A DNA stretch of 64,000 nucleotides, from NCBI RefSeq assembly GCF_900143685.1, contig NZ_LT671675.1, forward strand, positions 843,111 to 907,110. The letters run 5' to 3'. The DNA comes from Parolsenella massiliensis. Its GTDB lineage: Bacteria > Actinomycetota > Coriobacteriia > Coriobacteriales > Atopobiaceae. Made by a program: the position numbers and the translations under genes. The notes beneath the pieces are model-generated. The model did no database searches, was not told the origin of the DNA, and saw only the letters and a program-made list of their open reading frames with translations. Positions 1 to 64,000 of the stretch are shown here, one piece after another (positions within the stretch are counted from its first letter, which is position 1; the number at the start of each line of letters is the position of its first letter).

Positions 1-207
1 TGCACCACGGTCATCAAGGACAGCTCGTACCTTGCCGGCATCAACGTGGCCGAGTTCATGTACTGCTCCAAGGTCGTCATGGCCAAGACGACGAGCCTCA
101 ACGACGTGCTGCTCGTGTATGGTTTTGTGTTCCTGCTGTACTTCGCGCTCAACTTTGGCATCTCGCTGCTTGTGCGCGCCTATCAGCGTCGCGTCGTCGC
201 CGCCTAA
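1..207 (+). CDS. Amino-acid ABC transporter permease, C-terminal end (partial)
   Basis: The first 68 codons of the window are open in frame 1 and end at TAA. The peptide begins with a CTTVIKDSSYLAGINVAE segment, matching the 'KDSSL..IGV.EL' motif after the EAA loop of polar amino-acid ABC permeases (HisM/GlnP type). It ends with one hydrophobic membrane segment (LLVYGFVFLLYFALNFGISLL) and a basic tail RAYQRR, typical of the extreme C-terminus of that family. The 5' part lies outside the window, so substrate and partners cannot be judged. The next gene starts 9 bases downstream with a good Shine-Dalgarno sequence, so the two may be cotranscribed. Confidence 0.75.
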   Translation, partial: CTTVIKDSSYLAGINVAEFMYCSKVVMAKTTSLNDVLLVYGFVFLLYFALNFGISLLVRAYQRRVVAA

Positions 208-216
208 GGAGAGACC

Positions 217-879
217 ATGTCCGAGAAGAACCTCGTCGAGGTCAGCCCCGACACCAGCACCTATCCCGTCGTCATCACGATCGCCCGCGACTTTGGCGCC
301 GAGGGTCACGAGATTGGCAAGATGCTCTCCACCGAGCTTGGCATCCCCCTGTATGACAACGAGATTCTCGTCCGTGCCTCCATGCGCGCCGGCGTGACGA
401 CCGACCAGATCGCCGCCTATGACGAGAGCCTCGCCGCCGAGGTCGCTGCCTTCCTGCCAGACCGCGTCGACACCCGCTCTGCCGCCGACAAGCTCTTCAA
501 GCAGATGGAGGGCGTCATCCGAGACCTGGGCTCCATGCAGAGCTGCATCATCGAGGGACGGCTCTCCGACTACATCCTGCGCGACAACCCCAATCGCATC
601 TCGGTGCTCGTCACGGCGCCGCTCGAGGCCCGCGTGGAGATCGTTCGCGCCAAGCGTGGCATCACTGAGAAGAAGGCCAAGAAGCTCGTGAAGCGCATGC
701 AGCGCGCCCGCGAGATGTTCTACAAGCGCTATTCCGCGGGCAAGTGGACCCTTCATTCCGAGAAGGACGTCGTGGTGAACCGCGCGAGGTTCGGTCGCCA
801 GGGCTGCGTCGACATCCTCGCCGCGGCCTATCGCACCAAGGTGGCCGCCGTGGAGCGTGCCCAGCAGGCCGCCGAATAG
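217..879 (+). CDS. Cytidylate kinase-like family protein
   Basis: A 220-residue soluble protein. Near the N-terminus (about residues 20-50) it carries ITIARDFGAEGHEIGKML followed by LGIPLYDNEIL. This is the phosphate-binding loop and following strand of the cytidylate-kinase-like family (Pfam Cytidylate_kin2), which usually reads 'ITISREYGSGGxxIG...LGIPFYD'. The C-terminal third is rich in Lys/Arg (KKAKKLVKRMQRAREMFYKRY), as in the family lid region. The start ATG is preceded by AAGGAGAGACC. True CMP kinase activity is not proven for this family; a nucleotide-kinase fold is secure and the substrate is not. It follows the ABC permease end by 9 bases and is followed by a terminator-like hairpin. 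Confidence 0.8.
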   Translation: MSEKNLVEVSPDTSTYPVVITIARDFGAEGHEIGKMLSTELGIPLYDNEILVRASMRAGVTTDQIAAYDESLAAEVAAFLPDRVDTRSAADKLFKQMEGVIRDLGSMQSCIIEGRLSDYILRDNPNRISVLVTAPLEARVEIVRAKRGITEKKAKKLVKRMQRAREMFYKRYSAGKWTLHSEKDVVVNRARFGRQGCVDILAAAYRTKVAAVERAQQAAE

Positions 880-902
880 CTCGCCTGCCATTCGAATCGC
901 GG

Positions 903-933
903 GGGCGTCGGGCCATGGGCTCGGCGCCCTTTT
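903..933 (+). terminator. Rho-independent terminator after the cytidylate kinase-like gene
   Basis: GGGCG (903-907) pairs with CGCCC (925-929), and the inner CGGGCC pairs with GGCTCG around an ATG loop with one G-T pair. The stem is followed directly by TTTT. It lies 24 bases after the stop codon of the upstream gene and ends that transcription unit. Confidence 0.7.
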
Positions 934-1040
934 GTTCATTCGCGGTACATACGCCCCGCATGCCCCGTCTCCCCATGCCATAGCGGTAGAATTTTGAATA
1001 TTACTTCGGGCGGCACGGACCGCATGGACACGGGAGCCTC

Positions 1041-2345
1041 ATGGCGAACAGCGAAGACAAGACGACGCATCCTGCTGGCACGGCTGGTTCGGGCGAGACC
1101 CAGGGCCATCCCCACAAGGCGCATGCGCCCAAGCCCAGGCTCGCTGGCACTCCTGTCCGCAGGCGTTCTTCCAATGCCGAGGAGAAGCCCGCGGACCCGG
1201 ACAAGAAGCAGGCTGCCCGCGGAGCCCAGTTCATCGGCCTTGTGTTTGGCGCCTACGTGGCGTTCTTGTTCTTCTCGGGCCAGATCGACGAGTTTGTCTC
1301 CGCATTTGCCAACGTCGAGATGAAGTGGCTCGTGGGTGCCGTCATCTGCGTGTGCCTGTACTTCCTGCTGGGCACGCTCGCCTACGTCACGGCGGTCTAT
1401 CTCGACCATGACTCGCCGGTGGGCTTTCGTGACCTCATGGCCGTAGAGGCGTCCGGCAACTTCTTTGGCAACCTCACACCCATGCAGATGGGCGCCCTGC
1501 CGTCCCAGATCTACCAGCTAACGAAGGCGGGGCTTTCGGTGGGAGCGGCGTCCGCCACGCAGTTCACGCGTTTCATCATGTTCCAGTTCGGCGTCGTCTT
1601 GTTTGCCGGCATCATGCTGTGGGCAAAGCTCGGGTTCTTTCTCATGAGCTATGGCGACATCGTCATTCTCAACCTGCTCGTCTTCGCTGGCCACGCGCTT
1701 GAGCTCATCGGCCTGTTCGTGGTGTGCTTGTGCCCCAACTTCGTGAGACGCGCGGGCAGTGGCGTCCTTCGCTGGGCGAATGGCCACGGCTGGGTCAAGA
1801 ACTACGACAAGTGGGACGAGATGATCAACGTCCAGGTGGCGCAGTTCTCCTCGGCGTTTCGTCGCTCGGCCGCGAACATCCCCGACATGGTGCTCACGCT
1901 CATTATCACGATGACGCAGCTGGGATTTCTCTACATGGTGCCGTGGTTCGTGCTCCACGCCTTTGGCATCGAGGCTGACTTCCTCACCTGCCTGGCCGCC
2001 GGCTCCATGGTGCAGCTCGTCTCCACGGCGGTACCGCTTCCCGGTGGCACGGGTGGTGCCGAGGGCGGCTTTGCTCTGTTCTTCGGTCCCATGCTGGGCA
2101 CCTCGGCCACGGCGGGATTCCTCGTCTGGCGTGTCGTGACGTTCTTCCTTCCCACGTTCGCTGCGCTTCCCATGATTGGTCTCAAGAGCTCGCATCGCGA
2201 GAGCATCTATCACCGTGTTCAGCGTTGGACTGGGCACGGCCGAGGCTCGGTTGCCCGCGTTTCGCGTGGGGGAGTGGCCTACAAGCCCAAGAAGACCGGT
2301 GCCAAGAAGGTCGTCGTCAAGAAGGCGGCGCCCAAGAAGAAGTAA
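1041..2345 (+). CDS. YbhN/LPG-synthase-type flippase-like membrane protein
   Basis: A 434-residue polytopic protein with a hydrophilic, Lys/Pro-rich N-terminus (about 60 residues), roughly eight hydrophobic segments and a very basic tail of repeated Lys residues. Two family signatures of the lysylphosphatidylglycerol-synthase TM domain (UPF0104/YbhN) are visible: NLTPMQMGALPSQIYQL with TQFTRF around residues 140-175, and VPLPGGTGGAEGGFALFF around residues 330-350. No C-terminal MprF aminoacyl-transfer domain is present, so lysyl-PG synthesis is unlikely. A lipid or polyprenol-phosphate flippase role is inference from the family. The ATG at 1041 follows GGGAGCCTC. A strong bidirectional terminator separates it from the convergent gltX. 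Confidence 0.82.
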   Translation: MANSEDKTTHPAGTAGSGETQGHPHKAHAPKPRLAGTPVRRRSSNAEEKPADPDKKQAARGAQFIGLVFGAYVAFLFFSGQIDEFVSAFANVEMKWLVGAVICVCLYFLLGTLAYVTAVYLDHDSPVGFRDLMAVEASGNFFGNLTPMQMGALPSQIYQLTKAGLSVGAASATQFTRFIMFQFGVVLFAGIMLWAKLGFFLMSYGDIVILNLLVFAGHALELIGLFVVCLCPNFVRRAGSGVLRWANGHGWVKNYDKWDEMINVQVAQFSSAFRRSAANIPDMVLTLIITMTQLGFLYMVPWFVLHAFGIEADFLTCLAAGSMVQLVSTAVPLPGGTGGAEGGFALFFGPMLGTSATAGFLVWRVVTFFLPTFAALPMIGLKSSHRESIYHRVQRWTGHGRGSVARVSRGGVAYKPKKTGAKKVVVKKAAPKKK

Positions 2346-2381
2346 CCCCTGTCTCTAGGATAATCTGCGGCTTCAATAAGA

Positions 2382-2414
2382 AGGAGCCCCAAGGCGCTGC
2401 GCCCTGGGGCTCCT
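2382..2414. terminator. Bidirectional terminator between the YbhN-like gene and gltX
   Basis: The arms AGGAGCCCCA (2382-2391) and TGGGGCTCCT (2405-2414) are perfectly complementary, with an inner GGCG/CGCC stem. A-rich sequence precedes it (AATAAGA) and GTTGTTAT follows, so it can serve both convergent genes. Confidence 0.85.
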
Positions 2415-2438
2415 GTTGTTATCTCTCGAACTGCCGCG

Positions 2439-3926
2439 CTAGAGCGCCATGCCCTTTGCGCGCTCGATGCGGGCGAGGGCGTCCTCCTTGCCCACGAGCT
2501 CGATCACGACGCCGAGCGGCGGGCTCACGAGGTTGCCGCACACGGCCGCGCGGATCGCCTGGAACACGAGGCGCTTCTTGACGTCGAGCTGCTCGGGCAG
2601 CGCCTCGAGGGCCTCGTCGATGGAGGTGGCGTTCCAGCCGTCCTCGGAGACGGCCTGGAGCGCGGAGGCGGCGGCGTCGAGCACGGCGGCCATGCCCTCC
2701 TTGGCCAGGCCCTTGCTCACGGCCTTGTCCTCATAGGCGAGGGTGTCCGCCGTGGCAAAGACCATCGAGCAGATGCCAGGCACGTCGCCGAGGTGCTTCG
2801 TGCGCGGACGCACCACGGAGGCGAGGGTCGTGAGCCACGCGCGGCTGCGCTCGCCCTCGGCCATGAGGCCGGCTTCGACGAGCTCGGGCACCATGACGGT
2901 GTCGGTGAACTGCTCGTCGGACATGGCGGCGAGGTACTCGGCGTTGATCCAGTCGAGCTTGGCCGGGTCGAACGTTGCGGGGTTCTTGGAGACGCGGTCG
3001 AGCGAGAAGGTGCTGGCCAGGACGTCACGCGGCACGATTGTGGTCTCTCCGTCGGGCGACCAGCCAAGAAGCGCGAGGTAGTTCACGAAGGCGTCGGGCA
3101 GGTAGCCCTCATCGCGGAACTCCTCGACGCTCGTGGCGCCGTGGCGCTTGGAGAGCTTCTTGCCGTCTGCGCCCAGGATCATCGAGATGTGGGCGAACAC
3201 GGGCACGGGCGCGCCCAGAGCCTCGTAGACCATGACCTGGCGCGGCGTGTTGGAGAGGTGGTCGTCCCCGCGGATGACGTGGGTGATGCCCATGGCGGCG
3301 TCGTCGACGACGGTGGCGAAGTTGTAGGTGGGCGTTCCGTCGGAGCGGAAGATGACGAAGTCGTCGAGCTCCTTGGCGTCAAAGGTCACGTCGCCGTGGA
3401 CCGCGTCGTGGATGACGACGTCGCCGCGGCCATCGGGCACCTTGATGCGCAGGACGTAGGGCTCGCCGGCCTCTATGCGGCGCTTGGCCTCGGCGGGGTC
3501 AAGGTCGCGGCAGCGGCGCTGGTAGCCCTGGAAGGGGTCCTTGCGCGCCTGGGCGGCCTCGCGGTCTGCGGCGAGCTGCTCGGGCGTGCAGAAGCACGGG
3601 TAGGCCTTGCCCTCGTCCCACAGCCTCTGGGCCGCGGCCTTGTACATCTCGAGGCGCTCGGTCTGGGCGTAGGGACCAAAGTCGCCGCCCACGTCGGGGC
3701 CCTCGTCCCAATCGAGTCCCATCCAGCGCATGGCGCGCAGGATGATCTGGGTGTTCTCGTCGGTGGAGCGCGTCGGGTCGGTGTCATCGATGCGCAGGAT
3801 GAACGTGCCGTTGTTGGCGCGTGCGAACGCCCAGTTGAAGATTGCGGTGCGAGCGCCGCCCACGTGGAGCTTGCCCGTGGGAGAGGGGGCGAAGCGCACG
3901 CGGACGGGCTTGGTGCTGTCGGACAT
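2439..3926 (-). CDS. gltX: Glutamate--tRNA ligase
   Basis: Class I aminoacyl-tRNA synthetase that charges tRNA-Glu in the cytoplasm; 495 residues, normal for bacterial GluRS. The N-terminus reads VRVRFAPSPTGKLHVGGARTA, holding the HIGH-type motif, followed by RIDDTDPTRS. The KMSKS-type motif appears as KKLSKRHG in the middle, and the C-terminal half is the helical anticodon-binding region. The start at 3926 is chosen because GAGGAGGAC lies 9 bases upstream; an in-frame ATG nine codons earlier would place that Shine-Dalgarno inside the gene. It is divergent from the RmlA-like gene and convergent with the YbhN-like gene. Whether it also makes Glu-tRNA-Gln depends on gatCAB, not seen here. Confidence 0.95.
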   Translation of the reverse strand: MSDSTKPVRVRFAPSPTGKLHVGGARTAIFNWAFARANNGTFILRIDDTDPTRSTDENTQIILRAMRWMGLDWDEGPDVGGDFGPYAQTERLEMYKAAAQRLWDEGKAYPCFCTPEQLAADREAAQARKDPFQGYQRRCRDLDPAEAKRRIEAGEPYVLRIKVPDGRGDVVIHDAVHGDVTFDAKELDDFVIFRSDGTPTYNFATVVDDAAMGITHVIRGDDHLSNTPRQVMVYEALGAPVPVFAHISMILGADGKKLSKRHGATSVEEFRDEGYLPDAFVNYLALLGWSPDGETTIVPRDVLASTFSLDRVSKNPATFDPAKLDWINAEYLAAMSDEQFTDTVMVPELVEAGLMAEGERSRAWLTTLASVVRPRTKHLGDVPGICSMVFATADTLAYEDKAVSKGLAKEGMAAVLDAAASALQAVSEDGWNATSIDEALEALPEQLDVKKRLVFQAIRAAVCGNLVSPPLGVVIELVGKEDALARIERAKGMAL

Positions 3927-4062
3927 AGAGAGGTCCTCCTCGTTCAGAGACATAGACCATCTAAGTATACGCCGCCCGATTGGCTCAGGCCGGCGGGCCA
4001 TGCGCCCTCGTGGCGCTATACTTATTGGGGAGCATACACGCGACCCAAGGAGGCTCATCCAA
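3927..4062. promoter_or_regulatory. Divergent promoter region gltX / RmlA-like gene
   Basis: The 136-base gap holds a TATACT hexamer in each orientation: 4017-4022 on plus and 3964-3969 read on minus. They lie about 40 bases upstream of the two start codons and are plausible -10 boxes. No good -35 hexamer is visible 16-18 bases upstream of either, so the call is tentative. Confidence 0.4.
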
Positions 4063-4947
4063 GTGAAGGGCATCGTTTTGGCCGGAGGCTTCGGCACCCA
4101 CCTGTATCCCATGACGTTCTCGGGCTCCAAGCACCTGCTTCCCATCTACGACAAGCCGCTCGTCTACTACTCGCTCGCCACACTCATGAAGGCGGACATC
4201 CGCGACGTCCTGTTCATCGTTAACCCGCAGGACATGGCCTCCTACGAGGCACACTTTGGCGATGGCTCGCAGCTGGGCATGAACATCCAGTACAAGGCCC
4301 AGGAGAGCCGTGACGGCATCGCCCAGGCGTTCCTCATCGGCGAGGACTTCATCGACGGCGACCGCGTCGCCCTCATCCTGGCGGACAGCATCTTCTACGG
4401 CTCCGGCTTTGACCAGAACCTCTCCGAGGCCATCAACCGCAAGAAGGGCGCCACGGTCTTTGGCTACCAGATGAAGCACCCCGAGTCCTACGCGGTCATC
4501 GACTTCGACCGCTCCACCAAGAAGGTCAGCTACATCGAGGAGAAGCCCGAGGAGGCCCGCACCAACTACGTGGCCACCGGCCTGTACGTCTATGACGAGA
4601 AGGTCGTGGAGTACGCCAAGACGCTCAAGCCCTCCGCGCGCGGCGAGCTCGAGATCACGGACCTCAACCAGATCTACCTCGATCACAAGCAGCTCTACAC
4701 CACGACGCTGCCCGAGGGCTTCGCCTGGTTCAGTCCGCGCACGGTCGACGACCTGTTCCACGCCGGCGAGTTCGTGCGCGTGGTCCAACAGTCCACGGGC
4801 ACCAAGATTGCCTCCATCGAGGAGATTGCCTACCGCAAGGGCTGGATCGGCCGCGCCCAGCTGCTGTCGCTTGCCAGCAAGATCCAGAAGACCGAGTACG
4901 GCAAGTACCTCGAGGGCATTGCCCTCTCCACGGGAGAGCAGAAGTAG
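4063..4947 (+). CDS. RmlA-like sugar-phosphate nucleotidyltransferase
   Basis: A 294-residue protein resembling glucose-1-phosphate thymidylyltransferase throughout. VKGIVLAGGFGTHLYPMT opens the protein, SKHLLPIYDKPLVYYSL follows at about residues 20-36, and LADSIFYGSGF (Asp108, the Mg-binding Asp of the family) lies in the middle. The likely reaction is dTTP (or another NTP) plus hexose-1-phosphate giving NDP-sugar. Oddly, the signature Arg of GGxGTRL is His13 here, while the following Lys (SK) is kept. Start is GTG at 4063, after AAGGAGG; upstream in-frame ATGs overlap gltX and have no ribosome site. It is monocistronic, with its own terminator. Without rmlBCD neighbours, the product sugar is unknown. 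Confidence 0.82.
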   Translation: MKGIVLAGGFGTHLYPMTFSGSKHLLPIYDKPLVYYSLATLMKADIRDVLFIVNPQDMASYEAHFGDGSQLGMNIQYKAQESRDGIAQAFLIGEDFIDGDRVALILADSIFYGSGFDQNLSEAINRKKGATVFGYQMKHPESYAVIDFDRSTKKVSYIEEKPEEARTNYVATGLYVYDEKVVEYAKTLKPSARGELEITDLNQIYLDHKQLYTTTLPEGFAWFSPRTVDDLFHAGEFVRVVQQSTGTKIASIEEIAYRKGWIGRAQLLSLASKIQKTEYGKYLEGIALSTGEQK

Positions 4948-4971
4948 CATCTCCCTTGCTTCCTACGAGAC

Positions 4972-5016
4972 GAGCCCCGTCGCCAGACCTTGCGTGGTCG
5001 GCGGCGGGGCTCTTTT
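4972..5016. terminator. Terminator after the RmlA-like gene
   Basis: GAGCCCC (from 4972) pairs with GGGGCTC (ending 5012). The stem continues through GTCGCC/GGCGGC with one wobble pair and GACC/GGTC, and TTTT follows. It sits between convergent genes and may also stop minus-strand transcripts of the lipid-kinase-like gene. Confidence 0.85.
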
Positions 5017-5049
5017 CGATTGCGTGGAATTTGCTGGCGCCCAGGCGAC

Positions 5050-6018
5050 CTACTCGGGGAAGGCAAGCTCGGCGGGAACCGGGTGCTTCGGGTTCGTGCG
5101 GGGGCTCTCGGGGGCGTAGTGGCTGAGGCCGTCCACGATGAGGTTGTTGACGCCCGCGAGGACGATCGCATCCCAGTGGGTCACGCTCTGCGCGATGACC
5201 TCGCCGTCCACCTGCATGGGGATGGGCTCAGAGGCGGTGATGGAGATCGAGGCCCCTCGGAACGTCTCGAGCGTGGGCCTTCCGAGCTTGCCCTTGGGGT
5301 CGAGAAGGCCCGAGAGCAAGGGGCGGATGAGCTCGGCGGTGCGGCTCACCTCGAGCACGATGACGTCGAGCTGGCCGTCGTCCATCGTGCAGCCGGGGAC
5401 GATCTCCATGTCGAGCTGGATCATGGCGTTGTTGGCCACGAGGCAGGCGATGCCGTCGCACTCGTGGGTCACGCCGTCGACCTCGATGACGTAGTGGACT
5501 ACGCGCGGGTTGGGGTCCGAGAGGGCCGCCATGAAGTAGGCCGCCTCGCCCATGGCCCGCTTGTTGGGCGCGGCGGCGCTCATGAGCTCGGCGTCAAAGC
5601 CGGTACCCGCCATGATGGAGAATCCCCGCGTGAAGGACGTGCCACCCACGCTCCACGTGGCCTCTCCCAGGTCGCAGGAGGCAACGTTGGCCCACCTGCA
5701 GGCACGCGCCAGCGCGGCCGGCTCGGGCGAGTTCCCGATGTTGGCAAACAGCAGGTTGGCCGTGCCCGAGGGGAACACGCACGTGTCCACCCCGCGGCCG
5801 CGAAGCGTGTACAGGAGGTTCGAGACCGTGCCGTCTCCGCCGGAGATCACGACGACGTCGAAGCTCTCCGCGTCCTCAAGGAGCTGCTCGTTGTCGCAAT
5901 CCTCTCCCAGGACGCGCAGGACGCACTCGTCGCCCGCATGCACGAGCTCGCGCTCGAAGGCGAACACGGCGTCCGAGCCAAAGCCCGAGCGTGGATTATG
6001 TACGATGAGGCAGCGCAT
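5050..6018 (-). CDS. Diacylglycerol kinase-family lipid kinase
   Basis: A 322-residue protein of the DAGK catalytic-domain family (DgkB/YegS/LCB5 type). It begins MRCLIVHNPRSGFG, the usual 'NP.sG' strand, and carries VVISGGDGTVSNLLYTL, the GGDGT nucleotide-binding loop, followed by CVFPSGTANLLFANIG, matching 'P.GT.Ndfa'. The C-terminal half holds the beta-sandwich with VDGEVIAQ near the end. It probably phosphorylates a lipid such as diacylglycerol to recycle it into phospholipid; the exact lipid cannot be read from the sequence. Start ATG at 6018 is preceded by AGGAGGATACC. Its 5' end faces the RNase D gene across a short divergent gap. Confidence 0.85.
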   Translation of the reverse strand: MRCLIVHNPRSGFGSDAVFAFERELVHAGDECVLRVLGEDCDNEQLLEDAESFDVVVISGGDGTVSNLLYTLRGRGVDTCVFPSGTANLLFANIGNSPEPAALARACRWANVASCDLGEATWSVGGTSFTRGFSIMAGTGFDAELMSAAAPNKRAMGEAAYFMAALSDPNPRVVHYVIEVDGVTHECDGIACLVANNAMIQLDMEIVPGCTMDDGQLDVIVLEVSRTAELIRPLLSGLLDPKGKLGRPTLETFRGASISITASEPIPMQVDGEVIAQSVTHWDAIVLAGVNNLIVDGLSHYAPESPRTNPKHPVPAELAFPE

Positions 6019-6112
6019 GGTATCCTCCTGTCTGCGTGCAAAGCGCACGCATGCCATGGTAGCCGATTTCGCCCCGCGCCCGCGATCGCGCCTGGGGCTG
6101 AGAGGTCCGTCG

Positions 6113-7246
6113 TTGTTCATCTCCACGTATGAGGAGCTCGAGCGCTTCTGCGAGCGTGCGTCCTCCTGCCCGGTCCTTGCCGTCGATACGGAGTTCCTTC
6201 GCGAGCGCACGTATCGCCCCAAGCTCTGCCTCATCCAGCTCGCCACCTCCGCCGATGACATCGTGGCGGTCGACCCCATCGCCATCACCGACCTCACGCC
6301 CATAGCGCGCCTGTTCAAGGACCCCTCGATCGTGAAGGTCATCCATGCCTGCTCCCAGGACCTCGAGGTGATCGACGGTGCCATGGGCTGCGTTCCCACG
6401 CCCATGTTCGACACGCAGCTCGCGGCGGCGTTTCTCGGGCACAGGATGCAGCTGGGCTATGGCGCGCTCGTCGAGAGCTACACGGGCGTGCACCTTGCCA
6501 AGGCCGAGAGCCTCACGGACTGGTCACGCCGCCCGCTTGACCCCGAGCAGCTCGTCTACGCCGAGGACGACGTACGCTACCTGCCGGGCATCTATGAGCA
6601 GATGCGCGCCGAGCTCATCGAGCGCGACCGCCTGTCCATGGTGCTTCCCGAGATGCAGGCGCTGCTCGACCCCTCCCACTACCGTCATGATCCCATGCGG
6701 GCGTATCTGCACCTCAAGCGCGTGAGCTCGCTCACCAAGCGTCAGCTCGCCGTGGCGCGCGAGGCCTGCGCGTGGCGCGAGAAGCTCGCGGCCAAGCGAG
6801 ACATCCCGCGCAAGTGGGTCCTGTCCGACGAGGTCCTCGTGGAGGTGTGCCGCCGCATGCCCGCAGACGAGCAGCGCCTTCGCAGGATTCGCGGCACCGA
6901 GCAGCTCTCCGAGCGCGACTCCGCCGCGCTTCTGCATGCCGTCTCCCGAGGTCTCTCGTGCCCTGCGGACAAGTATCCGAGCGTCCCCAGGCGCTCGAGG
7001 CCCTCGGGCGAGCAGGAGAGCGTCGTGGACCTCATGTACGCGATGCTTCGCATCATCTCCGAGCGCACGGGCGTTGCCACGCAGCTCATCGCCACGCGAG
7101 ACGAGCTGCTCGAGTTCATGTCCGGTACCGACGGCGCTGCGCTTGGCCAGGGTTGGCGCTACGAGCTTGCCGGCAGGCAGCTCGAGGGTCTGCTTTCCGG
7201 CTCGTGTGGCCTCACCGTGAAGGACGGGCGCGTCGAGATTCTCTAG
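6113..7246 (+). CDS. rnd: Ribonuclease D (3'-5' exoribonuclease with HRDC domain)
   Basis: DEDD-family exoribonuclease that trims tRNA 3' ends. The N-terminal exonuclease domain shows LAVDTEFLRERTY (motif I, Asp-x-Glu), VIHACSQDLEVID (motif II) and YAEDDVRYLPGIYEQM (motif III). An HRDC-type helical region follows (about residues 190-280: HLKRVSSLTKRQLAVAREACAWRE). The chosen start is TTG at 6113, which gives the family-typical N-terminus (MFISTYEELERFC...) and has GAGAGG seven bases upstream. An in-frame ATG at 6056 would add 19 residues but has no ribosome site; earlier ATGs run into the divergent gene. Length from TTG is 377 residues, normal for RNase D. Confidence 0.88.
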   Translation: MFISTYEELERFCERASSCPVLAVDTEFLRERTYRPKLCLIQLATSADDIVAVDPIAITDLTPIARLFKDPSIVKVIHACSQDLEVIDGAMGCVPTPMFDTQLAAAFLGHRMQLGYGALVESYTGVHLAKAESLTDWSRRPLDPEQLVYAEDDVRYLPGIYEQMRAELIERDRLSMVLPEMQALLDPSHYRHDPMRAYLHLKRVSSLTKRQLAVAREACAWREKLAAKRDIPRKWVLSDEVLVEVCRRMPADEQRLRRIRGTEQLSERDSAALLHAVSRGLSCPADKYPSVPRRSRPSGEQESVVDLMYAMLRIISERTGVATQLIATRDELLEFMSGTDGAALGQGWRYELAGRQLEGLLSGSCGLTVKDGRVEIL

Positions 7247-7331
7247 GCTCTCGAGGCGGGCGTCGTTGGCGTCTCGTTAGTGTCCGGTAGTGGGTACATA
7301 CTTTCCCAAGTCGGCGACGGAAGGCGGTCTT

Positions 7332-8033
7332 ATGTACTACGGCTACGGCATGGGCTATGACCCCATGTACCTGCTGCTCATCGTCATATCAACGGTGCTT
7401 GGCCTGGCCACGCAGAGCTACATCAAGTCCACGTACGCCAAGTGGTCAAAGGTTCCCTTGGACTCGTCTGCCACGGGGGCAGACGTTGCCCGGCGCATGC
7501 TCTCAGACGAGGGCGTGTCGGGCGTAGGCATCGAGGCCATCGGCGGCGAGCTTACGGACAACTTCGACCCCCGTGACAACGTGCTTCACCTCTCGCAGGG
7601 AAACCTCCACGGCGGCTCCGTTGCCAGTGCCGCGGTTGCCTGCCACGAGGCGGGCCATGCCGTCCAGCACGCGCGTGGCTACGTTCCCGTGAAGATTCGC
7701 TCGGCGCTCGTTCCCGTCGTCAACCTCGCATCGAGCGTCTGGACGATCGCGTTCATCCTGGGCATCGCCATGGGGGCCATGGGCCTCGTTCGCCTTGCCG
7801 TGGCCCTCTTTGGCTTCTCGGTGCTGTTCCAGATCGTGACGCTGCCCGTAGAGTTCGATGCCTCCCGCAGGGCCGTTGCCTACATCGAGCGCAGCGGCCT
7901 TGGCCCGCAGGCCACTCGTGGGGCCAAGAAGGTCCTCACGGCCGCGGCCCTCACGTATGTGGCCGCCGCGCTCGTCTCGGTGATGCAGCTTCTCTACTAC
8001 CTGTCGAAGGTTGACCGCAGGGGGAACCGATAG
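7332..8033 (+). CDS. YugP-type membrane zinc metallopeptidase
   Basis: A 233-residue protein of the 'peptidase, membrane, zinc-dependent, putative' family (Pfam Zn_peptidase_2, B. subtilis YugP). A first membrane segment lies at about residues 12-28. The zinc/catalytic motif HEAGH is at residues 105-109 (AVACHEAGHAVQH). Two or three further hydrophobic segments fill the C-terminal half. ATG at 7332 is chosen because GGAAGG precedes it and the protein then starts MYYGYGMGYDPMYLLL like other members; a GTG 14 codons upstream is possible. Its physiological substrate is not established. The next gene, xseA, starts within the stop codon (TAGTG), so translation is coupled. Confidence 0.85.
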   Translation: MYYGYGMGYDPMYLLLIVISTVLGLATQSYIKSTYAKWSKVPLDSSATGADVARRMLSDEGVSGVGIEAIGGELTDNFDPRDNVLHLSQGNLHGGSVASAAVACHEAGHAVQHARGYVPVKIRSALVPVVNLASSVWTIAFILGIAMGAMGLVRLAVALFGFSVLFQIVTLPVEFDASRRAVAYIERSGLGPQATRGAKKVLTAAALTYVAAALVSVMQLLYYLSKVDRRGNR

Positions 8034-9421
8034 TGGCGTGGACGAGTGCGGCCACGAGGGGCGCTTGCTCCGTAAGTGCGGCCGTGGGCGAGGGCACTGA
8101 CATCCTGAGCGTGAGCGCGGCCGTGGGCGCGGCGAACGCCTGCGTGCAGAAGCTTGGTCCCATGCACGTCACGGGCGAGGTCACGGGTTTCAGGGGACCA
8201 AACGCCCGTTCCGGTCACTGCTACTTCCAGGTCAAGGACGATTCCTCCGTCATGAGCGTGAAGGTCTGGAAGGGCATCTACGCCAAGAGTGGCGTTGCGC
8301 TCAAGGACGGCCTCCAGATAGAGATCTGGGGCGGCTTCGACGTGTACGCCGGCAACGGCGAGCTCTCCTTCATCGCCAAGCGCATCTCGGTGGCGGGGGA
8401 GGGTCCCTTGCAGCGCCAGGTCGAGGCCCTGAGGGCAAAGCTCAAGGCCGAGGGCCTGGCAGACCCCTCCCGCAAGCGCCCCATCCCGCGCTTCTGCACG
8501 CGCGTCGCGGTCATCGGGAGCATCTCTGGCGAGGTCATCGATGACGTCAAGCGAACGCTCCTGCGCAGGAACAAGCTCGTGGAGATCCAGGTGGTTGGTG
8601 CCAGGATCCAGGGCGTTGGCGCGCCCGAGGACATCATCCGAGCGCTCGGCATCGCCGCGGCCGCCCGCCCTGACGCGATCCTGCTCGTGCGAGGCGGCGG
8701 CTCCTACGAGGACCTCATGACCTTCAACGACGAGTCGCTCTGCCGTGCCGTCGCCTCCTGCCCCGTTCCCGTCATCACGGGCATCGGCCACGAGCCCGAT
8801 TGGCCCATCGTGGACGACGTGAGCGACCGCCGCGCCTCGACTCCCACGGGCGCGGCCGAGAGCGTGGCCCCCGCCCTCGATGAGATCGTGGGCTCCATCA
8901 ACACGAGACGCGAGCGGCTCTCCCGCGCCATCGACGTCATCCTTGAGCAGCAGGCTCGCGGCATCGGACAGCAGGGCCTGCTCATGGAGCGCTCGATGAG
9001 CTCGCTGATCTCCCATGAGTCTCTTCGCGTGGAGGCCCTTGCGAACAGACGCTGCCTCGCAGACCCCATGACCATCGTGACAGACCGCGAGACGAGCCTC
9101 ATGCAGGCCGAGCAGCGGCTGCTTGACGCCTTGCCGCGCTCCCTCGAGCGAAGCTCTCGCGAGCTCGATGGCCTTGCCGGGCGGATGTCCTCCGCTGCCT
9201 CTCGCATCGTTCGCCCTTACGAGGCGAGGGTCGGCAGCCTCGCGGCCACGCTCGACGCGCTCTCGCCGCTTAAGGTACTTGGGCGTGGCTATGCCATCGC
9301 CCGTGACGCTGAGGGACACGTCGTCACGAGTGCCGCTTCGCTCTCCGAGGGCGATGCGGTGAGCGTTCGCTTGGGCGAGGGCTCGTTCGAGGCCACGGTC
9401 TGCGGCGTCTCGACTCAGTAG
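8033..9421 (+). CDS. xseA: Exodeoxyribonuclease VII large subunit
   Basis: Catalytic subunit of ExoVII, which degrades single-stranded DNA to oligonucleotides and acts in mismatch and damage repair; 462 residues. An N-terminal OB fold (GPMHVTGEVTGFRGPNARSGHCYFQVKDD) is followed by the catalytic region with VAVIGSISGEVIDDV, LLVRGGGSYEDLMTFNDE and GIGHEPDWPIVDDVSDRRASTPTGAAE, all recognisable ExoVII-large motifs. A long helical region and a C-terminal VLGRGYAIARD motif complete it. The GTG start overlaps the previous TAG by one base, with CAGGGGG upstream. The first 35 residues or so are unusually Ala/Ser/Val-rich, so a later start cannot be excluded. xseB follows 44 bases downstream. Confidence 0.93.
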   Translation: MAWTSAATRGACSVSAAVGEGTDILSVSAAVGAANACVQKLGPMHVTGEVTGFRGPNARSGHCYFQVKDDSSVMSVKVWKGIYAKSGVALKDGLQIEIWGGFDVYAGNGELSFIAKRISVAGEGPLQRQVEALRAKLKAEGLADPSRKRPIPRFCTRVAVIGSISGEVIDDVKRTLLRRNKLVEIQVVGARIQGVGAPEDIIRALGIAAAARPDAILLVRGGGSYEDLMTFNDESLCRAVASCPVPVITGIGHEPDWPIVDDVSDRRASTPTGAAESVAPALDEIVGSINTRRERLSRAIDVILEQQARGIGQQGLLMERSMSSLISHESLRVEALANRRCLADPMTIVTDRETSLMQAEQRLLDALPRSLERSSRELDGLAGRMSSAASRIVRPYEARVGSLAATLDALSPLKVLGRGYAIARDAEGHVVTSAASLSEGDAVSVRLGEGSFEATVCGVSTQ

Positions 9422-9465
9422 ACAGGTGCGGCCATTGCTGGCCGCTTGAGAGAAGGAGGGGCGCC

Positions 9466-9732
9466 ATGGCGCTCGAGGAAAACGAGAAGCAGGTCTCCGA
9501 GCTCACGTTCAAGGAGGCGTCAGTCGAGCTTGAGCGCGTCGTTCGCCAGCTCGAGTCCGGTGACCTTGAGCTCGAGGACGCGCTGGCGCGCTACACTCGC
9601 GGTGTGGAGCTGCTTCGCAGCCTGCGAGACAGGCTGGCCCACGCCGAGCAGAAGGTGCAGGTCCTGCTCGACAGCACGAGCGAGGTCGAGGCCCCAGACA
9701 CCACGACGGCAAACGCCACGAGCGACAACTAG
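9466..9732 (+). CDS. xseB: Exodeoxyribonuclease VII small subunit
   Basis: An 88-residue acidic helical protein with the XseB core: LTFKEASVELERVVRQLESGDLELEDALARYTRGVELLRSLRDRLAHAEQKVQVL. This fits the family pattern 'FE.al.eLE.iV..LE.g.l.LE.al..fe.G..L...c...L..AE..v..l'. It binds multiple copies per XseA. A strong AGAAGGAGG site precedes the ATG. Placement immediately after xseA supports the call. The last 15 residues (EVEAPDTTTANATSDN) are low complexity. Confidence 0.93.
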   Translation: MALEENEKQVSELTFKEASVELERVVRQLESGDLELEDALARYTRGVELLRSLRDRLAHAEQKVQVLLDSTSEVEAPDTTTANATSDN

Positions 9733-9741
9733 GAGACAGCT

Positions 9742-10095
9742 ATGTGTGACTGCATTTTCTGCAAGATTGCCAACCACGAGATTCCCTCGACCACGGTCTT
9801 CGAGGACGAGCAGGTTATCGCGTTTCGTGACCTCGACCCCCAGGCGCCCACGCATGTGCTCGTCATCCCAAAGCACCACTACGCCAACATCTGCGACGGC
9901 GTTCCCGCCGAGACCCTCGCTGCGATGACGCACGCCGTCGACGAGGTGACAAAGGCCGAGGGCATCGACAAGACGGGCTACCGCGTCATCACGAATGCCG
10001 GCGCCGATGCGGGTCAGACGGTGATGCACTTCCACATGCACGTCATGGGCGGCAAGAAGCTCGGCATGGGTCTGCTTCCGGCGGACGCCGAGTAA
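9742..10095 (+). CDS. HIT family protein (HINT-type purine nucleoside phosphoramidase)
   Basis: A 117-residue histidine-triad protein. It opens with MCDCIFCKIANHEIPS (two Cys of the HINT zinc-like motif) and VFEDEQVIAFRDLDPQAPTHVLVIPKHHYANI. It ends with the catalytic triad HFHMHV (His96, His98, His100) and a short GGKKLGMG tail. Family members hydrolyse AMP-amino-acid or AMP-lysine phosphoramidates. It lies 9 bases after xseB with AGGAGACAGCT upstream, so it is probably cotranscribed with xseAB. All expected active-site residues are present. Confidence 0.93.
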   Translation: MCDCIFCKIANHEIPSTTVFEDEQVIAFRDLDPQAPTHVLVIPKHHYANICDGVPAETLAAMTHAVDEVTKAEGIDKTGYRVITNAGADAGQTVMHFHMHVMGGKKLGMGLLPADAE

Positions 10096-10143
10096 GGGCT
10101 GCACCCATCGGGGAGCGGCCATCCAACCTGGAAGGGGAGAGTC

Positions 10144-10563
10144 ATGGAGTCGAGGATCACCAAGGCCGACGAGCTTCACCGCAAGGGCTACAACTGTGCC
10201 CAGGCCGTCGCCTGTACCTACTGCGACCTCGTGGGCGTTGACGAGGCCGAGGCGTTTCGCGGCATGGAGGCGTTTGGCCGCGGCATGGGAGGCATGGCGA
10301 CCACGTGCGGCGCCATCTCCGGTGCCGTGTACCTTGCGGGCCTTGTGGCCAGCGATGGCGCGCTCGACGCGCCTGCGACCAAGCGCGAGAGTTACAAGCT
10401 CTCCGAGCGGATCGTAAGCGCGTTTGCCGAGAAGAACGGTGCCGTCACCTGCCACGAGCTCAAGGGCATCGACTGCGACCACGGGATGCTGCGCAGCTGT
10501 CCCGGCTGCATCGAGGACGCCTGTGCCATCGTCGAGCAGATCCTGTTCGCGGACAAGTTCTAA
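10144..10563 (+). CDS. C_GCAxxG_C_C family redox-type protein
   Basis: A 139-residue protein with the spaced motif of the C_GCAxxG_C_C family (Pfam C_GCAxxG_C_C). It has GYNCAQAVACTYC near residues 15-27, then FGRGMGGMATTCGAISGAVYLAG at residues 44-66. A C-terminal cysteine cluster follows (TCHELKGIDCDHGMLRSCPGCIEDAC). Members are thought to be redox-active or metal-binding; no reaction is established. It has its own Shine-Dalgarno (GAAGGGGAGAGTC) 48 bases after the HIT gene, so it is probably the last gene of the zinc peptidase-xseAB-HIT run. No signal peptide or membrane segment is visible. Confidence 0.85.
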   Translation: MESRITKADELHRKGYNCAQAVACTYCDLVGVDEAEAFRGMEAFGRGMGGMATTCGAISGAVYLAGLVASDGALDAPATKRESYKLSERIVSAFAEKNGAVTCHELKGIDCDHGMLRSCPGCIEDACAIVEQILFADKF

Positions 10564-10591
10564 GCTTCACCTGCACGTAAATGGCCCGGGA

Positions 10592-10648
10592 GGGCCCATC
10601 GCCTGCTCTCAGACAGCTCCTTGCGGAGAACTCGCATGCGACGGGCCC
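10592..10648. repeat. Structured intergenic element A
   Basis: An 11-base stem GGGCCCATCGC (10592-10602) / GCGACGGGCCC (10638-10648) with one mismatch encloses a 35-base core. A small CTCC/GGAG hairpin sits in the middle of that core. The core is a near copy, in the opposite orientation, of the core of element B at 10760-10836: it shares a CTGCTC..CAGACAGCT arm and an AGAACTCGCAT arm. It lies in the 308-base gene-free stretch between two convergent genes. Its function is unknown; it may be a terminator or a small repeat family. Confidence 0.6.
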
Positions 10649-10759
10649 CATCGGGCCTACTCATCTGATTCTTCTCCTTTTGCCATCAAATCGACGGGTC
10701 CGCGTCCCCAGGAGATGCAGCCAAACCAGTCCTTGTGGCTTAAAAAGTGCAAGAAGAAA

Positions 10760-10836
10760 GGCCCCGGGGTGCCTATCGGATGCGAGTTCTTCGCAAAAGC
10801 GAAGCTGTCTGAGCAGACGATAGACACCCCGGGGCC
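10760..10836 (-). terminator. Structured element B / probable trpS terminator
   Basis: A 19-base stem (10760-10778 with 10818-10836, one mismatch, built on GGCCCCGGGGTG/CACCCCGGGGCC) encloses an inner CTTCGC-AAAA-GCGAAG hairpin at 10789-10804. Read on the minus strand, the stem is followed by TTTCTTCTTGCACTTTTTA, so it fits an intrinsic terminator for trpS. Its core is an inverted near copy of element A. The remaining bases between the two elements (about 10649-10759) show no gene or clear signal. Confidence 0.65.
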
Positions 10837-10871
10837 GCTAACCTTGCGTACAAACACGCCCCCGGAGCTGC

Positions 10872-11921
10872 CTAGTACACCATCCCCATAGCCTCGCGGA
10901 CCTCGGCGAGGGTGGCGTTTGCGATTTCGTTGGCGCGGCGGTTGCCTTCGTGCAGGACGTCCTTCACGTAGTCGAGGTCGTTCTCGTAGGCGTGGCGACG
11001 CTCGCGAATCTCGGCGAAGCGATTGTTGACGGCCTCGGTCGTGTACTTCTTCAGCATGCCGGCGCCGCCCATGCCGATCTCCTCGGCAATCTCAACCGGA
11101 TCGCGGTCCGTGCAGATGGCGGCGGTGGAGAGGAGACCAGAGACGCCCGGTCGGTTCTCAGGGTCGAACGTGATCATGCGCTCGCCGTCGGTCTGGCTCT
11201 TCTTGATGCGCTTGGCGGTCTCCTCGGGCGTCATGGAGATGGAGATGGCGTTGCCGTAGGACTTGCTCATCTTGCGTCCGTCCAGGCCGGGGAGCAGCGG
11301 CGTGTCGGAGAGCAGTGCGTCGACCTCGGGGAAGACCTTGCCGTAGCGGTTGTTGAACCTGCGGGCGATGAGGCGGGTGAGCTCGATGTGAGGCAGCTGG
11401 TCGCGGCCCACGGGGACGACGTTGCCCTTGCAGAACAGGATGTCGCACGCCTGGTGGACCGGATAGGTGAGCAGAAGGCCGGTGAGCTCGTGCCCGCTTG
11501 CCTCCATCTCGGCCTTCACCGTGGGGTTGCGCTGGAGCTCCGCCTCGGTGACCAGGGAGAGGAACGGCAGCATCAACTGGTTGGCCGCGGGCACGGCGGA
11601 GTGCGTGTAGATCATGGTCTTGTCGGGGTCGATGCCGCAGGCAAGGTAGTCCATGACCATGTTGTAGACGTTGTCCTGGATGTGCTCGGTGGTGTCGCGG
11701 TCGGTGATGACCTGGTAGTCCGCGATCAGGACGTTCGTGCGCACGCCCATGTTCTGAAGCTCGACGCGGCCCTTCAGCGTGCCGAAGTAGTGGCCCAGGT
11801 GCAGGCGTCCCGTCGGCCTGTCACCGGTGAGCATCGTGTAGTTGCCGGGGTTGTCGGGCAGGTCCGCGCGAATGGCGTCGCTGCGGCGCAGCGCAACCTC
11901 GTAGCTTCCCTCGTTGGGCAT
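10872..11921 (-). CDS. trpS: Tryptophan--tRNA ligase
   Basis: A class I synthetase of 349 residues, normal for bacterial TrpRS. The N-terminal region carries TMLTGDRPTGRLHLGHYFGTL, with the HIGH-type motif HLGHY. GRKMSKSYGNAISI supplies the KMSKS loop at about two thirds of the length. The C-terminus is the helical anticodon-binding domain. Residues 1-27 (PNEGSYEVALRRSDAIRADLPDN) extend ahead of the catalytic core. ATG at 11921 is preceded by TAGGAGGAACAC. It is transcribed divergently from nrdD and has a large hairpin terminator. No T-box leader is visible in the upstream gap. Confidence 0.95.
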   Translation of the reverse strand: MPNEGSYEVALRRSDAIRADLPDNPGNYTMLTGDRPTGRLHLGHYFGTLKGRVELQNMGVRTNVLIADYQVITDRDTTEHIQDNVYNMVMDYLACGIDPDKTMIYTHSAVPAANQLMLPFLSLVTEAELQRNPTVKAEMEASGHELTGLLLTYPVHQACDILFCKGNVVPVGRDQLPHIELTRLIARRFNNRYGKVFPEVDALLSDTPLLPGLDGRKMSKSYGNAISISMTPEETAKRIKKSQTDGERMITFDPENRPGVSGLLSTAAICTDRDPVEIAEEIGMGGAGMLKKYTTEAVNNRFAEIRERRHAYENDLDYVKDVLHEGNRRANEIANATLAEVREAMGMVY

Positions 11922-12062
11922 GTGTTCCTCCTATGCGGGCGCTGGGCCCTGTGCTCTGCCCGCCTCGCGCGAGCATAGAATGTGACCCCGCTATGGTACG
12001 ACAAGCCTGGTCTCCGCGCGAACGGCACCTACCTGCGGCTTTGCTGTTCATATATCCCATAT

Positions 12063-12110
12063 GCACAAGATATTGTGGTCATGCTTGAGCAATCACCATG
12101 TGTATTGTGT
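12063..12110 (+). promoter_or_regulatory. Probable pair of NrdR boxes upstream of nrdD
   Basis: Two 16-base boxes, GCACAAGATATTGTGG (12063-12078) and ACCATGTGTATTGTGT (12095-12110), resemble the NrdR consensus acaCwAtATaTwGtgt. My hand alignment gives about 13 and 12 matching positions. Their centres are exactly 32 bases apart, the helical spacing known for NrdR pairs. They lie in the 346-base gap between trpS and nrdD. A leader of about 157 bases then separates them from the nrdD start; it holds a GCCGCGC/GCGCGGC hairpin but no riboswitch I can recognise. A clear -35/-10 pair could not be fixed. Confidence 0.65.
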
Positions 12111-12267
12111 GCACAGGCACTCCTTGGCAGAATGTCAAGACTGGAATTGCCAGACGGTTCGCCTAGTATCAATAGCGCGCCGCGCCCTATGCGCGGCAGC
12201 CATCTTAGCTCAGACACACCCGGGCGCAATTCTGCGGGCGTGGTATGCAATTCGGAGGAGACGTCTC

Positions 12268-14490
12268 ATGAAGATCGTGAAGCGCAATGGCTCAGAGGTA
12301 ACGTTTGACGTCAACAAGATCGTCTCGGCGATCGAGCGCGCCAACATCACCGTGCCGCTCGAGCAGCGCCTCACCCATGAGCAGGTCGTCGATGCCGGTG
12401 ACGCCGTCGAGGCCGAGGCGAGCGTGTGCGGTCACACCGTCACGGTCGAGGAAGTCCAGGACATGGTCGAGGACCAGATCATGGCCAAGGGCGCGTTCTC
12501 CGTGGCTCGCAACTACATCACGTATCGCTACGTGCAGGGCCTCAAGCGCCAGAACAACACGACCGACGACAAGATCCTGTCGCTCATCGAGTGCAACAAC
12601 GAAGAGGTCAAGCAGGAGAACTCCAACAAGAACCCCACGGTCAACTCTGTCCAGCGTGACTACATGGCCGGCGAGGTCTCCAAGGACCTCACGATGCGCA
12701 TGCTGCTCCCCGAGGACGTGGTCGAGGCCCACAACGAGGGCATCATCCACTTCCACGACTCGGACTACTACGCCCAGCACATGCACAACTGCGACCTCGT
12801 GAACCTCGAGGACATGCTGCAGAACGGCACGGTCATCTCCGGCACGCTCATCGAGAAGCCCCACAGCTTCTCGACTGCCTGCAACATCGCCACGCAGATC
12901 ATTGCCCAGGTGGCCTCCTCGCAGTACGGCGGCCAGTCCATCTCGCTCACGCACCTCGCGCCCTTCGTCGAGGTCAGCAGGCAGAAGATTCGTCGCGAGG
13001 TCCAGGCCGAGCTCGCCGAGCTGGGTGTCGAGGCCTCCGAGGAGAAGGTGCGCTCCGTCGTGGAGAACCGCCTGCTCGACGAGATCCGCCGTGGCGTCCA
13101 GACGATTCAGTACCAGGTCGTCACCCTCATGACCACGAATGGCCAGGCCCCGTTCGTCACCGTCTTCATGTACCTCAACGAGGCGCGCTCCGCCCAGGAG
13201 AAGCACGACCTCGCCCTCATCATCAAGGAGACGCTGCGCCAGCGCTACGAGGGCGTCAAGAACGAGGCGGGCGTCTGGATCACGCCCGCGTTCCCCAAGC
13301 TCATCTATGTGCTCGAGGACGACAACATCGAGCCGGGCCAGAAGTACTACTACCTCACCGAGCTTGCGGCCAAGTGCACGGCCAAGCGCATGGTGCCCGA
13401 CTACATCTCCGAGAAGAAGATGCGCGAACTCAAGCTCTCGAAGGGCGAGACGGCCGGCAACGGCGACTGCTACACCTGCATGGGCTGCCGCAGCTTCCTC
13501 ACGCCGGACCGCTCGGGCAACGGCTTTGGCAACGTGGCCCAGGCCAAGAACTACGACCCCAGCAAGCCCAAGTACTACGGCCGCTTCAACCAGGGCGTCG
13601 TCACGATCAACCTTCCCGACGTTGCGCTTTCCTCCGACGGCGACATGGACAAGTTCTGGCAGATCTTCGAGGAGCGTCTCGAGCTGTGCCACAAGGCGCT
13701 GCGCTGCCGTCACGAGCGCCTGAAGGGCACGCTGTCCGACGCCGCCCCCATCCTTTGGCAGTACGGTGCGCTGGCCCGCCTTCCCAAGGGCGCCAAGATC
13801 GACCCTCTGCTCTATGGCGGCTACTCCACGATCAGCCTGGGCTATGCCGGCCTGTACGAGTGCGTCAAGTACATGACGGGCCACTCCCATACCGACCCCG
13901 AGGTCACGCCGTTCGCGCTTTCCGTCATGCAGAAGATGAACGACAAGTGCACCGAGTGGAAGACGGCCGAGGACATCGACTACTCCATCTACGGCACGCC
14001 GCTCGAGTCCACGACGTACAAGTTCGCCAAGTGCCTCCAGCGCCGCTTCGGCGTCATCGAGGGCATCACGGACCACGGCTACATCACGAACAGCTACCAC
14101 GTCAACGTGCGTGAGAAGATCGACGCCTTCACGAAGCTCAAGTTCGAGAGCGAGTTCCAGCGCCTCTCGCCGGGCGGCGCCATCTCCTACGTCGAGGTCC
14201 CCAACATGCAGGACAACCTCGAGGCCGTCATGAGCGTGCTGCACTACATCTACGACAACATCATGTACGCCGAGCTCAACACCAAGAGCGACTACTGCCA
14301 GGTGTGCGGCTACGATGGAGAGATCAAGATCGTCGAGGATGACGGCAAGCTCGTCTGGGAGTGCCCACACTGCGGCAACCGCGACCAGAGCAAGCTCAAC
14401 GTCGCCCGTCGTACCTGCGGCTACATCGGAACGCAGTTCTGGAACCAGGGCCGCACCGAGGAGATTCGCGACCGCGTGCTGCACCTGTAG
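12268..14490 (+). CDS. nrdD: Anaerobic ribonucleoside-triphosphate reductase
   Basis: The class III glycyl-radical enzyme that reduces NTPs to dNTPs without oxygen; 740 residues. An N-terminal ATP-cone (MKIVKRNGSEVTFDVNKIVSAIERAN, about residues 1-95) senses ATP/dATP. The body has the family motif GDCYTCMGCRSFLTPD. The C-terminus has a Cys4 zinc site (CQVCGYDGE...CPHCGNRD) and the glycyl-radical loop RTCGYIGTQFWNQGR, with the radical Gly at residue 718. ATG at 12268 follows GGAGGAGACGTCTC; in-frame codons further upstream lie in the operator region. nrdG, its activase, follows. The upstream box pair suggests NrdR repression. Confidence 0.96.
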   Translation: MKIVKRNGSEVTFDVNKIVSAIERANITVPLEQRLTHEQVVDAGDAVEAEASVCGHTVTVEEVQDMVEDQIMAKGAFSVARNYITYRYVQGLKRQNNTTDDKILSLIECNNEEVKQENSNKNPTVNSVQRDYMAGEVSKDLTMRMLLPEDVVEAHNEGIIHFHDSDYYAQHMHNCDLVNLEDMLQNGTVISGTLIEKPHSFSTACNIATQIIAQVASSQYGGQSISLTHLAPFVEVSRQKIRREVQAELAELGVEASEEKVRSVVENRLLDEIRRGVQTIQYQVVTLMTTNGQAPFVTVFMYLNEARSAQEKHDLALIIKETLRQRYEGVKNEAGVWITPAFPKLIYVLEDDNIEPGQKYYYLTELAAKCTAKRMVPDYISEKKMRELKLSKGETAGNGDCYTCMGCRSFLTPDRSGNGFGNVAQAKNYDPSKPKYYGRFNQGVVTINLPDVALSSDGDMDKFWQIFEERLELCHKALRCRHERLKGTLSDAAPILWQYGALARLPKGAKIDPLLYGGYSTISLGYAGLYECVKYMTGHSHTDPEVTPFALSVMQKMNDKCTEWKTAEDIDYSIYGTPLESTTYKFAKCLQRRFGVIEGITDHGYITNSYHVNVREKIDAFTKLKFESEFQRLSPGGAISYVEVPNMQDNLEAVMSVLHYIYDNIMYAELNTKSDYCQVCGYDGEIKIVEDDGKLVWECPHCGNRDQSKLNVARRTCGYIGTQFWNQGRTEEIRDRVLHL

Positions 14491-14500
14491 AGCCTAGTCT

Positions 14501-14533
14501 GGGGCCCCGGGCGTATGTCTCGGGGCCCCTTTG
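14501..14533 (+). terminator. Hairpin between nrdD and nrdG
   Basis: GGGGCCCCG (14501-14509) pairs perfectly with CGGGGCCCC (14521-14529), followed by TTTGTGTCTGCTTT. It lies 10 bases after the nrdD stop and 38 bases before the nrdG start, so it may be a partial terminator or mRNA-stabilising hairpin within the operon. Confidence 0.6.
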
Positions 14534-14570
14534 TGTCTGCTTTGACTTCGGGAACCCATGGGGGAGACCA

Positions 14571-15122
14571 GTGAACTACGGAACCATCAAGTACTGCGAC
14601 ATCGCCAATGGCGTAGGCGTTCGCTCGTCCCTGTTCGTCTCGGGATGCCGCGTGCATTGCCCCGGATGCTTCAACGGCGAGGCTCAGGACTTTGGATTTG
14701 GTCCGGCGTTCACGCGCGAGGTGGCCGACGAGCTCATCGACAGCCTGAGGCCCTCCTACGTGCGAGGCCTGTCGCTTCTGGGCGGTGACCCCATGGAGCC
14801 CGAGAACCAGCGCGTGCTCGTAGGTCTTGCCGAGCGCGTCGTCATGGAGCTTCCCGAGAAGGACATCTGGTGCTACACGGGCTACGTGTACGACCGCGAC
14901 CTTGTCCCTGGTGGCAAGCGCTATGTCGAGGGCGTCACGGATCGCTTCCTCGACTGCATCGATGTCCTTGTGGACGGCCCGTTCATCGCGGCCGAGAAGG
15001 ACATCACGCTTCGCTTCCGGGGCTCTTCCAACCAGCGTCTTATCGACCTCGCCACGACGCGCGCGACCGGCGCGATCTCCCTCTGGGACGATGGTCCGCT
15101 CTTCGGCACGCACACGATGTAG
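14571..15122 (+). CDS. nrdG: Anaerobic ribonucleotide reductase-activating protein (radical SAM)
   Basis: A 183-residue radical-SAM activase that generates the glycyl radical on NrdD. The iron-sulfur motif is SGCRVHCPGC (Cys26, Cys30, Cys33, the C-x3-C-x2-C spacing). The SAM-binding region LSLLGGDPMEPENQ follows. NYGTIKYCDIANGVGVRSSLFVSGC is typical of the NrdG N-terminus. Start is GTG at 14571 with GGGGGAGACCA just upstream; in-frame ATGs further upstream would place translated sequence inside nrdD. It forms an operon with nrdD across a hairpin. Confidence 0.94.
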   Translation: MNYGTIKYCDIANGVGVRSSLFVSGCRVHCPGCFNGEAQDFGFGPAFTREVADELIDSLRPSYVRGLSLLGGDPMEPENQRVLVGLAERVVMELPEKDIWCYTGYVYDRDLVPGGKRYVEGVTDRFLDCIDVLVDGPFIAAEKDITLRFRGSSNQRLIDLATTRATGAISLWDDGPLFGTHTM

Positions 15123-15144
15123 CGAGCTGCACGTTATTTGGCGT

Positions 15145-15167
15145 TATCGGCCAAAATCGGCCTGATA
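15145..15167. repeat. Small intergenic hairpin after nrdG
   Basis: TATC-GGCC (15145-15152) pairs with GGCC-T-GATA (15159-15167) around an AAAATC loop. It is flanked on both sides by an AGCTGCACG motif (15125-15133 and 15176-15184). No T-run follows on plus, so termination of nrdG is uncertain. Confidence 0.45.
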
Positions 15168-15177
15168 GGGCCGCTAG

Positions 15178-15246
15178 CTGCACGAAAAACGGGGCTATCG
15201 GAATGCGCGGGCGCGCAAAACTCCGATAGCCCCGAATTGTGTGCAG
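15178..15246 (-). terminator. Terminator of the aromatic amino-acid operon
   Basis: A perfect 13-base stem, CGGGGCTATCGGA (15190-15202) with TCCGATAGCCCCG (15222-15234), is nested inside CTGCAC (15178-15183) / GTGCAG (15241-15246). Read on the minus strand the inner stem is followed by TTTTT, about 75 bases after the aroQ-fusion stop codon. It sits between convergent units and could also act on plus-strand transcripts. Confidence 0.75.
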
Positions 15247-15265
15247 GTAAGCTACGACGCCGCCG

Positions 15266-16225
15266 CTACATCCCCAGGTGAGCTGCCAGGTCGAGGATCG
15301 CCTTGCGGTAGCCCTCGAGGCCCATGCCGGTGATGGTCTCGAAGCAGGCCTGCCTCACGTAGGACACCTGGCGGAAGTCTTCGCGCTCCTCGACGCGGGA
15401 GATGTGCACCTCGACGCAGGGGATGGAGACCGCCTTCAGTGCGTCGAGAATGGCCACGGAGGTGTGCGTGTAGGCCGCCGGGTTCATGACGATGCCGTCA
15501 TAGCTACCAAGCGCAGCCTGAATCTCGTCCACGATGGCGCCCTCGTGGTTGCTCTGGAAGCAGCGAACGGCCGTGAAGCCCGCCTCCTCGGCTGCCGCCT
15601 TGCACGTGCGTACGAGCGCCGCGTAGTCGGCCTTGCCATAGATGCCGGGCTCGCGAATGCCAAGCATGTTGATGTTGGGACCATTGATGACGAGCACGGA
15701 CTTTCCGCCCTGCTTGGGGCCTACCGCGGCGGCAGTCTTGGAACCGTCGTCGAGGAAGGCACGCAGCGCGTCGAGGTCCTCCTTGCCCAGGCGCTCGTCG
15801 TTGATGGCGGCGCGCTGCTGGGCCCGGTAGGAGCTCCTGCGGCCCGGGGTGATGACGATTCGGTCCTGCTTCTTGGCCGCCTTTGGGCCGTCGCTGGCCT
15901 TGGGGGCCTCGTTGTCATCCTCTGCAAGCGAGGCCATGGGACTCGAGGACGCGGCCGACGGGCCGCTCGCGCCAACGCCAGACTGGAGCGAGAACTCGCG
16001 GGAGACGCCCTCGATCGAGGCGGGCCCGAGCACGACTTCGATTCCGTTCGCGCCCCTTCTCACGGTGCCGAGGACACCCTTGATGGCCTTGAGCGCGTCG
16101 GCATTGACGTTGTCCGGGTTCGTGAGCGTGAGCCTCAGACGCGTGAGGCAGGTCATGACGCTCGTGACGTTGTCGCTGCCGCCAACCGCGGTCAGAATCT
16201 TGCCGGCGACTTCCCGGTACTCCAT
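15266..16225 (-). CDS. aroQ: PTS EIIB domain fused to type II 3-dehydroquinate dehydratase
   Basis: A 319-residue two-domain protein. Residues about 1-78 form a glucose-family PTS EIIB domain: VGGSDNVTSVMTCLTRLRLTL holds the phosphorylation motif C-x-T-R-L-R at Cys26, followed by LKAIKGVLGTVRRGANGIEVVLGP. A charged Ala/Ser linker spans about 79-175. Residues 176-319 are a complete type II dehydroquinase: VINGPNINMLGIREPGIYG (catalytic Tyr196), FQSNHEG, MNPAAYTHTS (Asn248, His254), VEVHISRVEERE (His274) and DFRQVSY (Arg285). It should catalyse step 3 of the shikimate pathway, and the EIIB part may be phosphorylated by the PTS. ATG follows GAAGGGATAGCACC. It is the last gene of the aro operon, 132 bases after aroE-aroK. 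Confidence 0.92.
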   Translation of the reverse strand: MEYREVAGKILTAVGGSDNVTSVMTCLTRLRLTLTNPDNVNADALKAIKGVLGTVRRGANGIEVVLGPASIEGVSREFSLQSGVGASGPSAASSSPMASLAEDDNEAPKASDGPKAAKKQDRIVITPGRRSSYRAQQRAAINDERLGKEDLDALRAFLDDGSKTAAAVGPKQGGKSVLVINGPNINMLGIREPGIYGKADYAALVRTCKAAAEEAGFTAVRCFQSNHEGAIVDEIQAALGSYDGIVMNPAAYTHTSVAILDALKAVSIPCVEVHISRVEEREDFRQVSYVRQACFETITGMGLEGYRKAILDLAAHLGM

Positions 16226-16357
16226 GGTGCTATCCCTTCACCGGGGCTCTGCTGGAACCCCCTCAGATATAACGTAGTGACTCTCTAGGTTTACACGCAT
16301 CCTAGGGCAATGTGCCGGGAAAAACGTGGACGCTTCATGTTGCCTGACGAACGGACC
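16226..16357 (-). promoter_or_regulatory. 132-base gap before the EIIB-aroQ gene
   Basis: This is by far the longest gap in an operon where other gaps are 1-36 bases. Read on minus it holds a CTAGG/CCTAG inverted repeat with an 11-base loop and an AT-rich TTATATC stretch about 50 bases before the start. That is compatible with a secondary promoter, but no convincing -35/-10 pair could be fixed. Confidence 0.35.
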
Positions 16358-17638
16358 CTACAGGCCGAGCCTCCGCATAATTTCCAACGCATCTCCTCGC
16401 GCCGATCCAGTGCATGAGACCACGGTGTCGGCCCAGGCGCGGTAGAGCGGCATCCGCTCGGTCGCGAGCGCCTGGATGCCGCGCTGCTGGGAGATGGGAC
16501 GGCCCCTGCTGGAGAGTTCCTCCACCTTGCGGTCGATCATGACGACCGTTGAGTTCTGCCTGAGCAGGGGGAGGTTCTCGGGCCTGGTGACCACGCCGCC
16601 CCCACAGGAGATGACCAGCGAGCTTCGCTTGGCGACCTCTGCCAGCGCCTCCGTCTCCATCCTGCGGAAGGTCTGCTCGCCGTCCTCGTTGATGACGTCT
16701 GCGGGCGTTCTGCCATAACGCTCGGAGAAGTCCACGTCCATGTCAACGAACGTGCGGCCACAGAGCTCGGCGAGGTTGCGGCCCGCGCTCGTCTTGCCGC
16801 TTCCCGGCATTCCGATGAGGGCGACGTTGCGGCACTGTCGCATAAGCTCGTCCTCGATGGACCCGATGAACTCCTCATCGAGCTCCCTGTCCTGCCACAT
16901 CGAGCTGGAGAGCCACGCCTGGCCCACGAGCATAACGAGGCCGCTCTCCGTGGGGATGCCGAGCCTGTCGGCATCGAGCATGATGCCCGTGCGCTTCGGG
17001 TTGTAGACGACGTCGATGACGCCGCGAAGCGACGCCAGCCTCTCGATGGTGCCGGGGACAAGAGGGGATGCCGGGCAGTTGGGATACATGCCCACGGGGG
17101 TGGTGTTCACGATGAGCGAGGCGTCCGCATGGCGCTCGGCGATGGTCTCGTAGGTGTTGTCGCCGTGCCGGGAGATGACGACGGGGGTGGCGCTCACGTC
17201 CTCGAGGGCGGCCACGATGGCCTTCGAGGCGCCGCCAGAGCCCAGCACGAGCGCCTTGGCGTCGCGCAGCGCGTCTCGGGCCCCCAGGTGACGCTCGCAG
17301 AAGCGCGCGAGCATCCAGGCAAAGCCGAAGAGGTCCGTGTTGTCGCCGATGATGCGGCCGTCCTGGCCGTGCAGCAGCGTGTTCACGGCGCCGATGCGCG
17401 CCGCGTTGGGGCGCAGGTCGTCCACAAGCCCTACGAGGTCTTGCTTGTAGGGGATGGTGCAGTTGAGGCCCTGCCAGCGGCCCTCTCGCACGAAGGGGGC
17501 GAGCTCCTCTGGCTCGAGCTCCACGAGCTCGTAGGGGGTCGTCCCCAGCCGCTCGTGGATCTGGGGGCTCCAGCTGTGCTTGAGCGTTCGCCCGAGAAGC
17601 CCGTAGGTGACGGGCGCGCGGTCGTGTGCCATTGCCAT
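16358..17638 (-). CDS. aroE-aroK: Bifunctional shikimate dehydrogenase / shikimate kinase fusion
   Basis: 426 residues carrying two consecutive shikimate-pathway enzymes. Residues about 1-265 are AroE: YGLLGRTLKHSWSPQIHERLG (shikimate-binding Ser motif), LNCTIPYKQDLVGLVD (catalytic Lys), GAVNTL, GDNTDLFGF, and the NADP loop LVLGSGGASKA. Residues about 270-426 are AroK: ALIGMPGSGKTSAGRNLAE (Walker A), FVDMDVDFSERYG, TFRRMETEAL (shikimate-binding Arg), ISCGGGVV and SRGRPIS in the lid. It converts dehydroshikimate to shikimate-3-phosphate. ATG at 17638 begins 2 bases after the pheA stop; a second ATG two codons on is possible. No frameshift separates the halves. Confidence 0.93.
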   Translation of the reverse strand: MAMAHDRAPVTYGLLGRTLKHSWSPQIHERLGTTPYELVELEPEELAPFVREGRWQGLNCTIPYKQDLVGLVDDLRPNAARIGAVNTLLHGQDGRIIGDNTDLFGFAWMLARFCERHLGARDALRDAKALVLGSGGASKAIVAALEDVSATPVVISRHGDNTYETIAERHADASLIVNTTPVGMYPNCPASPLVPGTIERLASLRGVIDVVYNPKRTGIMLDADRLGIPTESGLVMLVGQAWLSSSMWQDRELDEEFIGSIEDELMRQCRNVALIGMPGSGKTSAGRNLAELCGRTFVDMDVDFSERYGRTPADVINEDGEQTFRRMETEALAEVAKRSSLVISCGGGVVTRPENLPLLRQNSTVVMIDRKVEELSSRGRPISQQRGIQALATERMPLYRAWADTVVSCTGSARGDALEIMRRLGL

Positions 17639-17640
17639 GC

Positions 17641-18786
17641 CTACACCAGCTCCGTGTAACTGCCGAGGTAGCGATACTCCTCGCACACATCGTCGAGCGA
17701 GGCGATGAGCTTGGGGAACTCGGGTGCCGCGACCGGGCAGTCGATGTCGAAGTAGAACATGAAGTCGAAGTCGGAGTTGGGAATCGGGCGGCTCTCGAGC
17801 TTCAGGAGGTTGACGTCGAGCGCGTAGAAGCGTGCGAGCACCTTGTAGAGGCTGCCCGGCTCGTTGGGCGTCACGACCATGAGCGAGGTGCGGTCTGCCC
17901 CGGGATAGATCTGGAGGTCCTTGGAGATGCAGGCAAAGCGCGTGTAGTTGGCATCGCTGTCCTGGACGTTTCTTGCGAGGGCAACGAGGTTGTAGAGCTC
18001 GGCGCACGAGCGGCTTGAGAGCGCAGCCACGTCGGTGCGGCCGCTCTCGGCCACCATCTTTGCCGCGGCGGCGGTGTTCTCACACACGTGCACCGTGATG
18101 TCGGGGTGCTCCTTGAGGAAGCCCTTGCACTGGGCGATGGCCTGCTGGTGGCTGTAGATGTCCGTGATGCCGGAGAGCTTGGCGCCGGGAAGCGCGAGCA
18201 CGTTATGGTCCACCTTGAGGCGGACGCTTCTCACGATGTGGAAGTTGTGGCGCATCATGAGGTCGTAGACCTGGTTCACGGTGCCGGCCGTTGAGTTCTC
18301 CACGGGCAGCACGCCGTAGTTGCAGAATCCCTCGTCAACGGCGCGGAACACGCCCTCCCAGGAGTCGAAGTAGCTGATCTTGGCGCGCTTGAACAGGCGG
18401 TCGGCGGCGAGCTGCGAGTAGGCGCCCTCGACGCCCTGGCAGGCCACGAACGCGTCCTGGGGGAAGAGCGCGGGCGTGTTCGCAAGCGCGGCCTCGATGT
18501 CTCCCGCGAGCTCGGAGCGGTGGTTGAGCTCAGCGCTCTGCTCGGAGCGCGAGATCTCCATGATGAGGCTGAACAGCACCTGCGAGTAGTCCCTGAGCTC
18601 CTCGGGCACCTTCGTGGCCACGTCGGCGAGCTTGGCACGCTCGCGTCCCCGGTCGAGGATGGGCTTTCCGGTCTCGCGCTTGTACTCGGCCACCTCGTGC
18701 GTGCACTGCATGCGCTGGGCGAACAGGTCACAGATCTGGGTGTCAATCTCGTCGATGCATGCGCGGATGTCTGTGAGGTCGGCCAT
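17641..18786 (-). CDS. pheA: Chorismate mutase / prephenate dehydratase (P-protein)
   Basis: A 381-residue bifunctional enzyme leading to phenylpyruvate. Residues about 1-90 are an AroQ-class chorismate mutase helix bundle (MADLTDIRACIDEIDTQICDLFAQRM). The prephenate dehydratase domain follows with ACQGVEGAYSQLAA, FDSWEGVFRAVDEGFCNYGVLPVENSTAGTVNQVYDLM and the catalytic NYTRF. Residues about 290-370 form an ACT domain (TSLMVVTPNEPGSLYKVLARF and LESRP), the phenylalanine-sensing module, so feedback inhibition by Phe is expected. GGAGCACC precedes the ATG. It sits between aroC and aroE-aroK in the operon. Confidence 0.95.
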   Translation of the reverse strand: MADLTDIRACIDEIDTQICDLFAQRMQCTHEVAEYKRETGKPILDRGRERAKLADVATKVPEELRDYSQVLFSLIMEISRSEQSAELNHRSELAGDIEAALANTPALFPQDAFVACQGVEGAYSQLAADRLFKRAKISYFDSWEGVFRAVDEGFCNYGVLPVENSTAGTVNQVYDLMMRHNFHIVRSVRLKVDHNVLALPGAKLSGITDIYSHQQAIAQCKGFLKEHPDITVHVCENTAAAAKMVAESGRTDVAALSSRSCAELYNLVALARNVQDSDANYTRFACISKDLQIYPGADRTSLMVVTPNEPGSLYKVLARFYALDVNLLKLESRPIPNSDFDFMFYFDIDCPVAAPEFPKLIASLDDVCEEYRYLGSYTELV

Positions 18787-18822
18787 GGTGCTCCAAACGG
18801 TGGAAATCGGGTTGGGGATGTT

Positions 18823-19959
18823 CTAGATCTGGTGCGAGGAGAGCGTGGCGCGGGCAGGCTCGGGGAACCTTCCGTCATCCACGAGCGCGTCAAGCAGGGC
18901 CAGCGCGCAGACGGCCTCCACGACTGGCACGGCACGTGGGACGATGCAGGGGTCGTGGCGGCCATGCACCACGAGTTCTGCATCTTCGCCTCGTCCCAGG
19001 TCAACGCTGTCCTGGCGCTTGCCGATTGACGGCGTGGGCTTGAAGGCGGCTCGCCAGACGATGGGCATGCCCGTCGAGATGCCGCCCAGGATGCCGCCCG
19101 CGTCGTTCTTCTCGCACGCGACATGCCCATCCGTGACGCGATAGGGGTCGTTGTTCTGAGACCCCAGCAGCTCGGTCACGCCAAAGCCCGCGCCAAACTC
19201 GACGCCCTTCACGGCGGGAATGCCATAGGCGATTCTCGCGATGCGGTTCTCGAGGCCATCGAACATCGGGTCGCCGACGCCGGCGGGCATGCCATAGACC
19301 ACGCACTCGATGACGCCGCCAACCGAGTCGAGCTCGGACTTGGCCGACAGGACCTGCTCGTGCATGGAGAGGGCTGCCTTGGCGCTCACGCAGGGAAGCT
19401 CGTTCGAGCGAATCGCGGCGAGCTGCGCGGGGTCAAAGGCCATGTCGTTCAGCGGCTCGTCGCAGACGCGCTTAGGCCCCAGCTGGGAGATGTGCGCCAC
19501 GATGCGGATGCCCAGCGCGTGCTCTAGCGCCTGAAGGGCGATGCCTCCCGCAATGCACAAAGGAGCGGTGAGGCGCCCAGAGAAGTGGCCGCCGCCCGCC
19601 ACGTCGTGATGGTTTCCGTAGCGAAGGTATGCCGGGTAGTCGGCGTGCCCCGGGCGTGGGACGCGGCGCAGGCCCTCGTAGTCCTGGCTGCGCGTGTTCG
19701 TGTTCTCGATGATGGCCGAGAGAGGCGCGCCGCAGGTGTGGCCGTCCACGAGGCCGGAGAGGATTCGGGGGCGGTCGGGCTCGCGACGAGCGGTTGAGGT
19801 GTCCGAGCGGCCGGGGGCGCGGCGCTCGAGAAAGGCCTGCAGCTCGTCGAGGTCAACCTCGATGCCCGCTGGCAGCCCCTCGACGACGCAGCCAATGGCC
19901 TTTGAGTGCGACTGGCCAAAGATGGAGAGGCGAACGGAGTGCCCGATGCTCGATGCCAT
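18823..19959 (-). CDS. aroC: Chorismate synthase
   Basis: The last step of the shikimate pathway, FMN-dependent, 378 residues. Signatures: SVRLSIFGQSHSKAIGCVVEGLPAG at the N-terminus; RRAPGRSDTSTARREPDRPRILSGLVDGHTCGAPL; IENTNTRSQDYEGLRRVPRPGHADYPAYLRYG; GGGHFSGRLTAPLCIAGGIA; and HDPCIVPRAVPVVEA near the C-terminus. These are the family motifs in order. ATG at 19959 lies 2 bases after the aroA stop with GGAGG upstream, so translation is coupled. A much longer reading frame continues upstream but overlaps aroA entirely and is rejected. Confidence 0.95.
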   Translation of the reverse strand: MASSIGHSVRLSIFGQSHSKAIGCVVEGLPAGIEVDLDELQAFLERRAPGRSDTSTARREPDRPRILSGLVDGHTCGAPLSAIIENTNTRSQDYEGLRRVPRPGHADYPAYLRYGNHHDVAGGGHFSGRLTAPLCIAGGIALQALEHALGIRIVAHISQLGPKRVCDEPLNDMAFDPAQLAAIRSNELPCVSAKAALSMHEQVLSAKSELDSVGGVIECVVYGMPAGVGDPMFDGLENRIARIAYGIPAVKGVEFGAGFGVTELLGSQNNDPYRVTDGHVACEKNDAGGILGGISTGMPIVWRAAFKPTPSIGKRQDSVDLGRGEDAELVVHGRHDPCIVPRAVPVVEAVCALALLDALVDDGRFPEPARATLSSHQI

Positions 19960-19961
19960 GG

Positions 19962-21281
19962 CTAGGCCTCCGTCCTCGTGACGCGGCCGCCCAGCTTCGC
20001 ATAGTCCTCGAAGAACGCGGGGTAGGACTTCTGGACGCACCCGGCGCCGTGAATTGTCACGGGAGCGGTGCAGCGGCTGGCGGCGATGGCGGCCATCATG
20101 GCGATGCGATGGTCGTTCGCGGCGTCGACCTCGCCGCCGTCGAGGCTCTCGCGACCGTGGATGACGATGTCGTCGCCCTCGCTGGTGATGCTTGCGCCCA
20201 GGGCCGCCAGACCGGCGCAGACCGTCTCGATGCGGTCCGACTCCTTGAGGCGAAGCCTGCCACAGCCGGTGAGGCGCGTGGTGCCCGGTGCCAGCGCGGC
20301 CACGGCGGCAAGGGGCGGCACGAGGTCGGGGAAGTCCGCGACGTTCATCTCGCATCCAGTCGGGGCCCCTCCAGAGACGCTCGCCGTGTCGCCTGAGCGC
20401 TCGACACGAGCGCCGAGCTTGGCCAGGGCCGCGAGCATCGAGCGGTCTCCCTGGCGGCTTGCGAGGTCGAGTCCCGTCACGGAGACTCCTCTGCCCAGCG
20501 CGCCCGCGGCAAGCCAGAAGCCGGCGTTCGACCAGTCTCCCTCGACGTTTACGCTTCCGCAGGAGCGGTAGGGCGTTGAGGGGGAGACGAGGAAGCGCGT
20601 GACGCGCGTGCCGTTCTCGGTGACGTCTCGAAGCTCCTCCACAAGCACTCCGAACGTCTTGAGCGCGCTCGTGGTGAGGTTGACGTAGGGACGGCTCTCG
20701 ATGGGCTCGGTTACGCAGACCTCCGTGGGCCCTGCCAGAAGCGGGGCCGCGAGCAGAAGGCCGCTGATGTACTGCGAGCTCACGTTGCCCGGAAGCTCGA
20801 AGCGTCCCGGGCGCAGCGTGCCCGAGGTCTTGAGCGGGAACGCCCCCTGCTCGGACAGGTCGCTGCCTCCTGCGATGAGCTCCTCGTAGAGCGGGGAGAG
20901 CGGGCGCTGCGCCAGCCTCCCGTGCCCGGTGAGCGAGGCCTCGCAGCCAAGCGCGCACACCACGGGGAGCATGAAGCGAAGCGTGGAGCCGGACTCGCCG
21001 CAGTCGAGAAGCGCGCCCCTCGTGCCTTGGCGGATGTTGTCGGAGGCGGCAGATCCGGGAAGCGGCGTCACGCGAAGCAGGTCGCCGTCACGCTCGATGC
21101 GCGCCCCAAGGGCCTCGAGGCAGGAGATGGTGGCCTCGATGTCCTTGGACGACGTGGTGCAACGAATCGTCGTGGGTCCTGGGCAGAGCGCGGCGCAGAT
21201 GAGCAGCCGGTGCGCCATCGATTTGCTGGCGATGGCCTCGATGCTGCCCTCAATTGCATGCGGTTTGATGGTGACGTCCAT
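19962..21281 (-). CDS. aroA: 3-phosphoshikimate 1-carboxyvinyltransferase (EPSP synthase)
   Basis: 439 residues; transfers enolpyruvate from PEP to shikimate-3-phosphate. The N-terminus has AIASKSMAHRLLICAALC, the substrate-binding SKS.xxR motif. LDCGESGSTLRFMLPVVCALG is the PEP-site region (usually 'GNAGTxxR', here GESGSTLRFM as in Firmicutes/Actinobacteria forms). GCGRLRLKESDRIE lies in the C-terminal half, followed by NDHRIAMMAAIA. GAGGAGATC precedes the ATG. PEP is the common substrate of this enzyme and of DAHP synthase, relevant to the EIIB fusion in the same operon. Confidence 0.95.
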   Translation of the reverse strand: MDVTIKPHAIEGSIEAIASKSMAHRLLICAALCPGPTTIRCTTSSKDIEATISCLEALGARIERDGDLLRVTPLPGSAASDNIRQGTRGALLDCGESGSTLRFMLPVVCALGCEASLTGHGRLAQRPLSPLYEELIAGGSDLSEQGAFPLKTSGTLRPGRFELPGNVSSQYISGLLLAAPLLAGPTEVCVTEPIESRPYVNLTTSALKTFGVLVEELRDVTENGTRVTRFLVSPSTPYRSCGSVNVEGDWSNAGFWLAAGALGRGVSVTGLDLASRQGDRSMLAALAKLGARVERSGDTASVSGGAPTGCEMNVADFPDLVPPLAAVAALAPGTTRLTGCGRLRLKESDRIETVCAGLAALGASITSEGDDIVIHGRESLDGGEVDAANDHRIAMMAAIAASRCTAPVTIHGAGCVQKSYPAFFEDYAKLGGRVTRTEA

Positions 21282-21312
21282 GCAGACGATCTCCTCGTTG
21301 TTCGATGGCTGA

Positions 21313-22446
21313 CTAGCGCGCGAGATGGGCGGTGCGACCGAGCGACGCGGTTCCGCACCCGGCGTCGACGAGCTTGGCGAACTCCGCCATGCTCACGCGT
21401 CGCACCTCCACCTTTCCGACTTCCAGGGGAAGCACTACGTTGACGCCGTCGCCGTGACGCTTCTTGTCAGACATGGCGAGCCTCACGATCTGGTCGTGGG
21501 GAAGGTCTACGTCGGTGTACAGGCCATGGGCGTCGATGACACGCTCGATGCGCTGCGCGGTCTGGTCCGAGCAGATGCCGAGGCTTGCCGCGGCGCGGGC
21601 GATGGCGGCCAGGCCGATGGACACGCACGTGCCGTGACCAAGCGTGAAGTTGCTCGCTGCCTCGACGGCATGGCCGATCGTGTGGCCGAGATTGAGCGTC
21701 TGCCTGAGCCCTCGCTCGCGCTCGTCGGCATCGACGACGTCTCGCTTGATCTCGACGTTGCGTGCGATGACGGCCGCAAGCTCGTCCACGTCGTATTCGG
21801 GATCATTGATGGGCCTGGCCTCAAGCTGCGAGAAAAGCTTGGGGTCCGCGAGCACGCCATGCTTGATGACCTCGCCGCAGGAGTCCGTGAGCAGCTCGTG
21901 GCTGATGGTTGACAGGCAGGTGGGGTCGGCGACGACGACGCTCGGCTGCCAGAAGGCGCCGGCGAGGTTCTTTCCAGCCTCGAGGTCGATGGCGGTCTTC
22001 CCGCCAACCGACGAGTCCACCATGGCCAGAAGGCTCGTGGGGACCTGGGCCACGGAGCAGCCCCTCATGTAGCTTGCCGCGGCAAACCCAGCGAGGTCGC
22101 CCGTCACGCCGCCGCCAAGGGCCACCACGACGTCGTCGCGCGTGAGCCCCGCGGATGCGATGGCCTCAAGGCAGCTCGCCCACGTTCCCGCTCGCTTCGA
22201 GGCCTCGCCGGCGGCAAAGACGAACTTGGCCGTCTCGTATCCCGCCTTCTCGAGCGAGTCCATGACGCGACGGGCGTAGAGGGGCGCGACGTTCGTGTCG
22301 GACACGACCATGGCCTTCTGCCCACCGGCGCTCTGGCGAACGAGGGCTCCGCAATCATCGAGGATGCCGGGAACCACGTGGACGTCATAGGCACGCGAGC
22401 TCGTGCTCACGTGCACGACGCTGCCTCGCCTGTTGGATGAATCCAT
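21313..22446 (-). CDS. aroB: 3-dehydroquinate synthase
   Basis: NAD- and zinc-dependent cyclisation of DAHP to 3-dehydroquinate; 377 residues. Motifs: VVSDTNVAPLYA, VFAAGEASKRAGTW, VVALGGGVTGDLAGFAAASYMRG (NAD-binding), QVPTSLLAMVDSSVGGKTAIDLEAGKNLAGAFWQP, SCGEVIKHGVL (zinc-ligand Glu), LNLGHTIGHAVE and HGTCVSIG. ATG at 22446 abuts the tyrA stop codon, with GAGG inside the end of tyrA, so the two are translationally coupled. All expected metal ligands (Glu, His, His) are present. Confidence 0.95.
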   Translation of the reverse strand: MDSSNRRGSVVHVSTSSRAYDVHVVPGILDDCGALVRQSAGGQKAMVVSDTNVAPLYARRVMDSLEKAGYETAKFVFAAGEASKRAGTWASCLEAIASAGLTRDDVVVALGGGVTGDLAGFAAASYMRGCSVAQVPTSLLAMVDSSVGGKTAIDLEAGKNLAGAFWQPSVVVADPTCLSTISHELLTDSCGEVIKHGVLADPKLFSQLEARPINDPEYDVDELAAVIARNVEIKRDVVDADERERGLRQTLNLGHTIGHAVEAASNFTLGHGTCVSIGLAAIARAAASLGICSDQTAQRIERVIDAHGLYTDVDLPHDQIVRLAMSDKKRHGDGVNVVLPLEVGKVEVRRVSMAEFAKLVDAGCGTASLGRTAHLAR

Positions 22447-23343
22447 CTAGACCTCAGCCTCTCCCTCGTCTGCGCGCTTGATGCGGTCTCCCTCGGCCAG
22501 AAGCTCGGTGAGCCTCTCGGCGTCCCTGTCCTCAAGTGCGCCCTTGTACTGTTCCAGCGCGTCTATCAACGTCGATATCTCGCGCGAAAGGTTATCGGCG
22601 TCATCGAGGAACAGCTCGCACCACATCGTGGGGTTGAGTCTGGCCACGCGCGTGAGGTCACGATACGACCCTGCGGCAAAGCCCTGGCGAAGTGCGAGCG
22701 TGGGGCTCTTCACGTAGGCGTTCGAGACCACGTGCGCGAGCTGGGACGTGTAGGCGATGACCTCGTCGTGGCGCTCAGGCGTGGTGACGGTGAACTTGTC
22801 GAACCCGCAGGGGGACAGCAGACCCTCGAGCCTGTCGACGAGGGCGAGGCATTCAACGCCCCTCACCTCGGGGGCGGGGCAGACTACCATGGGGGCGCCC
22901 TCGAACATGTTCGCCCTTGAGTGCGCGTAGCCCGAGAACTGCGTACCCGCCATGGGGTGACAGCCCACGAACGTGATGCCCGCCTCGCGCGCGATCTCAA
23001 AGCACGGCTCGCAGATCGAGCGCTTGACGCCGCCCGTGTCGATGACGATGGCATCGGGGCTCACGAGGTCTGCGTGTTCGCGAAGCCAGTCGACGCAGGC
23101 CTTTGGGTAGCACGCAAGGACGATGAGCTCGCAGGTTGGGACGAGCTCGTCGGTGAGCGTGCCAGCCGTGGTCTCGATGGCGGCGAACGTCTCGATGTCT
23201 GCGTTGAGGTCGAAGGCGTAGACCTCATGTCCGCCTCGGGCCATGGCCCGTGCGATCGAGCCACCGATGAGGCCGAGACCAACGACGCCTACGCGCCCGG
23301 CGACCATCTGAGACGGCTGTGCCTGCGTGTTCTCCTGCGCCAC
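22447..23343 (-). CDS. tyrA: Prephenate dehydrogenase
   Basis: 298 residues; oxidises prephenate toward tyrosine. A Rossmann start VGVVGLGLIGGSIARAMARGGHEVYAFD follows a short Gln-rich N-terminus. DTGGVKRSICEP and GCHPMAGTQFSGYAHSRANMFEGAPMVV carry the catalytic His region. AYTSQLAHVVSNAYV and AAGSYRDLTRVA match the C-terminal dimerisation domain. No ACT domain is present. The start is GTG at 23343, one base after the DAHP synthase stop, with GGAGG in range. The coenzyme preference (Asp after the second strand, AFD) suggests NAD. Confidence 0.94.
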   Translation of the reverse strand: MAQENTQAQPSQMVAGRVGVVGLGLIGGSIARAMARGGHEVYAFDLNADIETFAAIETTAGTLTDELVPTCELIVLACYPKACVDWLREHADLVSPDAIVIDTGGVKRSICEPCFEIAREAGITFVGCHPMAGTQFSGYAHSRANMFEGAPMVVCPAPEVRGVECLALVDRLEGLLSPCGFDKFTVTTPERHDEVIAYTSQLAHVVSNAYVKSPTLALRQGFAAGSYRDLTRVARLNPTMWCELFLDDADNLSREISTLIDALEQYKGALEDRDAERLTELLAEGDRIKRADEGEAEV

Positions 23344-23344
23344 G

Positions 23345-24364
23345 CTACTCGACCTCCATCGTCACGGCTTCGCGGACCTTGGCGATGCGGGCCATGGCGT
23401 CGCGGAACTGGGCGGGGGTGAGCGCCTGGGCCCCGTCAGACCAGGCGTGCTTCGGGTCGTCGTGCACCTCGATCTCCAGGCAGTCGGCGCCGGCGGCGGT
23501 GGCGGCGAGCGCCATGGGGGTCACGTAGCGCGTGTGGCCCGTGGCATGGCTCGGGTCGGCGCAGACCGGCAGGTGGGTGAGGCCATGGAGCACGGGTATG
23601 GCGTTGAGGTCGAACGAGTTTCTCGTGCGGGTCTCGAACGTGCGGATGCCGCGCTCGCAGACGATGACGTTGGGGTTGCCCTCGCTCATGATGTACTCGG
23701 CGGCCATGAGCAGCTCGTCGATGGTGCCGGCGATGCCGCGCTTGAGAAGGATGGGCGTCTTGGTCTTGCCAACCTCCTTGAGCAGCGGGAAGTTCTGCGC
23801 GTTGCGGGCGCCGATCTGCCAAACCTCGATGTTTCGGGACAGGAACTTGTCGACGTCACGCGGGTCCATGATCTCGGTCACGATGGGCATGTCGAGCTCG
23901 TCTCGCGCCTCGCACAGGATGTCGAGGCCCTCCTCGCCCATGCCCTGGTAGGCGTAGGGGGAGGTGCGCGGCTTGTAGGCCCCGCCGCGAAGCATCGTGG
24001 CGCCGGCGGCCTTGACCTCGCGGGCAATGCGGATGAGGTTCTCGCCCTCGACAGAGCATGGCCCCGCGATGACGTTGAACGTGCCGCCGCCCACCTTCAC
24101 GCCGTGGCCACAGTCCACGACGGTGTCGAGCGGGTGGAACTTGCGGTTGGCGCGCTTGAAGGGCTCCGAGACGCGCTGCACACGCTCGATGATGTCCATG
24201 CCCTCGATGAGGTAGGGGTCCACCTGCGTCGTGTCACCGACGAGGCCGATGATCGTGGTGTTGTCGCCCTTGGAGATGTGGGCGGAGAGGCCCTTGCTCT
24301 CGATCCAGCTTACGAAGTGGTCTACCTGCTCCGGCGTTGCCGTGTCCTTGACGACTGCGATCAT
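23345..24364 (-). CDS. aroF: 3-deoxy-7-phosphoheptulonate (DAHP) synthase, type I-beta
   Basis: First enzyme of the shikimate pathway, condensing PEP and erythrose-4-phosphate; 339 residues. An N-terminal ferredoxin-like regulatory domain (MIAVVKDTATPEQVDHFVSWIESKGL..., about 1-75) precedes the barrel, as in Thermotoga-type enzymes. Barrel motifs: NVIAGPCSVEGENLIRIA, MLRGGAYKPRTSPYAYQGMGEEGL, VWQIGARNAQNFPLLKEVGKTKTPILLKRG, VICERGIRTFE and LPVCADPSHATGHTRYV. ATG at 24364 follows AAGGGGGAAGCG. It is first in the operon, so feedback on its N-terminal domain and the promoter just upstream likely set pathway flux. The symbol aroF is a convention; aroG would be equally valid. Confidence 0.93.
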   Translation of the reverse strand: MIAVVKDTATPEQVDHFVSWIESKGLSAHISKGDNTTIIGLVGDTTQVDPYLIEGMDIIERVQRVSEPFKRANRKFHPLDTVVDCGHGVKVGGGTFNVIAGPCSVEGENLIRIAREVKAAGATMLRGGAYKPRTSPYAYQGMGEEGLDILCEARDELDMPIVTEIMDPRDVDKFLSRNIEVWQIGARNAQNFPLLKEVGKTKTPILLKRGIAGTIDELLMAAEYIMSEGNPNVIVCERGIRTFETRTRNSFDLNAIPVLHGLTHLPVCADPSHATGHTRYVTPMALAATAAGADCLEIEVHDDPKHAWSDGAQALTPAQFRDAMARIAKVREAVTMEVE

Positions 24365-24393
24365 CGCTTCCCCCTTGTTGCGAAACTCGCGGA

Positions 24394-24428
24394 TAGTACG
24401 AATTTTAGTCAGTTGACTGATGGTACTA
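24394..24428 (-). promoter_or_regulatory. Promoter/operator region of the aro operon
   Basis: An imperfect palindrome lies 30-65 bases upstream of the DAHP synthase start: outer TAGTAC (24394-24399) / GTACTA (24423-24428) and inner AGTCA (24407-24411) / TGACT (24414-24418). The inner and outer pairs are not perfectly co-centred. Read on minus, TACTAT in the outer arm could serve as a -10 box. A repressor site overlapping the promoter is plausible. No leader peptide, T-box or attenuator is visible because the 5' leader is short. Confidence 0.45.
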
Positions 24429-24454
24429 CATGCGCCAACGGGCGTTGTTTCCAA

Positions 24455-24511
24455 ACGAAAAAGGCCCCGTTGCCGGGGCCTTGTGCGAGCGCATGGTGCT
24501 CTCTGTGGGAT
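24455..24511 (-). repeat. Duplicate of the tRNA-Arg terminator plus tRNA 3' end (copy 1)
   Basis: 57 bases identical except for one base to 24645-24701, at an offset of 190. It contains a complete terminator hairpin (on minus, with TTTTT) and the final 28 bases of the tRNA-Arg gene including CCA. Homology stops abruptly inside the T-loop, after GTGGGAT, so this copy is a tRNA fragment and not a gene. Confidence 0.85.
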
Positions 24512-24644
24512 GTCCGCGTCCCCGCTGCGCGAGCCCGCGTGCGCTTCGGTGCTCCGCCCCTCGCGCGCCTCGCCGGGAAACGCTCGCGCGTTTCCTCGCC
24601 TCGGCCCCTGTCGGGTTCGAATCCCACCGCGCTGGGGCCGCCCT
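24512..24644. other. G+C-rich palindromic insert with an inverted tRNA T-arm fragment
   Basis: The 133 bases between the two 57-base direct repeats contain no supported gene. GGAAACGC (24576-24583) pairs with GCGTTTCC (24588-24595). At 24612-24627 the 16-mer CGGGTTCGAATCCCAC equals the T-arm of the neighbouring tRNA-Arg but in the opposite orientation. The start of copy 1's break (GTGGGAT) and this fragment (ATCCCAC) form an inverted pair. Reading frames here that resemble proteins are artefacts of the tRNA sequence. Confidence 0.7.
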
Positions 24645-24701
24645 ACGAAAAAGGCCCCGATGCCGGGGCCTTGTGCGAGCGCATGGTGCTCTCTGTGGGA
24701 T
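24645..24701 (-). repeat. tRNA-Arg terminator plus tRNA 3' end (copy 2, functional)
   Basis: Second copy of the 57-base direct repeat. Positions 24648-24672 form the rho-independent terminator of tRNA-Arg, read on minus as AAGGCCCCG-GCAT-CGGGGCCTT followed by TTT. Positions 24684-24701 are the 3' end of the intact tRNA gene. Confidence 0.85.
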
Positions 24702-24760
24702 TCGAACCCGCGACCTTTCGCTCCGGAGGCGAACGCTCTATCCAGCTGAGCTAAGAGAGC
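24684..24760 (-). tRNA. tRNA-Arg (CCG anticodon)
   Basis: 77 bases including an encoded CCA. The acceptor stem GCTCTCT/AGAGAGC is perfect. The D-arm is GCTC-AGCTGGATA-GAGC. The anticodon arm TTCGC-CTCCGGA-GCGAA has CCG at positions 34-36, reading CGG arginine codons. The T-loop is TTCGAAT. The T-stem (GCGGG/CCCAC) has one C-A mismatch at its second pair, which is unusual but tolerable. A promoter lies upstream and an intrinsic terminator downstream. Confidence 0.95.
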
Positions 24761-24771
24761 TTGCGAGGGAC

Positions 24772-24800
24772 AGTATACGGCATTCGGCGCCGACTTCGAA
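24772..24800 (-). promoter_or_regulatory. Promoter of tRNA-Arg
   Basis: Read on minus: -35-like TTCGAA (24795-24800), a 17-base spacer, and -10 TATACT (24772-24777), 11 bases before the mature tRNA 5' end. Spacing and distance fit a sigma-70-type promoter; the -35 match is moderate. Confidence 0.6.
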
Positions 24801-24929
24801 ATCCGTTTGGTCCGTTTGGGTAGGTTTCAGTTCTGTAAGCTCTCGCTTTGGGCGGCCCGGACGCTCCCTTACTCCGTACAATGAACATTCGCATGCGCCC
24901 GCCCGGGCGCCACATCGATTGGAGCCTCC

Positions 24930-27359
24930 TTGAGCGACGAGAACACCGAAGACATCGTTGCGCCCGAGCTTCGCGGCCTCTCGTCCGAAGAGGTGGCCCA
25001 GCGTCTGGCAGACGGTCTCACGAACGCCTATGCGGGGCCCAAGACCAAGTCGGTTGGCCAGATCGCGGCCGAGCACACCTTCACGCTCTTCAATGGCGTC
25101 AACCTCGTGCTTGCGGGCCTCGTGGCCCTCACGGGCTCCTGGCGAAACCTCTCCTACATCGTGGTCGTGTTCGCCAACCTCTTCATCGGCGTATTCCAGG
25201 AGGTTCGCTCCAAGCGCACGATCGACAAGCTCTCCATCCTGGCCGAGCGCCCCGTCATCATCAGGAGGGATGGGCGAGACGTCTGCGTCTCTCACGAGGA
25301 GGTCGTGCTCGATGACCTTCTCGTGCTGTCACGCGGCGACCAGATCCCGGCCGACGCCCAGGTCGTATGGGGCGAGGCGGGCGTTAACGAGAGCCTGCTC
25401 ACCGGTGAGAGCAGGCCGGTGACGAAGGTCGTGGGCTCCGAGCTCATGAGCGGCAGCTTCCTCGACTCGGGCACGCTCGTGGCCCGCGTGACGCGCGTGG
25501 GCGCCGACAGCTACGCCTCGCGTATCAACGCCGAGGCCAAGTACGTCAAGGGCGCCAAGTCAGAGATCATGGCCACGCTCAACATGATCATTCGGTGGGC
25601 CACCTGGCTGCTCGCCCCCATCGGCATCTTGCTGTTCCTGCGCACGCTGCAGGACGGCTCCACCATCAACCAGGCCATCCTCACCACGGTCGCGGCGCTT
25701 GTGGGCATGATCCCGCAGGGCCTCGTGCTGCTCACGTCATCGGTGCTCGCCATCTCGACGGCGCGCCTTGCCCGGAAGAGCGTGCTCATCCAGCAGTTCT
25801 ACTGCATCGAGATGCTTGCGCGCGTCGACGTGCTGTGCCTGGACAAGACGGGCACCATCACCTCCGGCTCCATGGACTTCGAGCAAAGCGTGGGCGTGTG
25901 CGGCCACGACTCCTCCGAGGTGGAGCTCGCCGCGGCGGCGATCGTTCGTGCGAGCGCGCACGACGCCAACGAGACGGCAACGGCCATCATTCGCCACGCC
26001 ACCGAGGTGAGCATAGACGCACCAGCCGCCGAGCGCGCCATCGGCTTCTCGAGCGCCCGCAAGTACTCGGGGTGCGTCCTTGGCGACGGGCGCGCGCTCG
26101 TCATGGGCGCCGCCCAGTTCGTCTTCTCAGGCGGCGTCCCCGATGAGGTTGCGCAAGCGCTTGCCCAGACGGGGGAGCGCGCCCGCACGCTCGTCGTGGC
26201 TGAGTGCGACGGCTTCGATGCGGACGGCAACCTGTTGGGCGTGGCGCGCCCGCTGGGGATCCTGTCGCTGTCCGACCACATCCGTGCAAACGCCCCCGCG
26301 ACGATCGCCTACTTCGTGGAGCAGGGCGTGACGCTCAACGTCATCTCCGGAGACGATCCCCGCACGGTTGCCGGCATCGCCGCCGAGGCCGGCGTGCCGG
26401 ATGCCGACAAGTGGGTGGACGCCTCCACGCTCACCACGCCCGAGGCCCTCAAGCGCGCCGCCATGTCCTACCACGTGTTCGGCCGCGTCACGCCGCAGCA
26501 GAAGCGCGAGCTCGTGCAGGCCCTGCGCCATGCGGGCCATACCGTTGCCATGACGGGCGACGGCGTGAACGACGTGCTTGCCCTGCGCGAGGCCGACTGC
26601 TCGGTTGCCATGGCATCGGGCTCCGACGCGGCGAGAAACGTCGCCGAGGTGGTGCTTGTCGACAACGACTTCGCCCACATGCCCGCCGTCGTTGCCGAGG
26701 GGCGGCGCTCCATCAACAACCTGCAGCGCTCGGCGTCGCTGTTCCTCGTGAAGACGGTGTTCTCGGCCGTGCTCGCACTTCTGTGCGCGCTCATCCCACC
26801 CTACCCGTTCCAGCCCGTCCAGATGTCGCTCATCTCCACCGCCATCATCGGCATTCCGTCGTTCGTGCTTGCGCTCGAGCCCAACCGCGAGCGCGTGAGG
26901 GGAAGCTTTTTGGGCAACGTCCTCGCTCGCTCGATGCCCGGCTCCATTGCGGTCATCCTGGCCGTTGGCGTGGCATCTGGCGTGCTCGAGCGCTTCGGGC
27001 TCTCGCGCATGGAGGTCTCCACCGTCTGCGTGCTGCTCACCTGTCTGGTGGGCTTCAGCCTCATCGTGCGCATCTCGCTGCCGCTGAATGCCCCGCGCTC
27101 CGCGCTTCTGGTGGTGGTGGTGGGAATCATCGCGTTCGGGTGCACGGTTGCGGGGCATTTCTTCGAGATCAGCCCGCTTACGCCCACGATGCTCGCTGCA
27201 ATCGCGGTCATAGGCGCCGCGGCGCTTGTCATTTTCAACCTTCTGTTCAATCGAGGCGTGGAGCTTGCCCGCGGTGACGAGGGGTACGAGAGCTTCATGA
27301 GGACCATCGAGAACCACAACGAGAGGCGGGACGACCATGGATCAGACCAACATTGCTAG
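24930..27359 (+). CDS. P-type ATPase, cation-translocating (HAD-IC family)
   Basis: An 809-residue membrane pump. The actuator-domain loop LLTGES is at about residue 158, the phosphorylation motif LDKTGT has its Asp at residue 305, and the hinge MTGDGVNDVLALREADCSVAM follows. Hydrophobic segments occur as 2 + 2 + about 6. It resembles the Exp7/CtpE-like group with LVLLTS after transmembrane helix 4. In that helix the usual PEGL is PQGL (Gln263), replacing the acidic ion ligand of Ca2+ pumps, so ion specificity is uncertain. Start is TTG with GGAG five bases upstream; no ATG lies near. Its 3' end overlaps the aconitase gene by 23 bases. Confidence 0.85.
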   Translation: MSDENTEDIVAPELRGLSSEEVAQRLADGLTNAYAGPKTKSVGQIAAEHTFTLFNGVNLVLAGLVALTGSWRNLSYIVVVFANLFIGVFQEVRSKRTIDKLSILAERPVIIRRDGRDVCVSHEEVVLDDLLVLSRGDQIPADAQVVWGEAGVNESLLTGESRPVTKVVGSELMSGSFLDSGTLVARVTRVGADSYASRINAEAKYVKGAKSEIMATLNMIIRWATWLLAPIGILLFLRTLQDGSTINQAILTTVAALVGMIPQGLVLLTSSVLAISTARLARKSVLIQQFYCIEMLARVDVLCLDKTGTITSGSMDFEQSVGVCGHDSSEVELAAAAIVRASAHDANETATAIIRHATEVSIDAPAAERAIGFSSARKYSGCVLGDGRALVMGAAQFVFSGGVPDEVAQALAQTGERARTLVVAECDGFDADGNLLGVARPLGILSLSDHIRANAPATIAYFVEQGVTLNVISGDDPRTVAGIAAEAGVPDADKWVDASTLTTPEALKRAAMSYHVFGRVTPQQKRELVQALRHAGHTVAMTGDGVNDVLALREADCSVAMASGSDAARNVAEVVLVDNDFAHMPAVVAEGRRSINNLQRSASLFLVKTVFSAVLALLCALIPPYPFQPVQMSLISTAIIGIPSFVLALEPNRERVRGSFLGNVLARSMPGSIAVILAVGVASGVLERFGLSRMEVSTVCVLLTCLVGFSLIVRISLPLNAPRSALLVVVVGIIAFGCTVAGHFFEISPLTPTMLAAIAVIGAAALVIFNLLFNRGVELARGDEGYESFMRTIENHNERRDDHGSDQHC

Positions 27360-30012
27360 CGCCATCGCAAGCGCCCGTTCGGGTCGCGTGCTCAAGGCAG
27401 GCTCGCACGAGCGGCGCATCGTCGACGTGTCGGGCATCCCCGGGGTGGGCGAGCTGCCCGCCTGCCTCGTCGTTCTTCTCGAGAACGTGATTCGTCGCGC
27501 CGAGTCCGACGAGCAGGCCACGCTTGCCGCCTCACGTATCCTCGAGGCGGCCCAGAGGGGCGAGGCGGGCGAGGAGATCGAGTTCATGCCGGCCCGCGTG
27601 CTTTTCCAGGACTTCACGGGCGTGCCGGTGTTCGTTGACTTCGCGGCCATGAGAGACGCCATGGTCGAGCGCGGGGGAGACCCGCGGGCCGTGAACCCGC
27701 GCATCCCCTGCACGCTCGTCATCGACCACTCCGTGACGGCAGACGTCACTGGGTGCGCAAGCGCCGTCGCCGACAACCTCGCCATCGAGGCCGATCGCAA
27801 CCGCGAGCGCTTCTCGTTCCTCAAGTGGGCGAGCAACTCGTTTGACAACGTGAGGATCGTCCCGCCGGGACGCGGCATCTGCCACCAGCTCAACATCGAG
27901 CGCTTCTGCGAGGTTGTCTCCACCGATGCCCTCTGGACAGGCTCCGGCGAGCTCGCGTGCTTCGACACCGTCGTGGGCACCGACTCGCACACGCCCACGG
28001 CCAACGGCATCGGCGTGCTCGGATGGGGCGTAGGCGGCATCGAGGCCGAGGCAGCCGCACTGGGCCAGCCCATCTCCATGCGCGTGCCCGAGGCCGTGGG
28101 CCTGCACCTCACGGGCCAGCTCGGTGACGGCGTCTCTGCCATGGACCTTGCCCTCACGGTGGCCGAGCGCCTGCGTGCCGAGGGCGTCGTGGGCTGCCTT
28201 GTCGAGGCGTTTGGCCCGGGCGTCTCTACTCTCACAGTGACGCAGCGCGCCTGCGTGTCCAACATGACCCCGGAGTACGGAGCCACCTCGACCCTCTTCC
28301 CGATTGACGACAACGTGCTCGACTACCTGCGCCTCACCGGCCGCAACCCCTCTGACATCGAGTTCGTCGAGGCGTACGCGCGTGCCCAGGGCGTGTTTGG
28401 GTCGCGCGAGGACCGCCGCTATGCGCGCGTCATCGAGCTCGACCTCGGAAGCGTCGAGATTTCGCTGGCCGGTCCCTCGCGACCGCACAACCGCGTGACG
28501 CCTGCGGGCCTCAAGCAGCGCTTCGAGGAGGCGAGCACGTCCCATGGCCATGCGGACACGGGGGAGCGCTGGAGCGTCTCGTGCGTGGACGGCCATGACT
28601 ACGAGATCGGCCACGGCGCGCTTGCCATCGCGGCCATCACGAGCTGCACCACGGCGACCGACCCGGCGATGATGGTCGCCGCGGGCCTGGCGGCCAGGCA
28701 TGCGCGCGAGGCGGGACTTGCACCCAAGCCCTGGGTCAAGCGCATCCTTGCGCCGGGCAGCCACGCGGCGTCTCTCATCCTCGAGCGTGCCGGCCTTCTC
28801 GACGACCTTCGCGCCGTGGGCTTCTCCACGTGCGGCTTTGGCTGCATGAGCTGCATCGGAAACTCTGGCGAGATCCTCTCGTGCCTCAAGCCCCTTGCCT
28901 CTGAGGTCGAGCTTGCGAGCGTGCTGTCCGGAAACCGCAACTTCGACGGCAGGATCTCCCCGGACGTTGCCCAGAACTTCCTCGCGCAGCCCGCGCTCGT
29001 CGTCGCCTACTCGCTCGTGGGAACGATGGACGTCGACCTGTCTCGTGACGCAATCGGCGCCTCCGCCAACGGTGTGCCCGTCTACCTCGCCGACATCATG
29101 CCGACGTCTGGCGAGATCCAGGCTGTGCTTGATGAGGTTCTCGCCCCGGATGTGTATCTCCGTGGCATGGAGGGCCTCATGGAGGGGGAGCCCTCGTGGC
29201 GGGCAATCGACTCCGCCGAGTCCGCGACGTTTGCCTGGGACGCCTCCTCGACCTACGTGCGCCGTCCTCCCTACTTCGAGATCGCTCGCAAGCAGCCGCA
29301 CGTGGGCGTCGAGGGCGCGCGTGCACTCGCCCTGTTCGGGGACTTCGTGACGACCGACCACATCTCCCCGGCGGGCGCCATCTCGCCCGACTCCCCGTGC
29401 GCCCGCTACCTGAGTGAGCACGGCGTTGCCCAGGGCGACTTCAACACATATGGCTCGCGCCGCGGAAACCACGAGTGCATGGCCCGCGGCACCTTCGCAA
29501 ACGTCAAGCTCGACAACAGGCTTGCCGGCCGTCCGGGACCGCTCACCCTTGACCAGCGGACCGGTGAGCTCGCAAGCGTCTTTGACGCGGCCGAGGACTA
29601 CGCGAGCGCGGGCGTGCCGCTCGTCATCGTGGCGGGGCGCATGTACGGGTCTGGCTCAAGCAGGGACTGGGCGGCCAAGGGTCCGCTGCTTCTCGGCGTT
29701 CGTGCCGTCATTGCCGAGAGCTTCGAGCGCATCCACCGCTCCAACCTTGTCCAGATGGGAATTCTCCCGCTTGAGTTTATTGAGGGAGAGGGTGCTGCGA
29801 CCCTTGGCCTGGACGGCAGGGAGGTCTACGATATCGAACCCGTCGACCTCTCGGGCGGTCTTCCGGCCCGCCCGCGCACGACCGTGACCGCCACGCGAGC
29901 CGACGGCACACGCGTCACGTTCGACTGTGTCGTCCGCGTCGACACCGCCCTCGAGGGAGCGTTCCTTCGCAGCGGCGGCATCCTTCCCTATGTGCTGGAG
30001 GAGCTTTCGTGA
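27337..30012 (+). CDS. acnA: Aconitate hydratase
   Basis: Iron-sulfur hydratase interconverting citrate and isocitrate; 891 residues, the AcnA/IRP length. Motifs: VLFQDFTGVPVFVDFAAMRDA, VIDHSVTADV, FLKWASNSFDNVRIVPPGRGICHQLNIE, VVGTDSHTPTANGIGVLGWGVGGIEAEAA, and the [4Fe-4S] cysteines in TSCTTATDP and GFGCMSCIGNSGE. The C-terminal swivel domain has GDFVTTDHISPAG, YGSRRGNHECMARGTF and GRMYGSGSSRDWAAKGPLLLGVRAVIAESFERIHRSNLVQMG. ATG overlaps the preceding ATPase gene by 23 bases, and the stop overlaps the next start (GTGA). No citrate synthase or isocitrate dehydrogenase is in the window. Confidence 0.95.
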   Translation: MDQTNIASAIASARSGRVLKAGSHERRIVDVSGIPGVGELPACLVVLLENVIRRAESDEQATLAASRILEAAQRGEAGEEIEFMPARVLFQDFTGVPVFVDFAAMRDAMVERGGDPRAVNPRIPCTLVIDHSVTADVTGCASAVADNLAIEADRNRERFSFLKWASNSFDNVRIVPPGRGICHQLNIERFCEVVSTDALWTGSGELACFDTVVGTDSHTPTANGIGVLGWGVGGIEAEAAALGQPISMRVPEAVGLHLTGQLGDGVSAMDLALTVAERLRAEGVVGCLVEAFGPGVSTLTVTQRACVSNMTPEYGATSTLFPIDDNVLDYLRLTGRNPSDIEFVEAYARAQGVFGSREDRRYARVIELDLGSVEISLAGPSRPHNRVTPAGLKQRFEEASTSHGHADTGERWSVSCVDGHDYEIGHGALAIAAITSCTTATDPAMMVAAGLAARHAREAGLAPKPWVKRILAPGSHAASLILERAGLLDDLRAVGFSTCGFGCMSCIGNSGEILSCLKPLASEVELASVLSGNRNFDGRISPDVAQNFLAQPALVVAYSLVGTMDVDLSRDAIGASANGVPVYLADIMPTSGEIQAVLDEVLAPDVYLRGMEGLMEGEPSWRAIDSAESATFAWDASSTYVRRPPYFEIARKQPHVGVEGARALALFGDFVTTDHISPAGAISPDSPCARYLSEHGVAQGDFNTYGSRRGNHECMARGTFANVKLDNRLAGRPGPLTLDQRTGELASVFDAAEDYASAGVPLVIVAGRMYGSGSSRDWAAKGPLLLGVRAVIAESFERIHRSNLVQMGILPLEFIEGEGAATLGLDGREVYDIEPVDLSGGLPARPRTTVTATRADGTRVTFDCVVRVDTALEGAFLRSGGILPYVLEELS

Positions 30013-31001
30013 GATGCCCTTCTTGCGGGTCAGAGATAGCCAACGGGCTTGACGTCTGTCCCGCCTGCCATGCAAACCTGTCTGCCACGCGCGTCATGCC
30101 CAAGCTCAGGGGCACGTGGTGCCCGTCGTGCGGCGCCCTTGTGCCCGCCGGTCAGCCCGCGTGTCCCAAGTGCGGCATGCCCGTCTCGGCCGCGCCAGCC
30201 ACCTTGGCGTCCGACGAGCTTGACCGCCGCATAGCCGAGGAGCGCCGCCTCGAACGCGAGCGGACGTCGACCCTGCCTCGCATCGAGAGCGCCATTCCCT
30301 CCGAGCCCGACCCGCGCGTCGAGGGCGCCTACGGAAGGGAGCGCCTGCCGCACACGAAGGTCTTCGCCCTCGCCGTCATCGCGAGCTTGCTTGTGGTGGG
30401 CGGCGCCGCGCTCGTCATCACGCATCCTTGGGACCCAACTCTCACCGACACGCGGGCAACCACGCCCGCCGACACGTCGCAGGCTGGGTTCCCCGGCACG
30501 GTGGACAGGCTGGCGGGCCAGGACTCGAGCGCGAGCGACTCCTCTACGGTCGTCTCGGCCGACGAGGCCACGTTTTCCTCGCTCACGTCGTCCTACGAGG
30601 CGCTCGCAGACCTCTCGGCTCGCGCCGACGAGCTTGAGAGCCGCCTCGACGACGTGGGGGTCTCCGGAAGCGCCGAGGAGCGTGCCCAGGGCGAGCAGGA
30701 CGCCAAGCAGCTTTCTCTCGACGTGAGCAACGAGGCGTCTGCCATCGCCAACATCGACGTCCAGACGACGGGCACCTACACGGACCAGAAGGCCAACGTC
30801 TCCACGCTCGCCAGCTGGCTGCGCAACCGCGTCGAGGCAATCTACTCGGCCTGGCAGCTCTCGGCCGGAAGCGATGACCCCGCTGCCGACAAGCAGAAGA
30901 TCCTCGCGCCCATGTCGGGCAACCGTGAGAGCGATGGCTCGGAGTCCTACGTGAACCTGTTCAAGAAGAACTACGACGCGTGGAAGCCCGAGCAGCGCTA
31001 G
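30009..31001 (+). CDS. Double zinc-ribbon, single-pass membrane protein of unknown function
   Basis: 330 residues. Two N-terminal zinc ribbons are clear: Cys3/Cys6/Cys17/Cys20 and Cys38/Cys41/Cys52/Cys55 (CPSC...CPAC and CPSC...CPKC). A charged segment follows (DRRIAEERRLERERTS), then one membrane helix at about residues 118-138 and an external Ser/Thr/Ala/Asp-rich region. The last 130 residues look helical (DLSARADELESRLDDVG...) and could be a small folded domain. The GTG start overlaps the aconitase stop as GTGA. The zinc ribbons should be cytoplasmic and the helical domain outside. I do not recognise a named family. Confidence 0.8.
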   Translation: MRCPSCGSEIANGLDVCPACHANLSATRVMPKLRGTWCPSCGALVPAGQPACPKCGMPVSAAPATLASDELDRRIAEERRLERERTSTLPRIESAIPSEPDPRVEGAYGRERLPHTKVFALAVIASLLVVGGAALVITHPWDPTLTDTRATTPADTSQAGFPGTVDRLAGQDSSASDSSTVVSADEATFSSLTSSYEALADLSARADELESRLDDVGVSGSAEERAQGEQDAKQLSLDVSNEASAIANIDVQTTGTYTDQKANVSTLASWLRNRVEAIYSAWQLSAGSDDPAADKQKILAPMSGNRESDGSESYVNLFKKNYDAWKPEQR

Positions 31002-31111
31002 CGCCTTGTGGGGATGCCGAATGTGTGAAACCTGCCACGTACTGCTAAGATTATTTGGTTAGTACGTTCAAGAGCGCGCCTCGGTGGCGCGAAACCCATG
31101 CTGGAGGTCAC

Positions 31112-31660
31112 ATGTTCGGCATTCCCGATCCCCTCTACACCCCCGAGTACGACGTCCAGGGCGACGAGGTCGCCGTCCTCATCACGTCCAAGGGCACGAT
31201 TCGCGTTCGTCTCGACGGCGAGGGTGCCCCCATCCACGTCGCGAACTTCTGCGAGCTCGCCAGCAGCGGCTTCTATGACGACCTCAAGTTCCACCGCTAC
31301 GTCCCCGGCTTCGTCATCCAGGGCGGCTGCCCCAACACGCGCGACATGACCCCCCAGGAGGTCGCCTCCGGACGTCCCGGCCGCGACGGCATGCCCGGCA
31401 CCGGTGGCCCGGGGTATCGCATCAAGCACGAGTTCGACACGAACCCGCGCAACAGCCACGTTGACGGCGCACTCGCCATGGCCCGCTCCCAGCACCCCGA
31501 TTCCGCCGGCTCGCAGTTCTACTTCTGCCTTGGCCCGCAGCACATGCTCGACGATGGGTATACCGTCTTTGGCACGACGCTCGAGGGTCTCGACGTCATC
31601 GGCAAGCTTCGCGCCGGAGACGTGATCGAGTCCATTCGCATCGAGCACGTCGCCCTCTAG
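31112..31660 (+). CDS. Peptidyl-prolyl cis-trans isomerase, cyclophilin type
   Basis: A 182-residue cytoplasmic cyclophilin. Core motifs are KFHRYVPGFVIQGGCPN (catalytic Arg region), GTGGPGYRIKHEF, HVDGALAMARSQHPDSAGSQFYFCLGPQHMLDDGYTVFGTTLEGLDVIGKL. No signal peptide or membrane segment is present. ATG at 31112 follows GGAGGTCAC; an upstream in-frame start would add 19 residues without a ribosome site. The 110-base gap before it contains a TAAGAT hexamer but no clear promoter pair. The TPR gene follows 13 bases downstream. Confidence 0.93.
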   Translation: MFGIPDPLYTPEYDVQGDEVAVLITSKGTIRVRLDGEGAPIHVANFCELASSGFYDDLKFHRYVPGFVIQGGCPNTRDMTPQEVASGRPGRDGMPGTGGPGYRIKHEFDTNPRNSHVDGALAMARSQHPDSAGSQFYFCLGPQHMLDDGYTVFGTTLEGLDVIGKLRAGDVIESIRIEHVAL

Positions 31661-31673
31661 ACGGGAGTTCATC

Positions 31674-33059
31674 TTGAATACACAGGCTTTCGATACAGCT
31701 AAGTCCCTTTACAAGAGCGGCGACTGGGCTGGCGCCGTCTCAGCTCTTGCCAGCGTCAAGGGCGCCGGCGAGGTCTGCGGCGAGGCGGACCACCTGCGCG
31801 GCAACGCCCTCATGAAGCTCGGCATGTTCGCCGAGGCCGCCCAGGCCTACGGTGAGGCCCTCGCTGACGCTTCTTACGGCCACGTGGGTGCGCTCAACTG
31901 CAACAGGGGCCGCGCGCTCGTCGCCTCCGGCAACGATGCCCAGGCCGAGGCCTGCTTCCAGGCTGCCGTCGCTGACCCGAGCTACCCCACGCCCTACAAG
32001 GCCTATCAGGCGCTCGGAAATCTCTACACCAAGCGTGGCCAGGCCCTCGAGGCCGGCACCGCCTGGCGAAGCGCCGCCATCGACGAGGCGAACCCGGACC
32101 CCTCCGGCGCCCTTCTCAAGCTTGGTTCCTGCTTCATGACGCTTGGCCGTCCGGATGACGCCGTCGAGGCGTATCGCACGGCCCTCGACTTCTCTGGCGA
32201 CAACAGCCAGGCGAAGATCTACGCCGAGCTCGGGCTTGCCTACATGGCCTCCAACCGCATCGCCGAGGCCGCCGACGCCTTCACCAAGGCCGCGGCCGAC
32301 CCCACCTACCAGCTCACGGGCGAGCAGCAGGTCTCGTTCACGGCCGCCCAGAGGGCGCTTGCCGCCAAGCAGGGCACCCAGCCCTCCGAGACCGAGCAAA
32401 TGCTCGCCGGCACCGGCTACGGCGCAGCCGACCTTGCCGCCAACGACGGCTTTGGCCCCACCACGGCCTCGTATGACCCGCTCGATCCCATGGGCCGCTC
32501 CGGCGAGTTCATCCCCAGCCCCGAGGACACGGGCTTCTTCTCCGTCACGGAGGAGGACCTCATGGCTGCCGACAAGGACGACCGCAAGGCTCGCCGCAAG
32601 CACGGCCACCGCGGTCTCAAGGTCTTCCTGACCATCCTCGTCGTGCTCGTCATCCTCGGCGGCGCGGGTGGCTTTGCCTTCTACAAGGGCTATGGCTGGC
32701 CCACGCAGGAGGCTGTCGTCTCTGACATGTTCTCCGCGGCGGCTGCGGGAGACGACATCTCGCCTTACCTGGCAGACTCCGTCACTTCGGACGCCCGCTC
32801 CGAGATTAGCTCCATCATGCCCGCGGGCGCCACGTCCACCGTCTCGGGCGTCGACCGCTCCATGGCCTCCTCGACGGTCCTCGTGACCTCAAGCCTGGCC
32901 TCCGGCGGCTCGCAGTCCTATGAGGTCACGATGGCCAGAAGCGGCCTTGGCTGGAAGGTCACGGGCGTCAAGCTGTCGTTCTCCTCGCAGGGTTCTGCCT
33001 CCGGCGCCACGACGACCACCGGCCAGCTTGCCACGACGGGCACCTCCTCGAGCAACTAG
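31674..33059 (+). CDS. TPR-repeat protein with one transmembrane segment
   Basis: 461 residues. Residues about 1-235 hold several tetratricopeptide-like helical pairs (for example AFDTAKSLYKSGDWAGAVSAL, GNALMKLGMFAEAAQAYGEAL, GLAYMASNRIAEAADAFTKAA). An acidic linker follows, then a Lys/Arg cluster (DDRKARRKHGHRG) and one membrane helix at about 315-338. The external C-terminal domain (about 120 residues) ends in a Ser/Thr/Gly-rich tail. The TPRs should be cytoplasmic. TTG start with GGGAG upstream. It lies 55 bases upstream of mreB, hinting at a cell-envelope role, but no function can be assigned from sequence alone. Confidence 0.82.
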   Translation: MNTQAFDTAKSLYKSGDWAGAVSALASVKGAGEVCGEADHLRGNALMKLGMFAEAAQAYGEALADASYGHVGALNCNRGRALVASGNDAQAEACFQAAVADPSYPTPYKAYQALGNLYTKRGQALEAGTAWRSAAIDEANPDPSGALLKLGSCFMTLGRPDDAVEAYRTALDFSGDNSQAKIYAELGLAYMASNRIAEAADAFTKAAADPTYQLTGEQQVSFTAAQRALAAKQGTQPSETEQMLAGTGYGAADLAANDGFGPTTASYDPLDPMGRSGEFIPSPEDTGFFSVTEEDLMAADKDDRKARRKHGHRGLKVFLTILVVLVILGGAGGFAFYKGYGWPTQEAVVSDMFSAAAAGDDISPYLADSVTSDARSEISSIMPAGATSTVSGVDRSMASSTVLVTSSLASGGSQSYEVTMARSGLGWKVTGVKLSFSSQGSASGATTTTGQLATTGTSSSN

Positions 33060-33114
33060 CCATCACCCGCAAGTCCCAGAGCCGCATCGAGCGGACCTCG
33101 AAAGAACGGATGCC

Positions 33115-34158
33115 ATGTCATTCCTAGACTCCATATTCGGCGAGTACGGCGGTGACCTCGCCATCGATCTCGGCACGGCCAACACGCTCGTGTCCGTGCG
33201 CGGCGAGGGCATCGTCATCAACGAGCCGTCCGTCGTCGCCATCGACCAGAGCGAGGAGCGCGTGCTTGCCGTTGGCGCGGACGCCAAGCGCATGGTGGGA
33301 CGCACCCCTGGCTCCATCAAGGCGATCAGGCCGCTCAAGGACGGCGTTATCTCCGACTTCGACGTCACCGAGGTCATGCTTCGCTACTTCATCGAGAAGG
33401 CCTCCAAGCGCCGCTATCCCTGGAGTCCGCGCCCCCGCGTCGTCGTGTGCGTCCCCTCGGGCGTCACGTCGGTCGAGAAGCGCGCCGTCTTCGAGGCCAC
33501 GATCCAGGCCGGAGCTCGCCAGGCGTTCCTCATCGAGGAGCCCATGGCTGCCGCCATCGGCTCCAACCTGCCCATCGAGGACCCGACGGGCACCATGGTG
33601 GTCGACATCGGCGGCGGCACCACCGAGGTCGCCGTCATCGCCATGGGTGGCATCGTTGTCTCTCAGTCGATTCGCACGGCCGGAGACGAGTTCGACCAGG
33701 TCATCCTCGAGCACGTCCGTGACGCGTACAACCTCTCCATCGGCGAGCGCACGGCCGAGGACATCAAGATCAAGGTGGGCTCTGCCGCGCCCCTCAAGGA
33801 GGAGCTCGACGTCGAGGTCAACGGCCGCGACGTCATGAGTGGACTTCCCAAGACCGTGCGCATCGAGTCCGAGGAGATCCGCCGCGCCCTCAACTCGCCG
33901 CTCGACCAGGTGACGAAGGCGGTCAAGGACGCCTTGGACGTCACGCCCCCCGACCTCGCGAGCGACCTCATGTACTACGGCATCATGCTCACGGGTGGTG
34001 GCGGACTGCTTCGCGGTCTTGACCAGCGCCTTCGCGAGGAGACCGGCGTCCCCGTCAACGTGAGCCCCACGGCGCTCGAGAACGTCGTGCTGGGCTGCGC
34101 CAAGGTGCTCGAGGCCAACGCGCTGTCCGGCGGCTTCGTGCAGAGCTCGGGCAAGTAG
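33115..34158 (+). CDS. mreB: Rod shape-determining protein MreB
   Basis: Bacterial actin that organises lateral wall synthesis; 347 residues. DLAIDLGTANTLVSVRGEGIVINEPSVVAI is the phosphate-1 loop, MVVDIGGGTTEVAVIAMGGIV the phosphate-2 loop, and LTGGGGLLRGLDQRLREETGVPV the adenosine motif. PRVVVCVPSGVTSVEKRAV and FLIEEPMAAAIG are also present. ATG at 33115 follows GAAAGAACGG; another ATG five bases earlier is out of frame. It heads the mreBCD-pbp2-rodA cluster with gaps of 3-11 bases. Confidence 0.95.
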   Translation: MSFLDSIFGEYGGDLAIDLGTANTLVSVRGEGIVINEPSVVAIDQSEERVLAVGADAKRMVGRTPGSIKAIRPLKDGVISDFDVTEVMLRYFIEKASKRRYPWSPRPRVVVCVPSGVTSVEKRAVFEATIQAGARQAFLIEEPMAAAIGSNLPIEDPTGTMVVDIGGGTTEVAVIAMGGIVVSQSIRTAGDEFDQVILEHVRDAYNLSIGERTAEDIKIKVGSAAPLKEELDVEVNGRDVMSGLPKTVRIESEEIRRALNSPLDQVTKAVKDALDVTPPDLASDLMYYGIMLTGGGGLLRGLDQRLREETGVPVNVSPTALENVVLGCAKVLEANALSGGFVQSSGK

Positions 34159-34169
34159 GGGTCCTGCGC

Positions 34170-35171
34170 ATGGCTCAGCGCTTCTCTGCTCCCAGCTCAT
34201 CCATGGGGCGCGGGTCCTCCTCGGGGGTCCCGCGCTCGCTCATAGTCTTCAGCGTCGTGTCGCTTCTGCTCTTCGTCGTCGGGGTCCGAGAGGGCGATGC
34301 CGGCATCCTGCACGGAGTCCGTGGCGTTTTTCAGACGCTCGCCACGCCTGCGCGCGTCGTAGGCTCCGTCGTTGCCTCTCCCGTCTCCGGGCTTGGCAAC
34401 GTCATGGGCAACCTCACTGCCGACTCCGAGTCGCTCTCTGACCTCAAGGCCGAGAACGAGCAGCTCAAGGCCCAGGTGGCTCGGCTGTCGGAGTACGAGG
34501 ACGAGGCAAACACCCTCACGGACCTGCTGCAGCTTCGCAACCAGTACAACCTCGACTCGACCGCGGCACGCGTCATCGCCCGCTCCACCGACTCCTGGAG
34601 CTCCACGATCACCATCGACAAGGGGCAGGCCTCGGGCATCGAGACGGGCATGCCGGTCACGACGTCCACGGGCGTCATCGGCCAGGTGTGCGAGGTTGGG
34701 CCCACTACCGCAACGGTGCGCCTCATCACGGACGAGGGCTCGGGTGTATCGGCCAAGGTCCAGTCGAGCGGCGCCCAGGGACAGCTCCAGGGCTCGGCCG
34801 ACGGAACGCTGCGCCTTACTCTCATCAGGACCGACCAGCAGATCGCACCCGGTGACTCCATCGTCACGAGCGGCCTTGGCGGCGTCTATCCCAAGGGCCT
34901 TCCCATCGGCACGGTCACGAACGTCACCAAGTCGCCGGGCTCCATGTACTACGACGTCGTCGTCGAGCCGCTCACCTCGGTCGACTCTCTCTCCGAGGTC
35001 CTCGTCGTGACGTCTTTGTCAAGCGACCAGCAGGCCACCTCCGACGACGCTGCCAGCGCGAACGCCCAGGACAGGTCAACGGCCACGACCGCCTCAACGC
35101 AGGCGGCCACCACCTCGGAGGCTGCCACGGACGCGGCCACTGACGAGTCAGACAGCTCGAGCGCAGAGTAG
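34170..35171 (+). CDS. mreC: Rod shape-determining protein MreC
   Basis: 333 residues. A cytoplasmic Ser-rich N-terminus precedes one membrane helix (about 23-40), then a coiled coil (LSDLKAENEQLKAQVARLSEYEDEANTLTDLLQLRNQY). The beta-rich MreC domain follows: TIDKGQASGIETGMPVTTSTGVIGQVCEVGPTTATVRLITDEGSGVSAKV and VTSGLGGVYPKGLPIGTV. The last 55 residues are Ala/Thr/Ser/Asp-rich and disordered. It links MreB to the PBP2/RodA synthase on the outer face of the membrane. Starts 11 bases after mreB with AGGGG upstream. Confidence 0.93.
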   Translation: MAQRFSAPSSSMGRGSSSGVPRSLIVFSVVSLLLFVVGVREGDAGILHGVRGVFQTLATPARVVGSVVASPVSGLGNVMGNLTADSESLSDLKAENEQLKAQVARLSEYEDEANTLTDLLQLRNQYNLDSTAARVIARSTDSWSSTITIDKGQASGIETGMPVTTSTGVIGQVCEVGPTTATVRLITDEGSGVSAKVQSSGAQGQLQGSADGTLRLTLIRTDQQIAPGDSIVTSGLGGVYPKGLPIGTVTNVTKSPGSMYYDVVVEPLTSVDSLSEVLVVTSLSSDQQATSDDAASANAQDRSTATTASTQAATTSEAATDAATDESDSSSAE

Positions 35172-35181
35172 GAGGGCGCAT

Positions 35182-35733
35182 ATGATCGTCAACGACACGG
35201 GCAAGGCGCGCCGCACCTCCATCGCGCTCGCCGTCATCCTCGGCATTCTCCAGCTCTCCATCGTCCCCAACGTCGGTATCCTCGGGGGAAGGGCGAACCT
35301 TGCGCTCGTGCTCGTCGCTGCCGTCTGCCTGGGCGGGGAGACGTCCAAGGCTCCCCTCGTCGGGTTCTTCTCAGGCCTGTTCTATGACCTTGCCGGTTCG
35401 GGCCCTATCGGGCTCATGGCGCTTCTGCTCACGCTCACGGGCTTCGCGCTTGCCGCTGCTGGCAGGAGCCGCGTTGCCGACGACCCCACGGCGTCGATCG
35501 CCCTGTTCGTACCCGTGGCCCTTGTGGTCGAGGTCGTCTATGCCATCGTGCTGCTCGTGTTCGGGCAGGCTCAGTCCTTCGTCGAGGTCGTCTTCATGCG
35601 CGCCCTTCCCGGCGCCGTCCTCGACTGCCTCGCGCTGGGCATCACGAGCGTCGTGCTGGCGCGCGTGGGCGGCGGCTCCGGCGGGTTTGGCGGTAAGCAC
35701 TCCGGCGGCGGCCTGTCGTTGAAGGGCCTGTAG
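35182..35733 (+). CDS. mreD: Rod shape-determining protein MreD
   Basis: A 183-residue polytopic membrane protein with about five hydrophobic segments, the MreD pattern. Recognisable features are LQLSIVPNVGILGGRANLALVLVAAVCLGGETSKAPLVGFFSGLFYDLAGSGPIGLMALLLTLTGF, matching 'GfffGLl.Dl....lG...l'. The C-terminal tail is Gly/Ser-rich (GGGSGGFGGKHSGGG). Start ATG follows AGGAGG. Position between mreC and PBP2 secures the call. Confidence 0.9.
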   Translation: MIVNDTGKARRTSIALAVILGILQLSIVPNVGILGGRANLALVLVAAVCLGGETSKAPLVGFFSGLFYDLAGSGPIGLMALLLTLTGFALAAAGRSRVADDPTASIALFVPVALVVEVVYAIVLLVFGQAQSFVEVVFMRALPGAVLDCLALGITSVVLARVGGGSGGFGGKHSGGGLSLKGL

Positions 35734-35736
35734 CGC

Positions 35737-37767
35737 ATGAGCACGGGTACCATTCTGCTCATAGGGGCCATCGTCATCGCTGCGGCGGTTGCCGTCGTGG
35801 CCGTCCTGTTCCTGAGCCGTGGCGGCAATGGCTTCAAGTTCGACATCGGAGGCCAGGCCCCAAGGGCTGCCGGCGGCAACGACACTTCGGCAGAGACCAC
35901 CTTCAAGAGCCGATTCGTCGGGTTGGGCGTCTTCTCCGGATCGGTGCTCGGCGTCCTTCTCGCCCGGCTCTGGTCCATGCAGGTTGTCTCGGGCGACGAC
36001 TACACCAAGCAGGCTGAGTCCAACCGAACGAGGACCGTCACCACGGCGGCCCCGCGCGGTCGCATCCTGGACAGAAACGGCGTGGAGCTCGTGACGAACC
36101 GCCCGAGCCTCACCATCTGCGCCATGAGCGACATCGCAGACAACGCCATCGAGCTCAACGTTTTGTCGGCGCTGCTCGGCATTCCGTCGGTGGCGGCGAA
36201 GCGCCGCGCCACGGACTCCACGCAGAGTGCCCAGAGCGCAAGGACCGTGGCCGTTGACGCCACGCGCTCTGCGGTCGCCTTCATTCAGGAGCACACCGAC
36301 GTGTTCCCCGACGTGACCGTCGAGACGAGGACGCAGCGCTCCTACCCCCAGGGCGAGGTCGCCGCCCAGGTGCTTGGCTACACGGGCACCGTCACGCAGG
36401 ACCAGATCGACGCCTCGGCAGACGCCAACGGCGGTATCACCTACGAGAGCGGCGACACGACGGGCCAGGCCGGCGTGGAGTACCAGTACGAGGAGCTTCT
36501 CCAGGGCGTTCGCGGCGAGCAGACCGTCTACGTCGATGTTCACGGAAACGTCCTCGATTACTCGACGTCCGTTCCCGCCGAGAGCGGCTCGGACATCATG
36601 CTCACGATCGACCTTGACATCCAGAAGGCCGCGGAGGAGGCCCTCGTCGCCCAGATCAAGAAGCGGCAGGACGCCGGCGTAAAGGAGTGCACCTCCGGCG
36701 CCGCCATCGTCCTGGACGCCACGAACGGCGAGGTGCTCGCCATGGCGAGTGCGCCGCTCTTCAGGCCCGAGGTGTTCGTCGGCGGCATCTCGCAGGACGA
36801 CTGGGACGTGCTCTCGGCCGACAACGCGGGAAACCCGCTCATGAACAAGGCCGTGAGCGGCCAGTACGTGGCGGCCTCCACCATAAAGCCGCTCACGACC
36901 TTTGCCGCGCTCGACTACGGCATCGCCACTCCGCAGACGACGTATGACTGCACCGGCTGGTGGACGGGCTTTGGAGACGCCTTCGGCAAGTACTGCTGGA
37001 ACACGAAGGGCCATGGCTACCTCGACCTGAGGGGCGGCATCGTGAACTCGTGCGACGTGGTCTTCTACGAGGTCGCCAAGGGGTTCTACAACGCCGGCGA
37101 CAAGTCGGACGGCATGCAGGACACGTTCAGGAAGTGGGGCCTGGGCTCCACGACGGGCATCGACCTGCCCAGCGAGTCGGCCGGACGCGTCCCCGACGCT
37201 GAGTGGAAGTGGAACTACTTCTCGAACTGGTCCGATGCGGACCGCCAGTGGAACGGCGGCGACTACACGAACATCGCCATCGGCCAGGGCGACATCGCCG
37301 TGACGCCGCTTCAGATAGCCTGCGTCTACATGGGCATCGCCAATCGCGGCACCATCTGGCGCCCGCATGTGCTCAAGAGCGTCATCGGCAGGGGAGACAA
37401 CGGCACGGCCCGCGAGTACGAGCCCTCCGCCTCCCTGAGCCCCGAGGAGAGCAGCTCGAACTACGATCTCGTCATCTCCGGCCTGGACGGCGTGGTCTAT
37501 GAGGAGAGCGAGTCGCAGTCGGCCCACTTCACGAACATGAAGGAGCGCGTGGCGGGCAAGACCGGCTCGGGCGAGCACGGCGAGTACCCTACGAGCTGGT
37601 TTTGCTGCTTCGCGCCAGAGGACGACCCCAAGTACGTCGTCGCGGTCGCGGTCGAGAAGGGCGGCTACGGCGGCTCGTGCGCCCTGTACGTGGCCCGAGA
37701 CATTCTCGGCGCGATCTATGGCGAGCCGGACACCCAGACGTCCGAGGTCCAGGACACCTCGAGGTAG
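35737..37767 (+). CDS. mrdA: Penicillin-binding protein 2 (class B transpeptidase, elongasome)
   Basis: 676 residues. The pedestal domain includes RGRILDRNGVELVTNRPSL and YPQGEVAAQVLGYTG. The transpeptidase motifs are ASTIKPL (S-x-x-K), NSCDVVFYEV (S-x-D, as in E. coli PBP2) and AGKTGSGE (KTG). It crosslinks lateral-wall peptidoglycan with RodA. Unusually there are two hydrophobic N-terminal segments, about residues 5-26 and 62-82, where PBP2 normally has one. With a basic loop between them, an N-out topology would keep the catalytic domain outside. Start ATG is 3 bases after mreD with AAGGG upstream. Confidence 0.92.
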   Translation: MSTGTILLIGAIVIAAAVAVVAVLFLSRGGNGFKFDIGGQAPRAAGGNDTSAETTFKSRFVGLGVFSGSVLGVLLARLWSMQVVSGDDYTKQAESNRTRTVTTAAPRGRILDRNGVELVTNRPSLTICAMSDIADNAIELNVLSALLGIPSVAAKRRATDSTQSAQSARTVAVDATRSAVAFIQEHTDVFPDVTVETRTQRSYPQGEVAAQVLGYTGTVTQDQIDASADANGGITYESGDTTGQAGVEYQYEELLQGVRGEQTVYVDVHGNVLDYSTSVPAESGSDIMLTIDLDIQKAAEEALVAQIKKRQDAGVKECTSGAAIVLDATNGEVLAMASAPLFRPEVFVGGISQDDWDVLSADNAGNPLMNKAVSGQYVAASTIKPLTTFAALDYGIATPQTTYDCTGWWTGFGDAFGKYCWNTKGHGYLDLRGGIVNSCDVVFYEVAKGFYNAGDKSDGMQDTFRKWGLGSTTGIDLPSESAGRVPDAEWKWNYFSNWSDADRQWNGGDYTNIAIGQGDIAVTPLQIACVYMGIANRGTIWRPHVLKSVIGRGDNGTAREYEPSASLSPEESSSNYDLVISGLDGVVYEESESQSAHFTNMKERVAGKTGSGEHGEYPTSWFCCFAPEDDPKYVVAVAVEKGGYGGSCALYVARDILGAIYGEPDTQTSEVQDTSR

Positions 37768-37776
37768 GGAGGCGAC

Positions 37777-38988
37777 ATGGCACAGAACTCAGCAGGAGGC
37801 GTGGGATTCGGAAGCGTCGTCTCGTCGCTGTTCGGCGGCGAGGCGGGCAAGAAGCCCGGTGCCGCCCGCGTTCCCAGCCGCGGCGGCGCGCTGTCAAACA
37901 TCTACTGGGCAAACCTCATACCGGCGCTTCTGCTCATCGTCTATGGGCTCATAGTCGTGTGGAGCGCCTCGCTCTCGAACGCCAACGCCTCGCTCTCGCG
38001 CCAGGCGTTCGGTGCCGTCATGGGCCTCGCGCTGGCTGCGCTCATCTGGCATTGGGACTACCGCTCGCTCGCGGGCATGTCCACGTGGCTGCTCGTCATC
38101 GACGTCATCATCATGATCTCGCCCAGAATCCCGGGCCTGGCTTCGGCCGCGAACGGCATGACCGGCTGGGTCAAGCTCGGTCCCCTGCGCTTCCAGCCGT
38201 CCGAGATCGGCAAGCTCGTCACGATCTTCCTCATGGCGTCTCTGTGCGCGCAGTACAACGGGCGCATCAAGGAGCTTCGCGACTACGTGAAGCTGTGCGC
38301 CACGCTGCTCGTTCCGTTTGCCGCCATCATGTGCCAGCCAGACCTCGGCACCGGCCTCATCCTCATCGTGACCGGCGCTGCCATCATCATCTGCGCGGGC
38401 GCGAGGGCAGACTGGGTCGTCATCACGCTCATCATGTTCGTCGTGGGGTGCGCGCTCATCATCTTCGTGTCACTCAACTTTGGCTTCCCGCTCAAGCAGT
38501 ACCAGCTGAACCGCCTTCTCGTCTTCGCGGACTCGAGCCTCGAGTCGACGAGCGCCGGTTACAACCTCCAGCAGGCAAAGATCGCGGTGGGCTCAGGAGG
38601 CCTTTTTGGCAAGGGCATCGGCGCCGCCACGCAGTCTGCCGGAGGCTTTCTCCCCGAGAACCACACCGACTTCATCTTCGCCCGCCTCTCCGAGGAGTTT
38701 GGCTTTGCCGGGGCGGCCCTGCTGCTTGCGCTCTACGCCTGGCTCATCTTCTCGGCGCTTCGGCTCGCCATGAAGCTTGATGCCCCGTTTGCCAAGCTCG
38801 TCCTTGCCGGCATTGTGGCCATGTGGAGCTACCAGCTGCTGCAAAACGTGGGCATGTGCATCGGCATCATGCCCATCACAGGCATTCCGCTCCCGTTCAT
38901 CAGCTACGGAGCGACGTCGATGGTCGTTCAGGTCGCAAGCGTGGGAATAGTACAGTCCGTATACGCGCATCGAACCAAGTCTGCGTAG
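37777..38988 (+). CDS. rodA: Rod shape-determining protein RodA (SEDS glycosyltransferase)
   Basis: 403 residues with about ten membrane segments after a 40-residue hydrophilic N-terminus. SEDS motifs include GWVKLGPLRFQPSEIGKLVTIFLMASLCAQ, CQPDLGTGLILIVTG, AVGSGGLFGKGIGAATQSAGGFLPENHTDFIFARLSEEFGF and IPLPFISYGATSMVVQVASVG. It polymerises lipid II together with PBP2. ATG follows GGGAGGCGAC, 9 bases after PBP2. RodA, not FtsW, is favoured by its position in the mre cluster next to PBP2. Confidence 0.93.
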   Translation: MAQNSAGGVGFGSVVSSLFGGEAGKKPGAARVPSRGGALSNIYWANLIPALLLIVYGLIVVWSASLSNANASLSRQAFGAVMGLALAALIWHWDYRSLAGMSTWLLVIDVIIMISPRIPGLASAANGMTGWVKLGPLRFQPSEIGKLVTIFLMASLCAQYNGRIKELRDYVKLCATLLVPFAAIMCQPDLGTGLILIVTGAAIIICAGARADWVVITLIMFVVGCALIIFVSLNFGFPLKQYQLNRLLVFADSSLESTSAGYNLQQAKIAVGSGGLFGKGIGAATQSAGGFLPENHTDFIFARLSEEFGFAGAALLLALYAWLIFSALRLAMKLDAPFAKLVLAGIVAMWSYQLLQNVGMCIGIMPITGIPLPFISYGATSMVVQVASVGIVQSVYAHRTKSA

Positions 38989-38998
38989 GGGAGGCGTC

Positions 38999-39835
38999 AT
39001 GGCTGGCATCAAGGACATACCGTTCGACGCGGCCCGTCAGGTTGCCGAGGGCGTGCGCTCCGCCTCGGCCGCGCGGCGCTCATGCGTTCGCATCGCCATA
39101 GAGGTGGACGAGGGGGCACCGTCGGCGCTCGTCTACGCCATCCGGGACGCCTTCGTACCGCAGACCTCCACCGGCCTTCTGCACGTCGCCGCCTTTGACG
39201 CGGGCGCCACCGTTCGGGTGAACCCCGACTGCAACGCCGCCATCGTCGTCTCGGGCATCTCCGGAGCCGCCCCAAGCGTGGCCGGTGCCTTCTGCTCTGC
39301 CGGGGTTCCCGCCGCCATCGTGGTTGAGTCAAGCGTCGAGGTCCCCGTCTCGGCGCTTCCCGAGGGCGTCGAGATCATTGCCGGCACCTCGGAGGCAGCG
39401 CTTCTCGAGAAGCTTGCGGAGTGGCTTGCCCAGGCGTGCCGGGCAGACGTCGCCCTTGGCGCGAACTTCCCGTTCGTGAGGCGCGCGGTCTGTCGCCGCT
39501 GCGTGAGGGCGAGAAGCTCGCAGAACGCGGTCATCGGGTTCCTGCCGTTCGGCTCGGGCGCAGACCTTCCGCTCATGACGGCCAACCAGATGCTCATGGG
39601 CCTCGACGTCGCCGGCGCGAACGGTCAGGGCGCCACGCCGGAGCGCTTTGCGGAGATCGCGGCGATTCTTGCCGGGGCATATGCGTCACGAGCGGCCGCT
39701 CGAAGGCTCTCCCGCTCGCTTCCCGGCCTTGGGGCGCTCGTGAGGGCGGGCGTTGCCTACAGCGCCACGTTTGCGTTGGGCGAGGCCGCACGCCTTAGAT
39801 TCGAGCTGCCGAATGCATGGAATCATCGCAAATAG
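38999..39835 (+). CDS. Uncharacterised protein at the end of the mre-rodA cluster
   Basis: 278 residues, no signal peptide. The N-terminal 150 residues look like an alpha/beta domain with hydrophobic strands and an Asp/Glu-poor core (AAIVVSGISGAAPSVAGAFCSAGVPAAIVV, GVEIIAGTSEAALLEKL). The C-terminal 110 residues (GFLPFGSGADLPLMTANQMLMGLDVAGANGQG..ERFAEIAAILAGAYASRAAARRLSRSLPGLGALVRAGVAYSATFALGEAARLRFE) resemble the DUF697-type module that follows GTPase domains, with amphipathic helices that may touch the membrane. No P-loop is visible, so the N-terminal part could be a degenerate or unrelated domain. It starts 10 bases after rodA with GGGGAGGCGTC, so it is almost certainly cotranscribed. Confidence 0.75.
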   Translation: MAGIKDIPFDAARQVAEGVRSASAARRSCVRIAIEVDEGAPSALVYAIRDAFVPQTSTGLLHVAAFDAGATVRVNPDCNAAIVVSGISGAAPSVAGAFCSAGVPAAIVVESSVEVPVSALPEGVEIIAGTSEAALLEKLAEWLAQACRADVALGANFPFVRRAVCRRCVRARSSQNAVIGFLPFGSGADLPLMTANQMLMGLDVAGANGQGATPERFAEIAAILAGAYASRAAARRLSRSLPGLGALVRAGVAYSATFALGEAARLRFELPNAWNHRK

Positions 39836-39849
39836 CGGCACATTTGCCG

Positions 39850-39878
39850 TTGACGAACTTTTTTGCCTAGCGTAGTAT
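39850..39878 (+). promoter_or_regulatory. Promoter of the rplU-rpmA-obgE operon
   Basis: A strong sigma-70-type promoter: TTGACG (39850-39855), a 17-base spacer containing TTTTTT, and TAGTAT (39873-39878). It lies about 40 bases upstream of the rplU start codon and just after the stop of the preceding gene. Confidence 0.8.
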
Positions 39879-39918
39879 TTCCACTGTTGCACTTACCACA
39901 GCAATGAAGGGTTCACAC

Positions 39919-40275
39919 ATGTACGCAATCATCACGACTGGTGGCAAGCAGTACAAGGTTGCCAAGGGCGACGTCTTTGACGTCGAGAAGCTCGACGTGC
40001 AGCCTGGCGACGAGGTCAAGCTCGACGTTCTGATGCTCAACGACGGCAAGAAGGTTCTTGTCGACGCTGCTACGCTTGCCAAGAAGAAGGTCACCTGCAA
40101 GGTCGTCGACCAGCACAAGGGTGAGAAGCAGATCGTCTTCAAGTTCCAGAAGCGCAAGCGCCACTCTGTCAAGAGGGGTCACCGTCAGAACCTCACGCGT
40201 CTCGAGGTCTGCAACATGCCCCGCATCACCTCCACGGCCAAGAAGGCCGCTTCGACCGAGGCTGCCGCCGAGTAG
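39919..40275 (+). CDS. rplU: 50S ribosomal protein L21
   Basis: 118 residues beginning MYAIITTGGKQYKVAKGDVFDVEKLD, the standard L21 N-terminus. VTCKVVDQHKGEKQIVFKFQKRKRHSVKRGHRQNLTRLEV follows, with a short Ala/Thr/Lys tail typical of actinobacteria. The ATG at 39919 follows GAAGGGTTCACAC; an ATG five codons earlier would place that ribosome site inside the gene. First gene of the rplU-rpmA-obgE unit. Confidence 0.97.
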   Translation: MYAIITTGGKQYKVAKGDVFDVEKLDVQPGDEVKLDVLMLNDGKKVLVDAATLAKKKVTCKVVDQHKGEKQIVFKFQKRKRHSVKRGHRQNLTRLEVCNMPRITSTAKKAASTEAAAE

Positions 40276-40316
40276 GCGCCTCAACCCTAGCATCGATAGA
40301 TAGGCAGGTACCATAA

Positions 40317-40574
40317 ATGGCACACAAGAAGGGTCAGGCTAGCTCCCGTAACGGTCGTGACTCCGCGGCTCAGCGCCTCGGCACGAAGGTCTTCGGCGGC
40401 CAGTCCATCAAGACCGGTCAGATCATCGTTCGTCAGCGTGGCACGCACATCGTCCCCGGCGAGAACGTTGGTCGTGGCAAGGACGACACGCTGTTCGCCC
40501 TCGTTGACGGCACCGTCGAGTTCGTGAAGGGCGCCAAGCACCGCGTGCACGTGCGTCCGGCGCAGGAGGCTTAA
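40317..40574 (+). CDS. rpmA: 50S ribosomal protein L27
   Basis: 85 residues: [70 protein letters not shown]. The N-terminus starts directly at the mature AHKKG sequence, without the cleavable extension seen in Firmicutes. A terminator follows, so obgE may depend on read-through or its own promoter. Confidence 0.97.
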
Positions 40575-40600
40575 GGGCTTCCGCGCACCCATCTGGGTAA

Positions 40601-42139
<1,539 letters not shown>

Positions 42140-42140
42140 C

Positions 42141-43247
42141 GTGGGCCGTCTCATCGTCTTCAAGGTGGGCTCATCGACGCTCATGGGGCCTAACGGGGAG
42201 CTTGACCTCGTGTTTGTTCGCTCGATGTGCGAGCAGATTGCCGAGCTCAAGCGTCGTGGCGACCGGGTGGTTCTCGTGTCGAGCGGAGCTGCCGCCGTGG
42301 GTCGCTCCCTGCTCGGCTTCAACGAGCGTCCGAGCGACATACCCACGCTGCAGGCTTGTGCCGCCGCCGGCCAGACCACGCTTATCGAGCGCTATGCCGA
42401 GGTGCTTGCACAAGATGGCGTGCGCTGTGCCCAGGTGCTGCTCACAAGGGGAGATGTCGTCGACCGCACGGGCTATCTCAACGCTCGGAACACCTTCGAG
42501 CGGCTCCTTGAGCTGGGTGTCGTTCCCATCGTGAACGAGAACGACACCGTGAGCGTCCGCGAGTTCTCTTTTGGCGACAACGACATGCTCGGGGCCATCG
42601 TGGCCTCGCTCATCGACGCCGACAGCTACGTCATTCTCTCGGACATAGACGGCCTCTACACGGCCAACCCTGACACGAACCCCGACGCCCGGCTCATAGA
42701 GCGCGTCGAGTGCATCGATGCGGACATCATCGCCATGGCGGGAGGTGCTGGAAGCACCTACGGCACTGGTGGCATGGCCACGAAGATTCGTGCCGCTCGT
42801 GCCATGATCGCGGCCGGGATTCCCATGACGATTTGCCGTGGCAGGGAAGAGCACGCCCTCGTGAGCGCAGCGGATGGTCGTGGCCGCAGGACCGTGTTCG
42901 AGTGCCCAGGCCAGGGCTCGCATGAGCAGGCGCGCAAGCTTTGGATTGGTCTTGCCGGCCTGTCCTGTGGCTCGGTGTCCATCGATGCGGGCGCCGTCCG
43001 CGCCCTCGAGAGCGAGGGGGCCTCGCTGCTCCCCGTTGGCATCACTGCCGTCGACGGGACGTTTGCCGAGGGGGACACCGTGAGCGTTCTCGGCCCTGAC
43101 GGGCAGCTCGTGGGGCGCGGCATCACGCGTTACTCGTCCGAGGACCTCTGGCGCGTGCATGGCCTTAGGCTCGACGTTATCGCGCGATTCCTCCCCGAGC
43201 GCGCCGACTGCCCCGTGATTCACCGAGACGAACTGCTCGTCTTCTAG
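42141..43247 (+). CDS. proB: Glutamate 5-kinase
   Basis: First step of proline synthesis; 368 residues. IVFKVGSSTLMGPNGELD is the N-terminal phosphate-binding region. VVLVSSGAAAVGRSLLGF, VLLTRGDVVDRTGYLNARNTFERLLELGVVPIVNENDTVS, FGDNDMLGAIVASLIDADSYVILSDIDGLYTANP and GTGGMATKIRAARA are kinase motifs. A C-terminal PUA domain (about residues 270-360) is present. The GTG start at 42141 follows GGGGGAGTAGC and lies 1 base after obgE. proA follows, so together they yield glutamate-5-semialdehyde. Confidence 0.95.
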   Translation: MGRLIVFKVGSSTLMGPNGELDLVFVRSMCEQIAELKRRGDRVVLVSSGAAAVGRSLLGFNERPSDIPTLQACAAAGQTTLIERYAEVLAQDGVRCAQVLLTRGDVVDRTGYLNARNTFERLLELGVVPIVNENDTVSVREFSFGDNDMLGAIVASLIDADSYVILSDIDGLYTANPDTNPDARLIERVECIDADIIAMAGGAGSTYGTGGMATKIRAARAMIAAGIPMTICRGREEHALVSAADGRGRRTVFECPGQGSHEQARKLWIGLAGLSCGSVSIDAGAVRALESEGASLLPVGITAVDGTFAEGDTVSVLGPDGQLVGRGITRYSSEDLWRVHGLRLDVIARFLPERADCPVIHRDELLVF

Positions 43248-43286
43248 CTACACTTTTATCACCTGACGCCATCGAAGGGGGAAACG

Positions 43287-44558
43287 ATGTCTGAGGCAAT
43301 CGAGAAGGCCACCGCGGCAAAGGCGGCATCGGTGCTGCTCGCACAGGCAACCGCTGCCGAGAGGACCTCCGCCATTCTCAAGGCCGCCCAGGCCGTTGAC
43401 GAGGGACGCTCCGCCATCATCGAGGCCAACGCACGCGACATGGAGCGGGCCCGGGGCAATGGCATGCCGGCCCCCATGCTCGACAGGCTCATGCTCGATG
43501 ACGAACGCATCGACGGGATCGTCTCGGCCATGCGCGAGGTGGCCTCTCAGCCCGACCCCATCGGCGAGGTCGTCGGTGGCCGCACGCTTGCCTCGGGCAT
43601 CCGCCTCACGCAGGTGCGCGTTCCCCTGGGCGTCATCGGGATGATCTACGAGGCGCGTCCCAACGTCACGGCAGATGCCATCTGCCTCACACTTCGCACG
43701 GGTAATGCCGTCGTGCTGCGCGGCGGCTCTGCCGCACTCGAGTCTTGCGCCGCCATCGTCGAGGCGTGCAGACGCGGCATCTCAGGGGCAGGTCTTCCCG
43801 CCGATTGCGTCTCCCTGCTTGTGTCCGAGGGCCACGAGCAGACGATCGAGCTCATGCACGCAGAGGGGCTCCTCGACCTCATCATTCCTCGCGGCGGCCA
43901 TTCGCTCATCCGTACGTGCGTGGAGCAGTCGAGCGTTCCCGTCATCCAGACGGGGGAGGGCAACTGCCATGTGTACGTGCATGCCGCGGCCGACCTCGAC
44001 ATGGCGCTCCGCCTTATCGAGAACGCCAAGGTCCAGCGGCCCGGCGTGTGCAATGCCATAGAGACCGTCCTTGTCGATGAGGCCGTGGCCTCGGAGTTCC
44101 TCCCTCGGCTTGTTGCGGCGTGCAGCGACTGGGGCGTGCTCGTCCACGGCGACCACAAGACGACCTCCACCGCCGAGAACCTCGGCCTCGACGAGGGCTG
44201 CGAGTACGCGCCCGCCACCGAGGCCGACTGGGCAACCGAGTACGATGCGCTCGAGCTCGCCGTGCGCGTCGTCTCCGGTCTTGACGAGGCCATCTCGCAC
44301 ATAAACACCTATGGCACACAGCACTCCGAGTGCATCGTGACGTCTGACGTCGCCGCTGCCGACGCCTTCCTGGCTCGCGTTGACGCCGCGGCCGTGTACG
44401 TGAACGCCTCCACTCGCTTCACAGACGGCGGGATGTTTGGCCTTGGAGCCGAGATTGGCATCTCGACGCAGAAGCTCCATGCTCGTGGTCCCATGGGCGC
44501 GCTTGCGCTCACGACGACGAAGTGCCTGCTTCGCGGAGAGGGCCAGGTACGTGCATGA
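43287..44558 (+). CDS. proA: Glutamate-5-semialdehyde dehydrogenase (gamma-glutamyl phosphate reductase)
   Basis: 423 residues of the aldehyde dehydrogenase superfamily. VPLGVIGMIYEARPNVTADAICLTLRTGNAVVLRGGSAA and IIPRGGHSLIRTCVEQSSVPVIQTGEGNCHVYVHAAADLDMAL are ProA signatures. The catalytic Cys lies in QRPGVCNAIETVLV. ATG follows GAAGGGGGAAACG. Its stop overlaps the nadD start (ATGA). It reduces gamma-glutamyl phosphate made by ProB; proC is not in the window. Confidence 0.95.
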   Translation: MSEAIEKATAAKAASVLLAQATAAERTSAILKAAQAVDEGRSAIIEANARDMERARGNGMPAPMLDRLMLDDERIDGIVSAMREVASQPDPIGEVVGGRTLASGIRLTQVRVPLGVIGMIYEARPNVTADAICLTLRTGNAVVLRGGSAALESCAAIVEACRRGISGAGLPADCVSLLVSEGHEQTIELMHAEGLLDLIIPRGGHSLIRTCVEQSSVPVIQTGEGNCHVYVHAAADLDMALRLIENAKVQRPGVCNAIETVLVDEAVASEFLPRLVAACSDWGVLVHGDHKTTSTAENLGLDEGCEYAPATEADWATEYDALELAVRVVSGLDEAISHINTYGTQHSECIVTSDVAAADAFLARVDAAAVYVNASTRFTDGGMFGLGAEIGISTQKLHARGPMGALALTTTKCLLRGEGQVRA

Positions 44559-45316
44559 CGGCGCCCAAGATTGACGAGAACATGCCCCTGTCCAATGAGG
44601 CCTCGCTCGTCTCGGACCTGCCGGCGCTTGGGCAGGACCCCGGCCGCACGTATCGCCTGGGCATCATGGGCGGCACGTTTGACCCCATCCACAACGGTCA
44701 CCTCGTGGCCGCCGAACAGGCCTGCAATGACCTCGACCTGGACGTCGTCGTGTTCGTCCCAGCCGGAAGCCCCGCGTTCAAGCAGGACAGAAGGGTCTCC
44801 TCGCCCGAGGACCGCCATGCCATGACGCTCTTGGCTACGGCCGACAATCCGCGCTTTCTCGTGAGCCGCATGGAGGTTGATCGTCCAGGTGTCACCTACA
44901 CGGTCGACACGCTCGAGCTTCTTCGCGCTTACTACCCCGACAACGTCGAGCTCTACTTCATCACGGGTGCCGACGCCATCATCGACATCATTACCTGGCG
45001 AGACGCCGCGCGCATCGCGCAGCTTGCCCACCTTGTGGGGGCCACGCGCCCGGGCTATGACCTTGAGAGCGCGCGTGCGAGCATCGCGGCCTCGGGAATC
45101 GACTTTACGGTGAGCTACCTCGAGGTTCCGGCGCTTGCCATCTCCTCGAGCGACCTGCGTGCCCGCGTCGCCCGCGGGCAGTCGCTTCGTTATCTCACGT
45201 CGGACGCCGTCTTGGGCTACATCGAGAAGCGAGGCCTCTATGAGCCGCCTCGCCTCTCCTACACCGCCCCAGACGCGCTTGGCCTCATCGGCGGCCTTGG
45301 GAGGGATGTGCGATGA
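44555..45316 (+). CDS. nadD: Nicotinate-nucleotide adenylyltransferase
   Basis: 253 residues; adenylates nicotinate mononucleotide in NAD synthesis. LGIMGGTFDPIHNGHLVAAEQA holds the nucleotidyltransferase motif (GGTFDPxHxGH). FVPAGSPAFKQDRRVSSPEDRHAM, TYTVDTLELLRAYYP, FITGADAIIDIITW and ISSSDLRARVARGQSLRYL are NadD signatures. It has 35 extra N-terminal residues before the core and about 20 extra at the end. ATG overlaps the proA stop. The gene forms the usual nadD-yqeK-rsfS trio. Confidence 0.94.
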   Translation: MTAPKIDENMPLSNEASLVSDLPALGQDPGRTYRLGIMGGTFDPIHNGHLVAAEQACNDLDLDVVVFVPAGSPAFKQDRRVSSPEDRHAMTLLATADNPRFLVSRMEVDRPGVTYTVDTLELLRAYYPDNVELYFITGADAIIDIITWRDAARIAQLAHLVGATRPGYDLESARASIAASGIDFTVSYLEVPALAISSSDLRARVARGQSLRYLTSDAVLGYIEKRGLYEPPRLSYTAPDALGLIGGLGRDVR

Positions 45317-46008
45317 GCTCTTCCTCAAACGCCTTCGAGGCGGCGTGGGCCAAGGGAGGTCCCTCCTGGCTTTGCGAGCCGCCGGCCTATGACACCACGC
45401 AGGCGGCGAGCATCGAGCGCTATGAGCAAGCTGCTGCAGAGCAGCTTGCATCCAAGCCAAAGAGGCTTGCCCACTCGCTTTCCGTGGGCCTCACGTCAGA
45501 GCGCCTTGCGTGCGCCTACGGCGTCGACCCCTACCTCGCGCGCGTCGCGGGCATCCTGCATGACTGGTCCAAGGTCTTGCCTCGTAGCGAGTCCATCTCG
45601 CGCGCCCGGGAGCTTGGGATCGACCTTGGCGTGGACCTCTCGCTCGTTGAGCCGCTGCTTCATAGCATGATCGCGGCCCGCGAGCTTCCCGCGCGCTTCC
45701 CGGAGCTTCCCTCGCAGGTCTGGCAGGCAATCGACCGCCATACCCTTGGCAACGCGCACATGACGCCGCTCGACATGGTGGTCTTCGTCGCCGATGGCAT
45801 CGAGCCGCTTCGCAAGCCCGCAGACGCCATCAAGCGCCAGAGAAAACTCGTGGGCACGGCGACGCTCCCCGATCTGTACTGGGCGAGCTTCTCCGATGGC
45901 GTTGCCTACGTCATCGAGACGCGTCGCTACCTCTATCCCGGCACCCTTTCCATCTACAACGACATCGTGCTCGAGAGGGCGCGAGAGAAGGAGTCCAAGA
46001 CCCGATGA
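45313..46008 (+). CDS. yqeK: YqeK family HD-domain hydrolase (symmetrical Ap4A hydrolase)
   Basis: 231 residues. The HD domain shows AHSLSVGLTSERLACAYGVDPYLARVAGILHDWSK (His... His-Asp), LLHSMIAARELP and VFVADGIEPLRKPADAI, matching YqeK. Family members split diadenosine tetraphosphate into two ADP. About 40 residues precede the usual domain start, more than in most relatives. ATG overlaps the nadD stop (ATGA), and its own stop overlaps rsfS in the same way. Confidence 0.9.
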   Translation: MSSSSNAFEAAWAKGGPSWLCEPPAYDTTQAASIERYEQAAAEQLASKPKRLAHSLSVGLTSERLACAYGVDPYLARVAGILHDWSKVLPRSESISRARELGIDLGVDLSLVEPLLHSMIAARELPARFPELPSQVWQAIDRHTLGNAHMTPLDMVVFVADGIEPLRKPADAIKRQRKLVGTATLPDLYWASFSDGVAYVIETRRYLYPGTLSIYNDIVLERAREKESKTR

Positions 46009-46322
46009 CGCAACCAATGGACGTTGCTCGCGAGGCGGCGCTTGCCGCGGATGCAAAGAAGGCCACGGACATCGTGGTGCTCGACGTGAGGGGACTCTCT
46101 GACGTCGCGGATGCCATCGTGGTGTGCACGGCGGCAAACTCCCGGCTCGCAAGCTCGGTCGTGGACGAGGTGGAGGATCGCCTGCGCTCTCGATTTGGCC
46201 TGAGTGCGCTTTCCGTCACGGGCGAGAACGACGGTCCCTGGGTTCTCGCTGACTTCGGTGACGTGCTGGTACACGTATTTTCGCCCGAGGGCCGTGACTA
46301 CTACCGCATCGAGCGCCTCTAG
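46005..46322 (+). CDS. rsfS: Ribosomal silencing factor RsfS
   Basis: 105 residues. AREAALAADAKKATDIVVLDVRGLSDVADAIVVCTAANSRLASSVVDEVEDRLRSRFG and GENDGPWVLADFGDVLVHVFSPEGRDYYRIERL are characteristic of RsfS/Iojap. It binds L14 and blocks subunit joining when nutrients are scarce. ATG overlaps the yqeK stop. Last gene of the operon; only a weak 5-base hairpin without a T-run follows in the 44-base gap to convergent dinB. Confidence 0.95.
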   Translation: MTQPMDVAREAALAADAKKATDIVVLDVRGLSDVADAIVVCTAANSRLASSVVDEVEDRLRSRFGLSALSVTGENDGPWVLADFGDVLVHVFSPEGRDYYRIERL

Positions 46323-46366
46323 GGAGACGCTCCCGCCATTGACGTTGCGTTCGAGGATTAGCGGGC

Positions 46367-47629
46367 CTATGCGTCCTCCTTGTGCTGGGGCTGCGTGTTC
46401 GTGGTCGACGCACGAAGCCTGAGGTCTCTCCCAAAGGCGATGGCCTCGTCCCCAAAGCGTTCCTTTAGGGCGTCGGTCGTTTTGTGAAGTGACCTCATCG
46501 TCTCGCGTCGGCGCAGCTCTTCCGGGTCGTCGAACAGCCCCAGCTGGGTTGGCCGGGGAGCCGAGAAGTCCGACACGCCAACGCCTATGAGCCTCACGGG
46601 CATGCCCTGGTGCCACAGCTGGCCCAGAAGCCTCTGTGCGATGGGGGAGATGAGCGCCTCGTCGTCTGCCGGCTCATCGAGCCTTGCCTGGGCCGTGCGC
46701 GACGTGCAGGCGTCCTTTTTAAGCCTAACCGTGACGCATAAGCCTGCGAGTCCCTTTCTCCTGAGCCTGCGGGCCACCATGGCGCACGTGGCGTCGAGTG
46801 CAGATCGTATGGCCTGCTCGTCAGTGAGGTCGCTGGCGAAGGTTCGCTCGTTCGAGACCGACTTTGCCTCGTCGGGGTTCGCCCGCTCGCCCACGGCGGC
46901 GCGCTCCGTCCCGGCTGCCCTTGCGCGCAGCTCAGGACCCATGGTCCCAAGCTCGGAGAGGAGCATATCGTCCGAGGAGGCCGCGAGCGCCCCGAGCGTG
47001 CGGATCCCCATGCGCGCCAGGCGTGCCTCCGTCGCGGGCCCGATACCGCTCATGGCCCTCACGGGAAGCGGCGCCAGGAAGGCCGCTTCGCTTCCGGGCA
47101 GCACGACCGTGAGTCCCCGCGGCTTCTGCGCCTCCGAGGCCACCTTGGCCACGCTCTTGCAGACGCCCAGCCCAATCGAGCAGCTCACGCCCAACTCGCT
47201 CACCCGCCCCTGGATCCTCCGACAGATGCTCACGGGGCTCTCGCGCGAGTACCTCCCTGGCGTGACGTCGAAGAACGCCTCGTCGATGGAGACCTGCTCC
47301 ACGAGCGGGGTCTCTTCGAGGATGATGTGCATGGCCTCGTTGCTGACCTCGCGATAGCGGTCGAAGTGGCCATGGGTCCAGATGGCGTCTGGGCACAGGC
47401 GCGCAGCCTGCGCCGCCGGCATCGCCGAGTGCACGCCAAAGGTGCGGGCCTCATAGGAGGCGGTGGAGACCACGCCCCTTCGGTCTGCGTCTCCTCCCAC
47501 GATGACGGGCTTTCCCCTCCATTCGGGATGGTCGAGCTGCTCGACGCTCGCAAAGAACGCGTCGAGGTCGAGAAGGCCGATCGCGCGCCCCTCCCAGGGG
47601 ACATCAACGTTGAGCTCGTCTTTCGCCAT
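46367..47629 (-). CDS. dinB: DNA polymerase IV (Y family)
   Basis: A 420-residue translesion polymerase. Active-site motifs are LLDLDAFFASVEQLDHPEWRGKPVIVGG and VEQVSIDEAFFDVTP. The helix-hairpin-helix region is MSGIGPATEARLARMGIRTLGALA. The little-finger domain occupies the last 150 residues. A beta-clamp-binding motif QLGLF lies near the C-terminus (THR-PTQLGLFDDPEE context), followed by a 60-residue extension. Start ATG at 47629 follows AAGGGAATAGCCTC. It begins 4 bases after the histidine kinase stop, so it belongs to the two-component operon, an uncommon setting for dinB. Confidence 0.93.
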   Translation of the reverse strand: MAKDELNVDVPWEGRAIGLLDLDAFFASVEQLDHPEWRGKPVIVGGDADRRGVVSTASYEARTFGVHSAMPAAQAARLCPDAIWTHGHFDRYREVSNEAMHIILEETPLVEQVSIDEAFFDVTPGRYSRESPVSICRRIQGRVSELGVSCSIGLGVCKSVAKVASEAQKPRGLTVVLPGSEAAFLAPLPVRAMSGIGPATEARLARMGIRTLGALAASSDDMLLSELGTMGPELRARAAGTERAAVGERANPDEAKSVSNERTFASDLTDEQAIRSALDATCAMVARRLRRKGLAGLCVTVRLKKDACTSRTAQARLDEPADDEALISPIAQRLLGQLWHQGMPVRLIGVGVSDFSAPRPTQLGLFDDPEELRRRETMRSLHKTTDALKERFGDEAIAFGRDLRLRASTTNTQPQHKEDA

Positions 47630-47633
47630 GAGG

Positions 47634-48863
47634 CTATTCCCTTGCCTCGTGAAGCGTCGCGGTGAACGTCGTGCCCTTCTCGGCGCTGCTCTTGACCTCG
47701 ATCCTTCCCCCGTGACTCTCCACGATGCCCTTTGCGATGGCAAGCCCCAGGCCAAAGCCGCCCGTCGAGCGTGCACGTGCCTTGTCCGAGCGGTAGAAGC
47801 GGTCGAAGACGTGGGGGAGGTCCTCGGCAGGTATCGGCTCGCCGGCGTTCGTCACCGAGAGCGAGACCGCCCCAGCGCGCCTCTCGAGCAGGACCTGGAT
47901 GGTGGACCCCGCCGATGCGTACTTGCAGGCGTTGTCGATGAGCGTCTTGACGAGACGGTCGAGTTGGTCAGGGTCGCCAAGCACGTGGACGTCTTCGGCG
48001 ATGTCAGACTCGATCAGGGTGCCCCGCTCGTAGGCCACGGCGTCAAACTGCAGCGCCTCGCCCTCCACGAGCTCGGAGAGGTTCACGTCAACGTTTCTGC
48101 GGGCGCTTCCACCGTCCTCCTCGGTACGCGCGAGCTCGAGCATCTCCTCGACAAGCCCGCGCATCCGCTGCGCCTCGTCGTGCGTGCTGCGAACCCATCG
48201 CGAGCATCCCTCGGGAAGCTCGCCGGCCTTGCTCTCCAGGATCTCATTGTTGGCGATGATGACGGCAAGCGGCGTCTTGAGCTCGTGTGACGCGTCTGCG
48301 ACGAACTGGTGCTGCTGCTCCCAGGCCACCTTCACCGGCTTTGCGGCCCAGCGCGACAACAGCAGGGCGAGCACGAAGACCACGACCATGCCGGCGCCTG
48401 CGAGCTCGAGGCTCTTCACGAGCTGGGACTCGCGCTCCGAGTCGATGCTCGTCGTGTCGGCAATGGCGAGCCTCCAGCCAAAGGGCGAGCTCGCGCGCTT
48501 CCACGTGAGGTGGTACTCGGCAAGACGGCCCTTGTCAGCATCGCTCGAGAGCGCGTCGGAGACCGCCTCGCTCAGGTGGTCGGTGTCGAAGTCGAGGCGG
48601 CTCTCGTTCGACCCCAGCTTTGCGCCGGATGAGGAGAGGTCGATCCACAGCACGGGAAGGTGCTCCATGCCCATCGTCTGGCCGTTGGCCGCGGAGTTTG
48701 GCACGGCCGTGCGCTCCTCGAGCGCCATGTCAAGCGAGCGTGACACGAGCGAGTCGAGCGATGAGATGGTGTTGTGCAGGCTTATGCCCACCATCGCTAT
48801 GACAAGGGAGCCCACGAGGGCCATGATGATGGCGACGAACCTTCTCCTGAGCTTGTCAAGCAC
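47634..48863 (-). CDS. Sensor histidine kinase
   Basis: 409 residues. Two membrane helices (about 10-30 and 154-172) flank an extracellular sensor of about 120 residues. The HisKA box is HQFVADASHELKTPLAVIIANNEIL with His193. The ATPase domain has LIDNACKYASAGSTI (N box), FDRFYRSDKARA and GGFGLGLAIAKGIVESHGG (G boxes). It should phosphorylate the regulator encoded upstream. GTG start with GGGAG upstream, 39 bases after the regulator gene. The sensor domain is not recognised, so the stimulus is unknown. Confidence 0.9.
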   Translation of the reverse strand: MLDKLRRRFVAIIMALVGSLVIAMVGISLHNTISSLDSLVSRSLDMALEERTAVPNSAANGQTMGMEHLPVLWIDLSSSGAKLGSNESRLDFDTDHLSEAVSDALSSDADKGRLAEYHLTWKRASSPFGWRLAIADTTSIDSERESQLVKSLELAGAGMVVVFVLALLLSRWAAKPVKVAWEQQHQFVADASHELKTPLAVIIANNEILESKAGELPEGCSRWVRSTHDEAQRMRGLVEEMLELARTEEDGGSARRNVDVNLSELVEGEALQFDAVAYERGTLIESDIAEDVHVLGDPDQLDRLVKTLIDNACKYASAGSTIQVLLERRAGAVSLSVTNAGEPIPAEDLPHVFDRFYRSDKARARSTGGFGLGLAIAKGIVESHGGRIEVKSSAEKGTTFTATLHEARE

Positions 48864-48902
48864 GTTGGCTCCCGGTCTCTTTGCTGCGACGGCGACTCCT
48901 GC

Positions 48903-49577
48903 TTACTCCATTACCTCGAGACGATATCCCAACATGCGAAGCGTCGTTATCTCGACCTTGCTCTTCACGTGCTTGATCTTCTTGCGCAGGAAGCTTACGT
49001 AGGCCTCGACGGAGTTCTCGGACGCGTCGGCGTCGGCACCCCACACCCTCGTGAGCAGGTCCTGCTTGGAGACGATGCGGCCGGTGCCGCTCATGAGCAT
49101 CCGCATGACGTCGAACTCGCGCTTGGAGAGGTGCACGGAGCTCTCCCCACACGTCAGGTCATGCGTGCCCAGGTCAAGCGTCAGGTCGCCGAACTCGACT
49201 GTGTCGATGACCATTTCGCCCTTGCGTCTCGTGAGGGCGCGCACGCGGGCGAGGAGCTCAGGCGCCTCGAAGGGCTTGGTCATGTAGTCGTCGGCCCCGC
49301 AGTCGAGGCCCTCCACCTTGTCCTGGGTCGAGGTGCGCGCGGTGAGCATCATCACGGGCAGGTCGCTCTGCTCCTGCCTGAGCGCCTTCACGATGGAAAA
49401 GCCGTCCATGCCCGGGAGCATGACGTCAAGGATGGCCGCATCGTACAGGCCGCTCTCCGCGTAGGCGAGACCCGCCTTGCCGTCATAGGCGGCCTCGGCG
49501 TTGTAGCCCTCCTGCTCGAGGATGTGGCAGATGGCGTCGGCGAGGTTCCTCTCGTCCTCAACAACGAGAATGTTCAT
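48903..49577 (-). CDS. OmpR-family response regulator
   Basis: 224 residues. The receiver domain MNILVVEDERNLADAICHILEQEGYNAEAAYDG has the phosphoacceptor Asp51 in ILDVMLPGMDGF and the conserved Lys in DDYMTKPFEAPELLARVRALTRR. The C-terminal winged helix (HLSKREFDVMRMLMSGTGRIVSKQDLLTRVWGADADASENSVEAYVSFLRKKI...LRMLGYRL) is of OmpR/PhoB type. ATG at 49577 follows GAAAGGAAG; a start nine codons earlier is less likely. Phased TTCAG repeats upstream suggest autoregulation. Cotranscribed with the kinase and dinB. Confidence 0.93.
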   Translation of the reverse strand: MNILVVEDERNLADAICHILEQEGYNAEAAYDGKAGLAYAESGLYDAAILDVMLPGMDGFSIVKALRQEQSDLPVMMLTARTSTQDKVEGLDCGADDYMTKPFEAPELLARVRALTRRKGEMVIDTVEFGDLTLDLGTHDLTCGESSVHLSKREFDVMRMLMSGTGRIVSKQDLLTRVWGADADASENSVEAYVSFLRKKIKHVKSKVEITTLRMLGYRLEVME

Positions 49578-49617
49578 GTCGGCTTCCTTTCTCCTTGGCT
49601 CCATTGTCGTTGGGGCC

Positions 49618-49669
49618 CTGAAGCGCGTCTGAAGGTTCCTGAAAGTGTGGGGAGTTCACACGGTTTCAC
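49618..49669 (-). promoter_or_regulatory. Phased direct repeats upstream of the response regulator
   Basis: Read on minus, TTCAG occurs three times (49639-49643, 49629-49633, 49618-49622) with 10- and 11-base phasing. On plus, TTCAC occurs twice (49655-49659, 49665-49669), also 10 bases apart. Such 5-base direct repeats with 5-base spacers are the usual binding pattern of OmpR/PhoB regulators. They lie 40-92 bases upstream of the regulator start. GACAAT (minus, at 49603-49608) may be the -10 box. Confidence 0.55.
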
Positions 49670-49842
49670 CATGTATTTGCGATGTTGTGGCAAAATCATG
49701 GGCCGTGGCATGCTCTGATGCGGCAATTGGCGAGATTTGGCTACACAGCCTGGCGTCATTGTCGTAATATCAAGAGCTGCTTGTATTGTTATGCGGCGCC
49801 ACGCCAACTCATGCTCGCGTCGCACGAATGGAGGAGTTTTCA

Positions 49843-50181
49843 TTGGCAGTCAAGATTCGCCTGGCCCGTCACGGTGCCAAGAAGCGTCCGTACTATCGCG
49901 TCGTCGTTGCCGATAGCCGCAACCGTCGTGACGGTCGTCACATTGACGAGGTCGGTCGTTACAACCCGCTGACCAACCCCAAGACCATCACGCTCGACCT
50001 CGAGAAGATCGACGAGTGGATCGCCAAGGGTGCCCAGCCGTCTGACTCCGTGGCTCACCTCATCGACATCGTTCGCTCCGGTGCCCCCGCGCCCGAGAAG
50101 AAGGTCAAGAAGTCCAAGAAGCAGCTCGCCAAGGACGCCGCTGCCGCCGAGGCCGCTGCTGAGGCCGAGAGCGCCGAGTAG
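49843..50181 (+). CDS. rpsP: 30S ribosomal protein S16
   Basis: 112 residues, starting [46 protein letters not shown], the standard S16 sequence, with a Lys/Ala/Glu-rich tail typical of actinobacteria. The start is TTG at 49843 with GGAGGAG seven bases upstream; upstream in-frame ATGs would disrupt the conserved N-terminus. First gene of the rpsP-khpA-rimM-trmD-lepB run. Its promoter must lie in the 265-base divergent gap, but I could not fix it. Confidence 0.96.
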
Positions 50182-50184
50182 CGC

Positions 50185-50481
50185 ATGGACACCGAGACTC
50201 AGGTGGCTGCTGACGCGCAGGACGCGGCAGAGGAGCTGCCGAGCGACCGCATCGCCGACCTCGTCGAGCTCATCGTGTGTGGGCTCGTCGATGACGAGGA
50301 TGCCGTCTCCCTGGACGTGACCGACCGCGAGGACGGCACGCTCATCGAGATCGAGTGCGCGGCCGATGACGCAGGCAAGGTCATTGGCAGGCATGGTCGC
50401 CAGATCAAGGCCATTCGCACGATTGCCCGTGCCCTCGGGCAGCGAGTGGGTTCCTCTGTTGACGTCGAGGTGCTTGGCTAA
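50185..50481 (+). CDS. khpA: KH-domain RNA-binding protein KhpA
   Basis: 98 residues. After a 20-residue acidic N-terminus it has DRIADLVELIVCGLVDDEDAVSLDV and the KH GxxG loop in DDAGKVIGRHGRQIKAIRTIARALGQ. This single-KH protein is conserved between rpsP and rimM/trmD in Gram-positives and pairs with KhpB to bind RNA. It starts 3 bases after rpsP; the rimM start overlaps its end. Confidence 0.93.
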   Translation: MDTETQVAADAQDAAEELPSDRIADLVELIVCGLVDDEDAVSLDVTDREDGTLIEIECAADDAGKVIGRHGRQIKAIRTIARALGQRVGSSVDVEVLG

Positions 50482-51031
50482 GATCGTGGCAGCCGGATAT
50501 AGGCTCATAGCCCGTGTGGTTAAGACCCACGGGACAAAGGGGGAGGTCGTTGCGGTTCCCGCAGGCGGCCTTCCCCCTGTTTTGTCGGCAGGGCTTCGCG
50601 TCGCCGTCGTGCCACCCGCGCTTAAGGGCAAGCGCTGGCACAAGGTGGTTGACGTGGAGACGAGCCCTGCCGGCCAACTCGTTGCGCTCTCCGGTATCAA
50701 GAGCCTCGGAGACGCGAGCGAGCTTACTGGCAAGTACCTCATCGCCGCAGAGGACGATTTGCCCGATGACCTCGAGCTCCACGACCCGCAGCAGCTCTGC
50801 GGTCGCGAGGTCGTGGACGGGCGCCTGGGACTGCTGGGCACCATCGACGAGGTCATGGTGGGTCCCGCGAACGACGTGTGGGTCGTGCAGGGAGACCTGG
50901 GCGAGACGCTCGTCCCCGTTGTCGAGGAGATGCTCGACGGCGTGGACGAGGACGGAACCATCTACGTCAACATCCCGGTGGGCCTCGCGCCTTGGGACGA
51001 TGGCTCGGATGACGAGGACGGGGAGGACTAG
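50474..51031 (+). CDS. rimM: Ribosome maturation factor RimM
   Basis: 185 residues from a TTG at 50474, which overlaps khpA by 8 bases; a GTG at 50486 (four codons later) is an equally possible start because the GAGG before the TTG is very close. YRLIARVVKTHGTKGEVVAVPAGG is the RimM N-terminal domain, ALSGIKSLGDASELTGKYLIAAEDDLP its middle, and GLLGTIDEVMVGPANDVWVVQGDLGETLVPVVEEMLDGVDEDGTIYVNIPVGL the PRC-barrel. It helps process the 30S subunit near S19. The acidic tail overlaps nothing; trmD follows by 2 bases. Confidence 0.93.
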   Translation: MAKIVAAGYRLIARVVKTHGTKGEVVAVPAGGLPPVLSAGLRVAVVPPALKGKRWHKVVDVETSPAGQLVALSGIKSLGDASELTGKYLIAAEDDLPDDLELHDPQQLCGREVVDGRLGLLGTIDEVMVGPANDVWVVQGDLGETLVPVVEEMLDGVDEDGTIYVNIPVGLAPWDDGSDDEDGED

Positions 51032-51033
51032 GC

Positions 51034-51786
51034 ATGCTCATCGAGACGCTCTCGGTCTTCCCCGGCGTGTTCGACGTCTACCTGGGCGCCTCCATCATGG
51101 GGCGCGCCCAGGCCAAGGGCATCCTCGAGTTTCGCGCCCACGACCTGCGAGACTGGACCCACGATAGGCACCGCACGGTCGATGACGCCCCCTTTGGGGG
51201 AGGCCAGGGCATGCTCATGAAGCCGGCCCCCATCTTCGAGGCCATGGAAGACATTCTGGCCTCGGACCCTCGCCCGGCTCGCGTCATCTTCTTCACGCCC
51301 GTTGGCACCCCGTTCACCCAGTCGGTCGCCGAGCGCCTCTCCGGCGAGGAGCGGCTCGTGTTCGTCTGCGGGCGCTACGAGGGCATGGACGAGCGCGTCT
51401 ACGAGCTTGCCGACGAGTCGCTGAGCCTTGGCGACTACGTGCTCACCGGGGGCGAGCTTCCGGCCATGGTTGTCACGGATGCGGTGGTCAGGCTTCTGCC
51501 CGGCGCCCTCGGTGACGAGATGAGCCCCGTCGACGAGTCGTTCTCCTCGGGCCTTCTCGAGTACGCGCAGTACACGAGGCCAGCAGACTACGAGGGACGA
51601 AGCGTGCCCGAGGTGCTGCTCTCCGGCGACCACGCCAAGGTGGACGCCTGGCGCAGGAGAAACGCCATCGAGCGCACGGCGAGGCTGAGGCCCGACCTTC
51701 TGGCCGAGGCAGACCTCACGGCCGAGGAGCGCGCCTATGCTGCCGAGCTCCTCGAGGCCGGGCGGTCAGAGGGGCGGGTGGGCTAG
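51034..51786 (+). CDS. trmD: tRNA (guanine-N1-)-methyltransferase TrmD
   Basis: 250 residues; methylates G37 of tRNAs with SAM. IETLSVFPGVFDVYLGASIMGRA, DDAPFGGGQGMLMKPAPIFEAME, FVCGRYEGMDERVYELADESLSLGDYVLTGGELPAMVVTDAVVRLLPG are the trefoil-knot and substrate motifs. YTRPADYEGRSVPEVLLSGDH and WRRRNAIERTARLRPDLL complete the C-terminal domain. GGGGAGG precedes the ATG, 2 bases after rimM. lepB starts immediately after its stop. Confidence 0.96.
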   Translation: MLIETLSVFPGVFDVYLGASIMGRAQAKGILEFRAHDLRDWTHDRHRTVDDAPFGGGQGMLMKPAPIFEAMEDILASDPRPARVIFFTPVGTPFTQSVAERLSGEERLVFVCGRYEGMDERVYELADESLSLGDYVLTGGELPAMVVTDAVVRLLPGALGDEMSPVDESFSSGLLEYAQYTRPADYEGRSVPEVLLSGDHAKVDAWRRRNAIERTARLRPDLLAEADLTAEERAYAAELLEAGRSEGRVG

Positions 51787-52356
51787 GTGTCACGTTCCGA
51801 GCGCGGAGGGCGCGGCTTTCTCTCAGACGTCCTCGAGGTCATCATCCTTGCGGCCGTGGCCCTGGTCCTTGCCCTGGGCATCAGGACGTTCGTGGCCGAG
51901 CCGTTCATCATCCCGTCTGCCTCGATGTCAGACACCCTCAAGGTGGGGGACCGGCTCGTGGGCGAGAAGCTCACGTATCGCTCCTCTTCTCCGCAGGTGG
52001 GCGACATCGTGACGTTCACCGACCCCGAGGATGGCAGCCTCACCCTCATCAAGCGCGTCATCGCCACCGCCGGCCAGACTGTCGAGCTGGTGGACGGCGT
52101 GGTCTACGTTGATGGCGAGCTGCTCGACGAGCCCTACACGGACGGCAAGCCGAGCTACCCGCTGCCCACGCACTCCTCGCAGCTTTCTTCCGACATCGCG
52201 TACCCCTACGTGGTTCCCGAGGGCTGCATCTGGGTCATGGGCGACAACCGCACCAACTCCCAGGACTCGCGCTATTTTGGCGCCATCTCGGTCTCGAGCG
52301 TCACCTCGAAGGCCCTGTTCGTCTTTTGGCCGCTCGAGGATGCTGGTACCATTTAG
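51787..52356 (+). CDS. lepB: Signal peptidase I
   Basis: 189 residues with one N-terminal membrane helix (about 14-34). FIIPSASMSDTLKVGDRL has the catalytic Ser46, LIKRVIATAGQTVELVDGVVYVDGELLDEPY has the catalytic Lys89, and WVMGDNRTNSQDSRYFG is box E. It cleaves signal peptides from secreted proteins on the outer membrane face. GTG start directly abuts the trmD stop. The short leader before the next gene has a GGGGACCTGTCCCC hairpin. Confidence 0.94.
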   Translation: MSRSERGGRGFLSDVLEVIILAAVALVLALGIRTFVAEPFIIPSASMSDTLKVGDRLVGEKLTYRSSSPQVGDIVTFTDPEDGSLTLIKRVIATAGQTVELVDGVVYVDGELLDEPYTDGKPSYPLPTHSSQLSSDIAYPYVVPEGCIWVMGDNRTNSQDSRYFGAISVSSVTSKALFVFWPLEDAGTI

Positions 52357-52416
52357 CACCATCCGCATGTTTCGCACGTAGGGGACCTGTCCCCTTGGCA
52401 GGAAGGTAGGAGAGGC

Positions 52417-53328
52417 ATGAAGGAAAACGCCCTCACGTTCCAAGACATGATTCTTGCCCTCGAGCACTACTGGGCATCCCATGGCTGCACGGTCATGCAG
52501 CCGTATGACTCCGAGGTTGGCGCCGGCACGTTCCACACCGCCACGACGCTGCGCAGCCTTGGCCCCAACGCCTGGCGCACGTGCTACCCGCAGCCCTGCC
52601 GCCGCCCGGCGGACGGCCGCTACGGCGAGAACCCCAACCGCATGCAGCACTACTACCAGTTCCAGGTCATCCTGAAGCCCTGCCCCGTTGACTCGCAGGA
52701 CCTCTACCTGGGCTCGCTCAAGGCCATTGGCCTGGACCCGGCCGAGCACGACGTTCGCTTCGTCGAGGACGACTGGGAGAGTCCCACGCTGGGCGCCTGG
52801 GGCCTTGGCTGGGAGGTCTGGATGGACGGCATGGAGGTCACGCAGTACACGTACTTCCAGCAGGTCGGCGGCATCGAGGTCGACCCCGTCCCCGTCGAGA
52901 TTACCTACGGCCTCGAGCGCATCGCCATGTACGCCCAGGGCGTCGACTCCGTCTACGACCTTGTGTGGTCCTACCTGCCCGACGGCACGCCCATGACCTA
53001 CGGCGACGTCTTCCACGAGAACGAGGTGGAGTTCTCCACCTACAACTTCGAGGTCGCCAACGTCGACATGATGCGCCAGAAGTTCGACGACTACGAGGCT
53101 GAGTGCCACTCCTGCCTCGAGCGCAAGCTTCCGCTTCCCGCCTACGACTGCGTTATGAAGTGCAGCCACGCGTTCAACATCCTCGATGCCCGCGGCGCCA
53201 TCTCCGCCACGGAGCGCGCGAACTACATCCTGCGCGTCCGCGCCGTGGCCAAGGCCTGCTGCGAGAGCTACCTTGCCGAAGTCGCTGGCAAGAAGGACAC
53301 GTATTCCACGAAGGGCGAGGTGGCCTAA
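52417..53328 (+). CDS. glyQ: Glycine--tRNA ligase, alpha subunit
   Basis: 303 residues. [83 protein letters not shown] is the hallmark N-terminus; [54 protein letters not shown] follows. It is the catalytic half of the alpha2beta2 GlyRS. AGGAGAGGC precedes the ATG. glyS begins directly after the stop. Confidence 0.97.
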
Positions 53329-55425
53329 ATGGCTCAGACCAAGGATTTTCTGCTCGAGATTGGTTGCGAGGAGATGCCCTCCGCCCCTCTCATCAACGCT
53401 TCCAAGCAGCTTCCCAAGCTTGTCGAGAAGGCCCTCGACGCGGCAGGCCTCGCCCATGGCGAGATTCGCGTGATCTCCTCCCCGCGCCGCCTCGTGGCCC
53501 TCGTCGCAGACGTCGCCGTTGAGACCGAGGCCATCCACGAGGTCATGCGTGGTCCCAAGACGCAGATCGCCTTCGATGCCGAGGGCAACCCGACCAAGGC
53601 CGCCCAGGGCTTTGCCCGCAAGTGTGGCATTGACGCCTCCGAGCTCGACCGTCGCGTCGCCGAGGATGGCAACGAGTACGTCTTTGCCGAGAAGAGCGTT
53701 CCGTCTGCGCCCGCCATGCCCATTCTGTCCGCCCTGGGCCATGACGTGATCGCCTCCATCGAGTGGCCCAACTACCGCTCGCAGCGCTGGGGCTCCGAGC
53801 ACGAGACCTTCGTGAGGCCCATCCGCTGGATCTGCTGCCTGCTCGGCTCCGAGGTCGTCCCGGTGACGTATGCGGACGTCAAGAGCGCAAACACCACCCG
53901 TGGCCACCGCGTGCTTGCCCCGGGCGAGCGCGTCGTTTCCGAGCCCGCCGCCTATGAGAAGGTGCTCGAGGACTGCCACGTCCTGTCTGCCGAGCGCCGC
54001 GAGGCTGCGATTCGCGAGGGCATCGCCAAGATCGAGGCCGAGCGCCCCGGCTCTCGCGTCGACACGCCCAAGCGTACCTTCGACGAGGTCGTGAACCTTT
54101 GCGAGTGGCCGACCGTCCTCGTGGGCACCTTTGACGAGGAGTTTCTCAAGGTCCCGCAGGAGATCATCTGCGAGTCCATGCTGTCCAACCAGCGCTACTT
54201 CCCGATCTTTGACGCCGCCGGCAAGCTCACGCGCGAGTTCGTGATCGTCTCCAATGCCGACCCCGCCGTCTCTGCGACGGTGGTCTCCGGCAACGAGCGC
54301 GTCGTGCGCCCGCGCCTCGATGACGCCAAGTTCTTCTACGAGGAGGACCTCAAGGTCTCGCTCGACACGTTCCGCGAGCGCCTGGCGAACGTCAAGTTCC
54401 AGCAGAAGCTCGGCAACGTGCTCCAGAAGTCCGAGCGCATCGAGAGCCTTGCACTTGCCATCACGCACGAGGCGCGCATCGGCGCCAAGCTCGCTGCCGC
54501 GAGCGCCCGCGCCGCGCACCTGTGCAAGGCCGACCTCGTCTCGAGCGCGGTCGTGGAGTTCACGAACCAGCAGGGCGTCATGGGTGGCTACTACGCCCTG
54601 GCCGCCGGCGAGGGCGAGGACGTGGCCGAGGGCATCCGCGACCACTATCGTCCGCGCTTTGCCGGAGACGAGCTTCCCGAGGGCACCTGCGGCTGCGTCG
54701 TTGCCGTTGCCGACAAGCTCGACACCATCGCCGGCATGTTCGCCATCGGCGAGCCGCCCACCGGCTCCAAGGACCCCTACGCCCTTCGCCGTGCCGCCAT
54801 CGGCGTCGTGACGATTCTTCGCGACCGCCTGCACATCGGCTACGAGCCGCTCGTCGCCTCTGCGCTCGAGGCGCTCGCCGATCAGGGCATCGAGTTCGAC
54901 GCCGAGAAGGTCGCCGCGGACGTTGACGCCTTCATCTTGGGTCGCATGCAGCAGATGGCCCGCGAGAACGGCATCTCCGCAGACACGGTGGCCGCCGTCA
55001 GCGCCGGCAGCGTCACGGCCCCCGACGACTTCTTCGCCCTGGCGCACGCCCTCGAGGACGCGCGTGCCAACGACCCCGAGACGTTCGAGAACCTCGCCGT
55101 TGCCTATGCCCGTGCGGCTCACCTTGCCGACGCCTCGCTGGGCGTCGAGCTTGACGAATCGCTCATGGGCGACGAGGAGAAGGCGCTTGCCCAGGCCGTC
55201 GCCGCCTCTCGCTCCGCCATCGACTCCGCGCTCGAGGACAAGAGGCTCGACGAGGTCATCGGCCAGCTCGCGGCGCTTCGCGAGCCGATCGACGCCTTTT
55301 TTGCCGCCGTCATGGTCATGGACGAGGACGTCGCCCTGCGTCAGAACAGGCTGCGCCTGCTCAACAACCTCGTTGACGTGTTCTCCGGCATCGCCAACAT
55401 CGGCGAGCTCGCGCGCAAGAAGTAG
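53329..55425 (+). CDS. glyS: Glycine--tRNA ligase, beta subunit
   Basis: 698 residues. FLLEIGCEEMPSAPLINASKQLPKLVEKAL opens it, then SPRRLVALVADVAV, FVRPIRWICCLLGSEVVPVTYADVKSANTTRGHR, LCEWPTVLVGTFDEEFLKVPQEIICESMLSNQRYFPIFDAAGKLTREFVIVSN and RPRLDDAKFFYEEDLKVSL. The C-terminal part has the HD-like and anticodon-binding regions. It binds tRNA-Gly and completes the synthetase with GlyQ. Gene order lepB-glyQ-glyS is tight. Confidence 0.96.
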   Translation: MAQTKDFLLEIGCEEMPSAPLINASKQLPKLVEKALDAAGLAHGEIRVISSPRRLVALVADVAVETEAIHEVMRGPKTQIAFDAEGNPTKAAQGFARKCGIDASELDRRVAEDGNEYVFAEKSVPSAPAMPILSALGHDVIASIEWPNYRSQRWGSEHETFVRPIRWICCLLGSEVVPVTYADVKSANTTRGHRVLAPGERVVSEPAAYEKVLEDCHVLSAERREAAIREGIAKIEAERPGSRVDTPKRTFDEVVNLCEWPTVLVGTFDEEFLKVPQEIICESMLSNQRYFPIFDAAGKLTREFVIVSNADPAVSATVVSGNERVVRPRLDDAKFFYEEDLKVSLDTFRERLANVKFQQKLGNVLQKSERIESLALAITHEARIGAKLAAASARAAHLCKADLVSSAVVEFTNQQGVMGGYYALAAGEGEDVAEGIRDHYRPRFAGDELPEGTCGCVVAVADKLDTIAGMFAIGEPPTGSKDPYALRRAAIGVVTILRDRLHIGYEPLVASALEALADQGIEFDAEKVAADVDAFILGRMQQMARENGISADTVAAVSAGSVTAPDDFFALAHALEDARANDPETFENLAVAYARAAHLADASLGVELDESLMGDEEKALAQAVAASRSAIDSALEDKRLDEVIGQLAALREPIDAFFAAVMVMDEDVALRQNRLRLLNNLVDVFSGIANIGELARKK

Positions 55426-55484
55426 GGTATAAGGAAGCCAACTGGAGGCGTGCGGCCGCTCGGCCGCCGTTGTTGGAGGGTCTC

Positions 55485-56321
55485 ATGAAGGTAACGTACG
55501 ATCAGCTTGGCGAGGGTAGCTCCGAGGGTGCGGCAATCGTCTACGTAGTCTCAGACTCGTTGGGCGAGTCTGCCAACAACGTGGTCCTCTCCGCCGCCGC
55601 CCAGTTCTCTGACGGCGCGGTGCGCGTCGTGCGCCTCTCCCAGATCAAGAGCGCAGACGAGGTCTCCTCCTACTTTGACGACCACGAGGAGGACTTCGTC
55701 TCCACGGCCGTCTTCCACTCGATCGTTGACCCGGCCCTGCGCAAGCAGGTCCGAAGCGACCTCAACAACCGAGGCATCCTGTCCGTGGACATCCTCGGTC
55801 CGGTGGTCCAGCTCCTTGCCGGCCTCACCGGCGAGAAGCCCAAGAATCAGGCACGCGCCCACCACATGGTGGACAAGCGCTACCTGCGCCGCGTCTCCTC
55901 GATGGAGTTCTTCGTGGAGCACGACGATGGCAAGAACCCGCAGGACCTCACGAAGGCCGATGCGGTGCTCGTGGGCCTCTCCGGCTCTGCCAAGACGCCG
56001 CTCGCCATGTACCTGTCGTTCCTTGGCTACAACGTGGCGAGCGTCTCGCTCGACCCCGGCTGCGAGATTCCTTCCGAGCTCGCTTCGGTCGACAAGCGAC
56101 GCCTGTTCGGGCTCGAGAACTCCACGGGGGCGCTTGCCAACGCGAGCCTTCGCGTGAAGGACGCGGGCACGCCCGCAGACGAGGCGGTGGCCCTTGCCGA
56201 GAGCGCGCTCGCGCACGCCGCCGACGTCATGGACGGCCTTGGCTGCACACGCCTGTTCACGGACGAGAAGACGGTCGAGGAGCTCTCCGCCGACGTCATC
56301 TCCCAGGTCGAGCACGCCTAG
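55485..56321 (+). CDS. ppdK-RP (DUF299): Pyruvate, phosphate dikinase regulatory protein (kinase/pyrophosphorylase)
   Basis: 278 residues of the PSRP family, which switches pyruvate-phosphate dikinase (or PEP synthase) off and on by ADP-dependent phosphorylation and Pi-dependent dephosphorylation. IVYVVSDSLGESANNVVLSAAAQF is the N-terminal motif. HHMVDKRYLRRVSSMEFFVEHDDGKNPQDLTKADAVLVGLSGSAKTPLAMYLSFLGYNVASVSLDPG carries the P-loop (G-x4-K-T). ATG follows GGAGGGTCTC. Neither ppdK nor ppsA is nearby. A GCGGCCG/CGGCCGC hairpin lies in the 59-base gap after glyS. Confidence 0.92.
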   Translation: MKVTYDQLGEGSSEGAAIVYVVSDSLGESANNVVLSAAAQFSDGAVRVVRLSQIKSADEVSSYFDDHEEDFVSTAVFHSIVDPALRKQVRSDLNNRGILSVDILGPVVQLLAGLTGEKPKNQARAHHMVDKRYLRRVSSMEFFVEHDDGKNPQDLTKADAVLVGLSGSAKTPLAMYLSFLGYNVASVSLDPGCEIPSELASVDKRRLFGLENSTGALANASLRVKDAGTPADEAVALAESALAHAADVMDGLGCTRLFTDEKTVEELSADVISQVEHA

Positions 56322-56324
56322 CGC

Positions 56325-57380
56325 ATGGCGAGCGACATTTCCATAGTCACGAGAAGCGAAGCCGAGCGGCGGGAGCACGAGATGCTCTCGCCGCTTGCGG
56401 CGTTTTCTGACCGGTCCGTCGGGCGTCTCGTTGACGAGGAGCCGGATGCCCTGCGCACGTGTTACCAGCGCGACCGCGACCGCATCGTTCACTGCAAGGC
56501 GTTTCGTAGACTCTCTCACAAGACGCAGGTCTTTCTCGCGCCCGAGGGTGACCACTACCGCACGAGGCTCACGCACACGCTCGAGGTGGCCCAGATCTCA
56601 CGAAGCGTCGCCGCCTCGCTTCGGCTGAACGAGGACCTCACCGAGGCCATCGCCTTAGGGCATGATCTCGGGCACACGCCCTTCGGCCACACGGGGGAGG
56701 GCGCCTTGTCTCGCGCCATCGCCCGCTGGCGGGGGATTGACCCCGAGAGTGACGAGGGCAGGCGCCTCTTTCGCCATAACGAGCAGTCCGTCCGCGTCGT
56801 CGACCTGCTCGAGAAGGACGGGCGTGGCCTCAACCTCTCGCGTGAGGTCGTCGATGGCATCGTGTGCCATACGGGCTCGCAGCGGGCGGCCACGCTCGAG
56901 GGGCGCATCGTCGCCGTGTCCGACCGCGTTGCATACGTCACGCATGACATCCAGGACGCCGAGCGTGCGGGAATCATCTGCGAGAACGACCTCCCGCGCA
57001 TCGGTCTCGAGCGCCTTGGGACCTCCTCCTCGCAGCGCATCTCGACCATGGTGAGCGACCTTGTGGCCACGAGCTCCGAGCGCGGTGACATCGCCATGAG
57101 CGAGCCCGTGTGGGAGGCCATGATGGAGCTCAGGTCGTGGCTGTTCCACAACGTCTACACCCAAAGCGACGCCAAGGTGGAGGAGCCGAAGGCAAACGGG
57201 CTCGTCGAGCGCCTGTTCCTCCACTACATCGGACACATGGACGAGGTACCTGCCGAGTACAGGATGCATGACGGTGACTCGCCGGAGGTGCAGGTGGCAG
57301 ACTACATCTCTGGCATGACGGATCGCTACGCAATACGCGACTACGAGCGCCTGTTCCTTCCGCGTGCGTGGAGACGCTGA
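56325..57380 (+). CDS. dgt: Deoxyguanosinetriphosphate triphosphohydrolase-like protein
   Basis: 351 residues of the HD superfamily. RTCYQRDRDRIVHCKAFRRLSHKTQVFLAPEGDHYRTRLTHTLEVAQISRSVAASLRLNEDLTEAIALGHDLGHTPFGHTGE contains the metal ligands His... His-Asp. SEDEGRRLFRHNEQSVRVVDLLE and VVDGIVCHTGS, RIVAVSDRVAYVTHDIQDAERAG follow. It probably removes triphosphate from dNTPs, though many members have broader or unknown substrates. It starts 3 bases after the preceding gene with little ribosome site, so translational coupling is likely. Confidence 0.9.
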   Translation: MASDISIVTRSEAERREHEMLSPLAAFSDRSVGRLVDEEPDALRTCYQRDRDRIVHCKAFRRLSHKTQVFLAPEGDHYRTRLTHTLEVAQISRSVAASLRLNEDLTEAIALGHDLGHTPFGHTGEGALSRAIARWRGIDPESDEGRRLFRHNEQSVRVVDLLEKDGRGLNLSREVVDGIVCHTGSQRAATLEGRIVAVSDRVAYVTHDIQDAERAGIICENDLPRIGLERLGTSSSQRISTMVSDLVATSSERGDIAMSEPVWEAMMELRSWLFHNVYTQSDAKVEEPKANGLVERLFLHYIGHMDEVPAEYRMHDGDSPEVQVADYISGMTDRYAIRDYERLFLPRAWRR

Positions 57381-57408
57381 GGTGAGGACTTCATCTCTCA
57401 ATCTCCCG

Positions 57409-57437
57409 TTGCGTCCCGCATGGCGCTTCGCTAAACT
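57409..57437 (+). promoter_or_regulatory. Promoter of rplS
   Basis: TTGCGT (57409-57414), a 17-base spacer and TAAACT (57432-57437), 77 bases before the rplS start codon. It fits a sigma-70-type promoter between the end of the dGTPase-like gene and the leader hairpin. Confidence 0.6.
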
Positions 57438-57460
57438 ACTCCCTTGTGTGTAAACCCCAC

Positions 57461-57485
57461 GTACCGCTGACAGATCAGACGGTAC
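57461..57485 (+). promoter_or_regulatory. Leader hairpin upstream of rplS
   Basis: GTACCG-CTGA (57461-57470) pairs with TCAG-A-CGGTAC (57475-57485) around a CAGA loop, ten pairs with one bulged A. It lies wholly in the predicted 5' leader, 28 bases before the rplS start. Its place and shape suggest an autoregulatory L19 binding site, as known for other ribosomal protein leaders; this is inference. Confidence 0.45.
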
Positions 57486-57513
57486 CTCTGGTCATAGAGA
57501 CAAGGAAAGCAAC

Positions 57514-57858
57514 ATGGACTACATTCGCGCCATCGAGCGTCAGCAGATTCGTGAGGACATCCCCACGGTCATCCCTGGCGACCACGTCAAGGTGCACTAC
57601 CGCATCAAGGAGGGCGACCGCGAGCGCATCCAGGTGTTCGAGGGTGACGTCATCCGCATGAGCGGTGGCTCCTCCCGTGAGACCTTCACCGTCCGCAAGA
57701 TCTCCTTCGGTGTCGGGGTCGAGCGCACGTTCCCGCTCCACTCGCCCAAGATCGGCAAGCTCGAGGTCGTCCGTCACGGTGATGTCCGTCGCGCCAAGCT
57801 GTTCTACCTGCGCGATCGCGTGGGCAAGGCCGCTCGCATCCGCGAGAAGCGCGACTAG
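57514..57858 (+). CDS. rplS: 50S ribosomal protein L19
   Basis: 114 residues. [110 protein letters not shown] is unmistakable L19. CAAGGAAAGCAAC precedes the ATG. A terminator follows, so the downstream rnhB run may be partly independent. Confidence 0.97.
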
Positions 57859-57884
57859 CCCCCAAGGGACTGTTGCAAGCGTTG

Positions 57885-57921
57885 GGAGCCGTTCCGCTTT
57901 TGCGGGGCGGCTCCTTTCTTT
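57885..57921 (+). terminator. Terminator after rplS
   Basis: GGAGCCG (57885-57891) pairs with CGGCTCC (57908-57914), with CCGC/GCGG inside, followed by TTTCTTT. It lies 26 bases after rplS and 12 bases before the rnhB start. Confidence 0.8.
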
Positions 57922-57933
57922 GAGGGGAGAGAC

Positions 57934-58722
57934 ATGTCTGGCACCATCCATCCGGCCACGGCGGCAGAGATCGCGGCAACGCTTGCCGAGGCCACCGAGG
58001 ATGAGCTCGCTGCGCTCCTGGCACGTTACGCCGACGATCCACGTGCGCAGGTGCAGAGGGCCTGCGGCGTCGCGACAAGGCGTGTCGCCAGGCAGCGGGC
58101 GGAGCGAGAGCGCGTCGAGGGCATGTACGCGCTCATGCGAGAAATGGGCGGTCCTGGCATCGTGCTTGGCCTTGACGAGGTTGGCAGGGGTTCGGTCGCA
58201 GGGCCCGTCACGGTCTGCGCTGTGGCCCTTCCCGACGATCCCAAGGTCTGGGGTGTCAATGACTCCAAGCAGCTCTCTCCCCAGCGTAGGTCTGAACTTG
58301 CGGCTCGCATCCGGCAGGTTGCCCAGGCCGTTGGCATCTGCCACGTTCCCCCTGCAAGGATTGACGAGGTAGGCATGGCACGCGCACTTCGCGAGGCTAT
58401 GCTCGGCGCCATCGCGGACACCGGCGTGGAGCCCGACGCCGTGCTCATCGACGGCAATCCGCTCCACATCCATCCTAAGGAGAAGACGCTCGTCAAGGGT
58501 GACGCCCGAGTGGCCTGCATCGCGGCTGCCAGCATCGTCGCGAAGGTGACTCGTGACGAAATGATGGTGGAATATGACGAACTCTACCCGGGTTATCACC
58601 TCGCGCAATCGAAGGGCTACGCATCACCCGAGCATATCGAGGCAATTCGCGATCACGGTCTTACGCCGATCCATAGAGTTAGCTTCTGCCAGAACTTTCT
58701 CCCAACGGCGCAACTCTTCTAG
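57934..58722 (+). CDS. rnhB: Ribonuclease HII
   Basis: 262 residues; cuts RNA in RNA-DNA hybrids. An N-terminal helical extension of about 60 residues precedes the catalytic core IVLGLDEVGRGSVAGPVTVCAVALP (Asp-Glu), NDSKQLSPQRRSELA, ALREAMLGAIADTGVEPDAVLIDGNPL (Asp) and KGDARVACIAAASIVAKVTRDEMMVEYDELYPGYHLAQSKGYAS (Asp). GAGGGGAGAGAC precedes the ATG. Order rplS-rnhB-yraN is common in bacteria. Confidence 0.95.
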   Translation: MSGTIHPATAAEIAATLAEATEDELAALLARYADDPRAQVQRACGVATRRVARQRAERERVEGMYALMREMGGPGIVLGLDEVGRGSVAGPVTVCAVALPDDPKVWGVNDSKQLSPQRRSELAARIRQVAQAVGICHVPPARIDEVGMARALREAMLGAIADTGVEPDAVLIDGNPLHIHPKEKTLVKGDARVACIAAASIVAKVTRDEMMVEYDELYPGYHLAQSKGYASPEHIEAIRDHGLTPIHRVSFCQNFLPTAQLF

Positions 58723-58815
58723 CTGCGCTGTTAGATTTTCGTTTGAACGCAACCAGATTCCAGTCAGGTTGAGGTGCCACGCTCTCTTCACGCTAGGTGC
58801 ATCGAAGGGAGCATC

Positions 58816-59238
58816 ATGGAAGCACTGGACTATCGGCAGAAGCCCATCTGCGAGCTCACGCCCCACGAAGTGGGCCGTTTGGGCGAGGACATCGCAACGG
58901 CCTTTCTCGAGTCGAAGGGCTATGAGATCCTTGACAGGAACTGGCGCTGCTCTCAGGGCGAGGCGGACATCGTCTGCCGTGACAAAGACGAGCACGTTCT
59001 TGTCGAGGTAAAGACGAGGACGCTTCTGCCACAGCAGGGACTTGAGGTCTATCCCGAGGTCGCGGTGGATGCGGCCAAGCTCACGCGTTATGCAAACATG
59101 CGCATGGCCTACCAATCCCTTTTTGAATTCCCACCCAACGTTCGCCTTGACGTCATTGCCATCACGCTCGAGGAAGGCGAGGAGCGGCGGGCCCACGTTC
59201 GCTACCTTCGTGGCATCAGCCTCCAAGAGGTGTCCTGA
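58816..59238 (+). CDS. yraN: UPF0102 family endonuclease-like protein (YraN)
   Basis: 140 residues. HEVGRLGEDIATAFLESKGYEILDRNWRCSQGEADIVCRDKDEHVLVEVKTRT shows the PD-(D/E)xK-like core (Glu... Asp... Glu-x-Lys). DAAKLTRYANMRMAYQ and VRLDVIAITLEE follow. The family is nuclease-like and often linked to comM and dprA; its role is not established. ATG at 58816 follows GAAGGGAGCATC. The 93 bases between rnhB and it hold no clear signal. Its stop overlaps the next start (TGATG). Confidence 0.92.
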   Translation: MEALDYRQKPICELTPHEVGRLGEDIATAFLESKGYEILDRNWRCSQGEADIVCRDKDEHVLVEVKTRTLLPQQGLEVYPEVAVDAAKLTRYANMRMAYQSLFEFPPNVRLDVIAITLEEGEERRAHVRYLRGISLQEVS

Positions 59239-60755
59239 TGGGGTGCCTTGCGATCCATGCGGCAACGCTCAGGGGCGTCGAGGCTGCCCATGTCACGGTT
59301 GAGGTGGCCTTGTCTGGCGGCCTTCCCAACATCACGGTCGTGGGCAACCCCTCTTCCTCGGTGCTCGAGTCGAGGAACCGAATCCGCTGCGCGATCTCCC
59401 AGTGTGGCTTCGAGGTGCCCCGCATGGGTGTCACGGTCAATCTCGCACCTAGTGACATGAAAAAGGTGGGGACGGGTCTCGACCTTCCCATGGCCATCGC
59501 AATCCTGGCTGCAACCGGCCAGATTCCCAGCGCGGGACTTGAGAGGTGCCTGTTCGTGGGCGAGCTAGGCTTGGGAGGGCGTGTGAGCGGAGTCTCGGGC
59601 GGCATCGCCTACGCCCTGCTTGCCCGTGAGCTTGGGCTCACGCTTGTGGGCTCGCCCGACTTCATTCGCTCCTCCATTGGGGCCTCTACAGAGGACGTGG
59701 CGCTTGAGCTCGACTTCATTTCTCAACTTAAGAGAAGCGTTTCGAGCCTTCGCGAACCCTCCGTGTCCGCCTTTGGCGAGCCGGCCCCAGAGTCCGCCGC
59801 ACTCGACTACGCCGACGTGGTCGACCAGGAATCAGCCAAGCGGGCACTCGTAATTGCTGCCACGGGCGGGCATGGCGCGCTCATGACGGGTCCTCCGGGT
59901 GCTGGCAAGACCATGCTTGCGAAGCGACTGCCCACGATTCTCCCTCCTCTGGACGAGGCGGAGGCCCTGGAGGCCATGCTCGTACACTCGGTGTGTTCGC
60001 TTCCCGTTGACGAGATTGCGATGGGCAGGCGGCCGTTTCGGGCGCCTCATCACGCCGTCACGCTTGCAGGGCTTGTTGGCGGAGGAAACCCGGTAACGCC
60101 AGGGGAGGCATCGCTGGCCCATGGGGGAGTCCTGTTTTTGGACGAGCTTCCTGAGTTCTCGCCCTCCGTGCTCCAGTCACTTCGGCAGCCCATGGAGGAG
60201 GGGGAGATTCGTCTCGTGCGTGCAGACGGAACCTATTCGTTTCCCAGCCGGTTCCAGCTTCTGGCTGCCGCCAACCCCTGTCCCTGCGGCCACTTTGGAG
60301 ACAGGGGACACGTGTGCCGCTGCTCGCCCTCACAAATCGCGCGCTACCAGGCCCGTGTAGGCGGCGCGCTCATGGACCGAATCGACGTGTTCGTCGACGT
60401 AACGAGACCGGCCGCCTCCAACGTCATCAAGGGCGCCAAGGGCATGAGCTCGGCTGAGATGCGCGCTCAAGTCCTTAAGGGACGTGAGTTCGCCTCGTGG
60501 AGAAGCTCGAGGGCGGAATGCGCGCAACCGGGATCTGTGGAGAGCTGCCTGCTTTCGGATGGCGCTCAGTCGCTTCTCGAGCTCATGGCCGAGCGGCTGT
60601 CGCTGGGAGGAAGGGCCATCTCGAGGACGGCTCGCGTGGCGAGGAGCATCGCCGACCTTGCGGAGCGCGAGAGCGTCGAGGCAGACGACATCGCCGAGGC
60701 CTGTGCGTTCAGAGGCCGCTATGCCCTGGAGGATGATTTCAATGGGAACTCCTAG
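59238..60755 (+). CDS. comM: YifB/ComM-family Mg-chelatase-like AAA+ ATPase
   Basis: 505 residues. An N-terminal Lon-protease-like substrate domain (VEVALSGGLPNITVVGNPSSSVLESRNRIRCAISQCGFEVP) is followed by the AAA+ core with GPPGAGKTMLAKRLPTILPPL (Walker A), RPFRAPHHAVTLAGLVGGG, LAHGGVLFLDELPEFSPSVLQSLRQPMEEGEI (Walker B) and AAANPCPCGHFGDRGHVCRCSPSQIARYQARV (Cys cluster). In ComM this hexameric helicase aids branch migration in natural transformation. Gene order yraN-comM-dprA supports a DNA-uptake/recombination theme. Confidence 0.9.
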   Translation: MGCLAIHAATLRGVEAAHVTVEVALSGGLPNITVVGNPSSSVLESRNRIRCAISQCGFEVPRMGVTVNLAPSDMKKVGTGLDLPMAIAILAATGQIPSAGLERCLFVGELGLGGRVSGVSGGIAYALLARELGLTLVGSPDFIRSSIGASTEDVALELDFISQLKRSVSSLREPSVSAFGEPAPESAALDYADVVDQESAKRALVIAATGGHGALMTGPPGAGKTMLAKRLPTILPPLDEAEALEAMLVHSVCSLPVDEIAMGRRPFRAPHHAVTLAGLVGGGNPVTPGEASLAHGGVLFLDELPEFSPSVLQSLRQPMEEGEIRLVRADGTYSFPSRFQLLAAANPCPCGHFGDRGHVCRCSPSQIARYQARVGGALMDRIDVFVDVTRPAASNVIKGAKGMSSAEMRAQVLKGREFASWRSSRAECAQPGSVESCLLSDGAQSLLELMAERLSLGGRAISRTARVARSIADLAERESVEADDIAEACAFRGRYALEDDFNGNS

Positions 60756-61668
60756 CAGGTATCTTTCGGTCATCGAGGAAATGGCTCGCTGGGAGCTGGC
60801 TCCCGGTGACGCGGGGTATCCCGAGCCCCTGCTCGACCTTGGCGACGAGGCTCCGGTGCTTCACGGATACGGCGACCCCTCCGCACTTCTTGGTGAGTGC
60901 ATCTCCATCATTGGCGCGAGAAAGGCCTCGCCCTATGGGAAGACCTGTGCGAAGATGGCCGGAAGGGCAGCCGCCGAGTGTGGCATCACGGTGGTCTCAG
61001 GCGGGGCTGTTGGCTGCGACCAGTGCGCCGGGACCTCCGCGCTTGACGCGGGCGGCAAGACCGTCGTCATCCCCGGTTGTGGGGCAGACCGCGTCTACCC
61101 CTCCTCGAGCGACGAGCTCTTTGCGAGGGCCGTGTCCCATGGGGGCTGCGTCGTCTCTCTGGAGCATTGGGGCGCGCCTCCCGCTCGCTACACGTTCGTG
61201 AGAAGGAATAACGTCATTGCAGCCCTGTCTTCGGTTCTTGTGGTGTGCGAGGCAGGGAGGCCCTCCGGCACGTTCCATACGGCGACGAAGGCCGCCGAAC
61301 TCGGCCGCAAGGTCTATGCCGTGCCCGGATCGATTTTCTCGGCGAACTCGCGGGGAACGAACTGGCTCATCGAATCAGGCGCCTCCGCCGTCATTGACGA
61401 GGAGTCCCTGGAGGGCCTCATTGCGCTTGACTATGGTCGGCTGAGGTCACAGGTCGAGACCCATGACCTGCCAAGGGGGAAGCTGCTCGATGCGCTTGTG
61501 GCCTCTCCGATGCGCGCTGATGAGATCTCGGTCTTCCTCGGGCTTGGCCTTCCCCAGACGCTTGCCGTGCTTGCCGAGCAGGAGGCGCTCGGCCTTGTGT
61601 GCCGCCTTCCGGATGCGAGATTCGCACCCACCGAGGCAGCGCTAGTGGGGCACAATGTAGGGTCGTAA
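60742..61668 (+). CDS. dprA: DNA-processing protein DprA
   Basis: 308 residues. The Rossmann-like core ISIIGARKASPYGKTCAKMAGRAAAECGITVVSGGAVGCDQCAGTSALDAGGKTVVIPGCGADRVYPSSSDELFARAVSHGGCVVSLEH and FVRRNNVIAALSSVLVVCEAGRPSGTFHTATKAAELGRKVYAVPGSIFSANSRGTNWLIESGASAVID are DprA hallmarks. A C-terminal winged-helix DML1-like domain follows. It loads RecA on incoming ssDNA. ATG at 60742 follows GGAGG by 9 bases and overlaps comM by 14; an ATG three codons earlier sits on the ribosome site and is rejected. Confidence 0.94.
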   Translation: MGTPSRYLSVIEEMARWELAPGDAGYPEPLLDLGDEAPVLHGYGDPSALLGECISIIGARKASPYGKTCAKMAGRAAAECGITVVSGGAVGCDQCAGTSALDAGGKTVVIPGCGADRVYPSSSDELFARAVSHGGCVVSLEHWGAPPARYTFVRRNNVIAALSSVLVVCEAGRPSGTFHTATKAAELGRKVYAVPGSIFSANSRGTNWLIESGASAVIDEESLEGLIALDYGRLRSQVETHDLPRGKLLDALVASPMRADEISVFLGLGLPQTLAVLAEQEALGLVCRLPDARFAPTEAALVGHNVGS

Positions 61669-61694
61669 CTTGGATGCAACGGGACGGGAGTTCT

Positions 61695-63020
61695 ATGGGC
61701 GCGAATGAGACAGTGACGGTCGTGGGTGCAGGCCTTGCGGGCTGCGAGTGCGCGCTTCAACTCGCAAGGCGCGGCGTCCCCGTTCGCCTCGTCGAGCAGA
61801 GGCCCAAGAAGAGCTCCCCGGCCCATCACACGGATGGCATGGCCGAGCTTGTCTGCTCCAACTCCCTCAAGTCCATGAGGCACGACTCGGCCGCGGGGCT
61901 TCTCAAGGAGGAGCTCGCGCTCATGGGCTCAGAGCTCATCGCTCTCGCCAAGCAGGCTGCGGTCCCGGCCGGCGGCGCCTTGGCCGTCGACCGCGAGCGC
62001 TTCTCCGAGCTTGTGGGCGCTCGAGTTGTCAGCGAGCCCCTCATCGAGGTCGTTCACGAGGAAGCCACATCTGTTCCCGAGGGGCGGAGCGTCATCGCTG
62101 CGGGCCCTCTGTGCTCGTACGCCCTTGCCAGCTGTCTCTCGCAACTCGTGGGCAGCGAGTCCCTCTCCTTCTTCGATGCCGCCGCGCCCATCGTGGACGC
62201 GGAGACGATCGATCGCTCCATCGTTTTCTCGCAGTCTCGCTACGAGGAGCAGGGGGCCGGCGACTATCTCAACTGCCCCATGAACAAGGATGAGTACGAG
62301 GCATTTATGGAGGCGCTGCTTGGGGCCGAGCGCGTCGTGGCCCGTGACTTCGAGCAGAGGGACCTCTTCTGTGCCTGCCAGCCCGTCGAGGAAGTTGCTC
62401 GCACGGGTATCGACGCCGCGCGCTACGGCGCCATGAAGCCCGTGGGGCTCACCGACCCCCGAACGGGGCGTCGCCCGTGGGCCGTGGTGCAGCTCAGGCC
62501 CGAGAACGCGGACCGCACGTCCTACAACCTCGTGGGCTTCCAGACGAACCTCACGTGGCCCGAGCAGAAGCGCGTCTTCCGTCTCATCCCCGGGCTCGAG
62601 AACGCCGAGTTCTTCCGCTATGGCGTCATGCACAGGAACTCGTTCGTCGACGCGCCCCGCGTGCTTGACGACACGTTTGCCATCCCGGGGACCAAGACGA
62701 GGCTTGCGGGACAGATCTGCGGAACCGAGGGCTACACCGAGGCCATCGCCTCGGGTCTGCTTGCGGCGCTCAACACCTTTGCCGACGTCTCCGGCCTGGA
62801 GCACGTCCGTCTCCCGCGAACGGGCGCGCTTGGCTCGCTCGTGTCCTATGCCACGAATCCCGCCACGTCTCCCTACCAGCCCATGCACGTCAACTTCGGC
62901 ATCGTGCCGCCCCTGGAGGGTCCAAGGCTCAAGAAGCGCGAGCGCTACGCCCGCTATGCGGACCGCGCCATCACCGACCTTTCCGCCTACGTTGCCGAGC
63001 GCAATGACCTGTTCTCCTAG
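61695..63020 (+). CDS. trmFO: tRNA (uracil-5-)-methyltransferase TrmFO (folate/FAD)
   Basis: 441 residues. VTVVGAGLAGCECALQLARRGVPVRLVEQRPKKSSPAHHTDGMAELVCSNSLKSMRHDSAAGLLKEELALMGSEL is the FAD-binding N-terminus. YLNCPMNKDEYEAFMEALLGAERV, MKPVGLTDPRTGRRPWAVVQLRPENADRTSYNLVGFQTNLTWPEQKRVFRLIPGLENAEFFRYGVMHRNSFVDAP and AGQICGTEGYTEAIASGLLAALN are TrmFO signatures. It forms T54 in tRNA using methylene-THF. ATG follows GGGAG. The dprA-trmFO-xerC order is typical of Gram-positives. Confidence 0.95.
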   Translation: MGANETVTVVGAGLAGCECALQLARRGVPVRLVEQRPKKSSPAHHTDGMAELVCSNSLKSMRHDSAAGLLKEELALMGSELIALAKQAAVPAGGALAVDRERFSELVGARVVSEPLIEVVHEEATSVPEGRSVIAAGPLCSYALASCLSQLVGSESLSFFDAAAPIVDAETIDRSIVFSQSRYEEQGAGDYLNCPMNKDEYEAFMEALLGAERVVARDFEQRDLFCACQPVEEVARTGIDAARYGAMKPVGLTDPRTGRRPWAVVQLRPENADRTSYNLVGFQTNLTWPEQKRVFRLIPGLENAEFFRYGVMHRNSFVDAPRVLDDTFAIPGTKTRLAGQICGTEGYTEAIASGLLAALNTFADVSGLEHVRLPRTGALGSLVSYATNPATSPYQPMHVNFGIVPPLEGPRLKKRERYARYADRAITDLSAYVAERNDLFS

Positions 63021-63942
63021 CGGGCGGCTCGAGCGCTCCCAAGACGAGTTCGAGCGCCGGGCGGGGGAGTTCTGCACCTATCTTCGAGACGTGCGCAACC
63101 TGTCTCCCAACACCATACGTGCGTACGAGACCGACCTTCAGGCACTCGTCGAATGGGCGAGGCGCGAGGGCGTCGACCCGTTCCACGTGTCCCACGGGCA
63201 GATCAGGGAATGGCTCGCCGAGCTTAGGGGCGCCGGGTATGCCACGACCACCCAGAACCGTCATCTTTCCGCGGTCCGCTCTCTCTACAAGTGGCTCGTG
63301 AGTCGCGACATCACGGACGAGGATGCGGCGGCTGCCGTCGCGAGCCCCAAGCTCTCCAAGCGCCTGCCCAGCACGCTCTCGGACTCAGACGTGGGGCGCC
63401 TGCTCTCGGCCTGTTCCGATGACCCGGAGGGCTTACGGGATCGGGCGCTCATTGAGCTGCTCTACGCGAGCGGCGCCCGAATCTCTGAGGCCTCGGCCCT
63501 CGACGTCCGCGACGTCGACGTGCGCCAGCGACAGGTGAGGCTTTTTGGCAAGGGTTCGAAGGAGCGCGTCGTTCCCTTGTACCCTCGAGCGGTCGAGGCG
63601 GTGCAGGCATACGTCAGGGACGCGCGGCCAAGCCTTGCCTGCTGCTCCGGCCGGGCAACCAACGCCCTGTTTCTCTCCAGCCGTGGTAACCGGATGAGCG
63701 CCGCGGCCCTTCGTGAGCGTTTCGAGCGCCTCGTGAAGCTCGCTGGGCTCGACCCGTCAATCACGCCGCACGCCATGCGCCACACCTTTGCGACGCAGCT
63801 CCTTGACGGCGGAGCCGACCTCAGAAGCGTTCAGGAGCTTCTCGGCCACGAGAGCCTCTCCACCACGCAGATATACACGCATCTTTCCGTGGAGCGGCTC
63901 AAGGCGGCGGCCCTGCAGGCGCATCCCAGGTCGGGCGAGTAG
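63004..63942 (+). CDS. xerC: Tyrosine recombinase XerC/XerD family
   Basis: 312 residues. An N-terminal SAM-like DNA-binding domain (about 15-100: FCTYLRDVRNLSPNTIRAYETDLQALVEW) precedes the catalytic domain with Arg159 (YASGARISEASAL), Lys183 (FGKGSKERVVPL), His256/Arg259 (PHAMRHTFATQLL), His282 (GHESLSTTQIYTH) and Tyr291. All catalytic residues are present. ATG at 63004 overlaps trmFO by 17 bases with a weak ribosome site. Position after trmFO, with no adjacent att repeat, favours chromosomal dimer resolution over a phage integrase. Confidence 0.93.
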   Translation: MTCSPSGRLERSQDEFERRAGEFCTYLRDVRNLSPNTIRAYETDLQALVEWARREGVDPFHVSHGQIREWLAELRGAGYATTTQNRHLSAVRSLYKWLVSRDITDEDAAAAVASPKLSKRLPSTLSDSDVGRLLSACSDDPEGLRDRALIELLYASGARISEASALDVRDVDVRQRQVRLFGKGSKERVVPLYPRAVEAVQAYVRDARPSLACCSGRATNALFLSSRGNRMSAAALRERFERLVKLAGLDPSITPHAMRHTFATQLLDGGADLRSVQELLGHESLSTTQIYTHLSVERLKAAALQAHPRSGE

Positions 63943-63943
63943 G

Positions 63944-64000
63944 GTGGAGACGCACCTCTTGTGTGCTGCGCTTGAAGAGGCTCAACGCACGTCTTGCGCC
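63944..64000 (+). CDS. Possible start of a further gene (partial)
   Basis: A GTG one base after the xerC stop opens a frame of 19 codons to the window edge (VETHLLCAALEEAQRTSCA). The region before it (CGGGCGAGTAGG) is a poor ribosome site. It may be the 5' end of the next gene in this run, or non-coding; too short to identify. Confidence 0.3.
   Translation, partial: METHLLCAALEEAQRTSCA

Follow-up and report, generated by a model that had tools for sequence, protein, structure and literature searches.

The tRNA-Arg(CCG) gene of Parolsenella massiliensis raises the question of how the 3' end of a tRNA gene came to be present twice around a short insert. The 3' ends of tRNA genes are classic landing sites of phages and islands. 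In the window analyzed here, a stretch of 64,000 nucleotides of the genome, a preliminary description had noted a direct repeat, one copy of which ends inside the T-loop, together with an inverted T-arm and a palindrome in the insert, and had read the arrangement either as the scar of an integrated and lost element or as a mobile tRNA-derived repeat. These observations were reproduced. The 57-nt repeat (24455-24511 and 24645-24701, one mismatch, 190 bp from start to start) is present, ARAGORN finds the tRNA gene, the inverted T-arm at 24612-24627 is complementary at 16/16 positions, and the boundary in the T-loop lies exactly at tRNA nt 59. The palindrome corresponds to the hairpin GGAAACGC-GCGA-GCGTTTCC in the insert (24512-24644, 133 bp).

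Table 1. Features of the tRNA-Arg(CCG) locus of P. massiliensis (positions in the window)
Feature	Position	Strand	Remarks
tRNA-Arg(CCG), host gene of the insertion	24684..24760	-	Intact, CCA end; ARAGORN; Rfam tRNA 65.1 bits
tRNA-Arg nt 59-76, proximal copy of the duplicated 3' tail	24684..24701	-	ATCCCACAGAGAGCACCA
Trailer and intrinsic terminator, proximal	24645..24683	-	GGCCCCGGCATCGGGGCCTTTTT
Spacer between terminator and inverted T-arm	24629..24644	-	16 nt; varies between copies
Inverted copy of the local T-arm	24612..24628	-	GGTGGGATTCGAACCCG
Core	24512..24611	-	~100 nt, covarying hairpins
Distal direct copy of tRNA-Arg nt 59-76	24494..24511	-	18/18
Trailer and terminator, distal	24455..24493	-	1 mismatch relative to the proximal copy

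Read in the tRNA sense, the locus consists of the tRNA, trailer and terminator, spacer, inverted T-arm, core, nt 59-76 again, a second trailer with terminator, and a DAHP synthase gene (Table 1). The distal trailer and terminator (to 24455) join the region upstream of this gene, whose start codon lies at ~24364 on the minus strand. The fold is closed by pairing between the outer half of the inverted T-arm and the distal copy of the T-stem, and the covariance model match at this locus covers 24506-24628 (81.7 bits). The spacer may be what is left of an inverted copy of the tRNA 3' end that was once longer. The repeating unit is composed of tRNA nt 59-76, trailer, terminator, spacer, inverted T-arm and core, and it sits between tRNA nt 58 and 59, leaving the tRNA intact with a spare 3' tail downstream. 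Elsewhere in the window, model R1 (see below) gave a weak match at 54800-54907 (18.4 bits, E 0.17), most likely by chance.

A search of the same genome (2.0 Mb, one contig) with the Arg region revealed one further strong match behind tRNA-Glu(UUC), with 84% identity over 255 bp. There, the Glu tail and terminator are duplicated, not those of Arg, and the Arg and Glu cores of this genome are mutual nearest neighbours (0.89). Among its 51 tRNAs, only Arg(CCG) and Glu(UUC) have a tail copy (at least 17/18) close downstream and outside another tRNA gene. For the remaining tRNAs, which served as the control, the best downstream tail match was 12/17 when neighbouring tRNA genes were excepted. Thus, the duplication at tRNA-Arg is not a chance resemblance. 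The corresponding site is empty in a genome of the same genus (G001), where a single terminator separates tRNA-Arg(CCG) from the same DAHP synthase gene and the insert is missing, and a covariance model search of G001 found no copy anywhere. The empty site indicates either a joint origin of insert and duplication in one lineage or their loss from the other.

The same architecture was present behind many tRNA types in two genomes from another family of the order. A covariance model built from 19 copies (R1) matched 61 of the 247 genomes of the order Coriobacteriales, with ten or more matches each in many Collinsella genomes even though no more than 14 candidates per genome were scored; 10-15 copies are common in this genus. 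The weak R1 matches in other families, all but L269, show the tail copy (14 to 17/17) and the inverted T-arm (10 to 11/11). A second model (R2), derived from eight of these weak loci, matched 79/247 genomes and 38/99 genera of the order. In a held-out test, all 26 R2 loci with a readable tRNA showed tail copy and inverted T-arm (a few of these loci had been seen previously). A scan of 84,980 species genomes with the exact core pattern returned 70 stretches whose titles all name Collinsella, Coriobacteriaceae or Candidatus Limicola, and outside Coriobacteriales R1 had zero matches among 346 genomes sampled from the phylum. The insert almost certainly belongs to a family of structured repeats that is dispersed and takes its ends from the local tRNA.

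In total, 131 pooled copies have an intact architecture, and they follow 24 tRNA types (by anticodon); a further copy follows tmRNA (L192). Model matches in named contigs mostly follow a same-strand tRNA (72/82), predominantly at 47-67 nt, and of the remaining loci the four that were read proved to lie behind truncated tRNA 3' ends. Copies behind such truncated ends (L118, L124, L144 and L149; tRNA-Lys and probably tRNA-Glu) look as if other integrative elements had hit the same tRNA and displaced the array. In genome G130, 14 of the 15 matches follow tRNAs and one follows the tmRNA gene ssrA; this last copy (L192) has an inverted tmRNA T-arm and a degenerate tail copy. Most copies lie 3' of a terminator, and tails and second units decay and truncate in some of them. 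The distribution is patchy even within one genus, with two copies in P. massiliensis (G000) and none in G001. Other short palindromes were seen at the distal array ends of four Collinsella loci (L062, L072, L074 and L104), for example CATGACAG...CTGTCATG and GACAAGTTTGTACC...CTTGTCG, which are probably REP-type repeats.

Comparison with Rfam identified the tRNA alone at gathering scores, the other low-threshold matches staying below their cut-offs. A plasmid collection gave chiefly tRNA-gene matches and one Collinsella aerofaciens record that matches the core. No match to the element was found in the phage collection searched, a second scan of viral sequences with a pattern was empty, and the one viral contig matched carries a prophage adjoining a host copy. 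Carriage as phage cargo was rejected on these results. This contig (L111, IMGVR_UViG_2921084881_000004; 5602-7281 and 7069-7184) has a large serine recombinase whose end meets the 3' end of a tRNA-Lys with the repeat copy directly after it, and the proximal trailer differs from the distal one.

Across the family, the core alone is common to copies at different tRNAs, and the tail and the inverted T-arm are local. The T-loop variants among the copies include TTCGAATCC, TTCGATTCC, TTCGAGTCC, TTCGAACCC, TTCAAGTCC and others, and in 93 of 96 non-identical copies the inverted 9-mer is reverse-complementary to the variant of the local tRNA. Shuffling gave 28 on average and reached 93 in 0 of 10000 trials. 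For the direct copy, local identity is 0.57 before nt 59 and 1.00 at nt 59 (0.43 when shuffled), and the sequence is local from there onward. In the inverted copy, nt 59, 60 and 64 are informative and match the local tRNA, and nt 51-64 as a whole are consistent with a local origin. Ordinarily, tRNA loci lack an inverted T-arm: element-free tRNAs mostly score 6-9/11. The trailers are more variable: they are duplicated (at least 20/25 identical) in about half of the copies, and proximal and distal trailers appear unrelated (at most 11/25) in about a third. A transposon or MITE with a fixed target duplication was rejected because the ends of the element change with the local tRNA and the direct repeat consists of the tail, with the trailer in about half of the copies. 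A minority of copies contain longer inverted segments. L071 has a perfect inverted copy of 46 nt that extends to the terminator, those of L253 and L078 are long and degenerate, and that of L264 is likewise long. At L255 (tRNA-Arg(CCU), G130), an inverted stretch reaches back to ~nt 40 of the tRNA and the standard core is missing; this locus may represent the copying step in isolation.

For 59 of 85 copies with a known genome, the nearest core sits at another tRNA type. The cores behind tRNA-Arg(CCU) in G204 and tRNA-Gly(CCC) in Collinsella tanakaei ET10 (L131) are 97% identical, while their inverted T-arms differ (GGATTCG in one, GGACTCG in the other) and each tail is that of its own tRNA. Near-identical cores with correct local ends at different tRNAs imply a moving core whose flanks are formed anew from the target. 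The moving part is the core between TCGAACC and CGA, and from these sequence comparisons we consider it very probable that cores have moved between tRNA types. A guide specific to a tRNA type, by which the element would land where its inverted T-arm already matches, is disfavoured by the near-identical cores at different T-loop variants with local ends at both. Tandem units behind one tRNA can belong to different subfamilies (L064, L067), and G185 contains three tandem units, 187 bp apart, behind tRNA-Val. No gene linked to the element was found. The constant site and the local 3'-end copies across the order point to a mobile element without a known mover.

The fold is closed by the inverted T-arm and the T-stem copy, and the R1 consensus contains two further hairpins and that of R2 a third. 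Changes on both sides were observed in 20 of 27 pairs, and the covariation score was 0.391 compared to 0.135 for shuffled and 0.039-0.092 for slid partners. Helix 1 covaries in part because both of its sides track the local tRNA, on which the variation of the inner helices does not depend. A joint alignment of highly divergent cores (A2), which looks unreliable, was left out of the structure analysis. For the two copies of P. massiliensis, RNA folding gave z values of -2.4 and -4.2 on the tRNA-sense strand and of -1.4 and -1.6 on the opposite strand. With DNA folding parameters the values were weaker, the copy in the window being barely different from shuffles. Rfam and ARAGORN searches for a tRNA in the core found only the host tRNA. 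Since the core is not tRNA-like and shifts between tRNA types, the earlier term "mobile tRNA-derived repeat" stands for mobility, and its tRNA origin applies to the flanks (tail copy and inverted T-arm), not to the core.

The explanation we favour, which as a whole appears rather probable, has two parts. The sequences show that the locus contains one member of a family of small structured repeats without genes, spread through the order and inserted in the T-loop of tRNA and tmRNA genes. More tentatively, the movement could proceed by copying with strand switching at T-arm sequences. DNA synthesis or repair would start or stall at the T-loop and run through the tail and terminator, and folding back at the terminator hairpin would allow copying back to the T-arm, producing the inverted copy. 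The centre of the resulting long palindrome would be trimmed later. A switch to a donor core via the conserved T-arm sequence GATTCGAACC would be followed by copying of the core, and a return switch to the tRNA via the T-loop sequence CGAxTCC by copying of the tail for a second time. Units once present could then grow or shrink as tandem repeats. The role of the conserved fold would lie in the single-stranded state, as donor or as the site for an enzyme. The combination of locally re-made flanks and a moving core is the main argument for copying over the insertion of a finished circle. Against it, pure template switching would require three switches per event, many times over at the same junction, which suggests that an enzyme takes part, and the long inverted segments are confined to a minority of copies.

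The main rival is a cassette moved by a site-specific recombinase, in which a single- or double-stranded circle of tail, trailer, terminator, inverted T-arm and core recombines at nt 58/59, in the manner of an integron cassette or of a phage integrase crossing over in the T-loop. Such an enzyme would act on the folded strand, in which pairing of the inverted T-arm with the T-stem copy offers a double-stranded site, as R''/R' do in attC. The junction fixed in the 7-nt T-loop with a regenerated tRNA would be explained in this way, as would the tandem arrays with adjacent units of different subfamilies and the triple array of G185. For the roughly one third of copies whose two trailers look unrelated, a unit that brought its own trailer by way of a recombinase is no worse an explanation than copying from the target. 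There is also a precedent in attP of phage Ms6, where strand exchange takes place in the 7-base T-loop of tRNA-Ala and can be retargeted via a changed core (PMC1762012). Tyrosine recombinase genes (PF00589) were present in 19/19 genomes checked, but genomes without the element have them too, so that they provide no diagnostic partner. A circle carrying the donor tail would create a chimeric, non-functional tRNA at another tRNA type, yet the tails and inverted T-arms observed are local, and we regard the recombinase as rather unlikely. Less likely still is a selected RNA gene or processed tRNA-linked RNA (RtT-like), which would spread mainly by homologous recombination at T-arm and tail, its mobility being incidental. 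Its strong covariation, the better RNA folding on the tRNA-sense strand, the order-wide persistence and the annotation of the E. coli counterpart as an sRNA agree with such a gene, but the position of most copies 3' of a terminator, the decay and truncation of tails and second units and the patchiness within the genus do not.

Two further explanations have little left to recommend them. Mobilization of a REP-like element by the RAYT (Y1) transposases of the same genomes is very improbable, even though several Collinsella rich in copies have RAYT-like genes, as does P. massiliensis, and these genes are missing in the copy-free G078, G024, G015 and G084. Genomes G183, G117 and G185 carry copies and have no Y1 gene at E 1e-5, which also speaks against membership in the IS200/IS605 and REP/RAYT groups, and no element copy was found near the six Y1 genes examined. 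RAYT/REP mobilization was thus rejected as not linked to the element. The RAYT-like transposase gene of P. massiliensis (L312, 923-1808; G000, 37222-38107) is flanked by a palindrome of its own, TTGACAAAGGGACAGTCCCTTTGTCAA, and apparently forms a separate REP system in this genome. The scar proposed in the preliminary description, which would amount to attL and attR with a deletion between them, retains almost no probability. Integration at a tRNA does leave a direct repeat running from T-loop to trailer, and prophages are found integrated at element-bearing tRNAs (L111, L118, L144). However, an att scar from a genomic island or prophage needs a unique residue derived from the lost element and has no inverted T-arm, whereas the "residue" here is a multicopy family with one conserved folded core and one layout at 24 tRNA types in dozens of species.

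The literature searched contained no description of tRNA-linked repeats in coriobacteria, and the family is apparently undescribed so far. Likewise, no description was found there of a gene-free element that moves among most tRNA types and re-makes its flanks locally. The family accounts for odd tRNA 3'-end duplications in Collinsella and poses a testable problem, namely what moves gene-free DNA and copies the target sequence in both orientations. Since both Collinsella and E. coli are in culture, strain comparisons and assays with marked tRNAs are feasible.

Several known systems share some of these features. MITEs, REP/RAYT, ERIC, RUP and the Rickettsia palindromic elements are also short, non-coding, palindromic and multicopy. 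In contrast to them, the coriobacterial element is strictly targeted to tRNA and tmRNA genes, carries a local inverted T-arm, duplicates a functional 3' end and has no constant ends. Mycobacteriophage Ms6 shares the use of the T-loop at a tRNA 3' end as the exchange site; it is, however, a phage with an integrase and a tRNA-Ala target, whereas the element is a 190-bp gene-free unit with many tRNA types and an inverted T-arm. Integron cassettes are small units arrayed behind a fixed site, and their attC sites fold as single strands with complementary terminal boxes. The element resembles them in its arrayed small units with a folded strand and complementary end boxes, but it has neither a linked integrase nor a gene, and its site is the tRNA T-loop.

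The closest layout is that of the E. coli tyrT locus, which contains 178-bp repeats beginning with the last 19 bp of tRNA-Tyr. In the K-12 sequence, repeat copies were found after tyrT, after tyrV and in tandem, all matched by the Rfam model RF00391 (rttR), with four matches (133-138 bits) at tyrT. E. coli genomes vary from 1 to 9 such places, 746 of 5426 genomes being without any RtT match, and a 175-bp VNTR is listed at the rtT RNA of Salmonella serovars (PMC2658671). Like the coriobacterial copies, the RtT repeats lie directly 3' of the tRNA, have a unit of ~180 bp, occur in tandem and contain a direct copy of the tRNA 3' end that starts in the T-loop (AATCCTTCCCCCACCACCA). An inverted local T-arm is present as well (19/22 nt), its score of 16 exceeding the best value from 300 shuffles (13.5 or 12), and the tail copy closes a fold with several hairpins. 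RF00391 gave no match up to E 5 with five coriobacterial copies (L001, L002, L053, L064 and L071), which are therefore not members of the RtT family, although the layout is shared. The two also differ in their targets, the E. coli matches being seen at tRNA-Tyr and the coriobacterial family being spread over 24 tRNA types and tmRNA. The family thus provides a comparative framework for the long-known, unexplained tyrT repeats. In our judgement the chances are evenly balanced that there is a distinct class of mobile DNA, in which structured cores without genes colonize genes for tRNA and tmRNA at nt 58/59 and form both ends anew from the tRNA entered, which remains functional; the RtT repeats would then be an unrecognized member of this class in another phylum.
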